A stretch of DNA of 64,000 bases, from NCBI RefSeq assembly GCF_004786035.1, contig NZ_CP035088.1:2268001-2332000 (forward strand). The letters are read 5' to 3'. The translations under genes and the position numbers were made by a program. Origin of the DNA: Pseudomonas viciae (GTDB lineage Bacteria; Pseudomonadota; Gammaproteobacteria; Pseudomonadales; Pseudomonadaceae). The stretch's first letter is position 1. Each line of letters begins with the position of its first letter. Below, in pieces: positions 1-64,000 of this stretch. The notes under the pieces are model-generated. The model saw only the letters and a list, made by a program, of their open reading frames with translations, was not told where the DNA came from and did not search any database.

Positions 1-1091
1 GCCCGGGATTTGCGCTGTGGCTGCAGGTGCTCGCGCAGGGGCGCAAGGCCCGGGTCGGCCTGGGCGAGGGCGGTGAGGATGGCCGGGGCTTCGCTGTGTT
101 GGCTCAAGGGCAGGAAACCGCAATCACTGCGAGGATAGGTGATGAGCTTGTAGGTCTCGTAGAGCGACTGGGCAATGTCCAGGGTTTCCTGGGCGCCGAG
201 GCCGAGCTTCTTCGAGCAGACCTCTTGCAGGGTGCCCAGGTCGAAGGGCAACGGCGCCGCTTCGCGCAGACGCTCGGTGCGCACCTTCATCACCCGGGCG
301 GTGGCGGCATTGCCCATGGCTTGGGCGGCGTCCCGGGCCAGGGTCTGGTTCAGGCAGCGTTCCTGATCGTCGCAAGCATCCGGGTCGGCACGCCACTGGG
401 CGGTGAAAGCGGTGCCTGCGTGGCTGAGTTGCACGTCGATGGCCCAGTAGGCGACCGGGACGAAGTCGGCGATGCTGCGGTCGCGGTCCACCACCAGCCG
501 CAATGTCGGTGTCTGCACGCGGCCCACCGGCAGCACGCCCTGGTAGCCGGACTGACGCCCCAGCAGGGTGAACAGGCGACTCATGTTCATGCCGATCAGC
601 CAGTCGGCCCGGGAACGGCCCAGGGCCGAATGATACAGGTTGAAGGTTTCGGCCCCCGGCTTGAGGGCGGCGAGGGCCTTGCGGATCGACGCTTCGTCCA
701 GGGCCGACAGCCATAGCCGCTGGATCGGCCCGCGATAGCGGCAATGCTCCACCAGCTCCCGGGCGATCATCTCGCCCTCACGGTCGGCGTCGGTGGCAAT
801 CACCAGTTCCTTCGCTTCCCCCAGCAGGCGCTTGACCGCCTTGTACTGACTGGCGGTCTTCGGTTTGACGGTCATTTTCCATTGCGCCGGCACGATGGGC
901 AGGTCGGCCAGCACCCAGCGCTTGTAGCGGGCGTCGTAGGCGTCGGGCGGGGCGGTTTCCAGCAGATGACCAATGCACCAGGTGACCGTGACGTTCGCAC
1001 CCAGCCAGCAACCGTCGCCACGGCGCGTGGCCCCGAGTACGGCTGCGATGTCCTTGGCCTGGGACGGTTTTTCACACAGGTACAGCTGCAT
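1..1091 (-). CDS. topB: DNA topoisomerase III, N-terminal part (runs off the left edge)
   Basis: Type IA topoisomerase that relaxes and decatenates single-stranded or negatively supercoiled DNA through a transient 5'-phosphotyrosine bond. About 363 residues are present. The protein starts MQLYLCEKPSQAKDIAAVLG, the Toprim motif with its catalytic Glu. The acidic ATDADREGE Toprim motif follows, then the active-site region LITYPRSDC with the nucleophilic Tyr near residue 319, close to its place in E. coli TopB. The C-terminal domains lie outside the window. No alternative start is needed: the ATG at 1091 opens directly into the Toprim fold. An SOS-like palindrome lies 72 bases upstream. Confidence 0.93.
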   Translation of the reverse strand, partial: MQLYLCEKPSQAKDIAAVLGATRRGDGCWLGANVTVTWCIGHLLETAPPDAYDARYKRWVLADLPIVPAQWKMTVKPKTASQYKAVKRLLGEAKELVIATDADREGEMIARELVEHCRYRGPIQRLWLSALDEASIRKALAALKPGAETFNLYHSALGRSRADWLIGMNMSRLFTLLGRQSGYQGVLPVGRVQTPTLRLVVDRDRSIADFVPVAYWAIDVQLSHAGTAFTAQWRADPDACDDQERCLNQTLARDAAQAMGNAATARVMKVRTERLREAAPLPFDLGTLQEVCSKKLGLGAQETLDIAQSLYETYKLITYPRSDCGFLPLSQHSEAPAILTALAQADPGLAPLREHLQPQRKSR

Positions 1092-1162
1092 AACGCCCTA
1101 TTCCTAAGCAGAGTTCATGGGGTTGTAGCATGGTCATGGATGCGTGTCGGGGCAAGTTTTAT

Positions 1163-1178
1163 CTGTATGGATATACAG
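1163..1178. promoter_or_regulatory. LexA-type SOS box between topB and the receiver gene
   Basis: The sequence CTGTATGGATATACAG fits CTG-N10-CAG and differs from the usual gamma-proteobacterial SOS box only at the centre. It lies in a larger palindrome, 1158-1183 approximately, with 11-base perfect arms (TTTATCTGTAT and its complement) around GGAT. It is 72 bases upstream of the topB start and 157 bases upstream of the receiver gene, so topB is the likelier target. Binding by LexA is inferred, not shown. Confidence 0.7.
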
Positions 1179-1334
1179 ATAAAGGCGTTGCAATGCGTTG
1201 CAACGGGGTGTCTGGCGCAACGTTCGGCGGTGTATTTGCACGCAGAATGAATTTTATCGCCAGGGCATCGCTCATAACTTGCAGAGCGGCCGATACCGCA
1301 AAGAACGTTTACGGGGTCAAGGAGAGTCACTTAC

Positions 1335-1742
1335 ATGAATTCGATGCCAAAGGGCAACGGACAGGCGACCGCACGTTTGATTCTCGTTGTTGAAGATGAT
1401 CAGACCATTCTGGAGTTCCTGTGCGAGATCCTGCAGGAGGAGGGTTTTGATGTGGAGCCGCGGGAAAGCGCCGACGCGGCGCTGGAGTTCCTCGAACAGA
1501 GTGCCGGCGACGTAGACTTGTTACTCACCGATATCACCATGCCGGGCATGCTGAACGGCGCGGACCTGGCCAACGTCACCGGGGACCGGTGGCCGCAGAT
1601 ACCCCTGCTGATCATGTCCGGCTACGAAACGCCGGAGAGCGCCGGGATCAAGCACCACGCTTCGTTCATCGCCAAGCCCTGGGCGTTGGGGCAGATGTTG
1701 GATCTGGTGGAAAGCACGGTGAAAAATCACTCGGTGCATTGA
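1335..1742 (+). CDS. Single-domain response regulator (receiver only)
   Basis: 135-residue CheY-like receiver with no output domain. The acidic pocket (EDD, residues 20-22), the phospho-acceptor Asp66 in LLLTDITMPG, the switch Ser95 in IMSGYE and Lys114 in FIAKPW are all present, so it should be phosphorylatable. A GGAGAG ribosome site sits 8 bases before the ATG. No histidine kinase is adjacent; the partner must be elsewhere, possibly a hybrid kinase. Proteins of this kind are common in Pseudomonas as phospho-relay or protein-binding modules; the target cannot be read here. Confidence 0.88.
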   Translation: MNSMPKGNGQATARLILVVEDDQTILEFLCEILQEEGFDVEPRESADAALEFLEQSAGDVDLLLTDITMPGMLNGADLANVTGDRWPQIPLLIMSGYETPESAGIKHHASFIAKPWALGQMLDLVESTVKNHSVH

Positions 1743-1806
1743 GCTATGGTGAAGTGGCTGGGCCGGTCCCGCGTATGTTTGGGTTGCAAGCGGCGATGCG
1801 CTCGAT

Positions 1807-1825
1807 GACAATGCGATTCATTATC
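1807..1825. promoter_or_regulatory. Fur box upstream of the FecI-like sigma factor
   Basis: GACAATGCGATTCATTATC matches 15 of 19 positions of the consensus GATAATGATAATCATTATC. It lies 22 bases before the sigma-factor start, where bound Fe-Fur would block transcription, matching iron-starvation control of siderophore signalling genes. Confidence 0.7.
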
Positions 1826-1847
1826 AGTCGCGAATTATTCCATTGCC

Positions 1848-2369
1848 ATGCCCGCCAACGATCTGTCCTTACGCAGTGCTGTCGACGTTCTGTACAGTGA
1901 TCATCACAGTTGGCTCCAGGGCTGGCTGCGCAAGCGCTTGGGCAACACCTTCGATGCCGCGGACCTGACCCAGGATACTTTTGTGCGCGTCATCAAGGCG
2001 CGCTCCGCATTGGATATTCGTGAGCCGAGACCCTATCTGTCGATGATCGCCAAGGGGCTGTTGATCGATTTGTTTCGCCGCCGCTCGCTGGAACAATCCT
2101 ATCTCGAAGCCTTGGCCGCGATGCCGCAAGAGCAGCACCCGTCGCTGGAAGAACAGGCCATCCTGCTCCAGGCCCTGATGGAGATCGACCGCTTGCTGCT
2201 GGGGCTGGGGCCGCGAGTCAGGCAGGCGTTCATCCTGTCGCAGTTCGATGGCCTGACCTACCCGCAAATTGCCGAGCGCCTGGGCGTCAGCGTTCGTACG
2301 GTCAATAACCACATGGCCAAGGCCATGGAACGTTGCTGCCTGATGCAGATTCAATTGCAGCTTTCATGA
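1848..2369 (+). CDS. FecI-family ECF sigma factor
   Basis: 173-residue extracytoplasmic-function sigma factor. Region 2 lies at about residues 14-85 (DAADLTQDTFVRVIKAR), with the core-binding and -10 recognition helices. Region 4 lies at about 105-165 and contains a clear helix-turn-helix (GLTYPQIAERLGVSVRTVNNHM). There is no extra domain. The gene overlaps the downstream anti-sigma gene by four bases (ATGA), and a TonB receptor follows. This is the standard order of iron cell-surface signalling systems, in which the sigma factor directs transcription of the receptor gene. The ribosome site is weak; the ATG was chosen because region 2 begins soon after it. A Fur box lies just upstream. Confidence 0.93.
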   Translation: MPANDLSLRSAVDVLYSDHHSWLQGWLRKRLGNTFDAADLTQDTFVRVIKARSALDIREPRPYLSMIAKGLLIDLFRRRSLEQSYLEALAAMPQEQHPSLEEQAILLQALMEIDRLLLGLGPRVRQAFILSQFDGLTYPQIAERLGVSVRTVNNHMAKAMERCCLMQIQLQLS

Positions 2370-3325
2370 ACCTGCCAGCCGAAGAGTTGCAAGCCATCCG
2401 TGCCGCGGCGCAGTGGTACGCCCGGCTTCATTCCGGCATTACGACCGACGCGGATCGGGCCGGGTGGAATGCCTGGCTGACTGCAAGCCCGTTGCATAGC
2501 CAGGCCTGGCAAAGAATCACGGCGGTGGCCGAACAGATGGCGAGTGTGCCGGGCGCCCTGGCGGCACCGATCTTGAGCGAACGCCACAATCGATCCCGTC
2601 GCCAGGTATTGCGCAGCGCCTTGTTGCTGACGTCCGCCAGCGGCCTGGGTTGGTTGGGCTGGCGCAGCCAGGCTACACAGAACCTGCTTTGCGATTACCG
2701 CACCGCAGTGGGCGAGCGCCGCGAGTTTCAGCTGGCGGACGGCAGCACTGTGCTGCTCAACACCGACACCTCGGTCAACGTTCGTTTCGATGGGCGCCAG
2801 CGGCTACTGGAGCTGTTGTGGGGGGAGATCATCGTGACGACGGCGGTCGATCCCTTGCAGCGGCCGTTCAAGGTCATCACCGGTCATGTCGAGGTACTTG
2901 CGCTGGGCACGCGGTTTATCGTTCGTGGCCAGGCGCGGGGCGGCGAAGTGGCGGTGCTTGAGAAAGCGGTCGAGGTGAGCCTGCCGGCGATTGGCTCGAG
3001 GATGCGGGTCGAAGCCGGCCAGCGCCTGGATTTCAATGATCGGTCGCTGGGTACGCTGCGCGGCAACGATGTGTCGGTCGGTGCCTGGCAGAAGGGCAGC
3101 ATCATCGCCATTGACCGTCCTCTGGCGGCGCTGCTGGATGAACTCTCGCGTTACCGCAACGGCGTGCTGCGTTGTGATCCGGCCATTGCCGACTTGAAGG
3201 TTTCCGGCGTGTTTCCCGTCGACAACACGGATCTCGCCCTGGCGGCGCTGGAGAGTGGTTTTTCGTTGCGCGTGACCCGCTACAGCCGATTCTGGGTCCG
3301 GGTATCGAGCAGCGATCAGCGCTGA
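2366..3325 (+). CDS. FecR-family anti-sigma regulator
   Basis: 319-residue inner-membrane regulator that holds the FecI-like sigma factor and transmits the signal from the ligand-bound receptor. The cytoplasmic N-terminal DUF4880 part (DRAGWNAWLTASPLHSQAW) comes first. A single membrane segment at about residues 81-100 follows an arginine-rich stretch. The periplasmic FecR domain (about 110-215) and a C-terminal DUF4974-like STN-contact region complete it. The ATG at 2366 overlaps the sigma-factor stop; an upstream in-frame TTG-type start would overlap more and is less likely. The length is normal for the family. Confidence 0.92.
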   Translation: MNLPAEELQAIRAAAQWYARLHSGITTDADRAGWNAWLTASPLHSQAWQRITAVAEQMASVPGALAAPILSERHNRSRRQVLRSALLLTSASGLGWLGWRSQATQNLLCDYRTAVGERREFQLADGSTVLLNTDTSVNVRFDGRQRLLELLWGEIIVTTAVDPLQRPFKVITGHVEVLALGTRFIVRGQARGGEVAVLEKAVEVSLPAIGSRMRVEAGQRLDFNDRSLGTLRGNDVSVGAWQKGSIIAIDRPLAALLDELSRYRNGVLRCDPAIADLKVSGVFPVDNTDLALAALESGFSLRVTRYSRFWVRVSSSDQR

Positions 3326-3420
3326 GACGCACATAAAAAATTCTTGTCCTGCACTTTTTATCCCCATCGTTCGGCTCTTCCTCAGTGAGTTTTTATCGAC
3401 CGTTTTTGGGGAGGGGAAGC

Positions 3421-5898
3421 ATGTCTTGGGTGAGCGTGCCAGGTCATCTGGTGTCTGCAGTGAAAATCGGCTTGTTGGTCGTCACGACCGCCAGCGTCGG
3501 GGTTGTGAATGCCAGCCCGGTTCCAGTGGACTCGGCGCAGCAGCGTTCGGCGCAGGCTTACGATATCGGGGCCGGTAGCCTGGTGGATGTCCTGACCCGG
3601 TTCTCCAGCACCGCCGGTGTCGCCATTTCGTTTGATGCCCGGCAACTCCAGGGTCTGCAATCGCCCGGCCTGAGAGGTTCGTTCGGCGTGAGTGATGGGT
3701 TTGCCCGTATTCTTGGCGGTAGCGGCCTGCAAGCCGACCTCCAGGCCAACGGCACGTACGTGCTGCGCCAACTGCCCGCCAATGGTTCGATCATGGAGCT
3801 GGGAGCAACCACCATCGAAGGGCAGATGCTCGGAGCGACCACCGAGAACAGTGGCTCCTACACGACGGGGGCGGTCACGATCGGCAAAGGCGAGCATTCT
3901 CTGCGTGAGACGCCGCAATCGGTGACGGTGATCACCCGCAAAATGCTCGATGACCAGAACCTGAACACCATCGATCAAGTGATGGAAAAGACGCCCGGTA
4001 TTACCGTCTACGACTCGACCATGGGCGGCAAGTATTTCTATTCCCGTGGGTTCCGGATGTCCGGTCAGTATCAATATGACGGGGTTCCGCTGGACATGGG
4101 CAACAGCTATGTCCAGGCCGACAGTTTCAGCAGTGACATGGCGTATTACGACCGGGTCGAAGTCCTGCGCGGTGCCGCCGGGATGATGAAGGGGGCGGGC
4201 GGTACCTCTGGCGGCGTCAATTTCGTCCGTAAACGCGGCCAGGCCACGGCGCAGACAGAACTCAGCCTGTCCGGTGGCACCTGGGACAACTACCGTGGGC
4301 AGGTCGATACCGGTGGCCCGCTGAATGATTCCGGTACCGTGCGGGGCAGGGCGGTGATCGCCGAGCAGAGCCGGCATTATTTCTACGACGATGCCCGGCG
4401 CAAGGACCAGATTTATTACGGCGCCCTGGACTTCGACCTGACGCCCGACACCACCCTCGGCCTGGGCCTGGCCTATGAAGACGTCGATGCGAGCCCTTGC
4501 TGGGGCGGGCAGCCGCGCTATAGGGATGGCAGCGATTTGAAACTCAGTCGCTCCACTTGCCTGGATCCGTCGTGGAACACCTGGCGTAGCCAGCGGACCA
4601 CGGTGTTCAGCGATCTCAAGCATCAGCTCAATGACGACTGGGCCGTGAAGGTGGCCGGTGTCTATACGAAAAACACCCAGGACATCAAATACGCCTTTGC
4701 ATCCGGCTCGGTGACGCCGGGCGTCTCGACCACCAACGTGCTGGGCAGCATGTACGACTATGACCAGATCGATTACGGCCTCGACGCCTACTTGGACGGC
4801 AAGTTCGACGCCTTCGGGCAGCAGCATGAATTGATCGTCGGCTTCAACGCCAGCCGTTCGGACAAGGATGATTTTTTCTCGGTCGCCTTCCTGCCGCAGC
4901 AACAGAACGTATTCGATCCGGATCGACACATTCCGGAACCGGACGACAGTTACTTCATCGAGAACTCGACGCGCGGTGGCCCGGTTAAAACCGTCACCCG
5001 GCAACAAGGCCTGTATTCGACCCTGCGCCTGAAACTGGCGGACCCATTGACCTTTGTCGTGGGCAGCCGGGTGAGCTGGTACAACTCCAAGACCGACTCG
5101 GTGTTCCTCACCGGTGGCTCGGAGCACGCCAAGAGCACGGAGACGGGCCAGGTCACCCCGTTTGCCGCCGTGTTGCTGGACCTCAACGAACACCTGACGG
5201 CCTACGCCAGTTACTCGGACATTTTCACCCCCCAAGGCAACTACCGCTCCGAAAGCGGTTCGGCACTCAAGCCCCTGGTGGGTGAAAGCTATGAGCTGGG
5301 GATCAAGGGCGAATGGTTCGAGGGCCGTCTGAACAGCGCCTTCAACCTGTTCCGCACGCTGCAGAAAGACCAGGCCCAGACCGACTACATCTCAAGCTGT
5401 TCGTCCTCGGACGGTTTTTGCTATGAGAACGCCGGCAAGGTGCGCGCCCAGGGCTTCGAAGCCGAGATCAGCGGTGAAGTCATCGAGCGCCTGCAGTTGC
5501 TTGCCGGCTACACCTACACCCAGACCAAGACCCTGGATGACATTGACACCAGCCTCAACGGCGGCTCGTTCAACAGCTATGTGCCGCGTCATGTGCTGCG
5601 CCTGTGGGGCGATTACGCCCTGGGTGGGGCGTTCGAACGGTTCAGCGTCGGTGCCGGGGTCAACGCCCAAAGCGACAATTTCCGGGTATCGCCGGCGACG
5701 GGCGAGAAGATCACCCAGGCTGGTTATGCCGTGTGGAACGGGCGTGTCGGCTACCGCATTGATGACACCTGGTCGTTGGCCCTCAATGGCAACAACCTGT
5801 TCGACAAGCGCTACTACAGCACCATCGGGACCGAGAACTTCGGTAACTATTACGGTGAACCGCGCAACTTCACCATGACCATGAAGGCGCGCTTCTGA
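3421..5898 (+). CDS. TonB-dependent siderophore receptor with signalling (STN) domain
   Basis: 825-residue outer-membrane transducer. A signal peptide (cleavage near residue 31, after VVNA) is followed by the STN signalling domain (about 45-125), the plug (about 150-275, with ETPQSVTVITRKMLDDQ and RGFRMSGQYQYDGVPL) and a 22-strand barrel ending in aromatic MTMKARF. The STN domain and the FecI/FecR pair upstream show that it both imports a ferric siderophore and induces its own operon. The ATG at 3421 has a strong GGGGAGGGG ribosome site; a GTG 36 bases upstream lacks one. The plug resembles FpvA/FoxA-type siderophore receptors, but the ligand cannot be deduced. Confidence 0.93.
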   Translation: MSWVSVPGHLVSAVKIGLLVVTTASVGVVNASPVPVDSAQQRSAQAYDIGAGSLVDVLTRFSSTAGVAISFDARQLQGLQSPGLRGSFGVSDGFARILGGSGLQADLQANGTYVLRQLPANGSIMELGATTIEGQMLGATTENSGSYTTGAVTIGKGEHSLRETPQSVTVITRKMLDDQNLNTIDQVMEKTPGITVYDSTMGGKYFYSRGFRMSGQYQYDGVPLDMGNSYVQADSFSSDMAYYDRVEVLRGAAGMMKGAGGTSGGVNFVRKRGQATAQTELSLSGGTWDNYRGQVDTGGPLNDSGTVRGRAVIAEQSRHYFYDDARRKDQIYYGALDFDLTPDTTLGLGLAYEDVDASPCWGGQPRYRDGSDLKLSRSTCLDPSWNTWRSQRTTVFSDLKHQLNDDWAVKVAGVYTKNTQDIKYAFASGSVTPGVSTTNVLGSMYDYDQIDYGLDAYLDGKFDAFGQQHELIVGFNASRSDKDDFFSVAFLPQQQNVFDPDRHIPEPDDSYFIENSTRGGPVKTVTRQQGLYSTLRLKLADPLTFVVGSRVSWYNSKTDSVFLTGGSEHAKSTETGQVTPFAAVLLDLNEHLTAYASYSDIFTPQGNYRSESGSALKPLVGESYELGIKGEWFEGRLNSAFNLFRTLQKDQAQTDYISSCSSSDGFCYENAGKVRAQGFEAEISGEVIERLQLLAGYTYTQTKTLDDIDTSLNGGSFNSYVPRHVLRLWGDYALGGAFERFSVGAGVNAQSDNFRVSPATGEKITQAGYAVWNGRVGYRIDDTWSLALNGNNLFDKRYYSTIGTENFGNYYGEPRNFTMTMKARF

Positions 5899-5902
5899 TC
5901 CG

Positions 5903-5937
5903 CTGGCGAGGGAACAAGTGCCCTCGCCACGGTTTTG
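5903..5937 (+). terminator. Hairpin after the receptor gene
   Basis: TGGCGAGGG and CCCTCGCCA form a 9-bp stem around an 8-base loop, followed by CGGTTTTG, just beyond the receptor stop. The arms resemble a decayed REP element that may now act as a terminator between two convergent genes. Confidence 0.5.
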
Positions 5938-5940
5938 CCC

Positions 5941-7563
5941 TCAGTTTTTATCCAGGTCCACGTTCCGGGTTTCCCGCAGGCAGATCATACCCACCACAAG
6001 GCTCACCCCGGTGATCACCACCGGGTACCACAGCCCATAGAAAATGTCCCCGGTGTAGACCACCAGGGCAAACGACACGGTGGGCAGGAAGCCGCCGAAC
6101 CAGCCGTTGCCGATGTGGTAGGGCAGGGACATGGAGGTGTAGCGGATCCGGGTGGGGAACAGTTCGACCATCAGCGCCGCCAGCGGGCCGTAGCACATCG
6201 CGGAAATGATGATCAGCGCCACGATCAGGGCCACGATCATCGGCCGGTTGATCTGCTGGGCGTCGGCCTGTTGCGGGTAGCCCGCCAGGGTCACCGCGCC
6301 GCGCAGGGCGGCTTCGTCGTAGCCATCGATCGTCACCTCACCGACGCTGACCTGCACATTGCTGCCGGCCGGCGCCGCGACACTGCTGTAGGGCAGGCCT
6401 TGTTTGACCAGGAAGGTCTTGACCTTGTCGCAAGGGCTGTCGAAACGCGCCTTGCCCACCGGGTCGAACTGGAAGGTGCAGGTGGCCGGGTCGGCGAGCA
6501 CGGTGATCGGCGCCTGGCGGCTCGCCTGGTCGATGGCCGGGTTGGCGTAGTGGGCCAGAGTCTTGAAGATCGGGAAGTACAGCGCCGTGGCCAGCAGCAG
6601 GCCGATCATCAACACCGGTTTGCGCCCGACCTTGTCCGACAGCCAGCCAAAGAAAATGAAGAACGGTGCGCCGATCACCACACTGACGATCAGCAGGCTG
6701 TTGGCCAGGGCCGGGTCCATCTTCAGGAACTGGGTGAGGAAAAACAGCACGTAGAATTGCGCGGCGTAGAAGGTCACCGCTTGCCCGGCGTTGATGCTGA
6801 ACAGGGCGATCAACACCACTTTCAGGTTTTCCCAGTTGCCGAAGGATTCGCGGATCGGCGCTTTGCAGCACTTGCCTTCTTCTTTCATTTTCACGAAGGC
6901 TGGCGACTCGTGCAGGCTCAGGCGAATCCAGGTGGAAATGCCCAGCAGCAGGATCGACAACAGGAACGGAATACGCCAGCCCCAGACTTCGAACTGATCG
7001 CCGGTGAAGTAGCGGCAGCCCAGCACCACCAACAGCGAGAGCAACAGCCCCAGCGTGGCGGTGGACTGAATCCAGCTGGTATGAAAACCGCGCTTGCCCA
7101 TTGGCGCGTGCTCGGCGACGTAGGTGGCCGCGCCGCCGTACTCACCGCCCAGGGCCAGGCCCTGGAGCATGCGCAACACCACCAGGATGATCGGCGCGGC
7201 GATGCCGATGCTGGCGTAGTTGGGCAGCAGGCCGACACAGAACGTCGCCAGGCCCATGAGGACGATGGTTGCCAGGAACGTGTATTTGCGCCCGATCATG
7301 TCTCCCAGCCGGCCGAACACCAGCGCACCGAACGGCCGCACGATGAAACCGGCGGCGAACGCCATCAGGGCGAAGATGAACGCCGTGGTGTCGTTGACCC
7401 CGGCGAAGAACTGCTTGCTGATCACCGCCGCCAGGGCGCCGTAGAGGAAAAAGTCGTACCACTCGAACACCGTCCCCAGGGACGAGGCGAAGATGACTTT
7501 CTGGGTTTCCTGGCTGGTGCCGACGCTGCGCGTAGCTTCCAGGGGCTGAACATGTTCAGACAT
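5941..7563 (-). CDS. MFS transporter, metabolite:H+ symporter (MHS) family
   Basis: 540-residue inner-membrane secondary transporter with about 12 membrane segments. The MHS signature is plain: FEWYDFFLYGALA in helix 1 and GRLGDMIGRKYTFLAT in loop 2-3, as in ProP/ShiA-like symporters. An unusually long hydrophilic loop of about 100 residues, with two cysteines (CTFQF..., CDKVK), sits in the second half between helices 8 and 9. Such loops occur in some Pseudomonas MHS proteins. The ATG at 7563 follows a GAGGGAT ribosome site. The GMC dehydrogenase gene lies upstream on the same strand, suggesting uptake of a substrate that the dehydrogenase oxidises. Confidence 0.9.
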   Translation of the reverse strand: MSEHVQPLEATRSVGTSQETQKVIFASSLGTVFEWYDFFLYGALAAVISKQFFAGVNDTTAFIFALMAFAAGFIVRPFGALVFGRLGDMIGRKYTFLATIVLMGLATFCVGLLPNYASIGIAAPIILVVLRMLQGLALGGEYGGAATYVAEHAPMGKRGFHTSWIQSTATLGLLLSLLVVLGCRYFTGDQFEVWGWRIPFLLSILLLGISTWIRLSLHESPAFVKMKEEGKCCKAPIRESFGNWENLKVVLIALFSINAGQAVTFYAAQFYVLFFLTQFLKMDPALANSLLIVSVVIGAPFFIFFGWLSDKVGRKPVLMIGLLLATALYFPIFKTLAHYANPAIDQASRQAPITVLADPATCTFQFDPVGKARFDSPCDKVKTFLVKQGLPYSSVAAPAGSNVQVSVGEVTIDGYDEAALRGAVTLAGYPQQADAQQINRPMIVALIVALIIISAMCYGPLAALMVELFPTRIRYTSMSLPYHIGNGWFGGFLPTVSFALVVYTGDIFYGLWYPVVITGVSLVVGMICLRETRNVDLDKN

Positions 7564-7647
7564 AGCGGTATCCCTCACAGTGATTGTTTTTGTTGTTCCA
7601 CTGTCGACGCCGGGGTGGCGTCTCCTGCCTTCCTTCGTACGCACATT

Positions 7648-7684
7648 CCCCTGTGGGAGCGGGCTTGCTCGCTCCCACAGGGGG
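7648..7684. repeat. REP-type palindrome
   Basis: A perfect inverted repeat, CCCCTGTGGGAGCG ... CGCTCCCACAGGGG, lies between the dehydrogenase and transporter genes. It is a single REP of the fluorescens-group class (GTGGGAGCgggCTTGCTCGC) and may also attenuate or stabilise the shared transcript. Confidence 0.8.
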
Positions 7685-7697
7685 ACTTACTTGTTCT

Positions 7698-9341
7698 TCA
7701 GACCGTGGCTGGCTCCTTCTGGATCGTGGTGCTCCTGGTGTCCTGTTCAAGCATCATCTGCGCCGCCTTCTCGGCAATCATCAGCGTCGGCGAGCAGGTG
7801 TTGCCCGAGGTGATGCGGGGCATGATCGAGGCGTCGGCGATGCGCAGGCACTTGATGCCATGCACGCGCAGTTGCGCATCCACCACCGCATCGCAGTCCT
7901 GGCCCATGCGGCAGGTGCCCACCGGGTGGAAAATCGTCGTGCCGATGCGCGCGGCGGCCTGGTGCAGTTGCTCTTCGGTTTGCAGGCTGGTGCCCGGCAG
8001 GTATTCCACCGGTTTGAAGGCGCTCAGGGCCGGGGCCGCGACGATGCGTCGGGTCAGGCGAATAGCGTCGGCGGCGACCCGCAGGTCTTCGGGATGGCTC
8101 AGGTAATTGGGCTGGATCAACGGTGCTTCGTGCGGGTCGGCCGAGCGGATATCGACCCGGCCACGGCTTTGTGGGCGCAGGTCACAGACCGACGCGGTGA
8201 ACGCCGGGAAGCTGTGCAGCGGTTCGCCGAAGCGTTCCAGGGACAATGGCTGCACATGGTATTCAAGGTTGGCCGAGGTCTGTTCCGGCCCCGATCGGGC
8301 AAACGCGCCGAGTTGGCTGGGGGCCATGGACAGCGGGCCGCTGCGGTCGTACAGGTAGCGCAGGCCCATGCCCATCTTGCCCCACAAGGTGCCGGCGATC
8401 TGGTTCAGGGTCCGGGCGTTTTCCAATTGGTAGATCAGCCGCAATTGCAGGTGATCCTGCAGGTTGTCGCCCACGCCGGGCAGTTCATGCACCACACCGA
8501 TGCCCAGGCGCTGCAGCAGGCTGCGCGGGCCGATCCCGGAGCGCTGCAGGATCCCCGGCGAACCAACGGCTCCGGCGCACAGCACGATTTCCTTGCGGGC
8601 CTTGAAGGTCATGCCCTTGCCTTGCCAGCGGGCACTGACAGCGTGGGCCCGGTCATCACGCAGCAACACGCGGTCGACTTCGACGTCGGTCAATACCGTG
8701 AGGTTGGGGCGCTGGCGAATCGGTTTGAGAAAGGCCTTGGCCGCGTTCCAGCGTACCCCGGCTTTCTGGTTGACCTGGAAGTAGCCGCAGCCTTCATTGT
8801 CGCCGCCATTGAAGTCGTCGACGTTGGGGATGCCAGTCTGCTCGGCGGCGCTGCGAAATGCATCGAGAATCGGCCATGACAGGCGCTGGCGTTCGACCCG
8901 CCATTCCCCGCTGGCGCCGTGGAATTCGGACGCTCCGGCAAAGTGATTTTCGCTTTGCCGGAACAGCGGCAGCACGTCCTTCCAGGCCCAGCCGGGATTG
9001 CCCTCGGCGGCCCAGCCGTCGTAGTCCGCGGCCTGGCCGCGCATGTAGATCATGCCGTTGATCGAGGAGCAGCCACCCAACACCTTGCCCCGTGGGTAAC
9101 TCAGGGCGCGCCCTTGCAGGCCTGGCTGCGCTTCGGTCTTGAAGCACCAGTCGGTGCGCGGGTTGCCGATGCAGAACAGGTAGCCGACCGGGATGTGAAT
9201 CCACGGATAGTTGTCGCGCCCGCCGGCTTCGAGCAGCAGCACCCGATGTTGCGGGTTGGCCGAAAGCCGATTGGCCAGCAGGCATCCGGCAGGGCCGGCG
9301 CCCACGATCACGTAATCGTATTCATCGACGACAGGTTGCAT
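7698..9341 (-). CDS. GMC-family FAD-dependent alcohol/choline-type dehydrogenase
   Basis: 547-residue glucose-methanol-choline oxidoreductase. The N-terminal ADP-binding fold DYVIVGAGPAGCLLANRLS binds FAD. GGCSSINGMIYMRGQ is the first GMC signature, and GSPGILQRSGIGP the second. The C-terminal catalytic pair is in HPVGTCRMG (His) and SGNTCSPTLMIAEKAA (Asn). The start at 9341 follows GAGG at six bases; an ATG 12 bases upstream is also possible. Related enzymes oxidise alcohols such as polyethylene glycol or medium-chain alcohols; the real substrate is unknown. The MFS gene downstream and the divergent LysR gene upstream probably form one regulated unit with it. Confidence 0.9.
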   Translation of the reverse strand: MQPVVDEYDYVIVGAGPAGCLLANRLSANPQHRVLLLEAGGRDNYPWIHIPVGYLFCIGNPRTDWCFKTEAQPGLQGRALSYPRGKVLGGCSSINGMIYMRGQAADYDGWAAEGNPGWAWKDVLPLFRQSENHFAGASEFHGASGEWRVERQRLSWPILDAFRSAAEQTGIPNVDDFNGGDNEGCGYFQVNQKAGVRWNAAKAFLKPIRQRPNLTVLTDVEVDRVLLRDDRAHAVSARWQGKGMTFKARKEIVLCAGAVGSPGILQRSGIGPRSLLQRLGIGVVHELPGVGDNLQDHLQLRLIYQLENARTLNQIAGTLWGKMGMGLRYLYDRSGPLSMAPSQLGAFARSGPEQTSANLEYHVQPLSLERFGEPLHSFPAFTASVCDLRPQSRGRVDIRSADPHEAPLIQPNYLSHPEDLRVAADAIRLTRRIVAAPALSAFKPVEYLPGTSLQTEEQLHQAAARIGTTIFHPVGTCRMGQDCDAVVDAQLRVHGIKCLRIADASIMPRITSGNTCSPTLMIAEKAAQMMLEQDTRSTTIQKEPATV

Positions 9342-9380
9342 TCGCGACCTCATTTTTATTCTTGTGGGGTCCATCCTAGT

Positions 9381-9411
9381 TGTTAGTTTTCGTCAAAAGA
9401 ATGTTAGTTTT
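9381..9411. promoter_or_regulatory. Direct repeats, candidate LysR operator
   Basis: TGTTAGTTTT occurs at 9381-9390 and again at 9402-9411, 21 bases apart, i.e. two helical turns. It lies in the short gap between the divergent dehydrogenase and LysR genes, where such regulators normally bind. Its function is inferred. Confidence 0.45.
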
Positions 9412-9470
9412 TGCGCAGCGGCTGTGCGTTTTTAAACAATCATGCCTTCAGGCGTGTTCAAGGATGGTCC

Positions 9471-10355
9471 ATGTTCGATTGGAATGACCTGCGCTATTTT
9501 CTCGAACTGCAACGCAGTGGCCGTTTGCTGACGGCCGCCCGTCGCCTCAACACCACCCATGCCACGGTGGCCCGGCACATCGAAGCCATCGAAAAGAGCC
9601 TTGGCACTGCGTTGTTTGTCCAGCATGCCCAGGGTTATGAACTGACCCCGGCCGGCGAAACGTTGCTCAAGCACGCTGAGGCCATGGAAAACGTGGCGTT
9701 GCTGGCCCAGGAGGACATCACCCAGTCCAGCGCGCCCCTGGGCAAGATCCGCCTGGGGGTGACCGAAGGGTTGGGCATCATGTTTCTGGCCAGCCGCATG
9801 GACGGGCTGTTCCAACGTTATCCGGGGCTGGAGGTGGAACTGGTGGCGGTGCCGCGATTTGTCAGCATCCTCAACCGTGAGGCGGAAATCAGCATCCACC
9901 TCGAACGCCCGGCGGCCGACCTGCTGGTGACGCGCAAACTCACCGACTACAGCCTGGCGCTGTACGCCAGCCAGGCCTACCTGGACCGCTCGCCAGCGTT
10001 GCGCAGCCGCGAGGACCTGGCTCGTCACGCCTGGATCGGCTACGTCGATGACTTGCTGTTCAGCCAGGAACTGATGTTCCTCAACAGCTTTTGCCGCAAC
10101 CCCCGCGTGGTGTTCCACAGTACCAGCGTCATCGCGCAGCAACAGGCCGCGCGTTCGGGGCTGGGGATCGCCGTGCTGCCTTGCTACATGGCCAGCGGCG
10201 ACCCGGCGCTGGTGCCCTTGCTACCAGACGAAACCATCCGCCGCAGCTACTGGATCAGCACCCGCCGCGAATTGCACAAGTCTGTGCGGCTGCGGGTGTT
10301 GTGGGATTACGTGGTGCAGTTGTGCGAGCGCGAGCAGGGGTTGCTGCTTCCTTAG
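9471..10355 (+). CDS. LysR-family transcriptional regulator
   Basis: 294-residue LysR regulator. The winged helix-turn-helix occupies about residues 1-60 (DLRYFLELQRSGRLLTAARR, THATVARHIEAIE) and the effector-binding domain about 90-285. The ATG at 9471 starts exactly at the family's usual position (MFDWNDLRYF). The gene is divergent from the GMC dehydrogenase and MFS genes, which it most likely controls in response to their substrate or product. Confidence 0.92.
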   Translation: MFDWNDLRYFLELQRSGRLLTAARRLNTTHATVARHIEAIEKSLGTALFVQHAQGYELTPAGETLLKHAEAMENVALLAQEDITQSSAPLGKIRLGVTEGLGIMFLASRMDGLFQRYPGLEVELVAVPRFVSILNREAEISIHLERPAADLLVTRKLTDYSLALYASQAYLDRSPALRSREDLARHAWIGYVDDLLFSQELMFLNSFCRNPRVVFHSTSVIAQQQAARSGLGIAVLPCYMASGDPALVPLLPDETIRRSYWISTRRELHKSVRLRVLWDYVVQLCEREQGLLLP

Positions 10356-10386
10356 CAGCGCTAGGGAATTCGCGGTCGGCCCAACC

Positions 10387-10417
10387 CCCGTGGCGAGGGA
10401 GCTTGCTCTCATAAGGG
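10387..10417. repeat. Single degenerate REP element
   Basis: CGTGGCGAGGGAGCTTGCTCTC is the unpaired form of the GTGGCGAGGGAGCTTGCTCCC repeat seen elsewhere in the window. Its right arm has decayed. Confidence 0.6.
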
Positions 10418-10479
10418 TTGGCGGTGGGCTCTGAGTCTGTGAGCTGACTGGCGGTGCTTGTCAGAAAAAACCGACAGGA

Positions 10480-10491
10480 GTACAAATGTAC
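10480..10491. promoter_or_regulatory. LexA2-type operator over the lexA2 start codon
   Basis: GTACAAATGTAC is a perfect palindrome (GTAC-N4-GTAC), close to the GTAC-N4-GTGC motif described for the second LexA of Pseudomonas putida. It covers the 3' end of the AGGAG ribosome site and the ATG at 10486, giving an autoregulated operon. Confidence 0.7.
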
Positions 10492-11103
10492 TCCATGACG
10501 ACTCTCACTCCTCGCCGTACCGCCATCCTGACCTTCATCCGCGAACGCATCGCCGATCAGGGCCAGCCTCCCAGCCTCGCTGAAATCAGCGAGGCGTTTG
10601 GTTTTGCCTCGCGCAGCGTGGCGCGCAAGCATGTGCTGGCGTTGACCGAAGCCGGTTTTATCGAAGTCAATCCGCACCAGGCCCGGGGTATCCGCTTGCT
10701 GAACCAGCCACCGCGTCCCGAGCTGCTGGACGTGCCGGTGCTGGGGCGGGTGGCTGCCGGCCTGCCGATTGGCGCCGACGCCGAGGTCCACAGCCGTCTG
10801 ATGCTGGACCCGGCAATGTTCACCAAGGCGCCGGATTACCTGCTGCGGGTCCAGGGCGACTCGATGATCGAGGACGGCATTCTCGACGGTGATCTGGTGG
10901 GGGTGCAGCGCACGCCCCAGGCCTCCAACGGCCAGATCGTCGTGGCGCGCCTGGACGGTGAAGTCACCATCAAGCGTTTCGAGCGAATTGGCGAACGTGT
11001 ACGTTTGCTGCCACGCAACCCGGCCTACCAACCGATCATCGTCGAAGCCGACCAGGACCTGGCGATTGAAGGGGTGTTCTGTGGCCTGTTGAGGCAAGGC
11101 TGA
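10486..11103 (+). CDS. lexA2: LexA2 repressor of the mutagenesis cassette
   Basis: 205-residue LexA-family repressor and autoprotease. The N-terminal winged helix-turn-helix (about residues 8-72) reads LAEISEAFGFASRSVARKHV. The cleavage site is Ala91-Gly92 in GRVAAGLPIG. The catalytic dyad is Ser126 (GDSMIEDG) and Lys163 (GEVTIKRF). RecA filaments after DNA damage should trigger self-cleavage. The ATG at 10486 has AGGAG at five bases; a second ATG three codons on is too far from it. The gene heads the lexA2-imuA-imuB-dnaE2 operon, and its stop overlaps the imuA start (TGATG). Confidence 0.95.
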   Translation: MYSMTTLTPRRTAILTFIRERIADQGQPPSLAEISEAFGFASRSVARKHVLALTEAGFIEVNPHQARGIRLLNQPPRPELLDVPVLGRVAAGLPIGADAEVHSRLMLDPAMFTKAPDYLLRVQGDSMIEDGILDGDLVGVQRTPQASNGQIVVARLDGEVTIKRFERIGERVRLLPRNPAYQPIIVEADQDLAIEGVFCGLLRQG

Positions 11104-11735
11104 TGGGCGCCGTCGTTGCATTGGATACGCTGTTCAACGGCGGCCAGGTCTGGAAGGGCCGGCCTGCGCCTGCGGTCACCAGCCCGCACCCCACTGGCCA
11201 TGCGGCACTGGACGCGGCGTTGCCCAGCGGTGGTTGGCCGGAAGCGGCGCTGACGGAATTGCTTATCGCCGCACCCGGTATAGGCGAGTTGCAACTGGTG
11301 TGGCCGACCCTGGCGCGGCTGTCGGCGGCAGGGGAGCGAGTCGTGCTGGTGGCGCCGCCGTTCGTGCCCTATCCCCAGGCCTGGCAGAGCGCCGGGGTCG
11401 ATCTGAGCCAGTTGTCGGTGATCCGCGCCGATGAGCGCGAGGCCCTGTGGGCCACCGAACAATGCTTGCGCTCGGGCAGTTGTGGCGCGGTGCTGTGCTG
11501 GCCTCGCCTGGTTGACGACCGGGCCCTGCGTCGCCTGCAAGTGGCGGCGGAAACCGGCCAGACCCTGGCGTTCGCCTGGCGCTCGATCCAGGAGGCCATC
11601 AACCCATCACCGGCGGCCCTGCGCATCGCCATCGATGCCCGGCCTGGGCAGTTGCGCGTGCTCAAGTGCCGCGGCGGACTGGCCCGTTCGGCACCGATCG
11701 CTTTTGCCGCGCTCTCCACACAGACAGGGCATTGA
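11103..11735 (+). CDS. imuA: ImuA, RecA-like translesion accessory protein
   Basis: 210-residue RecA/SulA-fold protein of the ImuA family, annotated in many genomes as SulA-like. The core begins HPTGHAALDAALPSGGWPEAALTELL, matching the RecA N-terminal ATPase core but with the P-loop eroded. ImuA works with ImuB and DnaE2 in damage-induced mutagenesis. It overlaps lexA2 by one base and lies seven bases before imuB, so the genes are co-transcribed and probably translationally coupled. Confidence 0.9.
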   Translation: MGAVVALDTLFNGGQVWKGRPAPAVTSPHPTGHAALDAALPSGGWPEAALTELLIAAPGIGELQLVWPTLARLSAAGERVVLVAPPFVPYPQAWQSAGVDLSQLSVIRADEREALWATEQCLRSGSCGAVLCWPRLVDDRALRRLQVAAETGQTLAFAWRSIQEAINPSPAALRIAIDARPGQLRVLKCRGGLARSAPIAFAALSTQTGH

Positions 11736-11742
11736 GGTTGCG

Positions 11743-13164
11743 ATGCGCTGGGTCTGTATTCTCTTCCCGCAATTGGCGCTGGACGCCGCGCTGCGTCAGC
11801 GCCCCGATCCCGACGAACCCCTGGCTTTGCTGACCGGTCCGGCCCAACGCCGGGTGCTGCAAGCTGTCAATGCCCCGGCCCGCGCCTTGGGCTTGCGGCC
11901 CGGCCAGACCATGACCGCCGCCCAGGCCCTGAGCAAAGGTTTCGCCACCGCCGAATACGACGTGGCGCAGATCGCACACTGGCAACAGTTCCTGGCGGCC
12001 TGGGCCTATCGTTTCAGTTCCCAGGTCAGCGTGCATTACCCGCGTACGGTGCTGTTCGAGATCGAGTCGAGCCTGGGCCTGTTTGGGCCCTGGCCGGTGT
12101 TCGAGGCGCGGTTGCGGGCCGAGCTGACTGAGCTGGGGTTTCGTCATCGCATCGTCGCGGCCCCGAACCCGGTGGCGGCGCGGGTCTTGGCCAATGCCTA
12201 TGACGCCCTGGTAGTGCCCGATAGTGAGACTTTGCAACAGTGCCTGGGACACATGCCGGTGGAGCGGATCGGCCTGGAACCCGACGTCGCCACGGCGTTG
12301 TCGCGCATGGGCCTGCGCCGTCTGAGCCAGGTCCAGGCCTTGCCCCGGCACACCCTGGCACGGCGCTTCGAAGCCCAGGTGCTCAAGCACCTCGACGCGC
12401 TGACCGGCAGTCGCACCCTGGCGCTGTCGTTCTACCTGCCGCCGGACCGCTTCGATGTACGCATCGAGCTCAACTATGACGTCCAGTCCCACCAGGCGCT
12501 GCTGTTCCCGTTGCGCCGGTTGACCGGTGATCTGTCGGCCTTCTTGTGCGGTCGCGACAGCGGCGTGCAGCGTTTCGACCTGCACCTGGAGCACGCCGGA
12601 TTGCCGGACACGCTGATCAAAGTCGGCCTGCTCAGCGCCGAACGGGACCCTTCAATGCTCTTCGAACTGGCCCGTGGTCGGTTGGAACAAGTGCAGGTCG
12701 CGGCACCGGTGCGCGGCTTTCGCTTATGTGCCGAAGACTTGCCGAGTTTCGTGCCTCAGCGCTTGGAATTGTTCGATGAGCGCCCGCAACAGTCCTTGCC
12801 TTGGGAGCAACTGCGCGAACGACTGCGCGCGCGACTGGGGGATGACGCGGTGCAGGGCCTGGGGTTTCGCGACGATCATCGGCCTGAATGCGCCTGGCAA
12901 ATGACCTCCCAACCTCGGCCCCAGGCCTGCCCGATGCGCGATGGCGTGCTGCGTCCCGGCTGGCTGCTCGGTGACCCCCAGGTTCTGCCGGAAGGCCACA
13001 CGCGTATCCTCATGGGCCCGGAGCGAATCGAGACCGGCTGGTGGGACGGCGCCGACGTACGCCGCGATTACTACCTGATCGAAACCCGTACCGGGCAACG
13101 CGGCTGGGCCTATCGACCGGTAGGCGAGGGCGGGTCGTTGTGGCTGCAGGGCTGGTTCGCATGA
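11743..13164 (+). CDS. imuB: ImuB, Y-family-like non-catalytic polymerase scaffold
   Basis: 473-residue DinB/Y-family relative. ImuB proteins have lost the catalytic acidic residues; here the N-terminus reads [17 protein letters not shown], with no DxD palm motif. The fingers, little-finger and C-terminal parts remain, and QQSLPW near residue 348 resembles a beta-clamp-binding peptide. ImuB is believed to recruit DnaE2 to the clamp. The ATG at 11743 has GAGG at five bases; the longer upstream open frame overlaps imuA and was not used. It overlaps the dnaE2 start by four bases. Confidence 0.93.
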
Positions 13165-16100
13165 GCGTCGACTATGCCGAGCTGCATTGCCTGTCGAATT
13201 TCAGCTTCCAGCGCGGCGCCTCCAGCGCCCTGGAGTTGTGCCGGCGGGCCAAGGAGCAGGGTTACCAAGCCCTGGCAATCACCGACGAATGCACCCTGGC
13301 CGGCATCGTCCGAGCCTGGCAGGCGGCCAAGGAACTGAAGCTGCAGTTGATCGTTGGCAGCGAGATCCAGATCGAAAACGGTCCGAAACTGGTGTTGCTG
13401 GTGGAGAATCTGGAGGGCTATCAAGCCCTGTGCCGGCTGATCACCCGCGCCCGGCGCCGCAGCGAGAAGGGCCGCTATCGCATCGTGCGCGAGGACTTTG
13501 ACGAGCCCTTGCCGGGACTGCTGGCGCTGTGGGTGCCCGATGGAAAAGACTCCGAAGACCAAGGCCGCTGGCTCCAGCAGGTTTTTGCCGGGCGCCTGTG
13601 GCTGGCGGTCCAGTTGCATTGCGGGCAGGACGACCGGCGGCGGTTGGCAGACTTGCTGGCATTGGCAGAGCGCTTGAACCTGCCGGCTGTCGCCAGTGGC
13701 GATGTACACATGCACGTGCGCGGCCGGCGTGCCTTGCAGGACACCATGACCGCCATCCGGCACCACGTCACGGTGGCCGAGGCCGGCCAGCGCCTGCACC
13801 CCAACGGCGAGCGCCATCTGCGCAGCCGCAAGGATCTGGCCGATCTCTATCCTCGCGCCTTGCTCGAGGAAACCCTGGCGATCGCCCGGCGCTGTACCTT
13901 CGACCTCGGTCAGTTGCGCTATCAATACCCACGGGAACTGGTGCCTGAGGGCCATGACCCGGCATCGTGGCTGCGAGAGCTGACTGAGCGCGGGATGCGT
14001 GAGCGTTGGAAAAATGCTGTGGAAGATAAGGTCCGGCGGCAAATCAACGATGAATTGGCGCTGATCGCCGAGCTGGGCTACGACAGTTATTTCCTCACCG
14101 TGCAGGATATCGTCAGCTTCGCTCGCAGCCGGAAAATCCTCTGTCAGGGGCGCGGTTCGGCAGCGAACTCGGCGGTGTGCTACGCCTTGGGCATCACCGA
14201 AATCGACCCCAGTCGCACCAGCATGTTGTTCGAGCGTTTCCTGTCCCGCGAGCGCAATGAACCGCCGGACATCGACGTCGATTTCGAACATGAGCGGCGT
14301 GAGGAAGTGCTGCAGTACGTGTTCCAGCGCTACGGTCGTCATCGTGCGGCTTTGACGGCGGTGGTCAGCAGTTACCACGGCGCCGGGGCGGTGCGCGATG
14401 TCGCCAAGGCCCTGGGGCTGCCGCCGGATCAGGTCAACGCCCTGGCCGATTGTTGCGGTCGCTGGAGCGACGAGGCGCCGCCGGTGGAGCGCTTGCGCGA
14501 GGGCGGTTTCGATCCAGACAGCCCGGTGCTGCGCCGGGTCCTGAGCCTGACCCAGCAATTGATCGGTTTTCCCCGGCATCTGTCCCAGCACCCTGGCGGC
14601 TTTGTGATTTCCGAGCAACCACTGGACACCCTGGTGCCGGTGGAAAACGCCGCCATGGCCGAGCGCACCATCATCCAGTGGGACAAGGACGACCTGGACG
14701 CGGTGGGGTTGCTCAAGGTGGATATTTTGGCCCTGGGCATGCTCAGTGCGATTCGCCGGTGTTTCGATTTGATCGAGCGCTACCGGGGCGAGCGCTATGC
14801 CCTGGCGTCGTTGCCCAAGGAGGATCGGGCGACCTACGAAATGATCACCCGCGCCGACACCATCGGTGTGTTCCAGATCGAATCCCGGGCGCAGATGTCG
14901 ATGTTGCCTCGACTGAGACCCGAGACGTTTTATGACTTGGTCATTGAAGTGGCAATCGTGCGGCCGGGGCCGATTCAAGGCGGGATGGTGCATCCGTACT
15001 TGCGGCGCAAGAACAAAGAGGAGGCGGTGATCTACCCCTCCGAAGCGTTGGAAGAAGTGCTCAAACGCACCTTGGGTGTGCCGCTGTTTCAAGAACAGGT
15101 CATGCAGATCGCCATCGTCGCGGCCGATTACACCCCCGGCGAAGCTGACCAGTTGCGACGCTCCATGGCTGCCTGGAAACGTCACGGCGGCTTGGAGCCC
15201 CACCGGGAGCGCCTGGCCGCCGGGATGAAGAAAAACGGTTACACCGCCGAATTCGCCGCGCAGATCTTCGAACAGATCAAGGGCTTCGGCAATTACGGCT
15301 TTCCCGAATCCCACGCCGCCAGTTTCGCCTTGTTGACCTACGCCAGCAGTTGGCTCAAATGCCACGAACCGGCGGCGTTCGCCTGTGCCCTGATCAACAG
15401 CTGGCCCATGGGGTTCTACAGCCCGGACCAGATCCTCCAGGATGCCCGCAGGCATCAATTGCAGATCCGTCCGGTGGACGTGCGCGCCAGTGACTGGGAT
15501 TGCAGCCTCGAACCCCTGGAAGGCCGGCAACCGGCGATCCGCATGGGCCTGCGCCTGGTCAAGGGCTTTCGCGAAGAGGATGCCCGGCGTATCGAAGCGG
15601 CCCGCCGGCAGCGGGCTTTCAGTGACGTGGCCGACCTGGGCGAGCGCGCGCAACTCGATGCCCGGGCTTTGGCGCAACTGGCCGATGCCGGGGCCTTGCA
15701 AGGCTTGGCCGGTGATCGTCATCGGGCCCGCTGGGAAGTCGCCGGGGTGCAGAAACAACTGGGTTTGTTCGCCGGTTTGCCCAGCCAGGAAGAACCGCCC
15801 GTGGCCCTGCCAACACCCACGGTGGGCGAAAACCTGTGTGCCGATTACGCCACGCTCGGCACGACCCTGGGCCCTCATCCGCTGGCCTTGCTACGCCCCG
15901 AACTGCGCGCCCGCCGTTGCCGCAGTTCGCGGGAGCTGCAAGAGGTGGAACATGGCCGCAACGTCAGCGTCGCCGGGCTGGTCACCGGCCGCCAACGCCC
16001 GGGCACGGCCAGCGGCGTGACCTTCGTCACCCTGGAAGATGAGTTCGGTAACCTCAACGTGGTGGTCTGGCGCGACTTGGCGGACCGTCAGCGCAAGATC

Positions 16101-16238
16101 CTGGTGGGCTCTCAATTACTCAGGGTCGACGGGCGCTGGGAAAGCGTCGGCGAGGTTCGCCACCTGATCGCCGGGCGCTTGAGCGACCTGACGCAATTGC
16201 TGGCGGGTATCAATGTGCGCAGTCGCGATTTCCACTAA
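13161..16238 (+). CDS. dnaE2: Error-prone DNA polymerase DnaE2 (ImuC)
   Basis: 1025-residue C-family polymerase specialised for translesion synthesis. The PHP domain at about residues 1-200 begins [17 protein letters not shown]. The palm has [15 protein letters not shown] and the catalytic aspartates in [20 protein letters not shown]. The helix-hairpin-helix and OB-fold parts follow, ending near residue 1020. [11 protein letters not shown] near residue 870 contains QLGLF, a canonical beta-clamp-binding peptide. The start ATGA overlaps the imuB stop. The length and order match the intact SOS mutasome. Confidence 0.95.
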
Positions 16239-16418
16239 GCCGGCTGCTGTCTCGCCATGCTTGGCGAAAGTATCGTGCCCGACGAATTGTCCTGTGTCGG
16301 CAAGGGCATTAGCGGCGGGTGACTCTGTGCGATACAAACAAATGGAACCGAAGCTGTTGCGTCATCTTCGAATGACAAGACCGGTCATCATTCCGGCCCT
16401 GTCATGAACGAGGTGTCT

Positions 16419-16694
16419 ATGAACGACGATCCTGCAAACACCCAGCAACAAGGCCAGACACAATCTCCACGTAACGACCCGGCCATCGATCCCCAGGTGT
16501 CGACTACCCCGGCCGGTGCCCAGCCAGTCAGCCCCGCCGGGACGGACCAGGCCCAGAGCGCTGACAGCGAGGTCGATCAGAAGAATCATCATCAAGACAA
16601 TGACAATACCTTCAGCCCCGGCTTCAAGCCTGACCCGGACCGGCCAAAATCCGATGAAAGCACTGACGCTGATATCGACACCGATGGTGGTTAA
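16419..16694 (+). CDS. Small acidic, disordered hypothetical protein
   Basis: 91 residues rich in Asp, Gln, Pro, Ser and Thr, with no hydrophobic core, signal peptide or cysteine. It is predicted to be fully disordered (DQKNHHQDNDNTFSPGFKPDPDRP). The ATG at 16419 follows GAGG at about six bases; an in-frame ATG 15 bases earlier lacks a ribosome site. I do not recognise a domain. It stands alone 180 bases beyond dnaE2, so it need not belong to the mutasome operon. Confidence 0.65.
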   Translation: MNDDPANTQQQGQTQSPRNDPAIDPQVSTTPAGAQPVSPAGTDQAQSADSEVDQKNHHQDNDNTFSPGFKPDPDRPKSDESTDADIDTDGG

Positions 16695-16800
16695 CCGCGA
16701 CCCGATTGCTGGGAACGTTGAGTGCTACCCGCCCGGATCGATGAGTCGTCTGGTACTTGGGCCGATAGGCGCGCCAGCGCATTTTTTGTGCAACGGGGCC

Positions 16801-17454
16801 TCAGCGCTTGCCTTTCCAGCGGTCCAGGGCAATCAACACCAGTGACACTACCACCAATCCCAGCAGCACCATCACTGCATTGATGAACACTCGTGGATAA
16901 CCCAGCGTGTCCACTTCGATAAAGGGATAGGGGTAGGAACCGACGAAGTGACCACGCACCAGGGCATAGATGAAATAGACCAGCGGATAGATCAGCCATG
17001 GCCAGACATCTCGCCATTGCAAGGCCCCCTTGGGCACGCAGAACCACCAATAGACCACAAACAGCACCGGCATCACGTCATGCAGCAATTCATCGGCCAC
17101 CCACTGCAAGCCTTGGGGGTTCCAGATATTGCGCAGCAGCAGGTTGTACGCCAGCCCCACCAGTATAATGGCAGCGGCTACACCGCCCTGGACCGTGGGT
17201 TTGAGAAAGAATCTCCGCAGCGCCGAATCCCCTGAGGTGGCCGCGCAAGTCAGCACCACGGCCACCAGGATATTGGTCAGCACCGTAAAATAACTAAAGA
17301 AGATGTCTACTCCGCCCAACAGGCTCTTGCCGCCTTGCCAGCGTGAAGTCAGGATCAGGTAGAGCTGGAGAATCAATGCGAACCATCCCAGCAGTGCGGC
17401 GATTTTCACCGTAATACCGCCAGCGCTTTGCGTTAACACTGATTCATCGCTCAT
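16801..17454 (-). CDS. Pr6Pr-family six-helix membrane protein
   Basis: 217-residue integral membrane protein with about six hydrophobic helices, including the FAR-17a/AIG1-like Pr6Pr pattern (FFSYFTVLTNILVAVVL, ELLHDVMPVLFVVYWW). The pattern of Asn, His and Asp within the helices resembles AIG1 hydrolases; the bacterial function is unknown. The ATG at 17454 has AGGAG at about six bases; an in-frame upstream extension to 17499 is arginine-rich and has no ribosome site. It is a single gene, convergent with the preceding hypothetical gene. Confidence 0.8.
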   Translation of the reverse strand: MSDESVLTQSAGGITVKIAALLGWFALILQLYLILTSRWQGGKSLLGGVDIFFSYFTVLTNILVAVVLTCAATSGDSALRRFFLKPTVQGGVAAAIILVGLAYNLLLRNIWNPQGLQWVADELLHDVMPVLFVVYWWFCVPKGALQWRDVWPWLIYPLVYFIYALVRGHFVGSYPYPFIEVDTLGYPRVFINAVMVLLGLVVVSLVLIALDRWKGKR

Positions 17455-17673
17455 GACTTGTCTCCTGCTACGCGGCACCTGCGACTGCAAAGCCCCCAAG
17501 AGGTTGGATGCTTGTATAAGCAGGATTGTCTGTTGAGCGAGACCCTAGGAGCATGAGTTGCAAGATTCTACTGTCATAAATGACAGTGCTGACCAGCGGT
17601 AGCCGGGAACACCGACGCACTTGGGTCGAATAAGGTCATCTTCAAGAAGACGGCCTTATTCTGTGCCTCAGGA

Positions 17674-18195
17674 TTACTTGCTTGGATGAGCAGCCTGAAG
17701 TTTTTTGGCCTCGTCCAAGTGATGCTGCAGGGCTGGCAGCATCTTCTGGGCGAACGCTTTGAGCTCAGTGTTGCCAGGCTTCTTGTCGTCCGTCACGGTC
17801 TCGGCTTCTTTCTTGAACAGGGCGATGGTTTCCTCGTGAGCCTTCACTTGGTTGTTGGCATAGGCTGCATCAAAGGACTCGTCCCGCAGGTCGAGGATTT
17901 TTTCCTTGGCCTTCTTCACCAGCGTGGTGTCGTCTGGCACTTCGATGTCGTGTTTTTTCGCCAGCGATTTCAACTCTTCATTGGCCTTGGTGTGATCGGT
18001 GATCATCATGTTGGCGAACGCCTTGATGTCCGCCGAGCCACTCTTTTCCAGCGCCAGTTTGCTGGTCTCGATTTCCGCGATGCCACCGGCTGCCGCGTTG
18101 TCGACGAAGTCGTTGGAAGTCGCGGCCCAGGCCACGCTCATGCTGGTGCTCAGGGCAACTGCCAGGCCGAGTTGACGCAAGGTAAATCCGTCCAT
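17674..18195 (-). CDS. DUF4142 exported protein
   Basis: 173-residue exported helical protein. A signal peptide MDGFTLRQLGLAVALSTSMS... is cleaved after AWAA near residue 25. The DUF4142 (ferritin-like helical) repeat then covers the rest, with DFVDNAAAGGIAEIETSKLAL and a second helical pair ending in LPALQHHLDEAKKL. Proteins of this family are induced by envelope or osmotic stress in several bacteria, but their biochemical role is unknown. The start at 18195 follows GGAG and begins the signal peptide. An imperfect hairpin at about 17631-17662 follows the gene. Confidence 0.85.
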   Translation of the reverse strand: MDGFTLRQLGLAVALSTSMSVAWAATSNDFVDNAAAGGIAEIETSKLALEKSGSADIKAFANMMITDHTKANEELKSLAKKHDIEVPDDTTLVKKAKEKILDLRDESFDAAYANNQVKAHEETIALFKKEAETVTDDKKPGNTELKAFAQKMLPALQHHLDEAKKLQAAHPSK

Positions 18196-18412
18196 AGGTA
18201 GGTCTCCACACAGGTTGAAAGAGCGATTCGTTTCGTCTCTGTTCAATGGAGAGCGGTGCGCCGGCAAAGGTTTGATTGGAAGATATCCCGTTACGACGAA
18301 CGGTCACCGCTGGTCGGATTGGCGGTCGACAGAACCCCGTCGACGAGGCCATCCTGATCATCGACGAGCGCCGTAAAGGCGTCTGCCACCGACCCACTGA
18401 AGGAGGTGTTCC

Positions 18413-18646
18413 ATGCCGGTGTCCCACGATTTGTGCCAGGATCTCAACTGCACAAAAGACCACATCCAGCAAAAGCGCAGCGAGGATCCAAGGCTCGACT
18501 CGTTATTTCAAAAATATTCCCTACTTGATGCCGAGGTGGTGGATGCCGAAAAGCCGACATCCGCCACCCTGTCCGGCGAGGCCCTGGAGACACTCAAGAA
18601 GAAACGGTTGCAGATCAAGGACGAGATCGCTAAGCGGTTGCAATAA
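18413..18646 (+). CDS. YdcH/DUF465 family small protein
   Basis: 77-residue two-helix protein of the DUF465 (YdcH) family. The C-terminal half shows the typical SGEALETLKKKRLQIKDEIAKRL, preceded by HDLCQDLNCTKDHIQQK and the DPRLDSLFQKYSLLDAEV motif. A strong GGAGGTG ribosome site precedes the ATG. The function of the family is unknown. It stands alone, divergent from the DUF4142 gene. Confidence 0.85.
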   Translation: MPVSHDLCQDLNCTKDHIQQKRSEDPRLDSLFQKYSLLDAEVVDAEKPTSATLSGEALETLKKKRLQIKDEIAKRLQ

Positions 18647-18710
18647 AACCGTCCTGCTTGCTGCTTGTGGGGGGGCTTTTACGAAGGGCCCTTGAGGAAG
18701 CCATAAACCC

Positions 18711-18825
18711 GTGGCGAGGGAGCTTGCTCCCGCTGGGCTGCGCAGCAGCTCCAAATTATTCGCCACGGTCCCCCAGCTTTTTTACGACTGCTGCGCAGCC
18801 GAGCGGGAGCAAGCTCCCTCGCCAC
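18711..18825. repeat. REPIN (paired inverted REP elements)
   Basis: GTGGCGAGGGAGCTTGCTCCC and its exact complement flank a centre of about 70 bases. The inner GCTGCGCAGCAG palindromes make the arms about 36 bases long. This is the mobile REPIN form, lying between the convergent DUF465 and LysR genes. Confidence 0.85.
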
Positions 18826-18877
18826 GATGTAGTTCACAACAAAGTCGATATTCAGGGAGCAGCCGAACCGGCATCCA

Positions 18878-19741
18878 TCAACCCAGCGGGTCCCAGCGCT
18901 GGGACCAGTCGCTGCCGGTCTTGACGATCTCGCGCAGCACTTCGAACGCCTGCTGCAACGCCGCCGAATCCCGGTCCCGGGAGTAGACCAGGTAGGTCGG
19001 GTAGTTGAATTCCGGTGCCTTGGGCACCCGTTCCAGGATGCCGCTGTCCAGGTAACTCTGCACGACGCGAGTGCGGAAGTAGCCGCTGCCGCCGTTCTCC
19101 AGGATGTACTGCAGGGCCAGTGGGCCAAGGTTGAAGGTCACGGCGGCCTTGGCTTTGTCCGGCAGGGCGGTGTCGTGCTGGCGGCGGAAGTCAGCGCTCC
19201 AGTCGATGTACACGTAGGGTTCCGGACGGGTGGCCAGGCGCACCAGGATGAGTTTTTCTTCCAGTAACTGTTCAACTTGCAGGCGCGGCCAGTATTCGGG
19301 CTGGTACACCACCGCTGCATCCAACAGGCCCAGTTCCAGCTGTTGCAGCAGTTTTTCACCGTCGCGGATGTCCATGCGCAGGGCATGACCGGGGATCTTC
19401 TGCCGCAATTCCCCGGCCCAGGCGAGCATCAAGGGATTACACAGGCTGACCTCGCCACCCAGATGCAGGACGTTGCGATAGCCCTCGGGCAGCGGCAGAT
19501 CCCGGCGGGCCGCTTCCCAGGTCTGCACGAGTTGGTTGGCGTAGATCACGAAGGCTTCGCCATCGGCAGTCAGACGTGCGCCGGCTCGGTTGCGCACGAA
19601 CAATGCACAACCGAGCTGGCTTTCGAGCTTTTGTACCCGGGCGGTAATCGCTGTCTGGGTGACGTGCAGCTTGTCGGCCGCCGCAGCGAGACTGCCGTGG
19701 CGGACAATTTCCAGGAAGGTGCGGGCGAGGTCGATGTCCAT
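18878..19741 (-). CDS. LysR-family regulator
   Basis: 287 residues: winged helix-turn-helix at about 1-60 (DLARTFLEIVRHGSLAAAADKLHVTQTAIT) and periplasmic-binding-like effector domain at about 88-280. The start at 19741 puts the helix-turn-helix at the usual position; an upstream in-frame start would add 16 residues that do not belong to the family. It follows the HoxX-like gene by 63 bases on the same strand, so the two may be co-transcribed. Its target is not evident. Confidence 0.9.
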   Translation of the reverse strand: MDIDLARTFLEIVRHGSLAAAADKLHVTQTAITARVQKLESQLGCALFVRNRAGARLTADGEAFVIYANQLVQTWEAARRDLPLPEGYRNVLHLGGEVSLCNPLMLAWAGELRQKIPGHALRMDIRDGEKLLQQLELGLLDAAVVYQPEYWPRLQVEQLLEEKLILVRLATRPEPYVYIDWSADFRRQHDTALPDKAKAAVTFNLGPLALQYILENGGSGYFRTRVVQSYLDSGILERVPKAPEFNYPTYLVYSRDRDSAALQQAFEVLREIVKTGSDWSQRWDPLG

Positions 19742-19804
19742 GGTCAGGCCGATGCGAGGGAAGCGGGCATTGTAAGAGCTGCCACGCATCGCCGATACCG
19801 GGAA

Positions 19805-21523
19805 TCATGGAGCGGCTTGAGCCTCAGCCACTCGCGCCCAGGGGGCGATCAGACGCTCGGGCGTGCGACAGGCTTTGCGCTTGAGCACGAAGTTGCGGCA
19901 TTTCTCGGCAAAGCCGTGGCGGTTTTCCACCATGTCGCGGCGCATTTGCGTGAGCTCGCCGGCGCGACACGCCTGGATCGCCGGCAGGCTCCGTTCGGCC
20001 TTGCGAACCCGGATGGCCTCATAGATCGGATCGAGCAGGGCGCTGTTGGCCCGTTGCAGCAGCCACAGACCGAACTCGTCAGGGCAGCGCGGCCCGATCT
20101 CCTGGACCATGCCGCAGCGTAACGCCTGGAGGGCGCTGATGGGCAAGCAGTCCTGGGTGAGTTTCCAGGCCATGTCCGGGCCGACCGCGCGGGGCAAGCT
20201 GTAGGTCCAGTACTCGGAGCCGTACAGGCCCATAGTTGCGTAATGCGGGTTGAGCACGATGTCACTGCGCGCCAGAACGATATCGGCCGCCAGGGCGAGC
20301 ATCACACCGCCGGCCCCGGCGTTACCTGTCAGGCCGCTGACCACCAGTTGCCGGGCGCTGAACAACTCCAGGCAAACATCGTCGATGGCTTGGATATTGG
20401 CCCACGCTTCCAGGCCGGGTTCGGCGGCGGCCTGGATCACGTTCAGGTGCACGCCGTTGGAAAAACTGCCGCGTGCGCCGCGGATCAACAGCACTTGGGT
20501 GTCCCGGGACTTGGCCCAGCGCAGCGCTTGCACCAGGCGCTGGCATTGCTCGGTGCTCATCGCGCCGTTATAGAACTCGAACGTCAGCTCTCCCACATGG
20601 CCGCACTCCCGGTAGCGAATGGGCTGATAGGGTTCATCGCTGAACGGTTGTCGAGCCAGGGAACTGTCGAGCAGCGGGATATCGTCGAGCCGTCCCGAGA
20701 GCACATGGCGCGCCGGTCGTTTGAAGGTCTGTTCACCGGGCTGCGGCTTGTGGCGCAGGGCGCCGATCCACAGGCTCGCATCACCGGTCGCCACCAGCAC
20801 CGCATCGTCGCGCACGGCCAGCAGTTCGCCGGGCATGCCGCGACGGACGTCCGGATGGGCGTCGTACAGGTAAAACTGGCTGCCGGCCAGGCTCGCGAGC
20901 ACACCCGGCTGGCCGTCGGCGGCGTCGATGCAGCGCTTGATGAAATCGGTGCTGTCGTGCCAGCTGAAGGTGCGGTCGTCCTGGGTCATGTTCGGTTGCA
21001 GGCGCCCGACCACGTCATGGCGACTGTAATCCAGCGGCACTGGGACGAAACCGTTACTGAATTTCTCCACGACTTCGCGGATACAACGAATGGCCGCATC
21101 GCTGACCGGGCCGTTATACAACTGCGATTTGCGCAGGCCCTCGGGCAAGTTGAATTCGCAGGTGGCCCAAATCGGCCCGGCGTCCATTTCTTCTACCGCC
21201 TGCAGCGCCGTCACGCCCCAGCGCTTGGGTTGCCGGGTGATCGCCCAGTCGAGGGCACTGGCGCCGCGATCGCCGACAATGCCGGGATGAATGATCACTA
21301 CCGGGCGCCGAGGGTTGCGCCACAGCTGCTCGGGTACGCGGTCCTTGAGAAACGGGCAGATCACCAGGTCGGCGGCGCTTTCTTCGATTTGCTGGCAGAC
21401 CGCGGCCGGATCGGTGAACAGCACCACGCTGGGGCGATAGCCAGCCTCGCGCAGCTCTAGCCAGGCGCGTTGGGTCAGGCCATTGAATGCGGTCGACAGC
21501 AGAATAATCTTCAGTTTGGGCAT
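19805..21523 (-). CDS. hoxX: HoxX-like protein: formyltransferase + enoyl-CoA hydratase fusion
   Basis: 572 residues. The N-terminal formyltransferase fold (about 1-300) has the active-site His79 in HPGIVGDRGASALDWAI and Asp114 in EEMDAGPIW. The C-terminal crotonase fold (about 315-500) contains LLIRGARGSFSNGVHLNV and GLTGNAGAGGVMLALAADI, the oxyanion-hole region. This two-domain layout is that of HoxX, which makes the CO ligand of [NiFe]-hydrogenases from formyl groups in aerobic Knallgas bacteria. No hydrogenase structural or hyp genes are in the window. The GGAAGAGAG ribosome site supports the ATG. It may therefore act on another C1 or acyl-CoA substrate. Confidence 0.82.
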   Translation of the reverse strand: MPKLKIILLSTAFNGLTQRAWLELREAGYRPSVVLFTDPAAVCQQIEESAADLVICPFLKDRVPEQLWRNPRRPVVIIHPGIVGDRGASALDWAITRQPKRWGVTALQAVEEMDAGPIWATCEFNLPEGLRKSQLYNGPVSDAAIRCIREVVEKFSNGFVPVPLDYSRHDVVGRLQPNMTQDDRTFSWHDSTDFIKRCIDAADGQPGVLASLAGSQFYLYDAHPDVRRGMPGELLAVRDDAVLVATGDASLWIGALRHKPQPGEQTFKRPARHVLSGRLDDIPLLDSSLARQPFSDEPYQPIRYRECGHVGELTFEFYNGAMSTEQCQRLVQALRWAKSRDTQVLLIRGARGSFSNGVHLNVIQAAAEPGLEAWANIQAIDDVCLELFSARQLVVSGLTGNAGAGGVMLALAADIVLARSDIVLNPHYATMGLYGSEYWTYSLPRAVGPDMAWKLTQDCLPISALQALRCGMVQEIGPRCPDEFGLWLLQRANSALLDPIYEAIRVRKAERSLPAIQACRAGELTQMRRDMVENRHGFAEKCRNFVLKRKACRTPERLIAPWARVAEAQAAP

Positions 21524-21667
21524 GAAACTCTCTTCCTTGAGATGAGCGGGCGCAGGCTCCCGATGAGCCGTCCCTGGCTTCGATGGAGGCGCTAAATTAG
21601 CGGCTCAAGGGCGAGGGGCAACTGACGAGGGTCAAGGTTGAGTGTGTTGCGGGAAATCATCGGAAGA

Positions 21668-21705
21668 TAAAAACGCGAATCCCGCCTCGGGGGCGGGATT
21701 CGTTT
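21668..21705 (-). terminator. Rho-independent terminator after the SCP2 gene
   Basis: The 11-bp stem CGAATCCCGCC / GGCGGGATTCG is followed, on the minus strand, by GCGTTTTTATC. It lies 37 bases beyond the stop of the SCP2 gene and separates it from hoxX. Confidence 0.8.
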
Positions 21706-21741
21706 GCAGCCAAAAGGCCCGCGAAGAACGCGAGCGCAGTC

Positions 21742-22056
21742 TCAGCTTGGGAACAGCTCGGACAGTTTCATCGCCAGCATCATGTCGCCTTCGGCGCGCA
21801 GCTTGCCGCCCATGAACGCTTGCATGCCGTCGGTGCTGCCGTCGACGATGCCTTGGAGGGTTTCGCCGTCCATTACCAGGGTCACCTGGGCGTCCGGGTT
21901 TTCACCTTCCTGCAGTTCGCAGGTGCTGTCCTTGACGATCAGCGAGAAATTCTTGGTTTCGTCGATGCGGAAACCGAATACCAGGTCCAGGCCGGCAGCA
22001 GCGGCTGGGTTGAACTTGGCTTTCATGGCTTGTACGGCGTCGGCTACGGAGGTCAT
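21742..22056 (-). CDS. SCP2 sterol-binding domain protein
   Basis: 104 residues with one SCP2 lipid-binding domain covering the whole length (LVFGFRIDETKNFSLIVKDSTCEL, TLVMDGETLQGIVDGSTDGMQAFMGGKL). Such proteins carry hydrophobic molecules such as fatty acyl chains. It has no signal peptide, so it is cytoplasmic. The histidine phosphatase gene lies about 50 bases upstream on the same strand. Confidence 0.85.
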   Translation of the reverse strand: MTSVADAVQAMKAKFNPAAAAGLDLVFGFRIDETKNFSLIVKDSTCELQEGENPDAQVTLVMDGETLQGIVDGSTDGMQAFMGGKLRAEGDMMLAMKLSELFPS

Positions 22057-22107
22057 GGTTTCGATCCTTATTTGGGTGGTACAGCAAGGGTCTACAGTAA
22101 TCCGGAC

Positions 22108-22818
22108 TCAGCGAAAGGTGATGAGGTCCGGGGCCTTCAGCAGTTGCAGATGGGCGTGACTGTTGAAGGAAGCCAGGGCCACCTCGCGGCCCCTGAACTT
22201 CAGGTGGTTGAGCGAGGTGTTGACGATTTGCCAGTTCAGTTCGAAGGCTTGTCGGGCGGGTATCCGGGTGATCAGGTGGAGCAGGGCGGTGATGGTGCCG
22301 CCAGACGTGAACACAGCGATTTTCTGGGTGTTGTCGGCTTGTTCCAGGATGCGATGCAGGCCCGCTTGGACCCGCTCGACGAAACCCAGCCAGCTTTCCA
22401 GACCGGGCGGGTCGTACTGGCCGCTGAGCCAGCGCTCGACGATCAATGCGAAGATGCGCTGGAATTCGGCGCGGTTCTGCGCGGCGTTGCGCAGGATATG
22501 CAGCGCTTCGGGCTCCTGGGGGAGCATGTCCGGCAGCAGGGCACGAATGACCGCGTCGGCGTCGAACTCGTTGAATGCGGCGTCGATTTCCAGTCCGGGA
22601 ACCGGCAGCCCGGCGGCGGACATCTGGCCCAACGCTCCGGTGGCGGTGTCCTGCTGGCGGCGCAGGTCGCCCGAAAGGCAGCGATCGAACACCACGCCGA
22701 GCTCTGCCAGGTGGCTGCCGAGCACTTGCGCCTGGCGTACGCCGTTGGGCGAAAGGACATCGTAGTCGTCCGCACCGAAGGAGGCTTGGCCATGTCGAAT
22801 CAGATAGATGCTGCCCAC
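22108..22818 (-). CDS. Histidine phosphatase (phosphoglycerate-mutase-like)
   Basis: 236 residues from a GTG start. The catalytic motif IYLIRHGQAS lies at the very N-terminus, and FTSGGTITALL supplies the second active-site region. The 2H phosphatase class acts on phosphoesters of small molecules or proteins. An upstream TTG at 22881 gives a longer open frame, but the added residues do not belong to the family; the GTG gives the usual MGSIYLIRHGQ start. That TTG forms part of a TTGACA hexamer, a possible -35 element. It probably shares a transcript with the SCP2 gene. Confidence 0.85.
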   Translation of the reverse strand: MGSIYLIRHGQASFGADDYDVLSPNGVRQAQVLGSHLAELGVVFDRCLSGDLRRQQDTATGALGQMSAAGLPVPGLEIDAAFNEFDADAVIRALLPDMLPQEPEALHILRNAAQNRAEFQRIFALIVERWLSGQYDPPGLESWLGFVERVQAGLHRILEQADNTQKIAVFTSGGTITALLHLITRIPARQAFELNWQIVNTSLNHLKFRGREVALASFNSHAHLQLLKAPDLITFR

Positions 22819-23044
22819 GTCCGCGTCATCCCGGTACGTTGAAGGTTTGGCGAGGTTATGAGGATGGGGGGGAGCTGTCAATGAAAAAACATACGCTTGT
22901 TTGAAATGCCCGTTACAGCCTTGTCCTGCCAGGCTCGCGTTAAGGTAACCACAGGTTTCATGGCTGGTCGCGACGCAGGCGCATGGGTATGCTGGGGCTG
23001 TTACGCGCCTGCGTTCAGTGGCGCATTACATTTAAGGAGTTGCT

Positions 23045-24076
23045 GTGGAGTTTTTCATCGAATACGCCGGTTTTCTGGCCAAGACCGTGACGCTGGTGAT
23101 CGCCATTTTGGTGGTGCTGGCCAGTTTTGCCGCGTTACGTAGCAAGGGGCGACGCAAGTCGACCGGCCAGTTGCAGGTGAGCAAACTCAACGATTTCTAC
23201 AAAGGGCTGCGTGAGCGCCTGGAGCAGACGCTGCTGGATAAAGACCAGCTCAAGGCCCTGCGCAAGGCGCAAGGCAAGACTGAAAAGGCCGAGAAGAAGC
23301 AAAAGGACAAGCCAGCGGCCAAGCCCCGGGTGTTCGTGCTGGATTTCGACGGCGACATCAAGGCCTCGGCCACCGAGAGCCTGCGGCATGAAATCACCGC
23401 GCTGCTGACCCTGGCGACCCCGAAGGACGAAGTCGTGCTGCGCCTGGAAAGCGGCGGCGGCATGGTCCACAGCTATGGCTTGGCTTCGTCGCAACTGGCG
23501 CGGATCCGTCAGGCCGGCGTGCCGTTGACGGTCTGTATCGACAAGGTCGCGGCCAGCGGCGGCTACATGATGGCGTGCATCGGCGAGAAGATCATCAGCG
23601 CCCCGTTCGCCATTCTTGGCTCCATTGGCGTTGTCGCGCAGTTGCCCAACGTCAACCGGCTGCTGAAGAAGCACGATATTGATTTCGAAGTGCTGACGGC
23701 GGGTGAATACAAGCGCACGTTGACGGTGTTCGGCGAAAATACCGAGAAGGGCCGGGAGAAATTCCAGGAAGACCTGGATATCACCCATGCGTTGTTCAAG
23801 AACTTCGTCTCCAATTACCGCCCGCAACTGGCCATCGATGAAGTGGCCACCGGTGAAGTCTGGCTGGGTGTGGCGGCGCTGGGCAAAGGGCTGGTAGACG
23901 AGTTGAAGACCAGCGACGAATACCTCGCCGAACGAGCCAAAGGCGCCGAGTTGTATCACCTGCACTACGCCGAACGCAAAAGCTTGCAGGAACGCATCGG
24001 CATGGCGGCCAGCGGTTCTGTTGACCGGGTGCTGCTGAGTTGGTGGAGCCGCCTTACCCAGCAGCGTTTCTGGTAA
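23045..24076 (+). CDS. sohB: SohB, inner-membrane S49 serine protease
   Basis: 343-residue signal-peptide-peptidase-like protease. One N-terminal membrane segment (about residues 5-28) is followed by a charged linker (KTEKAEKKQKDKPAAKPR) and the S49 domain. The catalytic Ser lies in DKVAASGGYMMA and the Lys in LTAGEYKRTLTVFGEN. It cleaves membrane-associated peptides or signal peptides in the periplasm or at the membrane. The start is GTG, with AAGGAG six bases upstream. Confidence 0.92.
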   Translation: MEFFIEYAGFLAKTVTLVIAILVVLASFAALRSKGRRKSTGQLQVSKLNDFYKGLRERLEQTLLDKDQLKALRKAQGKTEKAEKKQKDKPAAKPRVFVLDFDGDIKASATESLRHEITALLTLATPKDEVVLRLESGGGMVHSYGLASSQLARIRQAGVPLTVCIDKVAASGGYMMACIGEKIISAPFAILGSIGVVAQLPNVNRLLKKHDIDFEVLTAGEYKRTLTVFGENTEKGREKFQEDLDITHALFKNFVSNYRPQLAIDEVATGEVWLGVAALGKGLVDELKTSDEYLAERAKGAELYHLHYAERKSLQERIGMAASGSVDRVLLSWWSRLTQQRFW

Positions 24077-24085
24077 CGGCTAATC

Positions 24086-24112
24086 CCTGTGGGAGCGAGC
24101 CTGCTCCCACAT
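24086..24112. repeat. Single short REP element
   Basis: CCCTGTGGGAGCGAGCCTGCTCCCACA is a truncated REP palindrome following sohB. Confidence 0.65.
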
Positions 24113-24158
24113 TGGTTTCGAAGTGGTTGCGGGATTTCGACATAATTCATGCCCCAAT

Positions 24159-24198
24159 AAAAAAGCCCTGAACCGGAACACCCGGATCAGGGCTTTTT
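24159..24198. terminator. Bidirectional terminator between sohB and the DUF934 gene
   Basis: AAAAAAGCCCTGA and TCAGGGCTTTTT form a stem with A and T tracts on either side, plus an inner CCGG/CCGG pairing. It ends transcription from both convergent sides. Confidence 0.9.
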
Positions 24199-24211
24199 CA
24201 TGTCTCAGGTT

Positions 24212-24706
24212 TCAGCGACGACGAAACAGCGGCAGCGGCTCGTCGGTGGCAGCCTGGTAGGTCACCGAGAAGTCCTTGAGGCTTTCGAGGGCTTCATAGG
24301 GGTCTTTGTCGGCACGCAAGGCAAAGGCGTCGAAACCGCAGCGACGCATGTAGAACAGCTGGTCGCGCAGCACATCGCCAATCGCCCGCAACTCACCCTT
24401 GAAACCATAGCGATCACGCAACAGGCGGGCGTTGGAGTAGCTGCGCCCGTCGGTGAAGGCCGGGAAGTTCAGGGCGATGACCTGTAGCTGATTGGCGTCA
24501 TCACCAATTTCTTCCGCTTCCTCGTCGGCGTCCAGCCACACACCCAGGCCGCCGTCGCGGGCCTTGAGGGCGTGAGCATGGTCGCGCCACAGGGCCAGGG
24601 GCACGATCAGGTCGTCGCAGTTGGAGATGCCATCGAAGGACGCATCCTTGGGCAACAGGTGCCAGGTTTCGTCGATGACCTCGTTGTTCTTAATGATTCG
24701 CTGCAT
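24212..24706 (-). CDS. DUF934 protein, sulfite-reductase partner
   Basis: 164 residues, DUF934 family, a small protein found next to cysI in many Proteobacteria and thought to assist assimilatory sulfite reduction. The family pattern is clear: LPLALWRDH and the motif VIALNFPAFTDGRSYSNARLLRDRYGF. The start at 24706 lies inside the end of cysI, overlapping it by 17 bases; the longer frame lacks support. It is translated as a tail of the cysI transcript. Confidence 0.9.
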   Translation of the reverse strand: MQRIIKNNEVIDETWHLLPKDASFDGISNCDDLIVPLALWRDHAHALKARDGGLGVWLDADEEAEEIGDDANQLQVIALNFPAFTDGRSYSNARLLRDRYGFKGELRAIGDVLRDQLFYMRRCGFDAFALRADKDPYEALESLKDFSVTYQAATDEPLPLFRRR

Positions 24707-26348
24707 AGACGCGTTCCTTGAAGAGGTCGATGCCAATACGTTGGTAAGTGTCGATGAAGCGCTCGTCTTCGGTACGTTGTTCGATGTACACGTCGATCAG
24801 CTTCTCGATCACGTCAGGCATGTCGTCCTGGGCAAAGGACGGGCCGAGGATCTTGCCCAGGCTGGCGTCGCGGCTACCGCTGCCGCCCAGGGAGACCTGG
24901 TAGAACTCTTCGCCTTTCTTGTCCACGCCCAGGATGCCGATGTGGCCAACGTGGTGGTGACCACAGGCGTTCATGCAACCGGAAATGTTCAGGTCCAGCT
25001 CGCCGATGTCGAACAGGTAGTCCAGGTCGTCAAAGCGACGCTGGATCGATTCGGCAATAGGGATCGACTTGGCGTTGGCCAGGGAGCAGAAGTCACCGCC
25101 GGGGCAGCAGATCATGTCGGTCAGCAGGCCGATGTTCGGCGTGGCGAAACCTTGCTCGCGCAATTCGCCCCACAGGGTGAACAACTGGCTCTGTTCAACG
25201 TCCGCCAGGATGATGTTCTGCTCGTGGGATGTGCGCAGTTGACCGAAGCTGTAGCGCTCGGCCAGGTCGGCCACGGCATCCAGTTGCTTGTCGGTGATGT
25301 CGCCCGGTGCAACGCCGGTCGGTTTCAGCGACAGGGTCACCGCGACATAGCCTGGCTTCTTGTGGGCCAGGGTGTTGCGGGTGCGCCAGCGGGCGAAGCC
25401 TGGATGCTCTTTGTCGAGCGCTGCCAGTTCGGCGTCCTGATTGCTCAGGGCCTTGTAGGCGGGGTCGACGAAGTGCTTGGCCACGCGATGGACTTCGGCT
25501 TCGGTCAGGGTGGTCTGGCCGCCGCGCAGGTGAGCCATTTCGGCCTCGACCTTCTCGGCGAACACTTCAGGCGTAAGGGCCTTGACCAGGATCTTGATCC
25601 GCGCCTTGTACTTGTTGTCGCGACGGCCATAGCGGTTGTACACCCGCAGGATGGCGTCGAGGTAACTCAGCAGGTCCGGCCAAGGCAAGAACTCGTTGAT
25701 GAACGCGCCGACCACCGGCGTACGGCCGAGGCCGCCGCCCACCAGCACACGGAAGCCCAACTCGCCGGCGGCGTTGTAGACCGTCTCCAGGCCGATGTCG
25801 TGGACTTCGATGGCGGCACGGTCCGAGGTCGAGCCATTGATGGCGATCTTGAACTTGCGCGGCAGGTAGGCGAATTCCGGGTGGAAAGTGGTCCACTGAC
25901 GGACGATCTCGCACCATGGTCGCGGGTCGATCAGCTCATCGGCGGCGACACCGGCAAATTGATCGGTGGTGACGTTACGCAGGCAGTTGCCGCTGGTCTG
26001 GATCGCGTGCATCTGCACGGTGGCCAGTTCAGCCAGGATCTCAGGCACATCTTCCAGGGCCGGCCAGTTGTACTGGACGTTCTGCCGGGTACTGATGTGG
26101 GCGTAGCCCTTGTCATAGTCGCGGGCAATCTGGGCCAGCTTGCGCACCTGGCGCGAGGTCAGTTGGCCATAAGGCACGGCGACGCGCAGCATCGGGGCGA
26201 AGCGCTGGATATACAGGCCATTCTGCAAGCGCAGAGGGCGGAATTCTTCTTCGCTCAGCTCGCCTGCCAGATAGCGTCGGGTCTGATCACGGAACTGCTT
26301 GACGCGGTCCTCGATGATCCGCTGATCGTACTCGTCATATACGTACAT
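24690..26348 (-). CDS. cysI: Sulfite/nitrite reductase hemoprotein, assimilatory (CysI)
   Basis: 552-residue siroheme and [4Fe-4S] enzyme that reduces sulfite to sulfide in cysteine synthesis. The ferredoxin-like half-domains repeat twice. The cofactor cysteines are in CCPGGDFCSLANAKSIPI and SGCMNACGHHHVGHIG, giving the Cys-X5-Cys and Cys-X3-Cys pair that share the cluster and siroheme. RFAPMLRVAVPYG and ISTRQNVQYNWP are typical. The start at MYVYDEYDQ (26348) is the family's usual N-terminus; the longer frame upstream is unrelated in sequence. The DUF934 gene is fused at the end of the transcript. Confidence 0.95.
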   Translation of the reverse strand: MYVYDEYDQRIIEDRVKQFRDQTRRYLAGELSEEEFRPLRLQNGLYIQRFAPMLRVAVPYGQLTSRQVRKLAQIARDYDKGYAHISTRQNVQYNWPALEDVPEILAELATVQMHAIQTSGNCLRNVTTDQFAGVAADELIDPRPWCEIVRQWTTFHPEFAYLPRKFKIAINGSTSDRAAIEVHDIGLETVYNAAGELGFRVLVGGGLGRTPVVGAFINEFLPWPDLLSYLDAILRVYNRYGRRDNKYKARIKILVKALTPEVFAEKVEAEMAHLRGGQTTLTEAEVHRVAKHFVDPAYKALSNQDAELAALDKEHPGFARWRTRNTLAHKKPGYVAVTLSLKPTGVAPGDITDKQLDAVADLAERYSFGQLRTSHEQNIILADVEQSQLFTLWGELREQGFATPNIGLLTDMICCPGGDFCSLANAKSIPIAESIQRRFDDLDYLFDIGELDLNISGCMNACGHHHVGHIGILGVDKKGEEFYQVSLGGSGSRDASLGKILGPSFAQDDMPDVIEKLIDVYIEQRTEDERFIDTYQRIGIDLFKERVYAANH

Positions 26349-26640
26349 ATAAGTCTCGTTCTCAGGCTTGGGCCGACTCAGAAACAGCTGCGTGTTGGCT
26401 CGCTGAAATCGGGTTCTGCCTCGGCAATTCTGCGCGCACGGCCGCGCACTCCTAGAGGAGCCGGTGCAAGATACCTGTTTTGGGTTATGCGCAAAAGTGA
26501 TGTTTGAGTATATGTAAAGAACCAAATCGACTAATGAGATTGATTATTGCCTAATCCACATTTGTCGTGCGGGCAATCATCGTCTTAACTGTGGTCGAGT
26601 CCCGATGCAATCACCTATAAAACCGACAAGAGGCGATGCA

Positions 26641-26754
26641 ATGAGCAATCCGACCAAAGCAAGGAAAAGCGACAGTTCTGTTGATGCCTGGGCCATTTTG
26701 TTCCTGATTATCCTGGTGGTGGGCACCGCAGTGTTCTGGGTCAGTCATCAATAA
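26641..26754 (+). CDS. 37-residue single-pass membrane peptide
   Basis: ATG at 26641, stop at 26752-26754. The charged N-terminus (MSNPTKARKSDSSVDA) is followed by one hydrophobic helix of about 18 residues (WAILFLIILVVGTAVFW) and a short tail SHQ. A GAGG-type ribosome site lies about eight bases upstream. It matches the small-membrane-protein pattern, but no family is recognised. It lies in the gap between cysI and a binding-protein gene, reading toward the latter. Confidence 0.55.
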   Translation: MSNPTKARKSDSSVDAWAILFLIILVVGTAVFWVSHQ

Positions 26755-26852
26755 GCTCGAGCCGTTGCAGGCCGCATGAAGGTCTTGAGTTCATGTGCCC
26801 GTTCGCCACCTGGGTCGTTATACTAGGTGGCGTATTATTCGGGGCGGGCGGG

Positions 26853-27992
26853 ATGTCGAAGTTTATTTGCAGGCTACTGGCGTGGTTATGCCTGTCATTC
26901 TGGGCGCAGGTCCAAGCCGCCAATACGGTTTCCTCCTCGACCGAGGCTTCGCTGGCGAGATCGACTGCTCCTTCGGTAGTGTTCCTCAATCCGGGGTATT
27001 CCACGGAGCCTTTCTGGGTCAGCTATACCGAATTCATGCAAGCGGCGGCAAGCGGGCTGGGCCTGCGGCTGCGCGTGGAATATGCCGAGCGCGATCCTCT
27101 GGCCATGATCCGCATGGCGCGCGAGGCGGTTACGGCGACTGACCGTCCGGACTATCTGGTGTTGGTCAATGAGCAGTATGTCGCCCCGCGAATCCTGCAA
27201 TTGGCCCAAGGCAGTGGGGTCAAGCTGTTCCTGGTGAACAACACGTTGACCAGCGATCAAAGCCGCCTGCTGACTGAGAATGGTGCCCCGCCTTCCGAGC
27301 TGCTCGGTAGCCTGGTGCCCAACGATGAACGCAGCGGCTACCTGATGCTCAAGGAGCTGTTGCGCCAACACGGGCCGCTGGCGCCTGGGCAGACCCTCGA
27401 CTTGCTGGCATTTTCCGGGAAAAAACTCACCCCTTCGGCGCAACTGCGCGAGAAAGGGCTGCTCCGGGCGCTGGCCGAGCACCCGCAGGTGCGTCTGCGC
27501 CAGTTGGTCTATGGCGAGTGGAACCGTGAACGGGCTTATGAGCAGGCGAGCCAGTTGGTCAAACGCTATCCGCAGACCGCGCTGGTCTGGTCCGCCAACG
27601 ATGAAATGGCCCTGGGCGCCATGCAAGCGTTCGAGGAGGCGGGGCGCCAGCCGGGAAAGGATGTGTTGTTCAGTGCGATGAACAGCTCCAGGCCGGCGCT
27701 TCAAGCACGTATCGATGGGCGCTTGAGCGTTCTGTTCACCGGGCATTTCAGCCTGGGGGGCTGGGCCATGGTCATGCTGCATGATCACGCTCTGGGCGTC
27801 GACCTCGCGCGCCATGGCGGCTACGACCAGCAGCTCGACCTGATGCAGTCCCTCGACCAGGCCCGGGCCCGTGCCTGGTTGAAGATGAATCCCGCCAAGG
27901 ACTATCGCCTGGACTTCAAGCGCTTCAGCCTGGTGTCCCACCCGGATGGCGAGCGCTATGCCTTCTCGCTCGATGGTCTGGGGCGTCGCTAG
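26853..27992 (+). CDS. Orphan periplasmic (ABC-type) substrate-binding protein
   Basis: 379 residues. A signal peptide (about residues 1-22, ending AQVQA) is followed by a type-1 periplasmic binding fold related to sugar/autoinducer binding proteins: VVFLNPGYSTEPFWVSYTEFM, NDERSGYLMLKELL and ALVWSANDEMALGAMQAFEE. No transporter genes are adjacent. Some such orphans deliver a ligand to a membrane sensor; others are lone scavengers. The ATG at 26853 begins the signal peptide. The ligand is unknown. Confidence 0.8.
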   Translation: MSKFICRLLAWLCLSFWAQVQAANTVSSSTEASLARSTAPSVVFLNPGYSTEPFWVSYTEFMQAAASGLGLRLRVEYAERDPLAMIRMAREAVTATDRPDYLVLVNEQYVAPRILQLAQGSGVKLFLVNNTLTSDQSRLLTENGAPPSELLGSLVPNDERSGYLMLKELLRQHGPLAPGQTLDLLAFSGKKLTPSAQLREKGLLRALAEHPQVRLRQLVYGEWNRERAYEQASQLVKRYPQTALVWSANDEMALGAMQAFEEAGRQPGKDVLFSAMNSSRPALQARIDGRLSVLFTGHFSLGGWAMVMLHDHALGVDLARHGGYDQQLDLMQSLDQARARAWLKMNPAKDYRLDFKRFSLVSHPDGERYAFSLDGLGRR

Positions 27993-28046
27993 CCTCAGTC
28001 CGGATTGCAGGCAAGCTGTCCATAATGATCTGTGGATACTGAGTGT

Positions 28047-28265
28047 TCACACACCCGCAAAGTACAACACCAAATTAACGATCCCATACAACGTCAACCC
28101 GAAAATCACCGTAAACAGGATGCCGAGGATCACGAAGTGACTCGGCTTTCCATGGGTAAAGTCCCGGGCGCGGTTTTTCCCGCTTTGCACGCCAAAGGCC
28201 GCCGCCCCCACGCTATGCAGCATTTGCCAGAGGGTTGGCGCCTTGTTTTCAGTTGGTTCGTCCAT
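28047..28265 (-). CDS. DUF2970 small membrane protein
   Basis: 72 residues with a C-terminal membrane helix (FVILGILFTVIFGLTLYGIVNLVLYF) after a soluble N-terminus of the DUF2970 type (LWQMLHSVGAAAFGVQSGKNRARDF). Its function is unknown. It is the last gene of the metH transcript, and its ribosome site lies inside a hairpin (28267-28302). Confidence 0.8.
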   Translation of the reverse strand: MDEPTENKAPTLWQMLHSVGAAAFGVQSGKNRARDFTHGKPSHFVILGILFTVIFGLTLYGIVNLVLYFAGV

Positions 28266-28266
28266 G

Positions 28267-28302
28267 ATGCTCTCCATACACAAGGTCGTGTGTGGAGAGC
28301 AT
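28267..28302 (-). other. Hairpin masking the DUF2970 ribosome site
   Basis: In RNA sense, ATGCTCTCCA pairs with TGGAGAGCAT, extended by ACAC/GTGT across one mismatch, around a six-base loop. The right arm contains GGAGAG, the probable ribosome site of the DUF2970 gene whose ATG follows two bases later. It lies 18 bases after the metH stop and has no U tract, so it is more likely a translational or processing signal than a terminator. Confidence 0.55.
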
Positions 28303-28319
28303 AGCCAATCTCTGCGAAC

Positions 28320-31300
28320 TTAGCTGTCGTAACCCAGGTTCGGCGACAGCCAGCGCTCGGTCACGCTCAGGTCCTGGCCCTTGCGGGCGGTGTAGCTCTG
28401 GACCTGGTCCTTGTCGATCTTGCCCACGGCGAAATACTGCGCCTGGGGGTGGGCGAAGTACCAGCCGCTGACCGCTGCCGCCGGGAACATGGCGTAGTGT
28501 TCGGTGAGGAACACGCCGCTGCGTCCGGCCTTCAGTTCGCTGGCCTCGGGGTCGAGCAGGCGGAACAGGGTGGCTTTCTCGGTGTGATCCGGGCAGGCCG
28601 GGTAGCCGGGAGCAGGGCGGATGCCGGTGTATTGCTCCTTGATCAGGGCGTCGTTGTCCAGGCTCTCGTCCTGGGCGTAGCCCCAATGTTCCTTGCGCAC
28701 CTGCTGGTGCAGCCATTCGGCGCAGGCCTCGGCCAGACGATCGGCCAGAGCCTTGACCATGATCGAGTTGTAATCGTCGCCAGCGTCCTGGTAGGCCTTG
28801 GCAACTTCTTCGGCGCCGATGCCGGCGGTGGTGATGAAACCGCCGACGTAGTCGGTCACGCCGCTGTCTTTGGGGGCAACGAAGTCGGCCAGGGAGAAGT
28901 TCGGCTTGCCGTCGGTCTTGATGATCTGCTGGCGCAGGTGATGCAGGCGCGCCAGCGGCTTGCCGTCGTTGCCGTAGACTTCCAGGTCGTCGTCATGCAC
29001 CTGGTTGGCCGGCCAGAAGCCAAACACGGCGCGAGCGCTGATGAGTTTCTCGTCGATCAGCTTGCGCAACATCGCCCGGGCATCGGCGTAGAGCGCGGTC
29101 GCGGCTTCGCCGACCACTTCGTCGGTGAGGATGCGCGGGAACTTGCCGGCCAGGTCCCAGGAAATGAAGAACGGGGTCCAGTCGATGTATTCGGCCAGGA
29201 CGTTGAGGTCGATGTTGTCCAACACCTTGGCACCGGTGAAGGTCGGCTTGACTGGCTGGTAGCTGCTCCAGTCGAACTGCGGCTTCTTGGCCACGGCGGC
29301 GGGGTAGCTCAGGCGCTCGGTGCGGGCACTGCGGTTGGCGGTGCGCTCGCGCACGTCCACGTATTCCAGGCGGGTCTTCTCGACGAACGCCGGCTTGAGT
29401 TCCTTGGACAACAACTGCGTCGCCACGCCCACGGCGCGGGAGGCGTCGGTAACGTAGATCACCGCGTCGTTGCTGTACTTGGGTTCGATCTTCACCGCCG
29501 TGTGGGCCTTGGACGTCGTTGCGCCGCCGATCATCAATGGCAGATGGAAATCCTGGCGCTGCATCTCGCGCGCCACATGCACCATCTCATCCAGGGACGG
29601 GGTGATCAGGCCGGACAGGCCAATGATGTCGCACTTCTGCTCCTTGGCCACCTGCAGGATCTTCTCCGCCGGCACCATCACGCCCAGGTCGACAATGTCG
29701 TAGCCGTTGCAACCGAGCACCACGCCGACGATGTTCTTGCCAATGTCATGGACGTCGCCCTTGACCGTAGCCATGAGGATCTTGCCCTTGGCCTCCGGCT
29801 TGTCGCCTTTTTCCGCCTCGATGAACGGAATCAAGTGGGCCACGGCCTGCTTCATCACCCGGGCGGATTTCACCACCTGGGGCAGGAACATTTTGCCGGC
29901 GCCGAACAGGTCGCCGACGATGTTCATGCCGGCCATCAGCGGGCCTTCGATGACTTCGATCGGACGGCTGAAGGACTGTCGCGACTCTTCGGTGTCTTCA
30001 ACGATGTGGGTGGTGATGCCCTTGACCAGCGCATGTTCCAGGCGCTTGTTCACTTCCCAGCCGCGCCACTCCTCGGTTTCCGCTTCCCTGACGCTGCCAT
30101 CGCCCTTGTACTTGTCGGCGATGGCGAGGAGGGCGTCGGTGCCTTCGGGGGTGCGGTTGAGGATTACGTCCTCCACGGCATCGCGCAGCTCCGCCGGGAT
30201 CTGGTCGTAGATCTCCAACTGGCCGGCGTTGACGATGCCCATGGTCAGGCCCGCGCGAATCGCATAGAGCAGGAACACCGAGTGAATCGCCTCGCGCACC
30301 GGGTTGTTGCCGCGGAACGAGAAGGACACGTTGGACACGCCACCGGAGGTCAGCGCGTAGGGCAGTTCGTCGCGGATGTAGGCGCAGGCGTTGATGAAGT
30401 CCACGGCATAGTTGTTGTGCTCTTCTATACCGGTGGCGACGGCGAAGATGTTCGGGTCGAAGATGATGTCTTCCGGTGGGAAGCCGACTTCGTTGACCAG
30501 GATGTCGTAGGAGCGCTTGCAGATTTCCTTCTTGCGCGCCTCGGTGTCGGCCTGGCCGGCTTCGTCGAAGGCCATCACCACCACGGCGGCGCCATAGCGC
30601 TTGCACAGTTTGGCGTGGTGGATGAACTGCTCGACGCCTTCCTTCATGCTGATGGAGTTGACGATGCCCTTGCCCTGGATGCACTTGAGGCCGGCTTCGA
30701 TCACTTCCCATTTCGAGGAGTCGATCATGATCGGTACGCGGGAGATGTCCGGTTCGCCGGCGATCAGATTGAGGAAGGTCACCATGGCCTTCTTCGAATC
30801 GAGCATGCCCTCGTCCATGTTGATGTCGATCACCTGGGCGCCGGCCTCGACCTGTTGCAGGGCCACTTCCAGGGCTTCGGTGTAGTTGTCCTCGCGGATC
30901 AGCCGGGCGAACTTGGCGGAACCGGTGATGTTGGTCCGCTCGCCGACGTTGACGAACAGGGAGCTGCGATCGATGGTGAACGGTTCCAGGCCCGACAGGC
31001 GGCAAGCCCGAGGGATATCCGGAATCTGCCGCGGTGCGTAACCGGCCACGGCCTTGGCGATGGCTTCGATATGCGCCGGGGTGGTGCCGCAGCAGCCGCC
31101 GACGATGTTCAGGAAACCGCTTTGGGCGAATTCTTCGATGACCTTGGCGGTCTCGACCGGCAACTCGTCGTATTCACCGAATTCGTTGGGCAGGCCGGCG
31201 TTCGGGTGCGCTGATACGTGGGTGCTGGCCTTGTTCGACAACTCTTCCAGGTATGGGCGCAGCTCGCTGGCACCGAGGGCGCAGTTCAAGCCCACGGAGA

Positions 31301-32030
31301 TCGGCTTGGCGTGGGCCACGGAGTTCCAGAAGGCTTCGGTGGTCTGGCCGGACAGGGTACGGCCGGATGCATCGGTGATGGTGCCGGAGATCATGATCGG
31401 CAGTTCGACGCCCAGCTCTTCATAAACCCCTTGTACGGCGAAAATCGCCGCCTTGGCGTTGAGCGTATCGAAAATGGTTTCGATCAGGATCAGGTCGGCA
31501 CCGCCTTCGATCAGGCCCTTGGTGGCCTCGGTGTAGTTCTCCACCAGTTCGTCGAAGGTCACGTTGCGGTAGCCGGGGTTGTTGACGTCCGGCGACAGCG
31601 AGCAGGTGCGGCTGGTCGGGCCGAGCACGCCGGCGACGAAGCGCGGCTTGTCCGGGGTTTCCAGGGTCTTGGCGTCGGCCACTTTACGGGCCAGGCGCGC
31701 GCCTTCCAGATTCAACTCATAGGCAAGCGCCTGCATGCCGTAGTCGGCCTGGGACACCTGGGTGGCGTTGAAGGTGTTGGTTTCCAGGATGTCGGCACCG
31801 GCATCCAGGTAGGCTTTTTCGATGGCGCCGATTACGTCAGGGCGGCTCAGCACCAGCAAGTCGTTGTTGCCCTTGACGTCACTCGGCCAGTCGGCGAAAC
31901 GCTTGCCGCGGTAGTCCTGCTCCTCCAGCTTGTAGCTCTGGATCATCGTGCCCATGCCGCCGTCGAGGATCAGGATGCGCTCCTTGAGGGCTTGCTGGAG
32001 AAGATAAAGGCGAGCGCTGCGATCGGACAT
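28320..32030 (-). CDS. metH: Cobalamin-dependent methionine synthase
   Basis: 1236-residue enzyme moving a methyl group from methyl-tetrahydrofolate to homocysteine through cobalamin. All four modules are present. The homocysteine domain (about 1-350) has the zinc Cys pair in [10 protein letters not shown]. The folate domain (about 360-640) starts with [16 protein letters not shown]. The B12 domain (about 660-900) has the cobalt-ligand His in [11 protein letters not shown] and [11 protein letters not shown]. The C-terminal activation domain completes it. The length is normal. Cobalamin synthesis genes follow about 3 kb further on. Confidence 0.97.
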
Positions 32031-32186
32031 AGGACTACCTGGAAAAAAAGACCATTACGAAGGCCGGGATGATAGCAAACCTGTGCAGGATTTGATCATG
32101 GTGGGCTTTTGCATGAATATCGCTCATGTTTGCAAGGCGATGCTGGCCCGGTAGAATCGCCGGATTATCTCTTAGGGACCCGAGAC

Positions 32187-34478
32187 ATGCCGTATCGCGT
32201 TTTCTTCGGCAGTCTGTTGCTGCTGTTGTCTTTTACCGCAGTGGCAAAGGATTCCGCTCCAGCGCTTTCCTACACCCGTGACATCCAGCCGATCTTCACG
32301 CAAAAGTGCGTGGCTTGCCATGCGTGCTACGACTCCGCCTGCCAGTTGAACCTGGGCAGTGGCGAAGGCGCGGCCCGCGGCGCGACCAAGCTATCGGTAT
32401 ACGACGGCGAGCGCCGCCAGGCCGCCGACCCGACCCGTTTGTTCTATGACGCCTCTGGCCCGCAGGCCTGGCAGCGCAAGGGTTTCTATTCGGTGCTCGA
32501 CGCCCAGGGCAGCCAGGCCGCGCTAATGGCACGGATGCTGGAACTGGGGCATCGCACGCCGTTGCAGCCTAACGCCAAGCTGCCGGAGGAAATCGTGCTG
32601 GGCCTGAACCGTGAGAACAGTTGCGCGATGCCCGGGCAATTCGACGAATACGCCGCCGCGCACCCCAAGGAAGGTATGCCCCTGGCCGTTACCGGCCTGA
32701 CCGACCAGCAATACCAGACGTTGCAGCGCTGGCTGGCGGCTGGCGCACCCATCGATCAGCAGGCCCTGGCGCCGAGTGCCGCCGAAGCCTTGCAGGTGGT
32801 GCAGTGGGAGAATCTGCTTAATGCCCCAGGTGCCCGGGAAAGCCTGGTGGGCCGCTGGTTGTTTGAGCACTGGTTTCTGGCACACATCTATTTCAAGGAT
32901 GGCGAGTCGGGGCATTTCTTCCAGTGGGTGCGTTCGCGCACGCCCACCGGTCAGCCCATCGACCTGATCAACACCCGTCGCCCGAACGACGACCCTGGCA
33001 CCCGGGTGTATTACCGGCTCTGGCCGGTGCAAGGGGTGATCGTGCACAAGACCCACATCACCTATGGCTTGAGCGCGGCGAAAATGGCGCGGATCAAGAG
33101 TCTGTTCTACAGCGGCAAATGGCAGGTCACGGCATTGCCGGGCTATGGGCCGGAACGCCGGGCCAACCCGTTTTCCACCTTCGAAGCGATCCCCGCCCAG
33201 GCCCGCTATCAGTTCATGCTCGATAACGCCGAGTATTTTGTGCGCACGTTCATCCGCGGCCCGGTATGTCGGGGCCAGATCGCCACCGACGTGATCCGCG
33301 ATAATTTCTGGGCGCTGTTCCAGGCCCCCGAACATGACCTGTACATCACTGACCCGAACTACCGCGGCCAGGCCACGCCGTTGCTGGCGATGCCGGGGCA
33401 GAACGACGATGTGGGCAGTGTCCTCAGTCTCTGGCTCGACTACCGGGACAAACGTAACGAATATGAAGCCTTGCGCCGCGACAATTACGCCGAGGTACCC
33501 GCGCCGAGCTGGTCGACGCTGTGGGCCGGCAACGACAATGCGTTGCTGAGTATTTTTCGCAACTTCGACAGTGCTTCGGTCACCAAGGGCTTGATCGGCG
33601 AAGTGCCGCAGACGATGTGGTTGTTCGACTTTCCGTTGCTGGAGCGCACCTATTACCAGTTGGCGGTGAATTTCGACGTGTTCGGCAACGTCTCCCATCA
33701 GGCCCAGACCCGGCTGTACTTCGACTTGATACGCAATGGCGCGGAGCAGAATTTCCTGCGCCTGATGCCGGCTGACTCCCGGGAAGGTTATCTCGACGAT
33801 TGGTATCAGGCCGGTGGCAAATTCAAGATGTGGCTCGATTACGAGTCCATCGACGATGACAAGCCGACCGCGCTCAAGCTGGACGAACACGACCCCAAGC
33901 GCGATTTCGCCCAGCAATTGCTGGCCCGTTATGGCGAACTGAACGCGCGCCCCGATCCAATCAACCGCTGTGAAGGGGCTTACTGTTCACGGCCCAATAT
34001 CGACCCGACCTTGCAGAACGCCGAACAGGCTCTCAGTCGGCTGGTGTCGCGCCCGGCGGCGGGGCTCAGCGTGATCAATCAGTTGCCCGAAGCGACCATG
34101 CTGCGAATCGAAACCGCCAGCGGTCAGCGTGAGGTCTACAGCCTGCTGCGCAACCGGGCCCACAGTAACGTGGCGTTTCTGTTGGGGGAGGAACTGCGCT
34201 ACCAGCCGGGGCTCGATACGTTGACGGTGTACCCGGGCTTGCTCAGTAGCTACCCGAACTTCATCTTCAACATCCCGGCCGAGCAAGTGCCAGCGTTTGT
34301 CGATGCAATGGAGCGTGCCTCGGATGCCCAGGCTTTCGAGCGGATCGTCGAGCGCTGGGGGATTCGTCGCAGCCACCCGCAGTTCTGGGAATACTTCCAC
34401 GACTTGAGCCAGTACATCCGCGAGACCGAGCCCCTGGAGGCCGGTGTGCTGGACATGAATCGCTACCAGAACCTCTGA
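32187..34478 (+). CDS. cti: Fatty-acid cis/trans isomerase
   Basis: 763-residue periplasmic enzyme that converts cis- to trans-unsaturated phospholipid acyl chains, an envelope-stress response of Pseudomonas to solvents and heat. A signal peptide (LLLLLSFTAVA, cleaved about residue 20) precedes a cytochrome-c-type heme site, Cys41-x-x-Cys44-His45. ISHPxxx-type motifs and family-typical stretches such as LFEHWFLAHIYF and WLDYRDKRNEYEALR follow. The start at 32187 opens the signal peptide. It is divergent from metH. Confidence 0.93.
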   Translation: MPYRVFFGSLLLLLSFTAVAKDSAPALSYTRDIQPIFTQKCVACHACYDSACQLNLGSGEGAARGATKLSVYDGERRQAADPTRLFYDASGPQAWQRKGFYSVLDAQGSQAALMARMLELGHRTPLQPNAKLPEEIVLGLNRENSCAMPGQFDEYAAAHPKEGMPLAVTGLTDQQYQTLQRWLAAGAPIDQQALAPSAAEALQVVQWENLLNAPGARESLVGRWLFEHWFLAHIYFKDGESGHFFQWVRSRTPTGQPIDLINTRRPNDDPGTRVYYRLWPVQGVIVHKTHITYGLSAAKMARIKSLFYSGKWQVTALPGYGPERRANPFSTFEAIPAQARYQFMLDNAEYFVRTFIRGPVCRGQIATDVIRDNFWALFQAPEHDLYITDPNYRGQATPLLAMPGQNDDVGSVLSLWLDYRDKRNEYEALRRDNYAEVPAPSWSTLWAGNDNALLSIFRNFDSASVTKGLIGEVPQTMWLFDFPLLERTYYQLAVNFDVFGNVSHQAQTRLYFDLIRNGAEQNFLRLMPADSREGYLDDWYQAGGKFKMWLDYESIDDDKPTALKLDEHDPKRDFAQQLLARYGELNARPDPINRCEGAYCSRPNIDPTLQNAEQALSRLVSRPAAGLSVINQLPEATMLRIETASGQREVYSLLRNRAHSNVAFLLGEELRYQPGLDTLTVYPGLLSSYPNFIFNIPAEQVPAFVDAMERASDAQAFERIVERWGIRRSHPQFWEYFHDLSQYIRETEPLEAGVLDMNRYQNL

Positions 34479-34497
34479 TCGACATGCCCGGCGGTGA

Positions 34498-35178
<681 letters not shown>

Positions 35179-35201
35179 TAGGTGTTCGCTGCGGATATAA
35201 G

Positions 35202-35229
35202 AAACGGTGCCCGTGAGCACCGTTTTTTA
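35202..35229 (+). terminator. Rho-independent terminator after nfuA
   Basis: AAACGGTGC and GCACCGTTT form a stem with a CCGTGA loop region, ending in TTTTTT. It follows the nfuA stop by 23 bases. Confidence 0.9.
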
Positions 35230-35254
35230 TGGGCGCAGATCCGACCGCCGCCAA

Positions 35255-35353
35255 TCCCTGTGGGAGCGAGCTTGCTCGCGAAGGCGTCGGCACATTCAAC
35301 ATCACCGCTGGCTGATCCACCGCTATCGCGAGCAAGCTCGCTCCCACAGGGGA
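35255..35353. repeat. REPIN (paired inverted REP elements)
   Basis: CCCTGTGGGAGCGAGCTTGCTCGCG and its complement flank about 50 unrelated bases, in the gap between nfuA and cobM. Confidence 0.85.
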
Positions 35354-35378
35354 TCCCGGTTGGCTCTCGCTGATTGAG

Positions 35379-36125
35379 TCAGGGCCTGTAGAGATGCGCA
35401 TGCCCGGCGCGATACAGCGACGATTCGCTGAACACATCATTACCCAGCACACGCCCCACCAGAATCAGCGCCGTTCGGCGAAAGCCCTTGGCCTGTACCT
35501 TGGCGGCGATATCGGCCAGGGTGCCCACGACCCAATCCTGATCCGGCCAGGTGGCCCGGTGAATCACGGCGATCGGGCAATCCGCGCCGTAATGGGGCAG
35601 CAGTTCGCTGATGATTTTCTCCAGATGATTGACCCCCAGGTGAATCGCCATGGTCGCCCCGTGCTGTGCCAGGCTGCTCAGTTCCTCACCCGCAGGCATC
35701 GCGGTTTTGTCTGCGTAACGGGTGAGAATCACGCTTTGGGACACGTCCGGCAAGGTTAGTTCCGCACCCAGCAGGGCGGCGCAGGCTGAGGTTGCGGTCA
35801 CGCCCGGAATGATCTCGAACGGGATCTCCAATTCCCGCAGGCAACGAATCTGCTCGCCGATGGCGCCGTACAGGCTTGGGTCGCCGGAGTGTACCCGGGC
35901 CACGTCCTGGCCTTTGTGGTGTGCGGTTTTGATCAGCTCGATGATTTGTTCCAGGTGCAGCTCGGCGCTGTTGATCACCTGTTCGGCGTGATGGCCCTCA
36001 AGCACGGCCGTCGGCACCAGAGAGCCGGCGTAGATGATCACCGCGCAACTGCGGATCAGCCGCTGGCCTTTGACGGTGATGAGTTCCGGGTCGCCGGGGC
36101 CGGCGCCGATGAAGTAAACGGTCAT
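35379..36125 (-). CDS. cobM: Precorrin-4 C11-methyltransferase
   Basis: 248-residue SAM-dependent methyltransferase of aerobic cobalamin synthesis (precorrin-4 to precorrin-5). The family N-terminus VYFIGAGPGDPELIT binds SAM. VHSGDPSLYGAIGEQ and PGVTATSACAALLG are typical of the CobM/CbiF clan. It lies downstream of cobE, cbtA and cbtB on the same strand, with a 77-base gap from cobE, and is probably under the upstream cobalamin riboswitch. Confidence 0.95.
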   Translation of the reverse strand: MTVYFIGAGPGDPELITVKGQRLIRSCAVIIYAGSLVPTAVLEGHHAEQVINSAELHLEQIIELIKTAHHKGQDVARVHSGDPSLYGAIGEQIRCLRELEIPFEIIPGVTATSACAALLGAELTLPDVSQSVILTRYADKTAMPAGEELSSLAQHGATMAIHLGVNHLEKIISELLPHYGADCPIAVIHRATWPDQDWVVGTLADIAAKVQAKGFRRTALILVGRVLGNDVFSESSLYRAGHAHLYRP

Positions 36126-36202
36126 GACCGGCTCCTGTGAAAGATGGGTGAGCGTCGCCCAGATGAAGATCGCTCATGATCCTGAGTGCGGATTATCGGG
36201 AT

Positions 36203-36607
36203 TTACAAGGCGAGCGCCAATGCCAAGGTGCTCATGGGACCGCTCAGGCGAGGAATCAGCAGCGTTGCAGGCGTCGTGCCCAGCTTGTCGGCCAGGGCCA
36301 GGGCGGCACTTTCGGCGACGCCGTAGCAACCCGTGCGTTCGAAAGCGATCTCGGAGCGGTGACTGAGCCGCTCCCGATAATCGGCCAACTGCTCGGCGCT
36401 GAAGCAAGTCAGCGGCAGCGCCAGTTGTTCGGCCAGTTCCAGCAGGCCCGGTTCGTCACGCTTGAGGTCGATACTGGCCAGGGCCCGCACCTGATCAAGC
36501 GCAATACCGTGGGCCAGCAACGCCTGATCGAGCAATGCCCGTAACGTGCTGGCCAGGCAGCCGCGCTGGCAGCCGAGGCCGACCACCAGGATCGGCCCGC
36601 TGTTCAT
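36203..36607 (-). CDS. cobE: CobE/CbiG-C-type cobalamin biosynthesis protein
   Basis: 134 residues, CobE (CbiG C-terminal domain-like). VVGLGCQRGC at the N-terminus and CYGVAESAALAL near the end are the family signatures. In Pseudomonas, CobE is needed for full cobalamin synthesis; its exact chemistry is not settled. It overlaps cbtA by four bases, so it is translationally coupled. Confidence 0.9.
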   Translation of the reverse strand: MNSGPILVVGLGCQRGCLASTLRALLDQALLAHGIALDQVRALASIDLKRDEPGLLELAEQLALPLTCFSAEQLADYRERLSHRSEIAFERTGCYGVAESAALALADKLGTTPATLLIPRLSGPMSTLALALAL

Positions 36608-37299
36608 GCGTCGTGCTGGGCTTGACCGTCACGGCGAAACAGCCAGGCGCTGATCAGGCCGAGGGCCAGCCAGAACGCGACGTTGGTCACTTGCGAGGCG
36701 ATCTTGAATTGGCTTTCCAGCGCTTCGGGCGCCAGCATCGAGTGAACTTCCGGCTGCGGTGCGCCGATGACATGAGGCACCAGCAACGTCGCCACGCCCA
36801 GCAGCTTGAGCAGCCAATGTCTGCCGAAGGCGATCAGGGCGATGCCCACCGCCGTGGACGCTGCGGTGCCAATCCACCACATCTGCCGCTGGGCCAGGTC
36901 GGCTGCTGCGGTGCCGGGCAGTTCCGGTGGCAGGCCGAGGGTCGGCGCCAGAACGAAAGTGGCATAACCGGCCAGGCCCCAAAGCAGGCCCTGGGAGGTG
37001 CGAGTCGGTGCGCGCAAGGTGTACAGGCCCGCCAGCATCAGGGCGAAACCCACCGCCACCACCAGGTTACCGCCGGTGGTAGACAGCACGCGCTGCCAGC
37101 CATCCTCCGGTTCCCAGGCCTCGGCATCATGGGTGTGAGCGGCTCCATTGGCGTGCTCATGAACCTCGGCGGCCGGGGCTTTCTCATAGGTTTCGGCTTG
37201 CAGAATCAGCGGCGACACCCAGAAACTTTGCAGGAGGGTCAGCAGCAGGGCGGCCAGCAAGCCGCTGAAACCGGCGGTCTGCGCGATACGCTTGATCAT
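36604..37299 (-). CDS. cbtA: Cobalt transporter subunit CbtA
   Basis: 231-residue membrane protein with about five helices and a His-rich extracytoplasmic loop (HEHANGAAHTHD), consistent with cobalt capture. It forms a cobalt importer with the small CbtB subunit. The start at 37299 is the ATG before MIKRIAQTAGF. It overlaps cobE and follows cbtB by 11 bases. Confidence 0.9.
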   Translation of the reverse strand: MIKRIAQTAGFSGLLAALLLTLLQSFWVSPLILQAETYEKAPAAEVHEHANGAAHTHDAEAWEPEDGWQRVLSTTGGNLVVAVGFALMLAGLYTLRAPTRTSQGLLWGLAGYATFVLAPTLGLPPELPGTAAADLAQRQMWWIGTAASTAVGIALIAFGRHWLLKLLGVATLLVPHVIGAPQPEVHSMLAPEALESQFKIASQVTNVAFWLALGLISAWLFRRDGQAQHDA

Positions 37300-37310
37300 G
37301 TCGTCAGGTC

Positions 37311-37499
37311 TCAATGGCACGGGAAGGCGGCGCTGTGGCGGGTGTCGTGGGCCGCGTTGTGTACGGCTTCGATGTGGGAGAAACCGGCGAAATAGACCAG
37401 GCCGGCGCCCAGGATCGAGGCGAAGATCGCAGCGCTCAGGCGTTGGCTCAAGGTGGTGGTGCTGCTGGCGGTGCGGGCGGTGCTGCTGATGGTCGACAT
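37311..37499 (-). CDS. cbtB: Cobalt transporter subunit CbtB
   Basis: 62 residues: one membrane helix (LSAAIFASILGAGLVYFAGF) followed by a His-rich tail (HIEAVHNAAHDTRHSAAFPCH) that may bind cobalt. A GAGGGA ribosome site precedes the ATG. It is the first gene after the riboswitch and begins the minus-strand cobalamin/cobalt operon. Confidence 0.92.
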   Translation of the reverse strand: MSTISSTARTASSTTTLSQRLSAAIFASILGAGLVYFAGFSHIEAVHNAAHDTRHSAAFPCH

Positions 37500-37612
37500 G
37501 GCGCTTCCCTCTGTTCTTGTTCAGTGGGTGATTCGAGCGCAATGAAACCCCGGGCGCAAGCCCGCCAAGGTTCGAACAGCGCCCGCCCACCGCGGGTTTG
37601 TTGATGCTTGAG

Positions 37613-37808
37613 TCATGGGCCGGTCTCCGGGCTTGCGAGGGGCCGGGCTTGTGCCTGGCCTGCAAGCGTCACCTTCCCATGTCGACAGACACAGTGGTTC
37701 AGACGCTTCGCTCGCTTACCGTTGCGGGGGCAGCACCGGACTGACGTGGCCTTGAAGTAAAGCACACGATTCACCGGTTTCCCGTTTCACCCTGTGAAGG
37801 GCACCCGT
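37613..37808 (-). ncRNA. Cobalamin riboswitch upstream of cbtB
   Basis: In minus-strand sense, the core reads GGTGCTGCCCCCGCAACGG, then CACTG..., then GGGAAGGTGACGCTTGCA, ending in the B12 box GCCCGGAGACCGGCC. These are the conserved pieces of the AdoCbl class. It lies in the 5' leader of cbtB-cbtA-cobE-cobM, so it should switch the operon off when B12 is plentiful. Confidence 0.92.
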
Positions 37809-37888
37809 AACTAGGCGCACAGGAGAGCATGGGCGAGGGCGGGGCGTCAATTGGCATGGGGTTTCAGGCTGGCACCGAGTCGCGCCCA

Positions 37889-37981
37889 ATCGCGAGCAAG
37901 CTCGCTCCCACAGGGAACTTGTGGTGATCGTTATTTCTATGTACGCCAGCAACCAACGTGGGAGCGAGCTTGCTCGCGATG
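37889..37981. repeat. REPIN between the two riboswitches
   Basis: ATCGCGAGCAAGCTCGCTCCCAC and its complement flank about 45 bases, placed between the two divergent riboswitch leaders. Confidence 0.85.
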
Positions 37982-38055
37982 ACGGTGGCAAGGCCACCAC
38001 AGAACTTACCTGCGGACATTGACCCGCCCCCACACCCTGCGTAGCCTTGCGCCTT

Positions 38056-38246
38056 CGAGGTTCTTCGGCACGTGTCGAAGCTAAGAAGGGAACGCGGTCC
38101 AAGCCGCGGCTGCCCCCGCAACTGTGAACGGTGCTGTTTCTGCAAGGCCACTGTGCATGCCCTTTTTCACCGGGCGCACGGGAAGGCGCAGTCATTGCCA
38201 GTCGAATGACTGGCCCACCGTCAGCCAGGAGACCTGCCTCGAGACA
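38056..38246 (+). ncRNA. Cobalamin riboswitch upstream of cobW
   Basis: GAGGTTCTTCGGCACG, AAGAAGGGAACGCGGT, GCGGCTGCCCCCGCAACTGT, CACTGTGCAT, ACGGGAAGGCGCAGTC and the box AGCCAGGAGACCTGCC occur in the normal order of the AdoCbl riboswitch. The box ends about 107 bases before the cobW ATG. It should control cobW, cobN and the chelatase gene. Confidence 0.95.
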
Positions 38247-38352
38247 GATTCTCACTACAACCGGGCGGGGTGATCCGGTGGCGAAATCTTCCGCGCATGC
38301 CTTGCCTGCGGTTGTCGTCCCGTTTGCCCGCCACTTTGCCAAGGGGCATCGG

Positions 38353-39417
38353 ATGAAAACACTGGCCAAACTTCCCGTCACCATCGTCACCGGTTTCCTC
38401 GGCTCGGGTAAAACCACCTTGCTGCGGCACATGCTCGACAACGCCCAGGGCCGCCGCATCGCGGTGATCGTCAACGAGTTCGGCGAGCTGGGCATCGACG
38501 GCGAGATCCTCAAGCAGTGCTCCATCGGTTGCACCGAAGAAGAAGCCAACGGCCGCGTCTACGAACTGGCCAACGGTTGCCTGTGCTGCACGGTGCAGGA
38601 AGAGTTCTTCCCGGTGATGCGCGAGCTGGTGGCCCGACGTGGCGACCTCGACCACATCCTCATCGAAACCTCCGGCCTGGCCTTGCCCAAGCCGCTGGTC
38701 CAGGCCTTCCAATGGCCGGAAATCCGCAGCGCATGCACTGTCGATGCGGTGATTACCGTGGTCGACAGCCCAGCCGTGGCCGCCGGCACCTTCGCTGCCT
38801 TCCCTGACCAGGTCGATGCCCAGCGCAAACTCGACCCGAACCTGGACCACGAATCACCGCTGCACGAGCTGTTCGCCGATCAACTGGCCAGCGCCGACCT
38901 GGTGATCCTCAACAAAGCCGACCTGATCAGCCCGGAAGACCTGGCGAAAGTGCGCCTGGAAGTGGCCGAAGAGTTGCCGCCGGCGGTCAAGGTCATCGAA
39001 GCCAGCAGCGGTCGCCTGCCACTGGAGGTGTTGATCGGCCTGGGCGCTGGCTCCGAAGAACACATCGACGGCCGCCACAGTCATCACGATCATCACCATG
39101 ACGGTGATGAAGACGACCACGATCACGACGCTTTCGATTCGATTTCCATCGAGTTGCCCCAGGCCGACGAGAGCCTGCTGCTGGACGCGCTGACGCAATT
39201 GGTGGTCCAGCACGGCGTGCTGCGGGTCAAGGGTTTCGCGGCGATCCCGAACAAGCCGATGCGCCTGCTGATCCAGGGTGTTGGCACGCGTTTCGACAAG
39301 CATTTCGACCGCCAGTGGGGCGCCGATGAAGCGCGGGTTACCCGTCTGGTGCTGATCGGCCAGGCGCTCGATGCCGGGCTGCTTGAAGCGCAGTTGCGCG
39401 CCGCCCTCAGCGCCTAA
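38353..39417 (+). CDS. cobW: CobW, GTPase metallochaperone
   Basis: 354-residue G3E GTPase. The Walker A motif GFLGSGKT lies at residues 14-21, the metal-binding CxCC at Cys76-Cys78-Cys79 in GCLCCT, and the guanine-specificity NKAD at 187-190. A His/Asp-rich insertion at about 237-259 (HIDGRHSHHDHHHD) probably binds cobalt. It is thought to load cobalt for the CobN chelatase. The ATG at 38353 follows GG-rich bases and is preceded by the riboswitch. Confidence 0.95.
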   Translation: MKTLAKLPVTIVTGFLGSGKTTLLRHMLDNAQGRRIAVIVNEFGELGIDGEILKQCSIGCTEEEANGRVYELANGCLCCTVQEEFFPVMRELVARRGDLDHILIETSGLALPKPLVQAFQWPEIRSACTVDAVITVVDSPAVAAGTFAAFPDQVDAQRKLDPNLDHESPLHELFADQLASADLVILNKADLISPEDLAKVRLEVAEELPPAVKVIEASSGRLPLEVLIGLGAGSEEHIDGRHSHHDHHHDGDEDDHDHDAFDSISIELPQADESLLLDALTQLVVQHGVLRVKGFAAIPNKPMRLLIQGVGTRFDKHFDRQWGADEARVTRLVLIGQALDAGLLEAQLRAALSA

Positions 39418-39420
39418 GCC

Positions 39421-42400
39421 ATGCACCTGCTCAGGACCCAGCCCGGCGGCTTTGTGTCGGATGACAACATTGCCGACCTGGGACAAACCCCCGCCGAACT
39501 GGTGATCCTGTGCAGCGGCGACTCCAGCCTGGCGCTGCTGGCCGAAGCCGCAAAGCAGTTGCCAGACGACTATCCGGAATTTCGCCTGGCCAACCCGATG
39601 CAGGTGCAAAACCACGCTTCGGTGGATCTGTACTTCGAAGACGTGCTGCGGCACGCCAAGGTCATCCTGTTGTCGCTGCACGGTGGCATTGGCTATTGGC
39701 GCTACGGCATCGAGCGCCTGATGGAGCTGGCCGGGCGCGGGGTGAAGCTGATCCTGGTGCCGGGGGACGATCGTCCGGACCCGGAGCTCAGCGACTTGAG
39801 CAACGTGCCTTTAGAGGGCCGCGACCGGCTCTGGCAGTTCTTGCGCCAGGGCGGGCTGGGCAATGCCCTGGACTTGTTTCACAACTTGGGCAGCCAATGG
39901 TTCGGCCGCGATTATCCCTGGCGTGAGCCGCAAACTCTGCCGCGCACGGCGATCTACCACCCTCGAAAAACCAGCGCCAGCCTCGGCGATTGGCAAGCCG
40001 ACTGGCAGGCCGATCGACCGGTGGCGGCGGTGCTGTTCTATCGCTCCCACCTGCAAGCGGCGAACACCGCGTTCATCGACGTGTTCTGCCAGCGCCTGCA
40101 AGTGGCGGGGCTCAATCCACTGCCGATTGCCGTGGCCAGCCTCAAGGAGCCCGGTTGCCTGGCATGGGTGGAAGATTGGTTGGATGAGGTCGAAGCCGGG
40201 GTGATCCTCAATACCACCGGTTTCGCCCAATCCAGCCCCGAAGCGCCGCATCTGCGACCGTTTCGTCGCAACATCCCGGTGATCCAGGCGATCTGCGCCC
40301 AGGACAACGAACCCGGCTGGCGCGCCAGCGAGCAGGGCCTGGGCCCGCGGGACCTGGCGATGCACATTGCCTTGCCGGAACTGGACGGGCGGATCATCAG
40401 CCGGCCCATCAGTTTCAAGGACCTGGCCTGGCGCAGCGAGCGCAGCCAGAGCGATGTGGTCTGTTACCGGGCCGTGCCCGAACGCATGGATTTTGTCGCC
40501 GAACTGGCCCGGCGCTGGACCACCCTGGCGCGCCTGCCCAACGCCGAAAAGCGCGTGGCGCTGATCCTCGCCAACTACCCGACCCGGGACGGGCGAATCG
40601 GCAATGGGGTCGGCCTGGACACCCCGGCGGCGGCGCTGAATATCCTGCGGGCCATGCAGGCCGAGGGTTATCCGCTGCCGGCCGAACTGCCTGAGAGCGG
40701 TACTGCGCTGATTCAGCAATTGCTCGGCGGGGTCAGCAACGACCTGGACAGCCTCGACGTGCGACCCTGTCACCAAAGCCTGGCCCTCGACGCTTACCAG
40801 GCCATGTTCGACGCATTGCCCGAGGCCAATCGCCAGGCAGTGCTGCAGCGTTGGGGCTCGCCCGAGAAAGACCCAATGTTCCGCGAAGGGCGCCTGATGG
40901 TCGCCGGCCTGCGCCTGGGCCTGACCTTCGTCGGTATCCAGCCGGCCCGTGGTTATCAAGTCGATCCGAGTGGGGTCTACCACGACCCGGACCTGGTGCC
41001 GCCCCACGGCTATCTGGCGTTTTATTTCTGGTTGCGCCACACCTACGGCGTCCACGGGGTGATCCACGTCGGCAAGCACGGCAACCTCGAATGGCTGCCG
41101 GGCAAGGGCGTCGGGCTCTCGGAGAATTGCTGGCCCGATGCGCTGCTGGGGCCGCTGCCGAATATCTATCCGTTCATCGTCAACGACCCTGGGGAGGGCG
41201 CCCAGGCCAAGCGTCGGACCCAGGCGGTGATCATCGACCACTTGATGCCACCGCTGACCCGGGCCGAAACCTACGGACCGCTGCGTAACCTAGAGTTGTT
41301 GGCCGACGAATATTACGAGGCGCAATTGCTCGACCCGCGCCGCGCCCGGGAACTGCAGCGGGACATTCTCAACCTGGTGCGCGAGACGCACATCGACCGC
41401 GAGTTGCAACTGGACGACGACGCTGACGCTGCAACTTGGCTGCCGCGGCTGGACACCTATCTGTGTGATTTGAAGGAGTCGCAGATTCGCGATGGCCTGC
41501 ACATTTTTGGCGAGTCGCCCAGCGGACGGCTGCGTATCGACACCTTGCTGGCGTTGCTGCGCATTCCCCGTGGCGATGGCAAGGGCGCGCAGTCGAGCCT
41601 GCTGCGGGCGCTGGCCAAGGCGTTCGGGCTGGGTTTCGATCCGCTGGATTGTGCCTTGGCCGAGCCTTGGACTGGCGACTGTCCCGAGGCGTTGCGCCGG
41701 ACCAGCGCCGAACCTTGGCGAACCGCTGGCGATACCCGCGAGCGCCTGGAGTTGTTTGCTGCGCAGTTGATCGAGCAAGCGCTAAACGGTGAAGTGCCGC
41801 AACTCGACGCACCGGGCTGGGAGGTGGTGAGCAGCATCATCGCGAGCCTGCGCGGCGTCGTGGCCCCGCGCCTGGACGCCTGCGGCCCGGCGGAAATGCG
41901 CGGCTTGCTCGATGCCTTGAGCGGGCGCTTCGTGCCGGCCGGCCCCAGCGGCGCGCCGAGTCGAGGACGCCTGGATGTGTTGCCCACCGGGCGCAATTTC
42001 TTCTCGGTGGATGTGCGCAACCTGCCGACCACCACGGCGTGGCGCATCGGTTTCCAGTCGGCGAACCTGATTCTTGAACGGCATTTGCAGGACCACGGCG
42101 ATCACCTGCGTCAGCTCGGCCTGTCGGTGTGGGGCACCGCGACCATGCGCACCGGTGGCGACGACATCGCCCAGGCCATGGCGCTGATGGGTGTGCGCCC
42201 GGTGTGGGCCACGGGCAGCCAGCGGGTCGATGATTTCGAGATTCTGCCCTTGAGCCTGCTGGACCGGCCTCGGGTCGATGTCACGCTGCGGGTCTCCGGG
42301 TTCTTCCGTGACGCCTTCGCCAACCTGATCCGCCTGTTCGATGCGGCGGTGCAGGCGGTTGCTGCCCTTGATGAGCCGGACGACATGAACCCCTTGGCGG

Positions 42401-43182
42401 CCAAGGTGCTTAGCGAGCGCGAAGCCTTGCTGGCGTCGGGCCTTGAGCCGGAGGTTGCGGCCCGACAGGCCGGCTGGCGGATCTTCGGCGCCAAACCCGG
42501 TGCCTATGGCGCCGGCGTGCAGGGCGCGATTGATGGTCGCTTGTGGCAGAGCCGCGAGGATTTGGCCGAGGTGTACCTGAACTGGGGCGGCTACGCTTAC
42601 GGCGCCAGCGATGAAGGCAGCGCCGCCCGCGATCAGTTCTCCCGGCGCTTGAGCCAGGTGCAAGCGGTGTTGCAGAACCAGGACAACCGCGAGCACGACC
42701 TGCTCGATTCCAACGATTACTACCAGTTTCAGGGCGGTATGCTGGCGGCGGTAGAGACCCTCAGCGGTGCGGCAGCGGCCAGTTACCATGGCGATCACAG
42801 CCAGCCGGATCTGCCGAAGATCCGCACCTTGAAAGAAGAGCTCAACCGCGTCATCCGTTCCCGCGCGGCGAATCCGAAGTGGATCGACGGGGTCAAGCGT
42901 CACGGCTATAAAGGCGCGTTCGAACTGGCGGCGACAGTGGACAACCTGTTCGCGTTCGACGCCACCACCCGGTTGATCGACGATCACCAATACGCTTTGC
43001 TGGCTGATGCGTACCTGCTCGACCCGGACACCCGGGATTTCGTCCGCCAGCACAACCCCGACGCCCTGCGGGACATGACCGAGCGCATGCTCGAAGCGCA
43101 GCAGCGCGGAATGTGGCAGGAGCCGGGCGAGTATCGCCAGGCCCTGGAGAATTTGTTGTTGGACATAGAAGAAGACAGCTGA
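39421..43182 (+). CDS. cobN: Cobaltochelatase large subunit CobN
   Basis: 1253-residue subunit that binds hydrogenobyrinate a,c-diamide and inserts Co2+ with ATP-driven help from the small and medium subunits. The CobN/BchH family is plain: VHGVIHVGKHGNLEWLPGKG, LPNIYPFIVNDPGEGAQAKRR and VDVTLRVSGFFRDAFANLIRLFD. It starts four bases after cobW. The two partner subunits are encoded by the next locus, through frameshifting. Confidence 0.97.
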   Translation: MHLLRTQPGGFVSDDNIADLGQTPAELVILCSGDSSLALLAEAAKQLPDDYPEFRLANPMQVQNHASVDLYFEDVLRHAKVILLSLHGGIGYWRYGIERLMELAGRGVKLILVPGDDRPDPELSDLSNVPLEGRDRLWQFLRQGGLGNALDLFHNLGSQWFGRDYPWREPQTLPRTAIYHPRKTSASLGDWQADWQADRPVAAVLFYRSHLQAANTAFIDVFCQRLQVAGLNPLPIAVASLKEPGCLAWVEDWLDEVEAGVILNTTGFAQSSPEAPHLRPFRRNIPVIQAICAQDNEPGWRASEQGLGPRDLAMHIALPELDGRIISRPISFKDLAWRSERSQSDVVCYRAVPERMDFVAELARRWTTLARLPNAEKRVALILANYPTRDGRIGNGVGLDTPAAALNILRAMQAEGYPLPAELPESGTALIQQLLGGVSNDLDSLDVRPCHQSLALDAYQAMFDALPEANRQAVLQRWGSPEKDPMFREGRLMVAGLRLGLTFVGIQPARGYQVDPSGVYHDPDLVPPHGYLAFYFWLRHTYGVHGVIHVGKHGNLEWLPGKGVGLSENCWPDALLGPLPNIYPFIVNDPGEGAQAKRRTQAVIIDHLMPPLTRAETYGPLRNLELLADEYYEAQLLDPRRARELQRDILNLVRETHIDRELQLDDDADAATWLPRLDTYLCDLKESQIRDGLHIFGESPSGRLRIDTLLALLRIPRGDGKGAQSSLLRALAKAFGLGFDPLDCALAEPWTGDCPEALRRTSAEPWRTAGDTRERLELFAAQLIEQALNGEVPQLDAPGWEVVSSIIASLRGVVAPRLDACGPAEMRGLLDALSGRFVPAGPSGAPSRGRLDVLPTGRNFFSVDVRNLPTTTAWRIGFQSANLILERHLQDHGDHLRQLGLSVWGTATMRTGGDDIAQAMALMGVRPVWATGSQRVDDFEILPLSLLDRPRVDVTLRVSGFFRDAFANLIRLFDAAVQAVAALDEPDDMNPLAAKVLSEREALLASGLEPEVAARQAGWRIFGAKPGAYGAGVQGAIDGRLWQSREDLAEVYLNWGGYAYGASDEGSAARDQFSRRLSQVQAVLQNQDNREHDLLDSNDYYQFQGGMLAAVETLSGAAAASYHGDHSQPDLPKIRTLKEELNRVIRSRAANPKWIDGVKRHGYKGAFELAATVDNLFAFDATTRLIDDHQYALLADAYLLDPDTRDFVRQHNPDALRDMTERMLEAQQRGMWQEPGEYRQALENLLLDIEEDS

Positions 43183-43205
43183 CATGAGGATGACAGACGC
43201 GCAGT

Positions 43206-43327
43206 TGTGGCGAGAGAGCTTGCTCCCGCTCGGCTGCGCAGCAGTCGTCATTCTGAAACAACACTGGGACCTCAGATTCTGGGGGCCGCTTCGCGCCCCA
43301 GCGGGAGCAAGCTCCCTCGCCACAGGG
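43206..43327. repeat. REPIN (paired inverted REP elements)
   Basis: TGTGGCGAGAGAGCTTGCTCCCGC and CAGCGGGAGCAAGCTCCCTCGCCACA flank about 75 bases, between cobN and the chelatase AAA gene. Confidence 0.85.
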
Positions 43328-43355
43328 AACCTCGCACATTTCATGAGACATCAAC

Positions 43356-44357
43356 ATGACCGACACCCCCCATTTCCCGCTCTCCGCCGTGGTCGGCGCC
43401 GATGACTTGAAACTCGCCCTGTGCCTGGCCGCCATCGATCCGAAAATCGGCGGCGTGCTGATCGAAGGTCCGCGGGGCATGGCCAAGTCCACGTTGGCCC
43501 GGGGCCTGGCGGATCTGCTGGCCAGTGGTCAGTTCGTCACCTTGCCCCTCGGTGCCACCGAAGAGCGGCTGGTGGGGACTCTCGATCTGGACGCAGCTTT
43601 GGGAGAAGGGCGTGCGCAGTTCTCCCCGGGCGTGCTGGCCAAGGCCGACGGCGGCGTGTTGTACGTCGATGAAGTGAACCTGCTGCCCGATCATCTGGTG
43701 GACCTGCTGCTCGATGTGGCCGCCAGCGGCACCAACCTGATCGAGCGCGACGGCATTTCCCACCGGCACCCGGCGCGTTTTGTGTTGATCGGCACCATGA
43801 ACCCGGAAGAAGGCGAACTGCGTCCGCAGTTGCTTGACCGTTTCGGCCTGAACGTGGCCCTCGACGGTCACACCGCCCCCGCCGAGCGCGGGCAGATCAT
43901 TCGACGCCGGTTGGATTTCGACAATGACCCGGTGCGGTTCTGCGCAGAGTGGGAGATGGCCCAGCAGCAACTGCGCGAACGTTGCCAGGAGGCGCGCAAC
44001 CGCTTGGCCGCGATTGCCCTGGATGATGCGGCACTGGCGCAGATTACCGAACGCTGTTTTGCCGCCGGGGTCGATGGCTTGCGCGCCGATCTGGTCTGGC
44101 TAAGGGCAGCCCGGGCCCATGCCGCCTGGCGTGGGGCGCAGGCTATCGCCGCTGAAGACATCGATGCAGTCGCCGAGTTTGCCTTGCGTCACCGTCGACG
44201 TGGGCATTCGGCACCGACACCGTCCCAGGCGCCGCAAACACCTGCAAATGCAACGGCTCAGCCCAACGAAGGCCAGGGCCAGTGGGGTGATTTGCCGGCC
44301 CAGGCATTGCCCACGGGGGCCCGGCGTGAAGTGCCGAGCTGGCCAAAAAAGCCCTAG
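43356..44357 (+). CDS. chlI: Chelatase AAA+ small subunit (ChlI/BchI-like), zero-frame product
   Basis: 333-residue AAA+ ATPase. Walker A EGPRGMAKST lies at about residues 37-46 and Walker B VLYVDEVNLL at 101-110. GTMNPEEGELRPQLLDRFGL contains sensor 1 and the Arg finger. This product corresponds to the chelatase small subunit working with CobN. It ends at TAG (44355-44357), directly after an A AAA AAG heptamer. The C-terminus is low-complexity (PTPSQAPQTPANATAQPNEGQ), like the linker that joins AAA and VWA parts in ChlD. The same start also gives a longer product by frameshift. Confidence 0.93.
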   Translation: MTDTPHFPLSAVVGADDLKLALCLAAIDPKIGGVLIEGPRGMAKSTLARGLADLLASGQFVTLPLGATEERLVGTLDLDAALGEGRAQFSPGVLAKADGGVLYVDEVNLLPDHLVDLLLDVAASGTNLIERDGISHRHPARFVLIGTMNPEEGELRPQLLDRFGLNVALDGHTAPAERGQIIRRRLDFDNDPVRFCAEWEMAQQQLRERCQEARNRLAAIALDDAALAQITERCFAAGVDGLRADLVWLRAARAHAAWRGAQAIAAEDIDAVAEFALRHRRRGHSAPTPSQAPQTPANATAQPNEGQGQWGDLPAQALPTGARREVPSWPKKP

Positions 44358-44392
44358 GCATTCGCCCCCGTTCACCGGCGGGGGCGAATGCC
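44345..44392 (+). promoter_or_regulatory. -1 ribosomal frameshift signal joining the AAA and VWA frames
   Basis: The slippery heptamer A AAA AAG occupies 44345-44351, set in the zero frame as CCA AAA AAG CCC TAG. After a 5-base spacer comes a perfect 14-bp stem, GGCATTCGCCCCCG (44357-44370) with CGGGGGCGAATGCC (44379-44392), around an 8-base loop. The heptamer is the one used by E. coli dnaX. Slipping back one base enters the VWA frame and avoids the stop. No strong upstream Shine-Dalgarno stimulator is seen. Confidence 0.88.
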
Positions 44393-45013
44393 AGACCCCG
44401 TGCCGGACGACTCGACCAAGGCCGTCAGGGCCGGAGCAAAGCGGCGGTCAGCGGTGTGGTGAACTGGCCGGGCACGTTACTCAATGGCCGTCCGCGCCTG
44501 CATGAAGACCTGCGTTTTCACGGTCGCCACCGCTCGTCCCATGAGCTGTGGCTGGTCATCGTCGATGCCTCGGCCTCGACCCGTCGGCATCGAGCCCTCT
44601 GCGATGGCAAAGGCCTGCTGGCGCAATTGTTCGATGACGCCTACCGACAACGCGCTCGGGTGGCACTGCTGACGGCCAGCGGCACGGTGCCGAACTGGCA
44701 GGTGCAGGGGCTCAAGGCCTCGGCCGGCCTGCGGGACTGGCTCGATGGGCTGGGCGCCGGTGGTGGTACGCCGTTGCTGGCGGCGCTGAGCGAGGCCGGA
44801 CGCTGGCTGTCGGCCCGGCGCAAGCGTTTCCCAGCGGAGCAGCAGCGGGTGTTGCTGATGACCGATGGACGAGTGAAAGAAGGGCTGGCACTGCCCTCCA
44901 TGGATTGCCCGTGCCTGTTGATCGACATCGAGCGCGGCCCGATTCGCCTGGGCCGGGCCCGGCAGTTGGCGGGGCAGTTGGGGGCTGAGTATCGGCATAT
45001 TGATGAGGTGTGA
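44351..45013 (+). CDS. chlD: VWA domain of the chelatase medium subunit (ChlD-like), made by -1 frameshift
   Basis: A reading frame of 220 codons from the frameshift point, with a VWA fold. The MIDAS metal site DASAS is in LVIVDASASTRRHR, followed by GGGTPLLAALSEAGRWL and VLLMTDGRVKEG. The frame has no ATG near its start; the first usable codons are GTGs at 44456 and 44459, without a ribosome site. Joined at the heptamer, the product is 552 residues (332 + 220), with a Pro/Arg-rich linker, the layout of ChlD. An independently started VWA protein is possible but less likely. Confidence 0.88.
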   Translation, partial: ALGIRPRSPAGANARPRAGRLDQGRQGRSKAAVSGVVNWPGTLLNGRPRLHEDLRFHGRHRSSHELWLVIVDASASTRRHRALCDGKGLLAQLFDDAYRQRARVALLTASGTVPNWQVQGLKASAGLRDWLDGLGAGGGTPLLAALSEAGRWLSARRKRFPAEQQRVLLMTDGRVKEGLALPSMDCPCLLIDIERGPIRLGRARQLAGQLGAEYRHIDEV

Positions 45014-45042
45014 TGGGCTTGAGTGTGAGGTGCCTGGTCGGA

Positions 45043-45142
45043 CGCCTTCGCGAGCAAGCCCGCTCCCACACGGGTTCTGCGGTGTTCAAGCATTATCTGT
45101 TCACAACGATCAGATGTGGGAGCGGGCTTGCTCGCGAAGGCA
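45043..45142. repeat. REPIN (paired inverted REP elements)
   Basis: GCCTTCGCGAGCAAGCCCGCTCCCACA and its complement flank about 45 bases, between the chelatase and phospholipase-like genes. Confidence 0.85.
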
Positions 45143-45218
45143 TCCCATCGGTCCCGGACTTGTCCCCTTAACCCGGATCACTGCTCTATGCTCAGGCAGT
45201 CCATCACAGGAGTGAACC

Positions 45219-46865
45219 ATGCGCGTACTCGCCACCAACCCCCAGGACGATTTTCGGGTCAAGGCCTATGCCGGCACCAACGGCGTGCTGCTCGCCATGG
45301 ACCTGGCCGAATCCCGGCGCAAGGGCTTGCTGGGTTTTGCCATCGAGAAGCAGCAGGGCGATAGACCCTGGCTGTTCCTGTTCAACAGCCTGACCTTCCC
45401 CGACAAGGCCCACACATTCCCCCAGTTCCACGCCACGCCTAGCGACAAGGCACCGTTGCAAAAATTTCGCTGGGCCGACTACGCCGTCAACCCTGGCGTG
45501 ACAATGCACTACCGCGTGCACCTGGCCTACGGCAGCCCCGATGCGCCGCAGTTGGGGGAGGCCCTGGAAATCACGATCACCAGCGACGACGGGCAGCCGG
45601 CCAATCAACGGGTGATCTTCAATCGTGCCGTGGCCGCCAGTCAGGCGTTCCAGCGCAAGTTTCCCGAAGTGGACGCGTTGATCAGTGCCAACAAAAAACT
45701 TTCCATCGATGACTGGCCCGACGCCCCGCGCCGCTGGCTGGAAAATGGCTTATTGGGACGTTTGACCGGTTTCATCGACCGGGCCCTGGATGCCAACTGG
45801 GCCTTGGATGTCGCCATCTACGAATACGAACTGCCGGTGATCGTCGACGCGGTCAACGCCGCTCATGCTCGCGGGGCACGGGTCCGAGTGCTTTACCACG
45901 CCGAACCAGGCGATGACACCACGCAACGCAACGAAGCCAACCTCGAAAAACTGCCAGCGGCCAACAAGCGTGGGCGGGTCACTCACAACATTTTTCATGA
46001 CAAGTTCATCGTGCTGAGCAAGGTCGGTGGCGGCGGTGCGCTACAACCCGAAGCGGTGCTGTGCGGCAGCACCAACTTCACCGCCAACGGCGTCTACCGC
46101 CAGGCCAACGTTGTCCACGTGCTGGATGATCCACGGGTCAGCGACAGTTACCGCCAGGTGTTTGAACAGATCTGGGCCGAACCCCAGGACGTCGATGCCA
46201 CTCGTCAGTGGCTGACCCGGAACAACCCAATGGCTCCGGACGAGCCATTGTTCGCCGGGTTTTCGCCGCGTACGGGAGGAGGCGACCTGGACCGCTTCGT
46301 CGAGATCATCAATGGCGCGCGAAAGGACCTGCTATTCGTCACGGCATTCGTCTTGCCTGACCGAATTCTCGATGCCTTGCTCGGTCAACCCAATGATGAA
46401 GTGCTGCGCTATGGCCTGCAAAACACCACCAGCCGCATCACCGGCTTCCATGCCGACCGCACCGCCGAATTCGCCGCCACCGCACTGCTCAACACCGGCC
46501 TGGAAGGCTGGCTCAGGGAAAACATGAAAGGCCAGAAGGGCAACCTGCTGGTGCACACCAAAGCCATCGTCACCGACTTCACCAGCGACACGCCGACGAT
46601 CATCAGCGGTAGCCACAACCTGAGTGCCGCGGCCAGCAGTGGCAACGACGAGAACTACCTGATCATCCAGGACAACACCGACCTGGCCGACCGCTACGGC
46701 CTGGAACTGTTGCGTTTCTATGAACACTATCGCTTCCGCTATTTCGCGAAAAAACTCGCGCTCAAGCAGGTCAAACCCCTGGCGGTGGACGACAGTTGGA
46801 GCGATGACTATTACCGCGAGGGGGATTTGCGGATGCTGTCCAGGGTGAGGTTTTGCGGGCGCTGA
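45219..46865 (+). CDS. Phospholipase-D-like protein with two HxK motifs
   Basis: 548 residues without signal peptide or membrane helix. Two PLD active-site motifs occur: HDKFIVLSK followed by LCGSTNFTANG at about residues 257-290, and HTKAIVTDF followed by ISGSHNLSAAA at about 446-470. Together they would form one active site. The N-terminal ~150 residues show no family known to me. PLD enzymes cut phosphodiesters in lipids or DNA; the substrate is unknown here. The neighbouring toxin-antitoxin pair makes a nuclease or defence role possible but unproven. Confidence 0.85.
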   Translation: MRVLATNPQDDFRVKAYAGTNGVLLAMDLAESRRKGLLGFAIEKQQGDRPWLFLFNSLTFPDKAHTFPQFHATPSDKAPLQKFRWADYAVNPGVTMHYRVHLAYGSPDAPQLGEALEITITSDDGQPANQRVIFNRAVAASQAFQRKFPEVDALISANKKLSIDDWPDAPRRWLENGLLGRLTGFIDRALDANWALDVAIYEYELPVIVDAVNAAHARGARVRVLYHAEPGDDTTQRNEANLEKLPAANKRGRVTHNIFHDKFIVLSKVGGGGALQPEAVLCGSTNFTANGVYRQANVVHVLDDPRVSDSYRQVFEQIWAEPQDVDATRQWLTRNNPMAPDEPLFAGFSPRTGGGDLDRFVEIINGARKDLLFVTAFVLPDRILDALLGQPNDEVLRYGLQNTTSRITGFHADRTAEFAATALLNTGLEGWLRENMKGQKGNLLVHTKAIVTDFTSDTPTIISGSHNLSAAASSGNDENYLIIQDNTDLADRYGLELLRFYEHYRFRYFAKKLALKQVKPLAVDDSWSDDYYREGDLRMLSRVRFCGR

Positions 46866-46885
46866 GCGGTGGCAAGAGATGTTTT

Positions 46886-46917
46886 AGAGTGCTACTTTTA
46901 GCTCCATTAAGAGTGCT
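46886..46917 (+). repeat. Direct repeats upstream of the toxin-antitoxin pair
   Basis: AGAGTGCT occurs at 46886-46893 and 46910-46917, 24 bases apart, in the promoter of the toxin-antitoxin operon. It is a candidate antitoxin binding site. AAGGAC follows as the ribosome site. Confidence 0.45.
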
Positions 46918-46931
46918 TAAGGACTTATCTC

Positions 46932-47180
46932 ATGACACATATCGTGCTTTCTCAAGTGGTAGCCAGCATTTCCGAACTCAAGAAAAATCCAATGGGCACC
47001 GTTGCTGCTGGTGGAGGATTATCTGTAGCGATCCTCAACCGGAACGAGCCGGCTTTCTATTGTGTTCCTGCCAAGGAATACGAAGCCATGATGGACCGGC
47101 TTGAGGACATGGAGTTGGTTGCTCTTTGTCGCGAGCGAGAGAATGATTCAACGATCAAGGTTTCTCTCGATGACTTATGA
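46932..47180 (+). CDS. Phd/YefM-type antitoxin
   Basis: 82 residues of the prevent-host-death/StbD fold. SQVVASISELKKNPMGTV is the DNA-binding N-terminal part, then AILNRNEPAFYCVPAKEYEAMMDRLEDM is the family core, and the acidic C-terminus would bind toxin. It normally represses its own operon and neutralises the toxin. It overlaps the toxin gene by 11 bases. Confidence 0.9.
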   Translation: MTHIVLSQVVASISELKKNPMGTVAAGGGLSVAILNRNEPAFYCVPAKEYEAMMDRLEDMELVALCRERENDSTIKVSLDDL

Positions 47181-47454
47181 GTTGGAATTTTCCGACAAAG
47201 CATGGAAGGAGTGGCAAAAGCTGGGTGCAACTTTAAGGGCACAGTTCAAGAAAAAGCTGGAGGAGCGGCTTGAGAACCCACATGTCCAGGCGGACCGTCT
47301 ACACGGACTGGGCAATGCCTATAAGATTAAGTTGCGTAATGCAGGGTACCGACTGGTCTACCGCGTGGTAGACGATCTGCTGGTCGTTACGGTGATTGGC
47401 GTTGGTAAGCGTGAGCGTGGCCAGGTTTATGACGAGGCGGCTGCCAAGCGGTAA
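47170..47454 (+). CDS. RelE/StbE-type mRNA interferase toxin
   Basis: 94-residue RelE-fold toxin (LEFSDKAWKEWQKLG, LKVKxRN-like KIKLRNAGYRLVYRVVDDLLVVTVIGVGKRER). RelE toxins cut mRNA on the ribosome; the conserved basic residues in the RNAGYRLVYR and GKRER segments are kept, so it looks active. The start at 47170 sits inside the antitoxin gene, the usual coupled arrangement. It was probably acquired as a module. Confidence 0.9.
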   Translation: MTYELEFSDKAWKEWQKLGATLRAQFKKKLEERLENPHVQADRLHGLGNAYKIKLRNAGYRLVYRVVDDLLVVTVIGVGKRERGQVYDEAAAKR

Positions 47455-47562
47455 GTCGTCTGTTTTCCGATACAGGAATTTAAGCCGAGAGCGGCTTGCG
47501 GACGTTAGGTGCAGCAGTTATCCGGTGATAGCATAGGGCTACCTATCAGCCAGGAAGCTGTC

Positions 47563-47904
47563 ATGAGTCTCTGCCACGGAATGTCCGGTTTACTGCGCAC
47601 CAGTGTCGCAATCCTGTTGTTGGCCATGGGTACTTCGGCCGTTGCCGCCAATCAACCGTGTTCCGGACGCAAGGGTGGGATTGCCGGGTGTGATGGCGAT
47701 ACCTTCCTGTGTAACGACGGCTCCATCAGCGCTTCGAAGAGGTCCTGTTCTGCGGTGCTGGGGCTGCGCAATGAGGCTCGACCGCAGTCGTTGCTCAAAT
47801 CCTCTGACGGTTGCCAATGCGGCACTGGCAATTATTGCGTCGGGCCCCGGGGCGGGGTGTATTGCCTCACGCCTGGCGGTAGTAAGAGTTACAAGCGCAA
47901 GTAG
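47563..47904 (+). CDS. Secreted Cys-rich protein with YdcA-like domain
   Basis: 113 residues. A signal peptide (about 1-28, cleaved after SAVAA) is followed by CSGRKGGIAGCDGDTFLCNDGSISASKRSC, in which pieces match the E. coli YdcA pattern (CSGxKGGI...CNDGSISASKxxC). A C-terminal extension carries four further cysteines (GCQCGTGNYC, GVYC), suggesting disulfide bonds in the periplasm. The ATG at 47563 precedes the signal peptide. The function is unknown. Confidence 0.75.
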   Translation: MSLCHGMSGLLRTSVAILLLAMGTSAVAANQPCSGRKGGIAGCDGDTFLCNDGSISASKRSCSAVLGLRNEARPQSLLKSSDGCQCGTGNYCVGPRGGVYCLTPGGSKSYKRK

Positions 47905-47938
47905 GCCGCATACCTTTCAATAACACCACCGAACATAA

Positions 47939-48029
47939 TGTGGGAGCGGGCTTGCTCGCGAAGGCGGCGTTACATTCAACTTCTTGGTTGACTGACACGC
48001 CGCCTTCGCGAGCAAGCCGCTCCCACAGG
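47939..48029. repeat. REPIN (paired inverted REP elements)
   Basis: TGTGGGAGCGGGCTTGCTCGCGAAGGCGGCG and CGCCGCCTTCGCGAGCAAGCCGCTCCCACA flank about 30 bases. It begins a 424-base gene-free stretch between the YdcA-like gene and the transporter operon. The rest of that stretch holds two GGTGCA repeats (48080-48085 and 48095-48100) and the promoter at 48248. Confidence 0.85.
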
Positions 48030-48247
48030 CACTCATTCACAACGCCAATTCTGCGTTTAGCGCACGTCCGTTTCGTTTCGGTGCAGTGCCACCCGGTGCA
48101 GCTCCGGTTTGGGGCCTTGTTACCCGTGCGTCGTGGCCAACGGTAGCAACAGCATTTGCACGCGGACGCCGCCGTCCGCAGGTCTGTTTCCCCATCCCCC
48201 TGATTTCCTTCACTTTCCATTTTCCTCACCCATGGCCCTCAAGCCTA

Positions 48248-48263
48248 TGGCACACTTTCTGCT
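48248..48263 (+). promoter_or_regulatory. Candidate sigma-54 promoter of the transporter operon
   Basis: TGGCACACTTTCTGCT carries the GG-N10-GC core with correct spacing and matches TGGCACG-N4-TTGCW at most positions (CTGC in place of TTGC). It lies 66 bases before the binding-protein ATG. Direct GGTGCA repeats about 150-165 bases upstream could bind an NtrC-type activator. Confidence 0.5.
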
Positions 48264-48328
48264 GTCTATTCCGTTGTTACATACTTAGTTCCGGTATAGC
48301 GGAATAAACTTACCCTGGAGTGCTTGCC

Positions 48329-49177
48329 ATGCAACGCCGACCTTCCTTGTTCAAAGCGTGTGTTTTTCTCTTCGCGGCCACGACGGCTGCCATGGGTGTC
48401 GCTCAGGCGGCCGACAGCAAGCTGGACAGCGTGCTGCAACGGGGGAAATTGATCGTGGGCACGGGCAGTACCAATGCGCCGTGGCACTTCCAGGGAGCGG
48501 ATGGCAAGTTGCAGGGGTTTGATATCGACATCGCGCGGATGGTCGCCAAGGGCCTGTTCAATGACCCGGAGAAAGTCGAGTTTGTGGTGCAGTCTTCCGA
48601 CGCGCGGATTCCCAACCTGCTGACCGACAAGGTCGACATGAGCTGCCAGTTCATCACCGTTACCGCCAGCCGTGCCCAGCAAGTGGCCTTTACCTTGCCG
48701 TACTACCGTGAAGGGGTGGGCCTGCTGCTGCCAAACAACAGCAAGTACAAGGAAATCGAAGACCTCAAGGCCGCCGGCGACGGTGTCACCGTGGCCGTGC
48801 TGCAGAACGTCTATGCCGAAGAACTGGTGCACCAGGCGCTGCCCAAGGCCAAGGTCGACCAGTACGACAGCGTCGACCTGATGTATCAGGCGGTGAACTC
48901 TGGTCGTGCCGATGCCGCCGCCACCGACCAGTCCTCGGTCAAGTACCTGATGGTGCAGAACCCTGGTCGCTATCGCAGCCCGGCCTACGCCTGGAGCCCG
49001 CAAACCTATGCCTGCGCGGTCAAGCGCGGCGACCAGGACTGGCTGAACTTCGTCAACACCACCTTGCATGAAGCCATGACCGGGGTGGAGTTCCCCACCT
49101 ATGCGGCGTCGTTCAAGCAGTGGTTCGGTGTAGATCTGCCGTCGCCGGCGATCGGCTTCCCCGTTGAATTCAAATGA
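48329..49177 (+). CDS. Polar amino-acid-type ABC transporter, periplasmic binding protein
   Basis: 282 residues: signal peptide at about 1-27 (ATTAAMGVAQA) and a family-3 solute-binding domain. KLIVGTGSTNAPWHFQGADGKLQGFDIDIA is the conserved opening, and DMSCQFITVTASRAQQVAFTLPYY a central signature. The ATG at 48329 is preceded by GGAG. It begins an operon with two permeases and an ATPase. By context (RidA, PLP lyase, KDG-type kinase) the ligand is probably an amino-sugar acid such as D-glucosaminate rather than a standard amino acid. Confidence 0.92.
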   Translation: MQRRPSLFKACVFLFAATTAAMGVAQAADSKLDSVLQRGKLIVGTGSTNAPWHFQGADGKLQGFDIDIARMVAKGLFNDPEKVEFVVQSSDARIPNLLTDKVDMSCQFITVTASRAQQVAFTLPYYREGVGLLLPNNSKYKEIEDLKAAGDGVTVAVLQNVYAEELVHQALPKAKVDQYDSVDLMYQAVNSGRADAAATDQSSVKYLMVQNPGRYRSPAYAWSPQTYACAVKRGDQDWLNFVNTTLHEAMTGVEFPTYAASFKQWFGVDLPSPAIGFPVEFK

Positions 49178-49231
49178 CCCTGTGAGCCCGGGGCGCCGTT
49201 TGCGGGCGCCCCGGAGAAGGTACTGCCGACC

Positions 49232-49894
49232 ATGAATTATCAGTTGAACTTTGCCGCCGTCTGGCGCGATTTCGACACCTTGCTGGCGGGGCTTGGCCTG
49301 GGGCTGTCCCTGGCGCTGGTGTCGATCGCCATTGGGTGCGTGATCGGCCTGGCAATGGCATTTGCGCTGCTCAGCAAGCACCGGGTCTTGCGGGTGCTGG
49401 CGTCGGTGTATGTCACGGTGATCCGCAATACGCCGATCCTGGTGCTGATCCTGTTGATCTACTTCGCCTTGCCGGGCCTGGGCATTCGCCTGGACAAGCT
49501 GCCGTCATTCGTCATCACCCTCTCGCTGTACGCCGGGGCGTACCTGACCGAAGTGTTTCGCGGCGGGCTGATGAGTATTCACAAAGGACAGCGGGAAGCG
49601 GGGCTGGCCATCGGCCTGGGCGAGTGGCAGGTGAAAGCCTACGTCACCGTGCCGGTGATGCTGCGCAACGTGTTGCCGGCCTTGTCGAACAACTTCATTT
49701 CGCTGTTCAAGGACACCTCCCTGGCGGCGGCGATTGCCGTGCCCGAGCTGACCTATTACGCCCGCAAGATCAATGTGGAGAGCTACCGGGTGATCGAAAC
49801 CTGGCTGGTCACCACGGCGCTGTATGTCGCGGCCTGTTACTTCATTGCCATGCTGCTGCGGTATTTCGAGCAGCGCCTGGCGATCCGCCGTTAG
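49232..49894 (+). CDS. ABC transporter permease 1 (HisM/GlnP type)
   Basis: 220 residues, about five helices, with the His/Gln permease motif EVFRGGLMSIHKGQREAGLAIGLGEWQ (the EAA-loop that contacts the ATPase). YVTVIRNTPILVLILLIYFALP is typical of the family. It lies 54 bases after the binding protein and nine before permease 2, and works with it as a heterodimer. Confidence 0.93.
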   Translation: MNYQLNFAAVWRDFDTLLAGLGLGLSLALVSIAIGCVIGLAMAFALLSKHRVLRVLASVYVTVIRNTPILVLILLIYFALPGLGIRLDKLPSFVITLSLYAGAYLTEVFRGGLMSIHKGQREAGLAIGLGEWQVKAYVTVPVMLRNVLPALSNNFISLFKDTSLAAAIAVPELTYYARKINVESYRVIETWLVTTALYVAACYFIAMLLRYFEQRLAIRR

Positions 49895-49903
49895 GAGTGT
49901 TCC

Positions 49904-50566
49904 ATGTACGAATCTCCCAGTTGGTTGCATGAGTTGTGGGTCGCCCGGGACACCTTGTGGGCCGGTTTCCTGACCAGTGTGCAGTGTTCGGTGCTGGCGA
50001 TTTTGTTGGGCACCTTGATCGGCCTGTTCGCCGGGCTGGTGCTGACTTACGGTCGGACCTGGATGCGCGCGCCGTTTCGTTTCTATGTCGACGTGATTCG
50101 CGGCACGCCGGTGTTCGTGCTGGTGCTGGCCTGCTTCTACATGGCCCCGGCGCTGGGCTGGCAAATCGGCGCGTTCCAGGCCGGCGTCCTGGGCCTGACG
50201 CTGTTTTGTGGCTCCCACGTCGCCGAGATCGTGCGCGGGGCCTTGCAGGCGTTGCCGCGCGGGCAGATGGAAGCGAGCCAGGCCATCGGCCTGACGTTCT
50301 TCCAGGCGTTGGGTTACGTGCTGTTGCCCCAGGCCTTGCGGCAGATCTTGCCGACCTGGGTCAACTCCTCCACCGAGATCGTCAAGGCCTCGACCCTGCT
50401 GTCGGTGATCGGCGTTGCCGAACTGCTACTCAGCACGCAGCAGATCATCGCCCGGACCTTCATGACCCTGGAGTTTTACCTGTTCGCCGGGTTTCTCTTT
50501 TTCATCATCAATTACGCCATCGAATTGCTCGGGCGGCACATTGAAAAGCGGGTGGCTTTGCCATGA
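49904..50566 (+). CDS. ABC transporter permease 2 (HisM/GlnP type)
   Basis: 220 residues with the EAA-type loop [25 protein letters not shown] and [23 protein letters not shown]. It is related to permease 1 but clearly diverged. It overlaps the ATPase gene by four bases (ATGA). Confidence 0.93.
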
Positions 50567-51369
50567 CTGACGTTTCGAATCTCTCCAATACAGAGCTCTC
50601 CAACCCCCAGCCGCTGCTGGATATTCGCGGCTTGCGCAAACAATACGGCCCGCTGGAGGTGCTCAAGGGGGTGGACCTGAGCATGCAGCGTGGCAACGTG
50701 GTCACGCTGATCGGCTCCAGCGGCTCGGGCAAGACCACGCTGCTGCGCTGCGTCAACATGCTGGAAGAATTCCAGGGCGGGCAGATCGTCCTCGATGGCG
50801 AGTCCATCGGTTACGACGACGTCAACGGCAAGCGCGTGCGCCATCCCGAGAAAGTCATCGCCCGGCACCGGGCCATGACCGGCATGGCGTTCCAGCAATT
50901 CAACCTGTTTCCCCATTTGACCGCGTTGCAGAACGTCACCCTGGGCCTGCTCAAGGTGAAAAAACTGCCCAAGGACGAAGCGGTGGCCCTGGCCGAGAAA
51001 TGGCTGGAGCGGGTTGGCCTGCTGGAACGCCGTGATCATTTCCCCGGTCAGTTGTCCGGTGGCCAGCAGCAGCGCGTGGCGATTGCCCGGGCGATTGCCA
51101 TGAACCCCAGCCTGATGCTGTTCGACGAAGTCACCTCGGCCCTGGACCCGGAACTGGTGGGCGAAGTGTTGAACGTGATCAAGGGCCTGGCTGAAGACGG
51201 CATGACCATGTTGCTGGTGACCCATGAAATGCGCTTTGCCTTCGAGGTCTCCGACAAGATTGTGTTTATGAACCAGGGGCGCATCGAAGAGCAGGGGCCG
51301 CCGAAAGAATTGTTCGAACGACCCCAGTCGCCGCGACTGGCGGAATTTCTCAAGAACACCCGTTTTTAA
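50563..51369 (+). CDS. ABC transporter ATP-binding protein (GlnQ type)
   Basis: 268 residues. Walker A is [11 protein letters not shown], the signature [17 protein letters not shown], and Walker [15 protein letters not shown], all intact; the D-loop and H-loop ([11 protein letters not shown]) follow. A slightly long N-terminal extension of about 20 residues is present. It drives import by the two permeases. Confidence 0.95.
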
Positions 51370-51406
51370 TTTTCTTGAACATTTTTACCCGCAAGGAGAA
51401 ACACCC

Positions 51407-51796
51407 ATGAGCATTACCCGTTACGGCACCGGCAGCACCGCAGGCGGTGGTCAGCCGCGGCCCTTCGCCCGCGCCGTGGAGGCCGATGGCTGGTTGCACG
51501 TGTCTGGCCAGGTGCCGGCGGTGAACGGCGAGATCATTGTCGGCGGGATCGTCGAGCAGACGCACCAGACCATGAAAAACTTGGTCGCCATTCTCGAAGA
51601 AGCCGGGTATGGCCTCAAGGATGTGGTGCGCTGCGGCGTGTGGCTGGAAGATCCACGGGACTTCTGGAGTTTCAACAAGGTGTTCGGCGAGTACTTCAGC
51701 CCGGAACACGCCCCGGCCCGCGCTTGTGTGCAGGCGAACATGATGGTCGATTGCAAGGTTGAGATTGACTGCGTCGCCTACAAGAAAAAGGCCTGA
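51407..51796 (+). CDS. RidA-family deaminase
   Basis: 129 residues, YjgF/YER057c/RidA fold. LHVSGQVPAVNGEIIVGGIVEQTHQTMKNL and ARACVQANMMVDCKVEIDCVAY are the family regions. RidA enzymes hydrolyse the enamine/imine intermediates released by PLP-dependent dehydratases. That fits its place between the transporter and the PLP lyase. A good AAGGAG site precedes the ATG. Confidence 0.92.
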   Translation: MSITRYGTGSTAGGGQPRPFARAVEADGWLHVSGQVPAVNGEIIVGGIVEQTHQTMKNLVAILEEAGYGLKDVVRCGVWLEDPRDFWSFNKVFGEYFSPEHAPARACVQANMMVDCKVEIDCVAYKKKA

Positions 51797-51800
51797 ACCG

Positions 51801-51914
51801 TTGTAGGAGCTGCCGAAGGCTGCGATCTTTTGATCTTGATCTGTCGGGCTTTCGCTCAAGACTCAATTGGCTGGGGAAAGATCGCAGCCTCGTTACACTC
51901 GACAGCTCCTACGA
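51801..51914. repeat. REP-like inverted pair, second class
   Basis: TTGTAGGAGCTGCCGAAGGCTGCGATC and its imperfect complement GATCGCAGCC...CAGCTCCTAC flank about 50 bases. The sequence differs from the GTGGGAGC class, so it is another REP family (GTAGGAGCTG) in the same genome. Confidence 0.75.
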
Positions 51915-51936
51915 CCAATGAACGGGAATGCAATAA

Positions 51937-52701
51937 ATGACCGAAGACACCATCAAACGCCGGGCCCGGGGACTGGATCGGGCGTTCGATATCCTCGATT
52001 TCCTCAAGGAAATCGGCCAGCCGCTGCGTCCGAACGACATCGCCAGCGGCATCGGCAGCCCCAAGTCCACGGTCTATGAACTGGTGGCGTCGCTGCTGGA
52101 GCGACGCATCCTCGAACCCGTGGGCAAGGACGGTCACGTCTACCTGGGCCGCCAGTTGTACTTTCTCGGGCAGGCGCACCTGCGGCATTTCGACCTCAGC
52201 CGCGAGGCCGATCACGCGTTGCAGGAGATCGTCAGCCAGACCCGCGAAACCGCGCAGATGTGCCTGCTCAACGGGCGCAAATACACCGTGGCGCTGATGA
52301 AGGAGGGCGAGCGGCATTTCCGTATTTCATCGGACATTGGTGAAAACGCGCCGATCCCCTGGACCGCGTCCGGGCGCCTGCTGCTGGCGCATTTGAGCGA
52401 CCAGCAGATCGTCGATTTGATCGACCCCGACGACTTCATCCTGCCGGACGGCGAGCGGCTGCCCCTGGAGCAGTTTCTCAAGGAAATCCGCCAGGCCGGC
52501 CTCGACGGTTTTTTCTCTTTCGACAGTGTGGCCGACACCTTCACCCATTGCTTCGCCGCGCCGGTCAAAGACCCCACTGGCGTGGCCATCGCAACCCTGT
52601 GCATCGTCGCCCCACGGGCCGACGCCAAGAACAATTACGCCGACTACCGCCGGGTGCTGATCGACAGCGCCAACAACCTGGCCCGGCGCATCAATGAATA
52701 G
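51937..52701 (+). CDS. IclR-family transcriptional regulator
   Basis: 254 residues: winged helix-turn-helix at about 8-70 (GLDRAFDILDFLKEIGQPLRPNDIASGIGSPKSTVYE) and the IclR effector domain after it. IclR members commonly control sugar-acid and aromatic catabolism. Placed between RidA and the lyase, it probably regulates this cluster, perhaps as a repressor relieved by a pathway intermediate. Confidence 0.93.
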   Translation: MTEDTIKRRARGLDRAFDILDFLKEIGQPLRPNDIASGIGSPKSTVYELVASLLERRILEPVGKDGHVYLGRQLYFLGQAHLRHFDLSREADHALQEIVSQTRETAQMCLLNGRKYTVALMKEGERHFRISSDIGENAPIPWTASGRLLLAHLSDQQIVDLIDPDDFILPDGERLPLEQFLKEIRQAGLDGFFSFDSVADTFTHCFAAPVKDPTGVAIATLCIVAPRADAKNNYADYRRVLIDSANNLARRINE

Positions 52702-52742
52702 ACAGCAGCGGCTGCAAGCGGCCGTGTGCGAGGAGTTCGAAC

Positions 52743-53960
52743 ATGTCTTCTGCCATTCTTAACGCGGGCATAGAGAAGGGCGCCGCCACTGTCGGCGCCC
52801 ACCTGTTGCGGGACGTCAGCCTGCCGGCGCTGGTGCTGCACCGCGCGGCGCTGGAGCACAACATCCACTGGATGCAAACCTTCGTCACAGGCAGCGGCGC
52901 CGAACTGGCGCCCCACGGCAAGACCAGCATGACCCCGGCGCTGTTTCGCCGCCAGCTTGACGCCGGCGCCTGGGGCCTGACCCTCGCCACCGCGGTGCAG
53001 ACCCGTGCCGCTTACGCCCACGGCGTGCGCCGGGTGCTGATGGCCAACCAATTGGTGGGCACGCCGAACATGGCGCTGATCGCTGATTTGTTGGCCGACC
53101 CGGGGTTTGAGTTCCATTGCATGGTCGATCATCCCGACAACGTGGCTGACCTGGGCACGTTCTTCGCCTCTCGCGGCATCCAGTTGAACGTGATGATCGA
53201 GTACGGCGTGGTCGGCGGCCGTTGTGGCTGCAGGACCGAGGCCGAGGTGCTGGCCCTGGCCGAGGCGATCCAGGCGCAACCGGCGCTGGCGTTGACCGGT
53301 ATCGAAGGCTACGAAGGAGTGATTCACGGTGACCACGCCATCAGCGGCATCCGCGCGTTCGCTGCGTCCCTGGTGCGGCTGGCGGTGCAACTGCAGGACA
53401 GCGGCGCGTTTGCCATCGACAAGCCGATCATCACCGCCTCGGGTTCGGCCTGGTACGACCTGATCGCTGAATCCTTCGAAGCCCAGAATGCCCACGGGCG
53501 TTTTCTCAGTGTGCTGCGCCCCGGCAGTTACGTGGCCCATGACCATGGTATCTACAAAGAAGCCCAGTGCTGTGTGTTGGAGCGGCGCAGTGACCTGCAC
53601 GAAGGCCTGCGCCCGGCCCTGGAAGTCTGGGCCCACGTGCAATCGCTGCCGGAGCCGGGCTTCGCGGTAATCGCCCTGGGCAAGCGCGACGTGGCCTACG
53701 ACGCCGGGCTGCCGGTACCGCTCAAGCGCTACAAGCCGGGTTCAGCTTCGGTGGCGGGGGATGATGTGAGCGGCTGCAAAGTGACGGCGGTGATGGACCA
53801 GCATGCGTTCATGAGCGTGGCACCGGGGGTTGCGTTGCGAGTCGGAGACATCATTTCGTTCGGTACTTCCCATCCGTGCCTGACGTTCGACAAGTGGCGG
53901 GTGGGGTGTCTGGTGGATGAGCAGTTGCGGGTGGTGGAGAGCATGGAGACTTGTTTCTAG
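52743..53960 (+). CDS. PLP-dependent DSD1-like lyase, probable D-glucosaminate ammonia-lyase
   Basis: 405 residues with an alanine-racemase-like N-terminal barrel and the D-threonine-aldolase/DSD1 C-terminal metal domain. The PLP lysine is Lys60 in LAPHGKTSMTPALF. The C-terminal His and Cys of the metal site are in TSHPCLTFDKW. P. fluorescens is known to have a PLP- and Mn-dependent D-glucosaminate dehydratase (EC 4.3.1.9) producing 2-keto-3-deoxygluconate; the neighbouring KDG-type kinase supports that reading. D-serine or D-threonine cleavage is the alternative. Confidence 0.82.
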   Translation: MSSAILNAGIEKGAATVGAHLLRDVSLPALVLHRAALEHNIHWMQTFVTGSGAELAPHGKTSMTPALFRRQLDAGAWGLTLATAVQTRAAYAHGVRRVLMANQLVGTPNMALIADLLADPGFEFHCMVDHPDNVADLGTFFASRGIQLNVMIEYGVVGGRCGCRTEAEVLALAEAIQAQPALALTGIEGYEGVIHGDHAISGIRAFAASLVRLAVQLQDSGAFAIDKPIITASGSAWYDLIAESFEAQNAHGRFLSVLRPGSYVAHDHGIYKEAQCCVLERRSDLHEGLRPALEVWAHVQSLPEPGFAVIALGKRDVAYDAGLPVPLKRYKPGSASVAGDDVSGCKVTAVMDQHAFMSVAPGVALRVGDIISFGTSHPCLTFDKWRVGCLVDEQLRVVESMETCF

Positions 53961-53979
53961 CCTTCAGACCGAGTCGCGG

Positions 53980-54077
53980 CTATCGCGAGCAAGCTCGCTC
54001 CCACAGGGGATGTTTGGCGAGCACGGATTGTGTGTTCACAACGGCCCAAATGTGGGAGCGAGCTTGCTCGCGATAGC
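53980..54077. repeat. REPIN (paired inverted REP elements)
   Basis: CTATCGCGAGCAAGCTCGCTCCCACA and its complement flank about 47 bases, between the lyase and kinase genes. Confidence 0.85.
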
Positions 54078-54113
54078 GCCCTGCCAGACACCACCGAAAC
54101 ATCAGGATCATTC

Positions 54114-55031
54114 ATGAGTACATCCAAACCCCGCATCGCCCTGATCGGCGAATGCATGATCGAACTGCAACAACGCGCCGACGGCAGCCTGCAACAAAGC
54201 TTCGGCGGTGACACCCTGAACACCGCGGTGTACCTGGCCCGCGCCTTGGGCGAGCGGGGCTCGGTTGACTATGTCACCGCCCTGGGCGACGACAGTTTCA
54301 GCGATGCCATGTGCGAGCAGTGGGCCGCGGAAAACATCGGCCTTGAACGGGTCCAGCGCTTGCCCGGGCGCTTGCCGGGCTTGTATTGCATCCAGACCGA
54401 TGCGGCGGGCGAGCGGCGTTTTCTGTATTGGCGCAACGAAGCGGCGGTGCGCGAGTGCTTCACCACCCCGGCCGCCGGGCCGATCCTCGCCGCGTTACTG
54501 GATTACGATGTGCTGTATTTCAGTGGCGTCACCCTGGCGGTGCTCGGCGAGCAGGGGCGGGTCAGACTCATCGAAACCCTGGTCGAAGCACGTCGACGCG
54601 GGGCCCAGGTGGTGTTCGACAACAACTACCGGCCAAGGCTCTGGGCCTCGGTTGAAGCGGCCCGTGCGGCCTATCGCAGCGTATTGCCCTACGTGGAGCT
54701 GGCGCTGTTGACGGTGGAGGACGAGCAGGCGCTGTTCGGGTATGCCGACAGTGAGGCGGTGTTCGCCGCGTATGAGCAACTCGGCACGCCGGAAGTGGTG
54801 CTCAAGCGCGGCGCCGAGGCGTGCCTGATCCGTTGCGATGGCCAGTCTTATGAAGTGTCTGCCCAGCGGGTCGAGCGGGTAGTGGACACTACGGCGGCAG
54901 GGGATTCATTCAGCGCCGCGTACCTGGCGAGTCGCCTGCTGGGCGGCAGTCCGCAGGAGGCAGCCGAGGCCGGGCATCTGCTGGCGAGCCGGGTTATTCA
55001 GGTGCCGGGGGCGTTGATGCCCAGGGACTGA
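54114..55031 (+). CDS. kdgK: PfkB-family sugar kinase, probable 2-keto-3-deoxygluconate kinase
   Basis: 305-residue ribokinase/PfkB kinase. IALIGECMIEL opens the fold; the anion-hole and catalytic Asp lie in DTTAAGDSFSAAYLA; the early GGDTLNTAVYLARAL motif binds sugar. This matches KDG kinases. It would phosphorylate KDG to KDPG for the Entner-Doudoroff aldolase. It is the last gene of the cluster, 153 bases after the lyase with a REPIN between. The ATG at 54114 has AGGA at seven bases. Confidence 0.88.
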   Translation: MSTSKPRIALIGECMIELQQRADGSLQQSFGGDTLNTAVYLARALGERGSVDYVTALGDDSFSDAMCEQWAAENIGLERVQRLPGRLPGLYCIQTDAAGERRFLYWRNEAAVRECFTTPAAGPILAALLDYDVLYFSGVTLAVLGEQGRVRLIETLVEARRRGAQVVFDNNYRPRLWASVEAARAAYRSVLPYVELALLTVEDEQALFGYADSEAVFAAYEQLGTPEVVLKRGAEACLIRCDGQSYEVSAQRVERVVDTTAAGDSFSAAYLASRLLGGSPQEAAEAGHLLASRVIQVPGALMPRD

Positions 55032-55052
55032 CTACACCGGAAGTTGGGTGTG

Positions 55053-55088
55053 TCCTGTGGCGCGGGAGCAAGCTCCCTCGCCACAGGG
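55053..55088. repeat. Short REP palindrome
   Basis: CCTGTGGCGCGGGAGCAAGCTCCCTCGCCACAGGG pairs as an imperfect palindrome between the convergent kinase and PpiC genes. Confidence 0.6.
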
Positions 55089-55112
55089 TCAGGTTGTCAG
55101 GGCAATGTCATT

Positions 55113-55388
55113 TCAATCCCGGTAAAACACCTGCACCAAGTGATACCCGAACTTGCTCTTGATCGGCCCATGCACCACCCGCAGCGGCTTCTTGAAGATC
55201 ACCGCATCAATCACGCCAACCATCTGCCCTGGCCGCACTTCACCGAGGTCGCCGCCACGTTTGCCGGACGGGCAGGTGGAGTACTTCTTGGCCAGCACAT
55301 CGAAGGCTTCGCCCTTGGCGATGCGTTGTTTGAGCTGTTCGGCTTCTTCGGCGGTTTTCACCAGGATATGGCGGGCTTGGGCTTTCAT
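55113..55388 (-). CDS. ppiC: PpiC-type peptidyl-prolyl isomerase (parvulin)
   Basis: 91 residues, one parvulin domain and no signal peptide, so it is cytoplasmic. ARHILVKTAEEAEQLKQRI opens the domain, GKRGGDLGEVRPGQMVG is the centre, and FGYHLVQV the end. It catalyses proline cis/trans isomerisation during folding. The length is the usual for single-domain PpiC. Confidence 0.93.
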   Translation of the reverse strand: MKAQARHILVKTAEEAEQLKQRIAKGEAFDVLAKKYSTCPSGKRGGDLGEVRPGQMVGVIDAVIFKKPLRVVHGPIKSKFGYHLVQVFYRD

Positions 55389-55436
55389 TGCAGCGGTGAC
55401 CTGAGCGGTGTGACGGGCCGGCGATTATGCCTCAAG

Positions 55437-57974
55437 TCAGTTGCCATGGTTGATCATCGTCCGAATCTTGTTTGCCAACAGATCGAGGGTGAAGGGCTTG
55501 GCGACCATGTCCATGCCCTGGTCGAGAAAGCCCTGGCGTTCGGCGGCTTTCTGCGCATAGCCGGTCATGAACAGCACTTTCAGGTCGGGTCGATGCTGGC
55601 GGGCGATTTCTGCCAGTTGTCGGCCGTTCATGCCCGGTAGGCCGACATCGGTCACCAATAGGTCGATGCGTCGGTCTGACTCCAGCAGCACAATGGCCGT
55701 CTTGGCGTCCTGGGCTTCGAGGGCGGTGTAGCCCAAGGCTTCCAGCAGATCGCGCACCAGCATCCGCACCGCCGGTTCATCCTCCACCAGTAATACGGTT
55801 TCCCCGGCGACCGCCGCCGGCGCGTCGACAACCACGGGTGCGGTCGGCTGTTCGGCGGGTGTGACGTACAGCCGCGGCAGGTACAACTGCACCCGCGTGC
55901 CCTGGCCCGGCACACTGTCGAGGTGGAGGTGCCCGCCGGACTGTTGGGCGAACCCGTAGATCATCGACAGCCCCAGGCCGGTGCCCTGGCCGATGGGCTT
56001 GGTGGTGAAGAACGGATCGAAGGCCTTCGCCAGCACGGAGGGGGTCATGCCGCTGCCGTTGTCGCTGACGGCAATCATCACGTAGTCCCCAGCCTTGACC
56101 GGTTCCAGGGTGCTGATGTCATCGCCGTCGAGGTAGACATTGGCGGTTTCGATGGTCAGTTCGCCGCCATCGGGCATGGCGTCCCTGGCGTTGATTACCA
56201 GGTTGAGCAAGGCGTTTTCCAATTGGCTGACATCGGTGCTCACCGGCCACAGCTCATCGGCCAGTTGCAGCCGCAGCACGATGTGATCGCCGGTGGTACG
56301 GCTCAACAAGTCTTCAAGTGAATGCACCAGGCCGTTAGGGTCCAGCGGCTTGCGGTCCAGCGACTGGCGTCGGGAAAAAGCCAGCAGCCGATGGGTCAGG
56401 GCGGCGGCGCGGTTGGCCGAGGACACCGCCGCTTCGGTAAAGCGCCCGATCTCGGTGGCGCGGCCATCGGCGATGTAGCGTTGCATCAGGTCGAGGCTGC
56501 CGAGAATGCCGGTGAGCATGTTGTTGAAGTCATGGGCGATACCGCCGGTGAGCTGGCCCACGGCTTCCATTTTCTGGGCATGGCGCAGCGCTTCTTCGGC
56601 GCGTTCGCGTTCGAACATCTCGCTTTGCAGGCGATGGTTGGCTTCGGCCAGTTGCTGGGTGCGAGCGATGACCCGTTCTTCCAGCGTTTCGTTGAGGTAG
56701 CGCAGGGCTTCTTCGGTTTTTTTGCGCTCGGTTTCGTCGATCACAAAGATGTAGAAACCGTTCACCGACCCGTCCGAGCCACGGCGAGGCAGGTAGTTGA
56801 TCAGTGAATGGCGCGGGCGGCCGTCGCGATGGTTCGCTTGTACGGTGAAGCTGCAGGGCTTGCCCGCCAGGGCGTCGGCGATCTGCTCGGCGCGGGCTGC
56901 GTAGGCTTCTTCACCGAGCACTTCGCGTACGGTCTTGCCGTACAGTTCCTGGGGCGTCAGGCCGTACCAGTCCAAATAGGCGCTGTTGTTCAGTCGGAAA
57001 CGTTCTTCGCGATCCACATAGCTGATGAGGATCGGCATGGCGTTGATGATCAACTGCAGCTCGGTCTGACTCTGGCGCAAGGCCTGCTCGGTGTGCTTGC
57101 GTTCGGTCAGGTCCAGGGCCGCACCGAGAAACCGCTTGGGCCGGCCGTGGCGATCCTTGTAGCAACGACCGCGCACGAACACCCAGCGCAGGTCACCGTC
57201 GGGCTGCAGTAAACGGTATTCCTCGGCATATTCGGTGCCGTGGGTGATGCAGTGCTTGATGCTGCGAGCAACCATGGCCCGGTCTTCGGGGTGCACGCCT
57301 TCGAGGTAGGCGCTGATGGGCAACTGGCGTGACAGGCTCGGATCGACGCCATGCAGCAGCGCGAAGTGTTCGTCGGCGATGAAGCGATCTTCGCTGATAT
57401 CCCAGTCCCAGGTGCCCAACGCATCGGTGGCGGCCAGGGCCAGTTGCAAGCGTTCCTCGCTTTCATACTGGGCCTTGAGGCTGGCCTCGGAGCGCCGTTC
57501 GAACTCCTGGGCCAGTCGTCGCCGTTCGCTGGTTTCGATGGCTGTGATCAGGATGCCGGCGACGCCAGCGCTTTCGTCGTGCACGGGGCTGTAGGTCAGG
57601 TCCAGCCACAGGTCGCAGAGGCGACCGGCAAATGGCAGGCGCCAGTGCTGATCGCGGCTGCTGTGGGGCCGGCCTTGCAACACGCTGTGATAAATCGGTT
57701 CGCTGACGCCCCGCAGTTCGGGCCATGCGGTGTGGGTCGGTTGGCCGAACGCCAGCGGATGCTTGTCTCCGACCAGTCGGGCAAAGGCGTCATTGTAGAG
57801 GTGGGTCAGTTGGGGGCCCCACAGCAAGGCCATTGGCATCGGGGAGTGGAGCACGATGTCCACGCTGGTGCGCAGGCTTTGTGGCCAGGATTGGACGGCG
57901 CCCAGCGGGCTGCCAGCCCAGTCCAGTCGGGCCATCAGGCTCTGAATGTCGCTCCCGGAGGGTAATGCGTTCAT
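55437..57974 (-). CDS. Soluble hybrid histidine kinase with PAS domains
   Basis: 845 residues without membrane segments. A PAS-like input domain (about 1-145), two PAS/PAC modules (about 175-295 and 300-420) and a coiled coil (about 420-465) are followed by HisKA. The phospho-accepting His481 is in [12 protein letters not shown]. The HATPase has the N box [10 protein letters not shown] and G box [12 protein letters not shown]-terminal receiver has Asp776 in LVTDVGLPG and Lys in VAKPF. It senses a cytoplasmic signal, perhaps redox or a small ligand, and would relay to a separate output protein. Confidence 0.93.
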
Positions 57975-58107
57975 TGCGCCCCCCCTGGAAATCGTGTCGG
58001 TGCCACAGCGTCTACTATCCTCTGAAGAAGGTAAGCGCGGGTTGGTCTGAAGGGTTTCATGCTCGGGTCAGCTTGTTTCAATTGATGTCTCGCGGAAATT
58101 TCAGTCC

Positions 58108-59217
58108 ATGGAAATCGATCCCTTGTTGCGAATCCTGGCAAGCCAGGATGGCTCCGACCTCTACATGTCCACCGGGGCGCCACCGTGTGTGCGGTTCGAG
58201 GGCGTGCTCAAGCCCTTGGGCAACCAGGCATTCAAGGTCGGCGACATTGCCGGGCTCGCCGAGTCTTTGATGGACGCCGAACAGCGCCTCGAGTTCGATC
58301 GGGAGCTGGAAATGAACCTGGCGATCTCCATGGCCGGTGTCGGGCGGTTCCGGGTCAATATATTCAAGCAACGCAACGATGTGTCCATGGTGATACGCAA
58401 CGTCAAGCTGGACATTCCGCGTTTCGAAGACTTGAAACTGCCGCTGGTGTTACTGGACACCATTATGCAGAAGCAAGGGCTGATACTGTTCGTTGGCGCG
58501 ACAGGGTCGGGCAAGTCGACCTCCCTGGCGGCCCTGATCGATTACCGCAATCGCAACAGCAGCGGCCACATCATCACCATCGAAGACCCGGTGGAGTATA
58601 TCCATCGGCATAAGAAATCGATCATCAACCAGCGCGAAGTCGGTGTCGACACCCGCAGTTTTCATGCGGCCCTGAAAAACACCCTGCGCCAGGCGCCGGA
58701 CGTGGTGCTGATCGGCGAAATCCGTGATCGTGAAACCATGGAACACGCCCTGGCCTTCGCCGACACCGGGCACCTGGTGATTTCCACGCTGCATGCCCAC
58801 AACGCCAACCAGGCCCTGGACCGGGTGATCAATTTCTTCCCTGAGGAGCGCCGGCCGCAACTGCTGAACGATCTGGGCAACAACCTCAAGGCATTCGTCT
58901 CCCAGCGCCTGGTGCGCACCCGCACCGGTCAGCGCCGGGCGGCGGTGGAGGTGATGCTGGGCTCGCCCACGGTGGCCGACCTGATCAGGAGCAATCAGTT
59001 TTCTGAACTCAAGGGGATTATGGAAAAGTCCGTGGAGCAAGGGATGCAAACGTTCGACCACGCGCTTTACGCGCTGGTCGTCGAGGGCGTGATTGAAGAG
59101 GAGGAAGCACTGAAGCATGCGGACTCGGTGAACAACCTGCGGCTGCAGTTGAAATTGCACGCCGAAGCATCACCGCAGCCCCAAGCGCCGTCGGGCGAAT
59201 GGGGCCTGATGGACTGA
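58108..59217 (+). CDS. PilU/PilT-family type IV pilus retraction-type ATPase (orphan)
   Basis: 369-residue secretion ATPase. The N-terminal PilT/PilU opening is SDLYMSTGAPPCVRFEGVL. Walker A GATGSGKST lies at residues 130-138. The Asp box and Walker B regions read IEDPVEYIHRHK and APDVVLIGEIRDRETM, and the His box DTGHLVISTLHAHN. It aligns better with PilU than PilT (PilU-like C-terminus HADSVNNLRLQLKL). No pilT or other pilus gene is near, so it may serve a distant pilus system. Confidence 0.9.
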   Translation: MEIDPLLRILASQDGSDLYMSTGAPPCVRFEGVLKPLGNQAFKVGDIAGLAESLMDAEQRLEFDRELEMNLAISMAGVGRFRVNIFKQRNDVSMVIRNVKLDIPRFEDLKLPLVLLDTIMQKQGLILFVGATGSGKSTSLAALIDYRNRNSSGHIITIEDPVEYIHRHKKSIINQREVGVDTRSFHAALKNTLRQAPDVVLIGEIRDRETMEHALAFADTGHLVISTLHAHNANQALDRVINFFPEERRPQLLNDLGNNLKAFVSQRLVRTRTGQRRAAVEVMLGSPTVADLIRSNQFSELKGIMEKSVEQGMQTFDHALYALVVEGVIEEEEALKHADSVNNLRLQLKLHAEASPQPQAPSGEWGLMD

Positions 59218-59544
59218 TAAGCGCCTCATCCGTGCGTTGTTGGACATTGGAGGTGCAAGGTTAATGACTGAATGAGTTATGAAACGCATTTACCCCAAAC
59301 AGCATCTATGCCCCAGGGCGACTTTTCTATCGGGTGATATATAGCGGCTTCTGAAGTCAGGGCCGCGATGATTTAATTCTGCGAGTGCTTTATCTATGTG
59401 TACGGGCTGGATGTCGGCGGCTGGGGAGTATACGGCGAGTATTCCACACATGGTTGTGCTCTTTATTTCGATTTTTTTGGTTTTTATAGGGGGTGCTGAA
59501 TGAATGCATCAACTGGGCAAGATTTTGGGGGGGGGCGTAACTTA
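59218..59544. other. AT-rich gene-free stretch with a poly-G run
   Basis: 327 bases, clearly AT-richer than neighbouring coding DNA. A run of nine G lies at about 59526-59534, just beyond the oxidase stop codon. A 35-codon open frame from 59396, hydrophobic at its end (VVLFISIFLVFIGG), is possible but weakly supported. No hairpin with a U tract was seen. Confidence 0.5.
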
Positions 59545-60894
59545 TTATTTTGTAATGTTGTGGTTGCGGCGGAAGACGTTCAGTGGGTCATATTTTTTCT
59601 TTGTGAAAGATAGCCTGTTATCGCTATTCGAAAATACTGAGGGCTTGGTGTTTTCTTCATCGGGCGTGTAATTTGAGTATGAAAGTGCTTCCGCAGCGTT
59701 AGTGATCGAGCTCGCGGCGCTTTTGACCCAGCTCACGTATTTGGCGTCATCACTTGAGGACGTCCAGCGAGCGGAAAATAAAATTCCATAGTTCATCGTT
59801 TTTATCGCAAGTGCTGACTCCACGCCTGATTTTTCTCTTCTGGATGGGTTCAGATGTTCTATCATCACACTGCAGTTAGGTCCTGGGATTCTTTTTTGCC
59901 AATCCGTTAACAAATGCGGCATATTCTCTCCCATGATTTCGGGGCACACTGATTTCCAGTATCCTCTCATCGGTTGAGCAAAACGCTCATCAGACCATGA
60001 TTGCCATGTCAGAAAGTCACTGGTCAGATAAGTGTGCTTGATAGTCTGGCTCAAATATTCTTCGAGATTTTTGATTTCTGAATAATCGATTGAGTCGCTT
60101 AAACAGAAATCGATGGAGAGCATGCACTCCATTGAGTTTTTATGGCGATGAAGAACCGGAGCGACAACCAAGTTGGATGGGCAGTGATTGTCCAGATATT
60201 CAAACAGGTCGCTCAATGCAGCTTCGACATCATTTCCAGTGAATTCCAGGGTGCCACAATAAACGGAAGGCAGTCTCGATAGCTTGTACCTGAATTCAAG
60301 TACGATACCAAAATTTCCGCCTCCGCCGCGCAACGCCCACAACAAATCCTCATGCCCCGGATCTTCGGCCCTTACGAGAGCCCCTGTAGCCAGAAGTACA
60401 TCTGCGCCAACAAGATTCTCACAGGTATAGCCGTACTTCCCCAGTAGCCAGCCAATACCACCACCCAGCGTCAATCCAGCAATACCCGTATCACTCACCG
60501 TGCCGGTAGGTATGACGTATCCATGTTGGCAAAGTGCATCATCCACATCCTTTAACCGTGCCCCCGGCAGGACGCGGGCAACTTTATGGTTTTCATCAAT
60601 CACGATATCGTTGTAAGGTGAGAAATCGAGCAGTATGCCTCCCTGCGTGGAACCGAAGCCCGCAATGTGGTGCCCGCCACCCCGGATAGCGAGTTCTATG
60701 TCATTGGCCGTGACAAAGCTGACGATCTCCTTTAATGCTGCTCGGTTCAGGGTTTGAATAATCATCGACGGATAAAGGTCGTGCATCCTGTTATAGACTT
60801 GCCTGGTCTTCTCATAAGTGCTGTCGTCAGGAAAGATAATGCTGACGTCCTCATATTTGCTTATGAGGGCGTCACCAAAATATCGATGGTTCAT
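59545..60894 (-). CDS. Berberine-bridge-type FAD-dependent oxidoreductase
   Basis: 449-residue oxidase of the VAO/PCMH family. The FAD-attachment His75 is in RGGGHHIAGFGS. The second site, where BBE enzymes carry a cysteine, reads SDTGIAGLTLGGGIGW without Cys, so flavin is probably held by His alone, as in 6-hydroxy-D-nicotine oxidase. The BBE C-terminal motif KKKYDPLNVFRRNHN is kept. It oxidises an alcohol or amine substrate, perhaps in a secondary pathway. It is AT-rich and flanked by AT-rich DNA, which suggests horizontal transfer. Confidence 0.85.
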   Translation of the reverse strand: MNHRYFGDALISKYEDVSIIFPDDSTYEKTRQVYNRMHDLYPSMIIQTLNRAALKEIVSFVTANDIELAIRGGGHHIAGFGSTQGGILLDFSPYNDIVIDENHKVARVLPGARLKDVDDALCQHGYVIPTGTVSDTGIAGLTLGGGIGWLLGKYGYTCENLVGADVLLATGALVRAEDPGHEDLLWALRGGGGNFGIVLEFRYKLSRLPSVYCGTLEFTGNDVEAALSDLFEYLDNHCPSNLVVAPVLHRHKNSMECMLSIDFCLSDSIDYSEIKNLEEYLSQTIKHTYLTSDFLTWQSWSDERFAQPMRGYWKSVCPEIMGENMPHLLTDWQKRIPGPNCSVMIEHLNPSRREKSGVESALAIKTMNYGILFSARWTSSSDDAKYVSWVKSAASSITNAAEALSYSNYTPDEENTKPSVFSNSDNRLSFTKKKYDPLNVFRRNHNITK

Positions 60895-61356
60895 GAGTTG
60901 GACTCTGCGCTGGGTTGTTTGAATGAAATTTAAGTGGGGTGCGCGTTCGCGATAAGCTATCTTTTTAAAGTCTATTGGCTTGTTTTGCTATCCGTAAAGC
61001 TTTTAAGCGGGCGCAATCTTTAACCGGATATTTCCCATGTATGGGTGTTGGTAGGTGTTAGCTTGATCAAGCTTTTTATTGTGGGAAAATTCAGTTTCGC
61101 TTGTCATCCTGTGAAGGTGTCAAGCGTTCAGCGGGTGCCTTGCTTTTCCAAAGGGGTTGTTTTTTTATGTGGGTGTGTCTGGCGGGTGAACTATATTTCC
61201 TCCGGGTATTTACATTGCGCCATCATTAAAATATTCCTGCGGTACAAGTTGAAACAATTTTATGCGTTTTTAAGTGCGCGGTGATATTCGCTCGCGCACG
61301 ATTTGAGGCGGTATTAATGAGTGTGTATGTGCGATCGCAACGCCGGGCCAACGAAC
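60895..61356. other. AT-rich gene-free stretch
   Basis: 462 bases between the oxidase start and the end of acetoacetyl-CoA synthetase. The base composition matches the oxidase, not the host genes. A 79-codon frame at 61045-61284 has no ribosome site, a GTG start and no recognisable domain, and was not called. No repeat or terminator stands out. Confidence 0.5.
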
Positions 61357-63312
61357 TCAGGTCGTCAGTTCAGGGCGATCGCGAAATTGCTCCAGTGCTT
61401 CGGGATTGGCCAGTGCATCGGTGTTCTTGACCGCCTGCCCATGCACCACATTGCGTACTGCCAACTCGACGACTTTGCCGCTGATAGTCCGGGGAATGTC
61501 CGTCACCGCCACAATTTTCGCCGGCACATGCCTTGGCGTGGTGTTGGCCCGGATGACTTGGCGGATCTGCTGCTCCAAGGTCTCATCCAGTCGCACGCCG
61601 TCCCGCAGGCGCACAAACAGCACCACCCGCACGTCCCCCTGCCATTGCTGGCCGATGGCGACGCTGTCCAGCACTTGCTCGACCTTTTCCACCTGCCGAT
61701 AGATCTCCGCCGTACCAATGCGTACACCGCCGGGGTTGAGCACGGCGTCGGAGCGTCCATGGATCAAAACGCCGCCGTGGGGCAGTTCTTCGGCGTAGTC
61801 ACCCTGGGCCCATACGCCAGGGAATTGGTTGAAGTAGGACGCACGAAGTTTCTCCTGCCGCGGGTCGTTCCACAAACCAATGGGCATGGCCGGAAAATGC
61901 CGCGTGCACACCAGTTCGCCTTTCTCGCCGATGACCGCTTGGCCGGCCTCGTTCCAGACCTGCACCGCCATGCCCAGGCTCTTGCCTTGCATCTCGCCTC
62001 GACGCACCGGTGACAGCGGGTTGCCGTTGACGAAGCACGACACTATGTCGGTGCCGCCGGACATCGAGGCCAGGCAGACGTCGGGCTTGAAGTCGCGGTA
62101 CACGAAATCGTAGCTATGAGGCGCCAGCGCCGAACCGGTGGACAGGATGGTTTTCAGGCTGCCCAGGTCGTGGGTTTGCCGAGGCTTGAAGCCTTGGCTC
62201 TCCAGTGAGGCCAGGAACTTGGGGCTGGTGCCGAATACGCTGATGCGCTGTTGGTCGATCAGGTCCAGCAGGCGCTCGGGGCCGGGATGGAAGGGTGAGC
62301 CGTCATAGAGCACCACCGCACTGCCGACGGCGAGGGCCGACACCAGCCAGTTCCACATCATCCAGCCACAGGTGGTGTAGTAGAACAGCCGATCATCGGG
62401 GCCTAGATCGACGTGCAGGCCATGTTCCTTGACGTGTTGCAGCAACACGCCACCGGTGCCGTGGACGATGCACTTCGGCACGCCGGTGGTGCCGCTGGAA
62501 TAGAGAATGTACAGCGGATGATCGAAGGGCACGCTGGTGAATTGCGGCTGGCCAGCGCTTTGGTAAAACGCCCCCCACAACGCGACGTTGGCCTGGGTCT
62601 TGAAGTCGTCGATGCGTGCATCTGGCTGGGCATAGGGCAGCACGATCAACTGCTGCAACGACGGCAGTCGCTCGAGGATTTCGTTGACCTTGGGCCGCTG
62701 GTCGATGACCTTGCCGGCGTAACGATAACCGGCGCAGGTGATCAGCACTTTCGGTTCGATCTGGCCGAAGCGATCGATGACGCCCTGGGTGCCGAAATCC
62801 GGCGACGAACAGGACCAGATCGCGCCGAGGCTGGTGGTGGCGAGCATGCCCACCAATGTCTGCCAGGTATTGGGCATGCAGGCGGCTACCCGGTCGCCGG
62901 GGGTGACGCCGGCGGCTTGCAGGCTTCTTTGCAGGCCAGCGACATGGGCGGCGAGTTCGCTCCAGGTCAGTTGCTCCTCACCGCCGTTTTCGTCGAGCGC
63001 CACCACGGCGACGGCGTCATCGCGGCGGCGCAGCAGGTGTTCGGCGAAGTTCAGCGTGGCGCCAGGGAACCACCGGGCACAGGGCATTTGCGAACCCTCC
63101 ACCAATACCGCGTCGGGGGCTTGGTGAAAGCGAATCTCGAAGAAATCGACGATGGCCTGCCAGAAATCTTCGCGCTGGTCGATGCTCCAGGCGTGCAGGG
63201 CAGGGTAGTCGTTCAGTTGCAGATGATGCCGCGCGTTGACGAACTGGCGAAAGGCGTTCATGCGCGACTGGGCGATGCGTTCGGGGTTGGGTTGCCAGAG
63301 GATGTCGGACAT
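61357..63312 (-). CDS. Acetoacetyl-CoA synthetase
   Basis: 651-residue AMP-forming acyl-CoA ligase. The ATP P-loop is YILYSSGTTGVPK; the adenylation region WNWLVSALAVGSAVVLYDGSP matches acetoacetyl-CoA synthetases; the C-terminal catalytic Lys lies in TISGKVVELAV. It activates acetoacetate for use in central metabolism. The 3-hydroxybutyrate dehydrogenase gene upstream on the same strand supplies acetoacetate, making a hydroxybutyrate pathway. Confidence 0.93.
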   Translation of the reverse strand: MSDILWQPNPERIAQSRMNAFRQFVNARHHLQLNDYPALHAWSIDQREDFWQAIVDFFEIRFHQAPDAVLVEGSQMPCARWFPGATLNFAEHLLRRRDDAVAVVALDENGGEEQLTWSELAAHVAGLQRSLQAAGVTPGDRVAACMPNTWQTLVGMLATTSLGAIWSCSSPDFGTQGVIDRFGQIEPKVLITCAGYRYAGKVIDQRPKVNEILERLPSLQQLIVLPYAQPDARIDDFKTQANVALWGAFYQSAGQPQFTSVPFDHPLYILYSSGTTGVPKCIVHGTGGVLLQHVKEHGLHVDLGPDDRLFYYTTCGWMMWNWLVSALAVGSAVVLYDGSPFHPGPERLLDLIDQQRISVFGTSPKFLASLESQGFKPRQTHDLGSLKTILSTGSALAPHSYDFVYRDFKPDVCLASMSGGTDIVSCFVNGNPLSPVRRGEMQGKSLGMAVQVWNEAGQAVIGEKGELVCTRHFPAMPIGLWNDPRQEKLRASYFNQFPGVWAQGDYAEELPHGGVLIHGRSDAVLNPGGVRIGTAEIYRQVEKVEQVLDSVAIGQQWQGDVRVVLFVRLRDGVRLDETLEQQIRQVIRANTTPRHVPAKIVAVTDIPRTISGKVVELAVRNVVHGQAVKNTDALANPEALEQFRDRPELTT

Positions 63313-63368
63313 GGGGTGCCTCTTATTTTTTTATGCACACATACAAACTATAGAGCGGCTCAATCTTG

Positions 63369-63453
63369 TGTGGGAGCAAAGCTTGCTCGCGAAACAGGCG
63401 CCTCGCTTCTGAAAGACCGCATCGCCTTCCTTGCGGGCAAGCCTTGTTCCCAC
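63369..63453. repeat. Degenerate REPIN
   Basis: TGTGGGAGCAAAGCTTGCTCGCG and a decayed partner (GCGGGCAAGCCTTGTTCCCACA) flank about 40 bases in the gap between the two catabolic genes. Confidence 0.6.
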
Positions 63454-63469
63454 AGTGGTTCGCAGGAGC

Positions 63470-64000
63470 TTATTGGGCCAACCACCCACCATCAATATTC
63501 CACGCCGCGCCGCGCACCTGGCTGCCGGCTTCACTGCACAGGAACAGCACCAGTTCCCCCAGTTGCGGCGGGGTGACGAATGCCAGGGACGGTTGCTTCT
63601 CGGCCAGCAGATCATGCTGTGCCTGTTGTGGATCGACGCCTGCCTGGACGCGGTCGTCGATCTGTTTTTGCACCAGCGGCGTCAGCACCCAGCCGGGGCA
63701 GATGGCATTGCAGGTCACGTTGCTGGTGGCGGTTTCCAGGCCGACTACTTTGGTCAGGCCGATCACCCCATGCTTGGCCGCGACGTACGCCGCCTTGCCC
63801 ACCGAGCCGACCTGGCCGTGCACCGAGGCGACGTTGATAATCCGCCCCCAAGCCTTGGCGCGCATGCCCGGCAGGCTCAGGCGGGTGGCGTGGAACACCG
63901 AGGACAGGTTGATGGCAATGATCGAGTCCCAGCGCTCCACTGGAAAATCTTCCACGGCCGCCACGTGCTGGATCCCGGCATTGTTGACCAGAATGTCCAC
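63470..64000 (-). CDS. 3-hydroxybutyrate dehydrogenase, C-terminal part (runs off the right edge)
   Basis: 176 residues of a short-chain dehydrogenase. ILVNNAGIQHVAAVEDFP, the catalytic SVHGQVG-Ser and YVAAK Tyr/Lys pair, and ICPGWVLTPLVQKQI are typical of 3-hydroxybutyrate dehydrogenase; the N-terminal NAD-binding Rossmann motif lies outside the window. It oxidises 3-hydroxybutyrate to acetoacetate, the substrate of the synthetase encoded downstream. Confidence 0.9.
   Translation of the reverse strand: MDILVNNAGIQHVAAVEDFPVERWDSIIAINLSSVFHATRLSLPGMRAKAWGRIINVASVHGQVGSVGKAAYVAAKHGVIGLTKVVGLETATSNVTCNAICPGWVLTPLVQKQIDDRVQAGVDPQQAQHDLLAEKQPSLAFVTPPQLGELVLFLCSEAGSQVRGAAWNIDGGWLAQ

Follow-up and report, generated by a model that had tools for sequence, protein, structure and literature searches.

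A predicted programmed -1 frameshift site in a chlD-like chelatase gene of Pseudomonas viciae and its conservation in related bacteria

Frameshifting in chlD-like chelatase genes (fs-chlD) has been described before, and the element of Pseudomonas is already known, having been in print since 2013-2016. The screen of Antonov (2013) grouped 23 genes with -1 shifts into one cluster, Pseudomonas included. Three cassettes of this family, with A-runs of 11, 9 and 7, gave 63, 40 and 10% frameshifting in E. coli reporters; judged by these A-runs, none of them has the combination of A_AAA_AAG and a GC-rich stem that is found in P. viciae (PMC3711429). For the magnesium chelatase of Pseudomonas, the review of Atkins (2016) reports an A_AAA_AAR site under purifying selection, suggests the formation of a triplex, and prints the stem of P. 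protegens, which reads GGCATCCGCCCCCG...GGGGGCGGATGCC (PMC5009743). Kuznetsov (2022) assigns P. aeruginosa to a group in which fs-chlD gives both subunits of the Co-chelatase (PMC9227772). Stimulators of frameshifting are stated to begin generally 5-8 nt downstream of the slippery site (PMC4066793).

The gene studied here is located in a stretch of 64,000 nucleotides from P. viciae, which is named the window in the following. It agrees with the published fs-chlD of Pseudomonas in gene family, genus, direction of the shift and A_AAA_AAR site. Its stem nearly equals that of P. protegens, and the differences are restricted to the species or strain and to small changes in the stem. The interpretation of fs-chlD as a cobalt chelatase gene is likewise in print (PMC9227772). 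The initial annotation had stated that frameshifting chlD genes are described in the literature; this was right, and even the Pseudomonas element itself has been published. The heptamer is identical to that of E. coli dnaX (PMC5009743), and the stem begins within the usual distance of 5-8 nt (PMC4066793).

In the classical CobNST system, CobS and CobT are encoded by two separate genes, and their presumed roles are the same as those of the two products considered here. Unlike CobNST, the genome of the window is without CobS (TIGR01650; best 23 bits, cut-off 558). The single-frame chlD genes of Neptuniibacter, Marinomonas, Psychromonas and their kin encode a homologous AAA-linker-VWA protein that resembles the fusion product of the window. 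In dnaX, the shift makes a short product, whereas in the chelatase gene it would make the long one. Moreover, dnaX possesses an upstream Shine-Dalgarno-like stimulator; in contrast, a simple scan for AGGA, GGAG or GAGG upstream of the heptamer gave matches in only 9 of 65 chelatase sequences and none in the window. What is added here to the published picture is that, in the sequences compared, the heptamer persists where the stem differs, that the purine tract underlying the proposed triplex is not general, and that 17 of 24 distinct single-frame relatives have CobN and no match to ChlI or CobS.

Junction and gene context in P. viciae

The zero frame of the gene (43356..44357, + strand) extends from ATG 43356 to the stop codon TAG at 44355-44357, ends with TGG CCA AAA AAG CCC TAG, and encodes 333 amino acids, i.e. 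an AAA+ module resembling the ChlI/BchI small subunit. The sequence AAAAAAG at 44345-44351 (+) forms the heptamer A_AAA_AAG in the correct phase for -1 slippage. It is followed by the 5-nt spacer CCCTA (44352..44356, +) and by a putative stimulatory hairpin (44357..44392, +), which reads GGCATTCGCCCCCG-TTCACCGG-CGGGGGCGAATGCC. The perfect stem consists of 14 Watson-Crick pairs enclosing an 8-nt loop, and with the G-U pairs next to the loop it extends to 16 consecutive pairs; the 55 nt after the heptamer fold at -34.6 kcal/mol. The -1 frame (44351..45013, +) comprises 220 codons plus stop and encodes a linker and a VWA domain. The conceptual -1 fusion product has a length of 552 amino acids. 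The heptamer, the 5-base spacer and the 14-bp stem that the initial annotation had placed at the AAA/VWA junction were thus found at 44345-44392, and translation of the zero frame and of the fusion reproduced its 333 and 552 residues.

Like other fs-chlD genes, this one consists of an AAA (ChlI-like) frame and a subsequent VWA (ChlD-like) frame at -1, with an A-rich slippery site and a downstream RNA structure at the junction, in phase and at a spacing within 5-8 nt. In addition, cobN is present and a separate chlI or cobS is absent according to PF01078, TIGR02442 and TIGR01650.

Chance occurrence of such a signal was assessed on both strands of the window. Among 160 heptamers of the type XXXYYYZ (Y = A or T), only the one at 44345-44351 is followed by a stem of at least 12 consecutive pairs that starts 3-10 nt downstream. 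Simulation of 40 sequences of window length by a first-order Markov model gave 0.175 heptamer-stem combinations per window, and the combination alone is therefore only mildly unusual. It is the position at the junction of two open reading frames and the conservation, rather than the pairing of heptamer and hairpin as such, that make the case. A second match of the RNA model in the genome was rejected; it corresponds only to the opposite strand of the same palindrome.

The gene directly upstream is cobN (39421..43182, +), which codes for the large subunit of the cobalt chelatase (TIGR02257, 1725 bits, cut-off 822). It is preceded by cobW (38353..39417, +; TIGR02475, 528 bits), for which ATG 38353 is the likely start although the listed reading frame begins at 38131. 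A cobalamin riboswitch (RF00174, 105.7 bits) is located at 38041..38255 (+) upstream of cobW-cobN-chlD, and a second one (98.7 bits) lies divergently at 37601-37823 (-). The gaps on both sides of the chelatase gene (43200-43330 and 45040-45140) contain long imperfect inverted repeats with motifs like GGGAGCAAGCTCCCTCGCCACA. Rfam gave for these repeats only miRNA matches below the gathering scores; in appearance, they resemble the REP-type elements of Pseudomonas. In three of five relatives scanned, sRNA P15 (RF00627, above gathering) is matched on the opposite strand, at a distance of about 170-360 nt before the chelatase gene (L059, 3713-3832; L063 and L064, 3645-3765; -).

Conservation of the heptamer and the hairpin

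A protein scan of named genomes was used to collect related loci. From 580 relatives the best 80 were retained, and this set consequently leans to close kin. Among these 80, 64 possess A_AAA_AAG at the junction, three, all from Caballeronia, possess A_AAA_AAA, ten are single-frame genes, and three run off contig ends. One gene counted as single-frame, L092, runs into masked sequence (N) some 60 codons beyond the linker motif, which makes its type less sure. In L037 the stop codon adjoins the heptamer directly; the other 63 A_AAA_AAG loci have 3 nt in between. In every one of the 65 sequences with A_AAA_AAG (window included), the two lysine codons of the slippery site are AAA AAG; elsewhere in the AAA part of these genes, AAG is favoured (178 AAG versus 108 AAA).

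In these 65 sequences, the distance from the heptamer to the longest consecutive stem is 5 nt (45 sequences), 6 nt (18) or 11 nt (two); in L078 and L083, the stem is not at the usual place. For 40 sequences the stem comprises 13-16 consecutive pairs, a length observed in 0-3 of about 150 control windows from the same gene. The longest stems of the remaining 25 sequences have only 6-11 pairs, a length attained by between 3 and 142 of these control windows. For these weaker stems it is therefore the position and not the length that is unusual. A lack of conservation in related strains, named at the outset as an observation that would speak against a frameshift, was not found: both elements are conserved, the heptamer being present in 64 of 80 loci, and 63 of 65 sequences have the stem at +5 or +6.

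An alignment of 58 rows with equal hairpin length, 56 of them distinct, was used to analyse the stem. In this alignment 92.6% of the cells are paired, compared to 33-53% for slid structures. Shuffling of the columns indicated that 91.0% pairing results from column make-up alone; none of 500 shuffles was as high as 92.6%. Pair 39-64 occurs as C-G in 26, U-A in 18 and U-G in 12 rows and is never mismatched. Two-sided changes are seen at four of the 14 pairs in 21 cells, 18 of which belong to pair 39-64, and the count of further pair types was equalled by 39 of 500 shuffles. On the tree, pair 39-64 requires at least eight changes on the 5' side and three on the 3' side; the sign test for covariation had too few supported independent pairs to reach significance. 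As regards the compensatory changes that the initial annotation had proposed as a check, pair 39-64 is always paired, and the covariation of the stem is modest and concentrated in this one pair.

The triplex suggested for this element (PMC5009743) was rejected as a general feature. The 3' arm contains at most 5 or 6 consecutive purines in 44 of the 46 fluorescens-like rows and at most 3 in ten of 12 rows from the other clade, the clades having been assigned by hand from the tree. Due to these short runs, the purine tract behind the proposed triplex is not general.

The spread of the signal was determined by means of a covariance model in 298 genomes of Pseudomonadaceae with at least 95% completeness, a search whose filters lose some weak matches. 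Matches were obtained in 190 genomes; by row count these are 120 of 127 in the genus of the window and 70 of 171 in other genera, a split which assumes, in accordance with the sort order, that 88 misses all belong to other genera. CobN was then searched in 23 genomes, namely the seven misses of the genus, 13 other misses and three weak matches. Six of the seven genus misses have no CobN at E<=1e-50, and the seventh possesses A_AAA_AAG with a different stem. Among all 20 misses, CobN scored over the cut-off in three (G251, G047, G053), gave weaker matches in eight and none in nine. The junction was read in the six genomes over the CobN cut-off, i.e. in these three and in the weak signal matches G284, G045 and G075. 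All six contain A_AAA_AAG and a stop codon 3 nt later, and the downstream sequence is divergent; the heptamer is therefore the constant part of the signal and the stem varies. The 2016 review describes the stem as "not strongly conserved" (PMC5009743). In the distant relatives L119, L122, L124 and L127, the frameshift site carries A-runs of 9 or 10 and a weaker downstream structure; perhaps these genes make use of a different stimulator or of polymerase slippage.

The second frame and competing explanations

Both parts of the gene were compared with protein families. The 333-residue part scored 339.5 bits with TIGR02030, below the cut-off of 466.95, and matches the solved ChlI/BchI chains 6l8d and 1g8p with E-values of 3.4e-83 to 1.1e-80. 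The VWA part matches models of BchD/ChlD (TIGR02442, 71.7 bits; TIGR02031, 57.8 bits) and also BchD 2x31. For TIGR02442, a putative cobaltochelatase with fused AAA and VWA parts, the two frames scanned apart gave 410.2 and 71.7 bits (cut-off 779.45).

Rates of substitution in the VWA frame were determined for 14 loci that span the distance range, the first 20 codons of the -1 part being excluded. The dN value was smaller than dS in all 14 comparisons with the window (for L016, 0.058 and 0.409, respectively). The effect is strong in the nearer loci, and dN nears dS in the two farthest ones, L083 and L087. Evolution is faster in the VWA part than in the AAA part: the dN of the former is 0.058 versus 0.042 for L016, and the difference is 2-3-fold in most of the farther loci. 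These values indicate that the VWA frame is under purifying selection.

The gene is very likely an fs-chlD gene, i.e. a chlD-like gene of the aerobic B12 pathway with a programmed -1 ribosomal frameshift site. Without slippage, ribosomes would terminate one codon past the slippery site and release the 333-residue AAA+ protein as the small (ChlI/CobS-type) subunit. Alternatively, with the help of the hairpin that begins 5 nt further on, the lysyl-tRNAs on AAA AAG would move back by one base within A_AAA_AAG and pair anew, and the slipped ribosome would continue into the VWA frame to make the 552-residue medium (ChlD/CobT-type) subunit. Both products would work together with CobN, which is encoded just upstream. 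One gene very probably yields two chelatase subunits, a short and a long one. We infer that slippage takes place in the P. viciae strain and that the two proteins belong to the same cobalt chelatase as subunits. The frameshift interpretation given in the initial annotation is supported by the anatomy of the site, its conservation, the selection on the second frame and the gene context.

It is very unlikely that two separate genes are present, with an AAA protein that stops at TAG and a VWA protein that starts independently or by re-initiation. In favour of this arrangement, GTG 44456 opens a reading frame of 185 residues that contains the VWA domain, and a TTG 125 nt past the heptamer is frequent in the relatives (29 of 64 sequences). 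However, in the VWA frame of the window, which has a stop at 44327, this GTG is the first of all ATG, GTG and TTG codons; it lies 104 nt past the heptamer, and the preceding 25 nt contain no Shine-Dalgarno-like sequence at the usual distance. The statement that the VWA frame is without ATG or ribosome site thus holds. Among 64 sequences (window included, L078 excluded), no start is common to all; only five have, in the VWA frame and within 150 nt, a start codon with a Shine-Dalgarno-like sequence, located at several places. Furthermore, a separate VWA gene leaves the heptamer and the stem at a fixed distance unexplained.

Even less probable is transcriptional slippage at the A-run, which would create a minor population of mRNA with fused frames. 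It is plausible at the A-runs of 9 or 10 in L119, L122, L124 and L127. The run of the window, as in 64 of the 80 named loci, consists of only six A followed by G; six A are probably too few for polymerase slippage, and this process needs no downstream stem at ribosomal spacing. The hairpin might also be a terminator, an attenuator or an sRNA instead of a stimulator, given that a strong GC-rich stem follows immediately after the stop codon and that Rfam weakly matched 44299-44392 to sRNA P17 (19.1 bits, gathering score 45). We regard this function as still more improbable: no U-run follows the stem, P17 is absent from five relatives scanned at E<=0.1, and the stem forms part of the coding sequence of the -1 frame. 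A mutation or a sequencing error that shifted the frame of a decaying gene, to which the faster evolution of the VWA part would fit, has a negligible probability: this junction recurs in 64 of the 80 named loci, the signal model matches 190 of 298 genomes of the family, and dN<dS holds in all 14 comparisons.

Small subunit and single-frame relatives

In the genome of the window, PF01078, TIGR02442 and CobS TIGR01650 gave no credible score for any further ChlI- or CobS-like gene. PF01078 gave one strong match elsewhere (316.5 bits, an open frame of 661 residues), which we take to be a YifB/ComM-type protein, and weak AAA proteins with 20-24 bits; TIGR02442 found pieces of the chelatase gene and then matches of at most 50 bits.

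For 40 of the 80 genomes, the complement of chelatase genes was determined. Each has exactly one ChlI-like place (E<=1e-20). CobS (E<=1e-10) was detected in eight, namely in three Caballeronia with frameshift, in four of the ten single-frame genomes, and, weakly (122.7 bits), in one Pseudomonas. CobN is present in 39; the exception is L088, a single-frame metagenome bin. Six of the ten single-frame genomes (L081, L084, L085, L086, L091, L093) contain CobN and no ChlI or CobS. The single frame of this first set has a length of about 548-632 residues from the start of the match.

A second set was drawn from the order of Neptuniibacter marinus, where 26 of 115 genomes gave a match, each at one place (E<=1e-40). 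Fifteen of the genes, including that of L084 again, are single-frame, nine have an A-rich heptamer and the VWA part at -1, and two are apparently separate genes. CobN over the cut-off was found in 14 of the 15 single-frame and eight of the nine frameshift genomes; CobS is strong in one and weak in another of the single-frame genomes and was not detected in the nine frameshift genomes. In both sets together, 17 of 24 distinct single-frame genomes have CobN without a ChlI or CobS match, and five have a strong CobS. Several of the single-frame genomes are drafts or metagenome bins, and absence in these is not proof. As single-frame relatives also lack a recognised small-subunit gene, its absence alone does not explain the frameshift. 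The absence of a separate small-subunit gene, which the initial annotation had noted for the locus, was also seen genome-wide with the three profiles; by itself, it is no evidence for a frameshift.

A tree of the AAA domain with 59 rows requires at least three changes of frame type, and one side of it contains frameshift and single-frame genes intermingled; this is a quick tree with several long branches. The three Caballeronia with a frameshift chlD beside cobN (L105, i.e. Caballeronia terrestris, 1891-4595; G010; G014) also carry CobS, which in L105 adjoins a VWA protein of CobT type as judged by eye. These genomes apparently possess two sets of small and medium subunits.

An inverted arrangement as in dnaX, where a shift leads to the short form, was considered for the single-frame genes and rejected; the few divergent genes have no common signal, and in neither set is a heptamer with an early -1 stop at the linker shared. 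Isolated heptamers of this kind near the linker are CCCTTTT in L081 and CCCAAAC in L085 and, in the second set, GGGTTTT in L116 and several in L128 and L130. In L110, L113 and L118, i.e. in three of 15 genes, GGGAAAG is followed by a -1 stop after 1-4 codons; in the close kin L113 and L118, this heptamer encodes a shared Gly-Lys motif. Some single-frame genes may contain a lineage-specific inverted shift signal.

In the single-frame relatives that have CobN and no recognised gene for ChlI or CobS, the undivided AAA-VWA protein may be enough on its own, so that a second product is not a strict necessity. A tentative and rather unlikely extension is that the frameshift is not a mere stand-in for a lost small-subunit gene and would set the ratio of short to long subunit or respond to a signal. 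If true, this would constitute a ratio-setting device within a riboswitch-controlled B12 operon. The locus is a clean and strongly conserved case of one bacterial gene, split by an ORF finder, that probably gives two enzyme subunits. The natural stem variants around an unchanged heptamer and the single-frame relatives offer material for studying the need for the short product.
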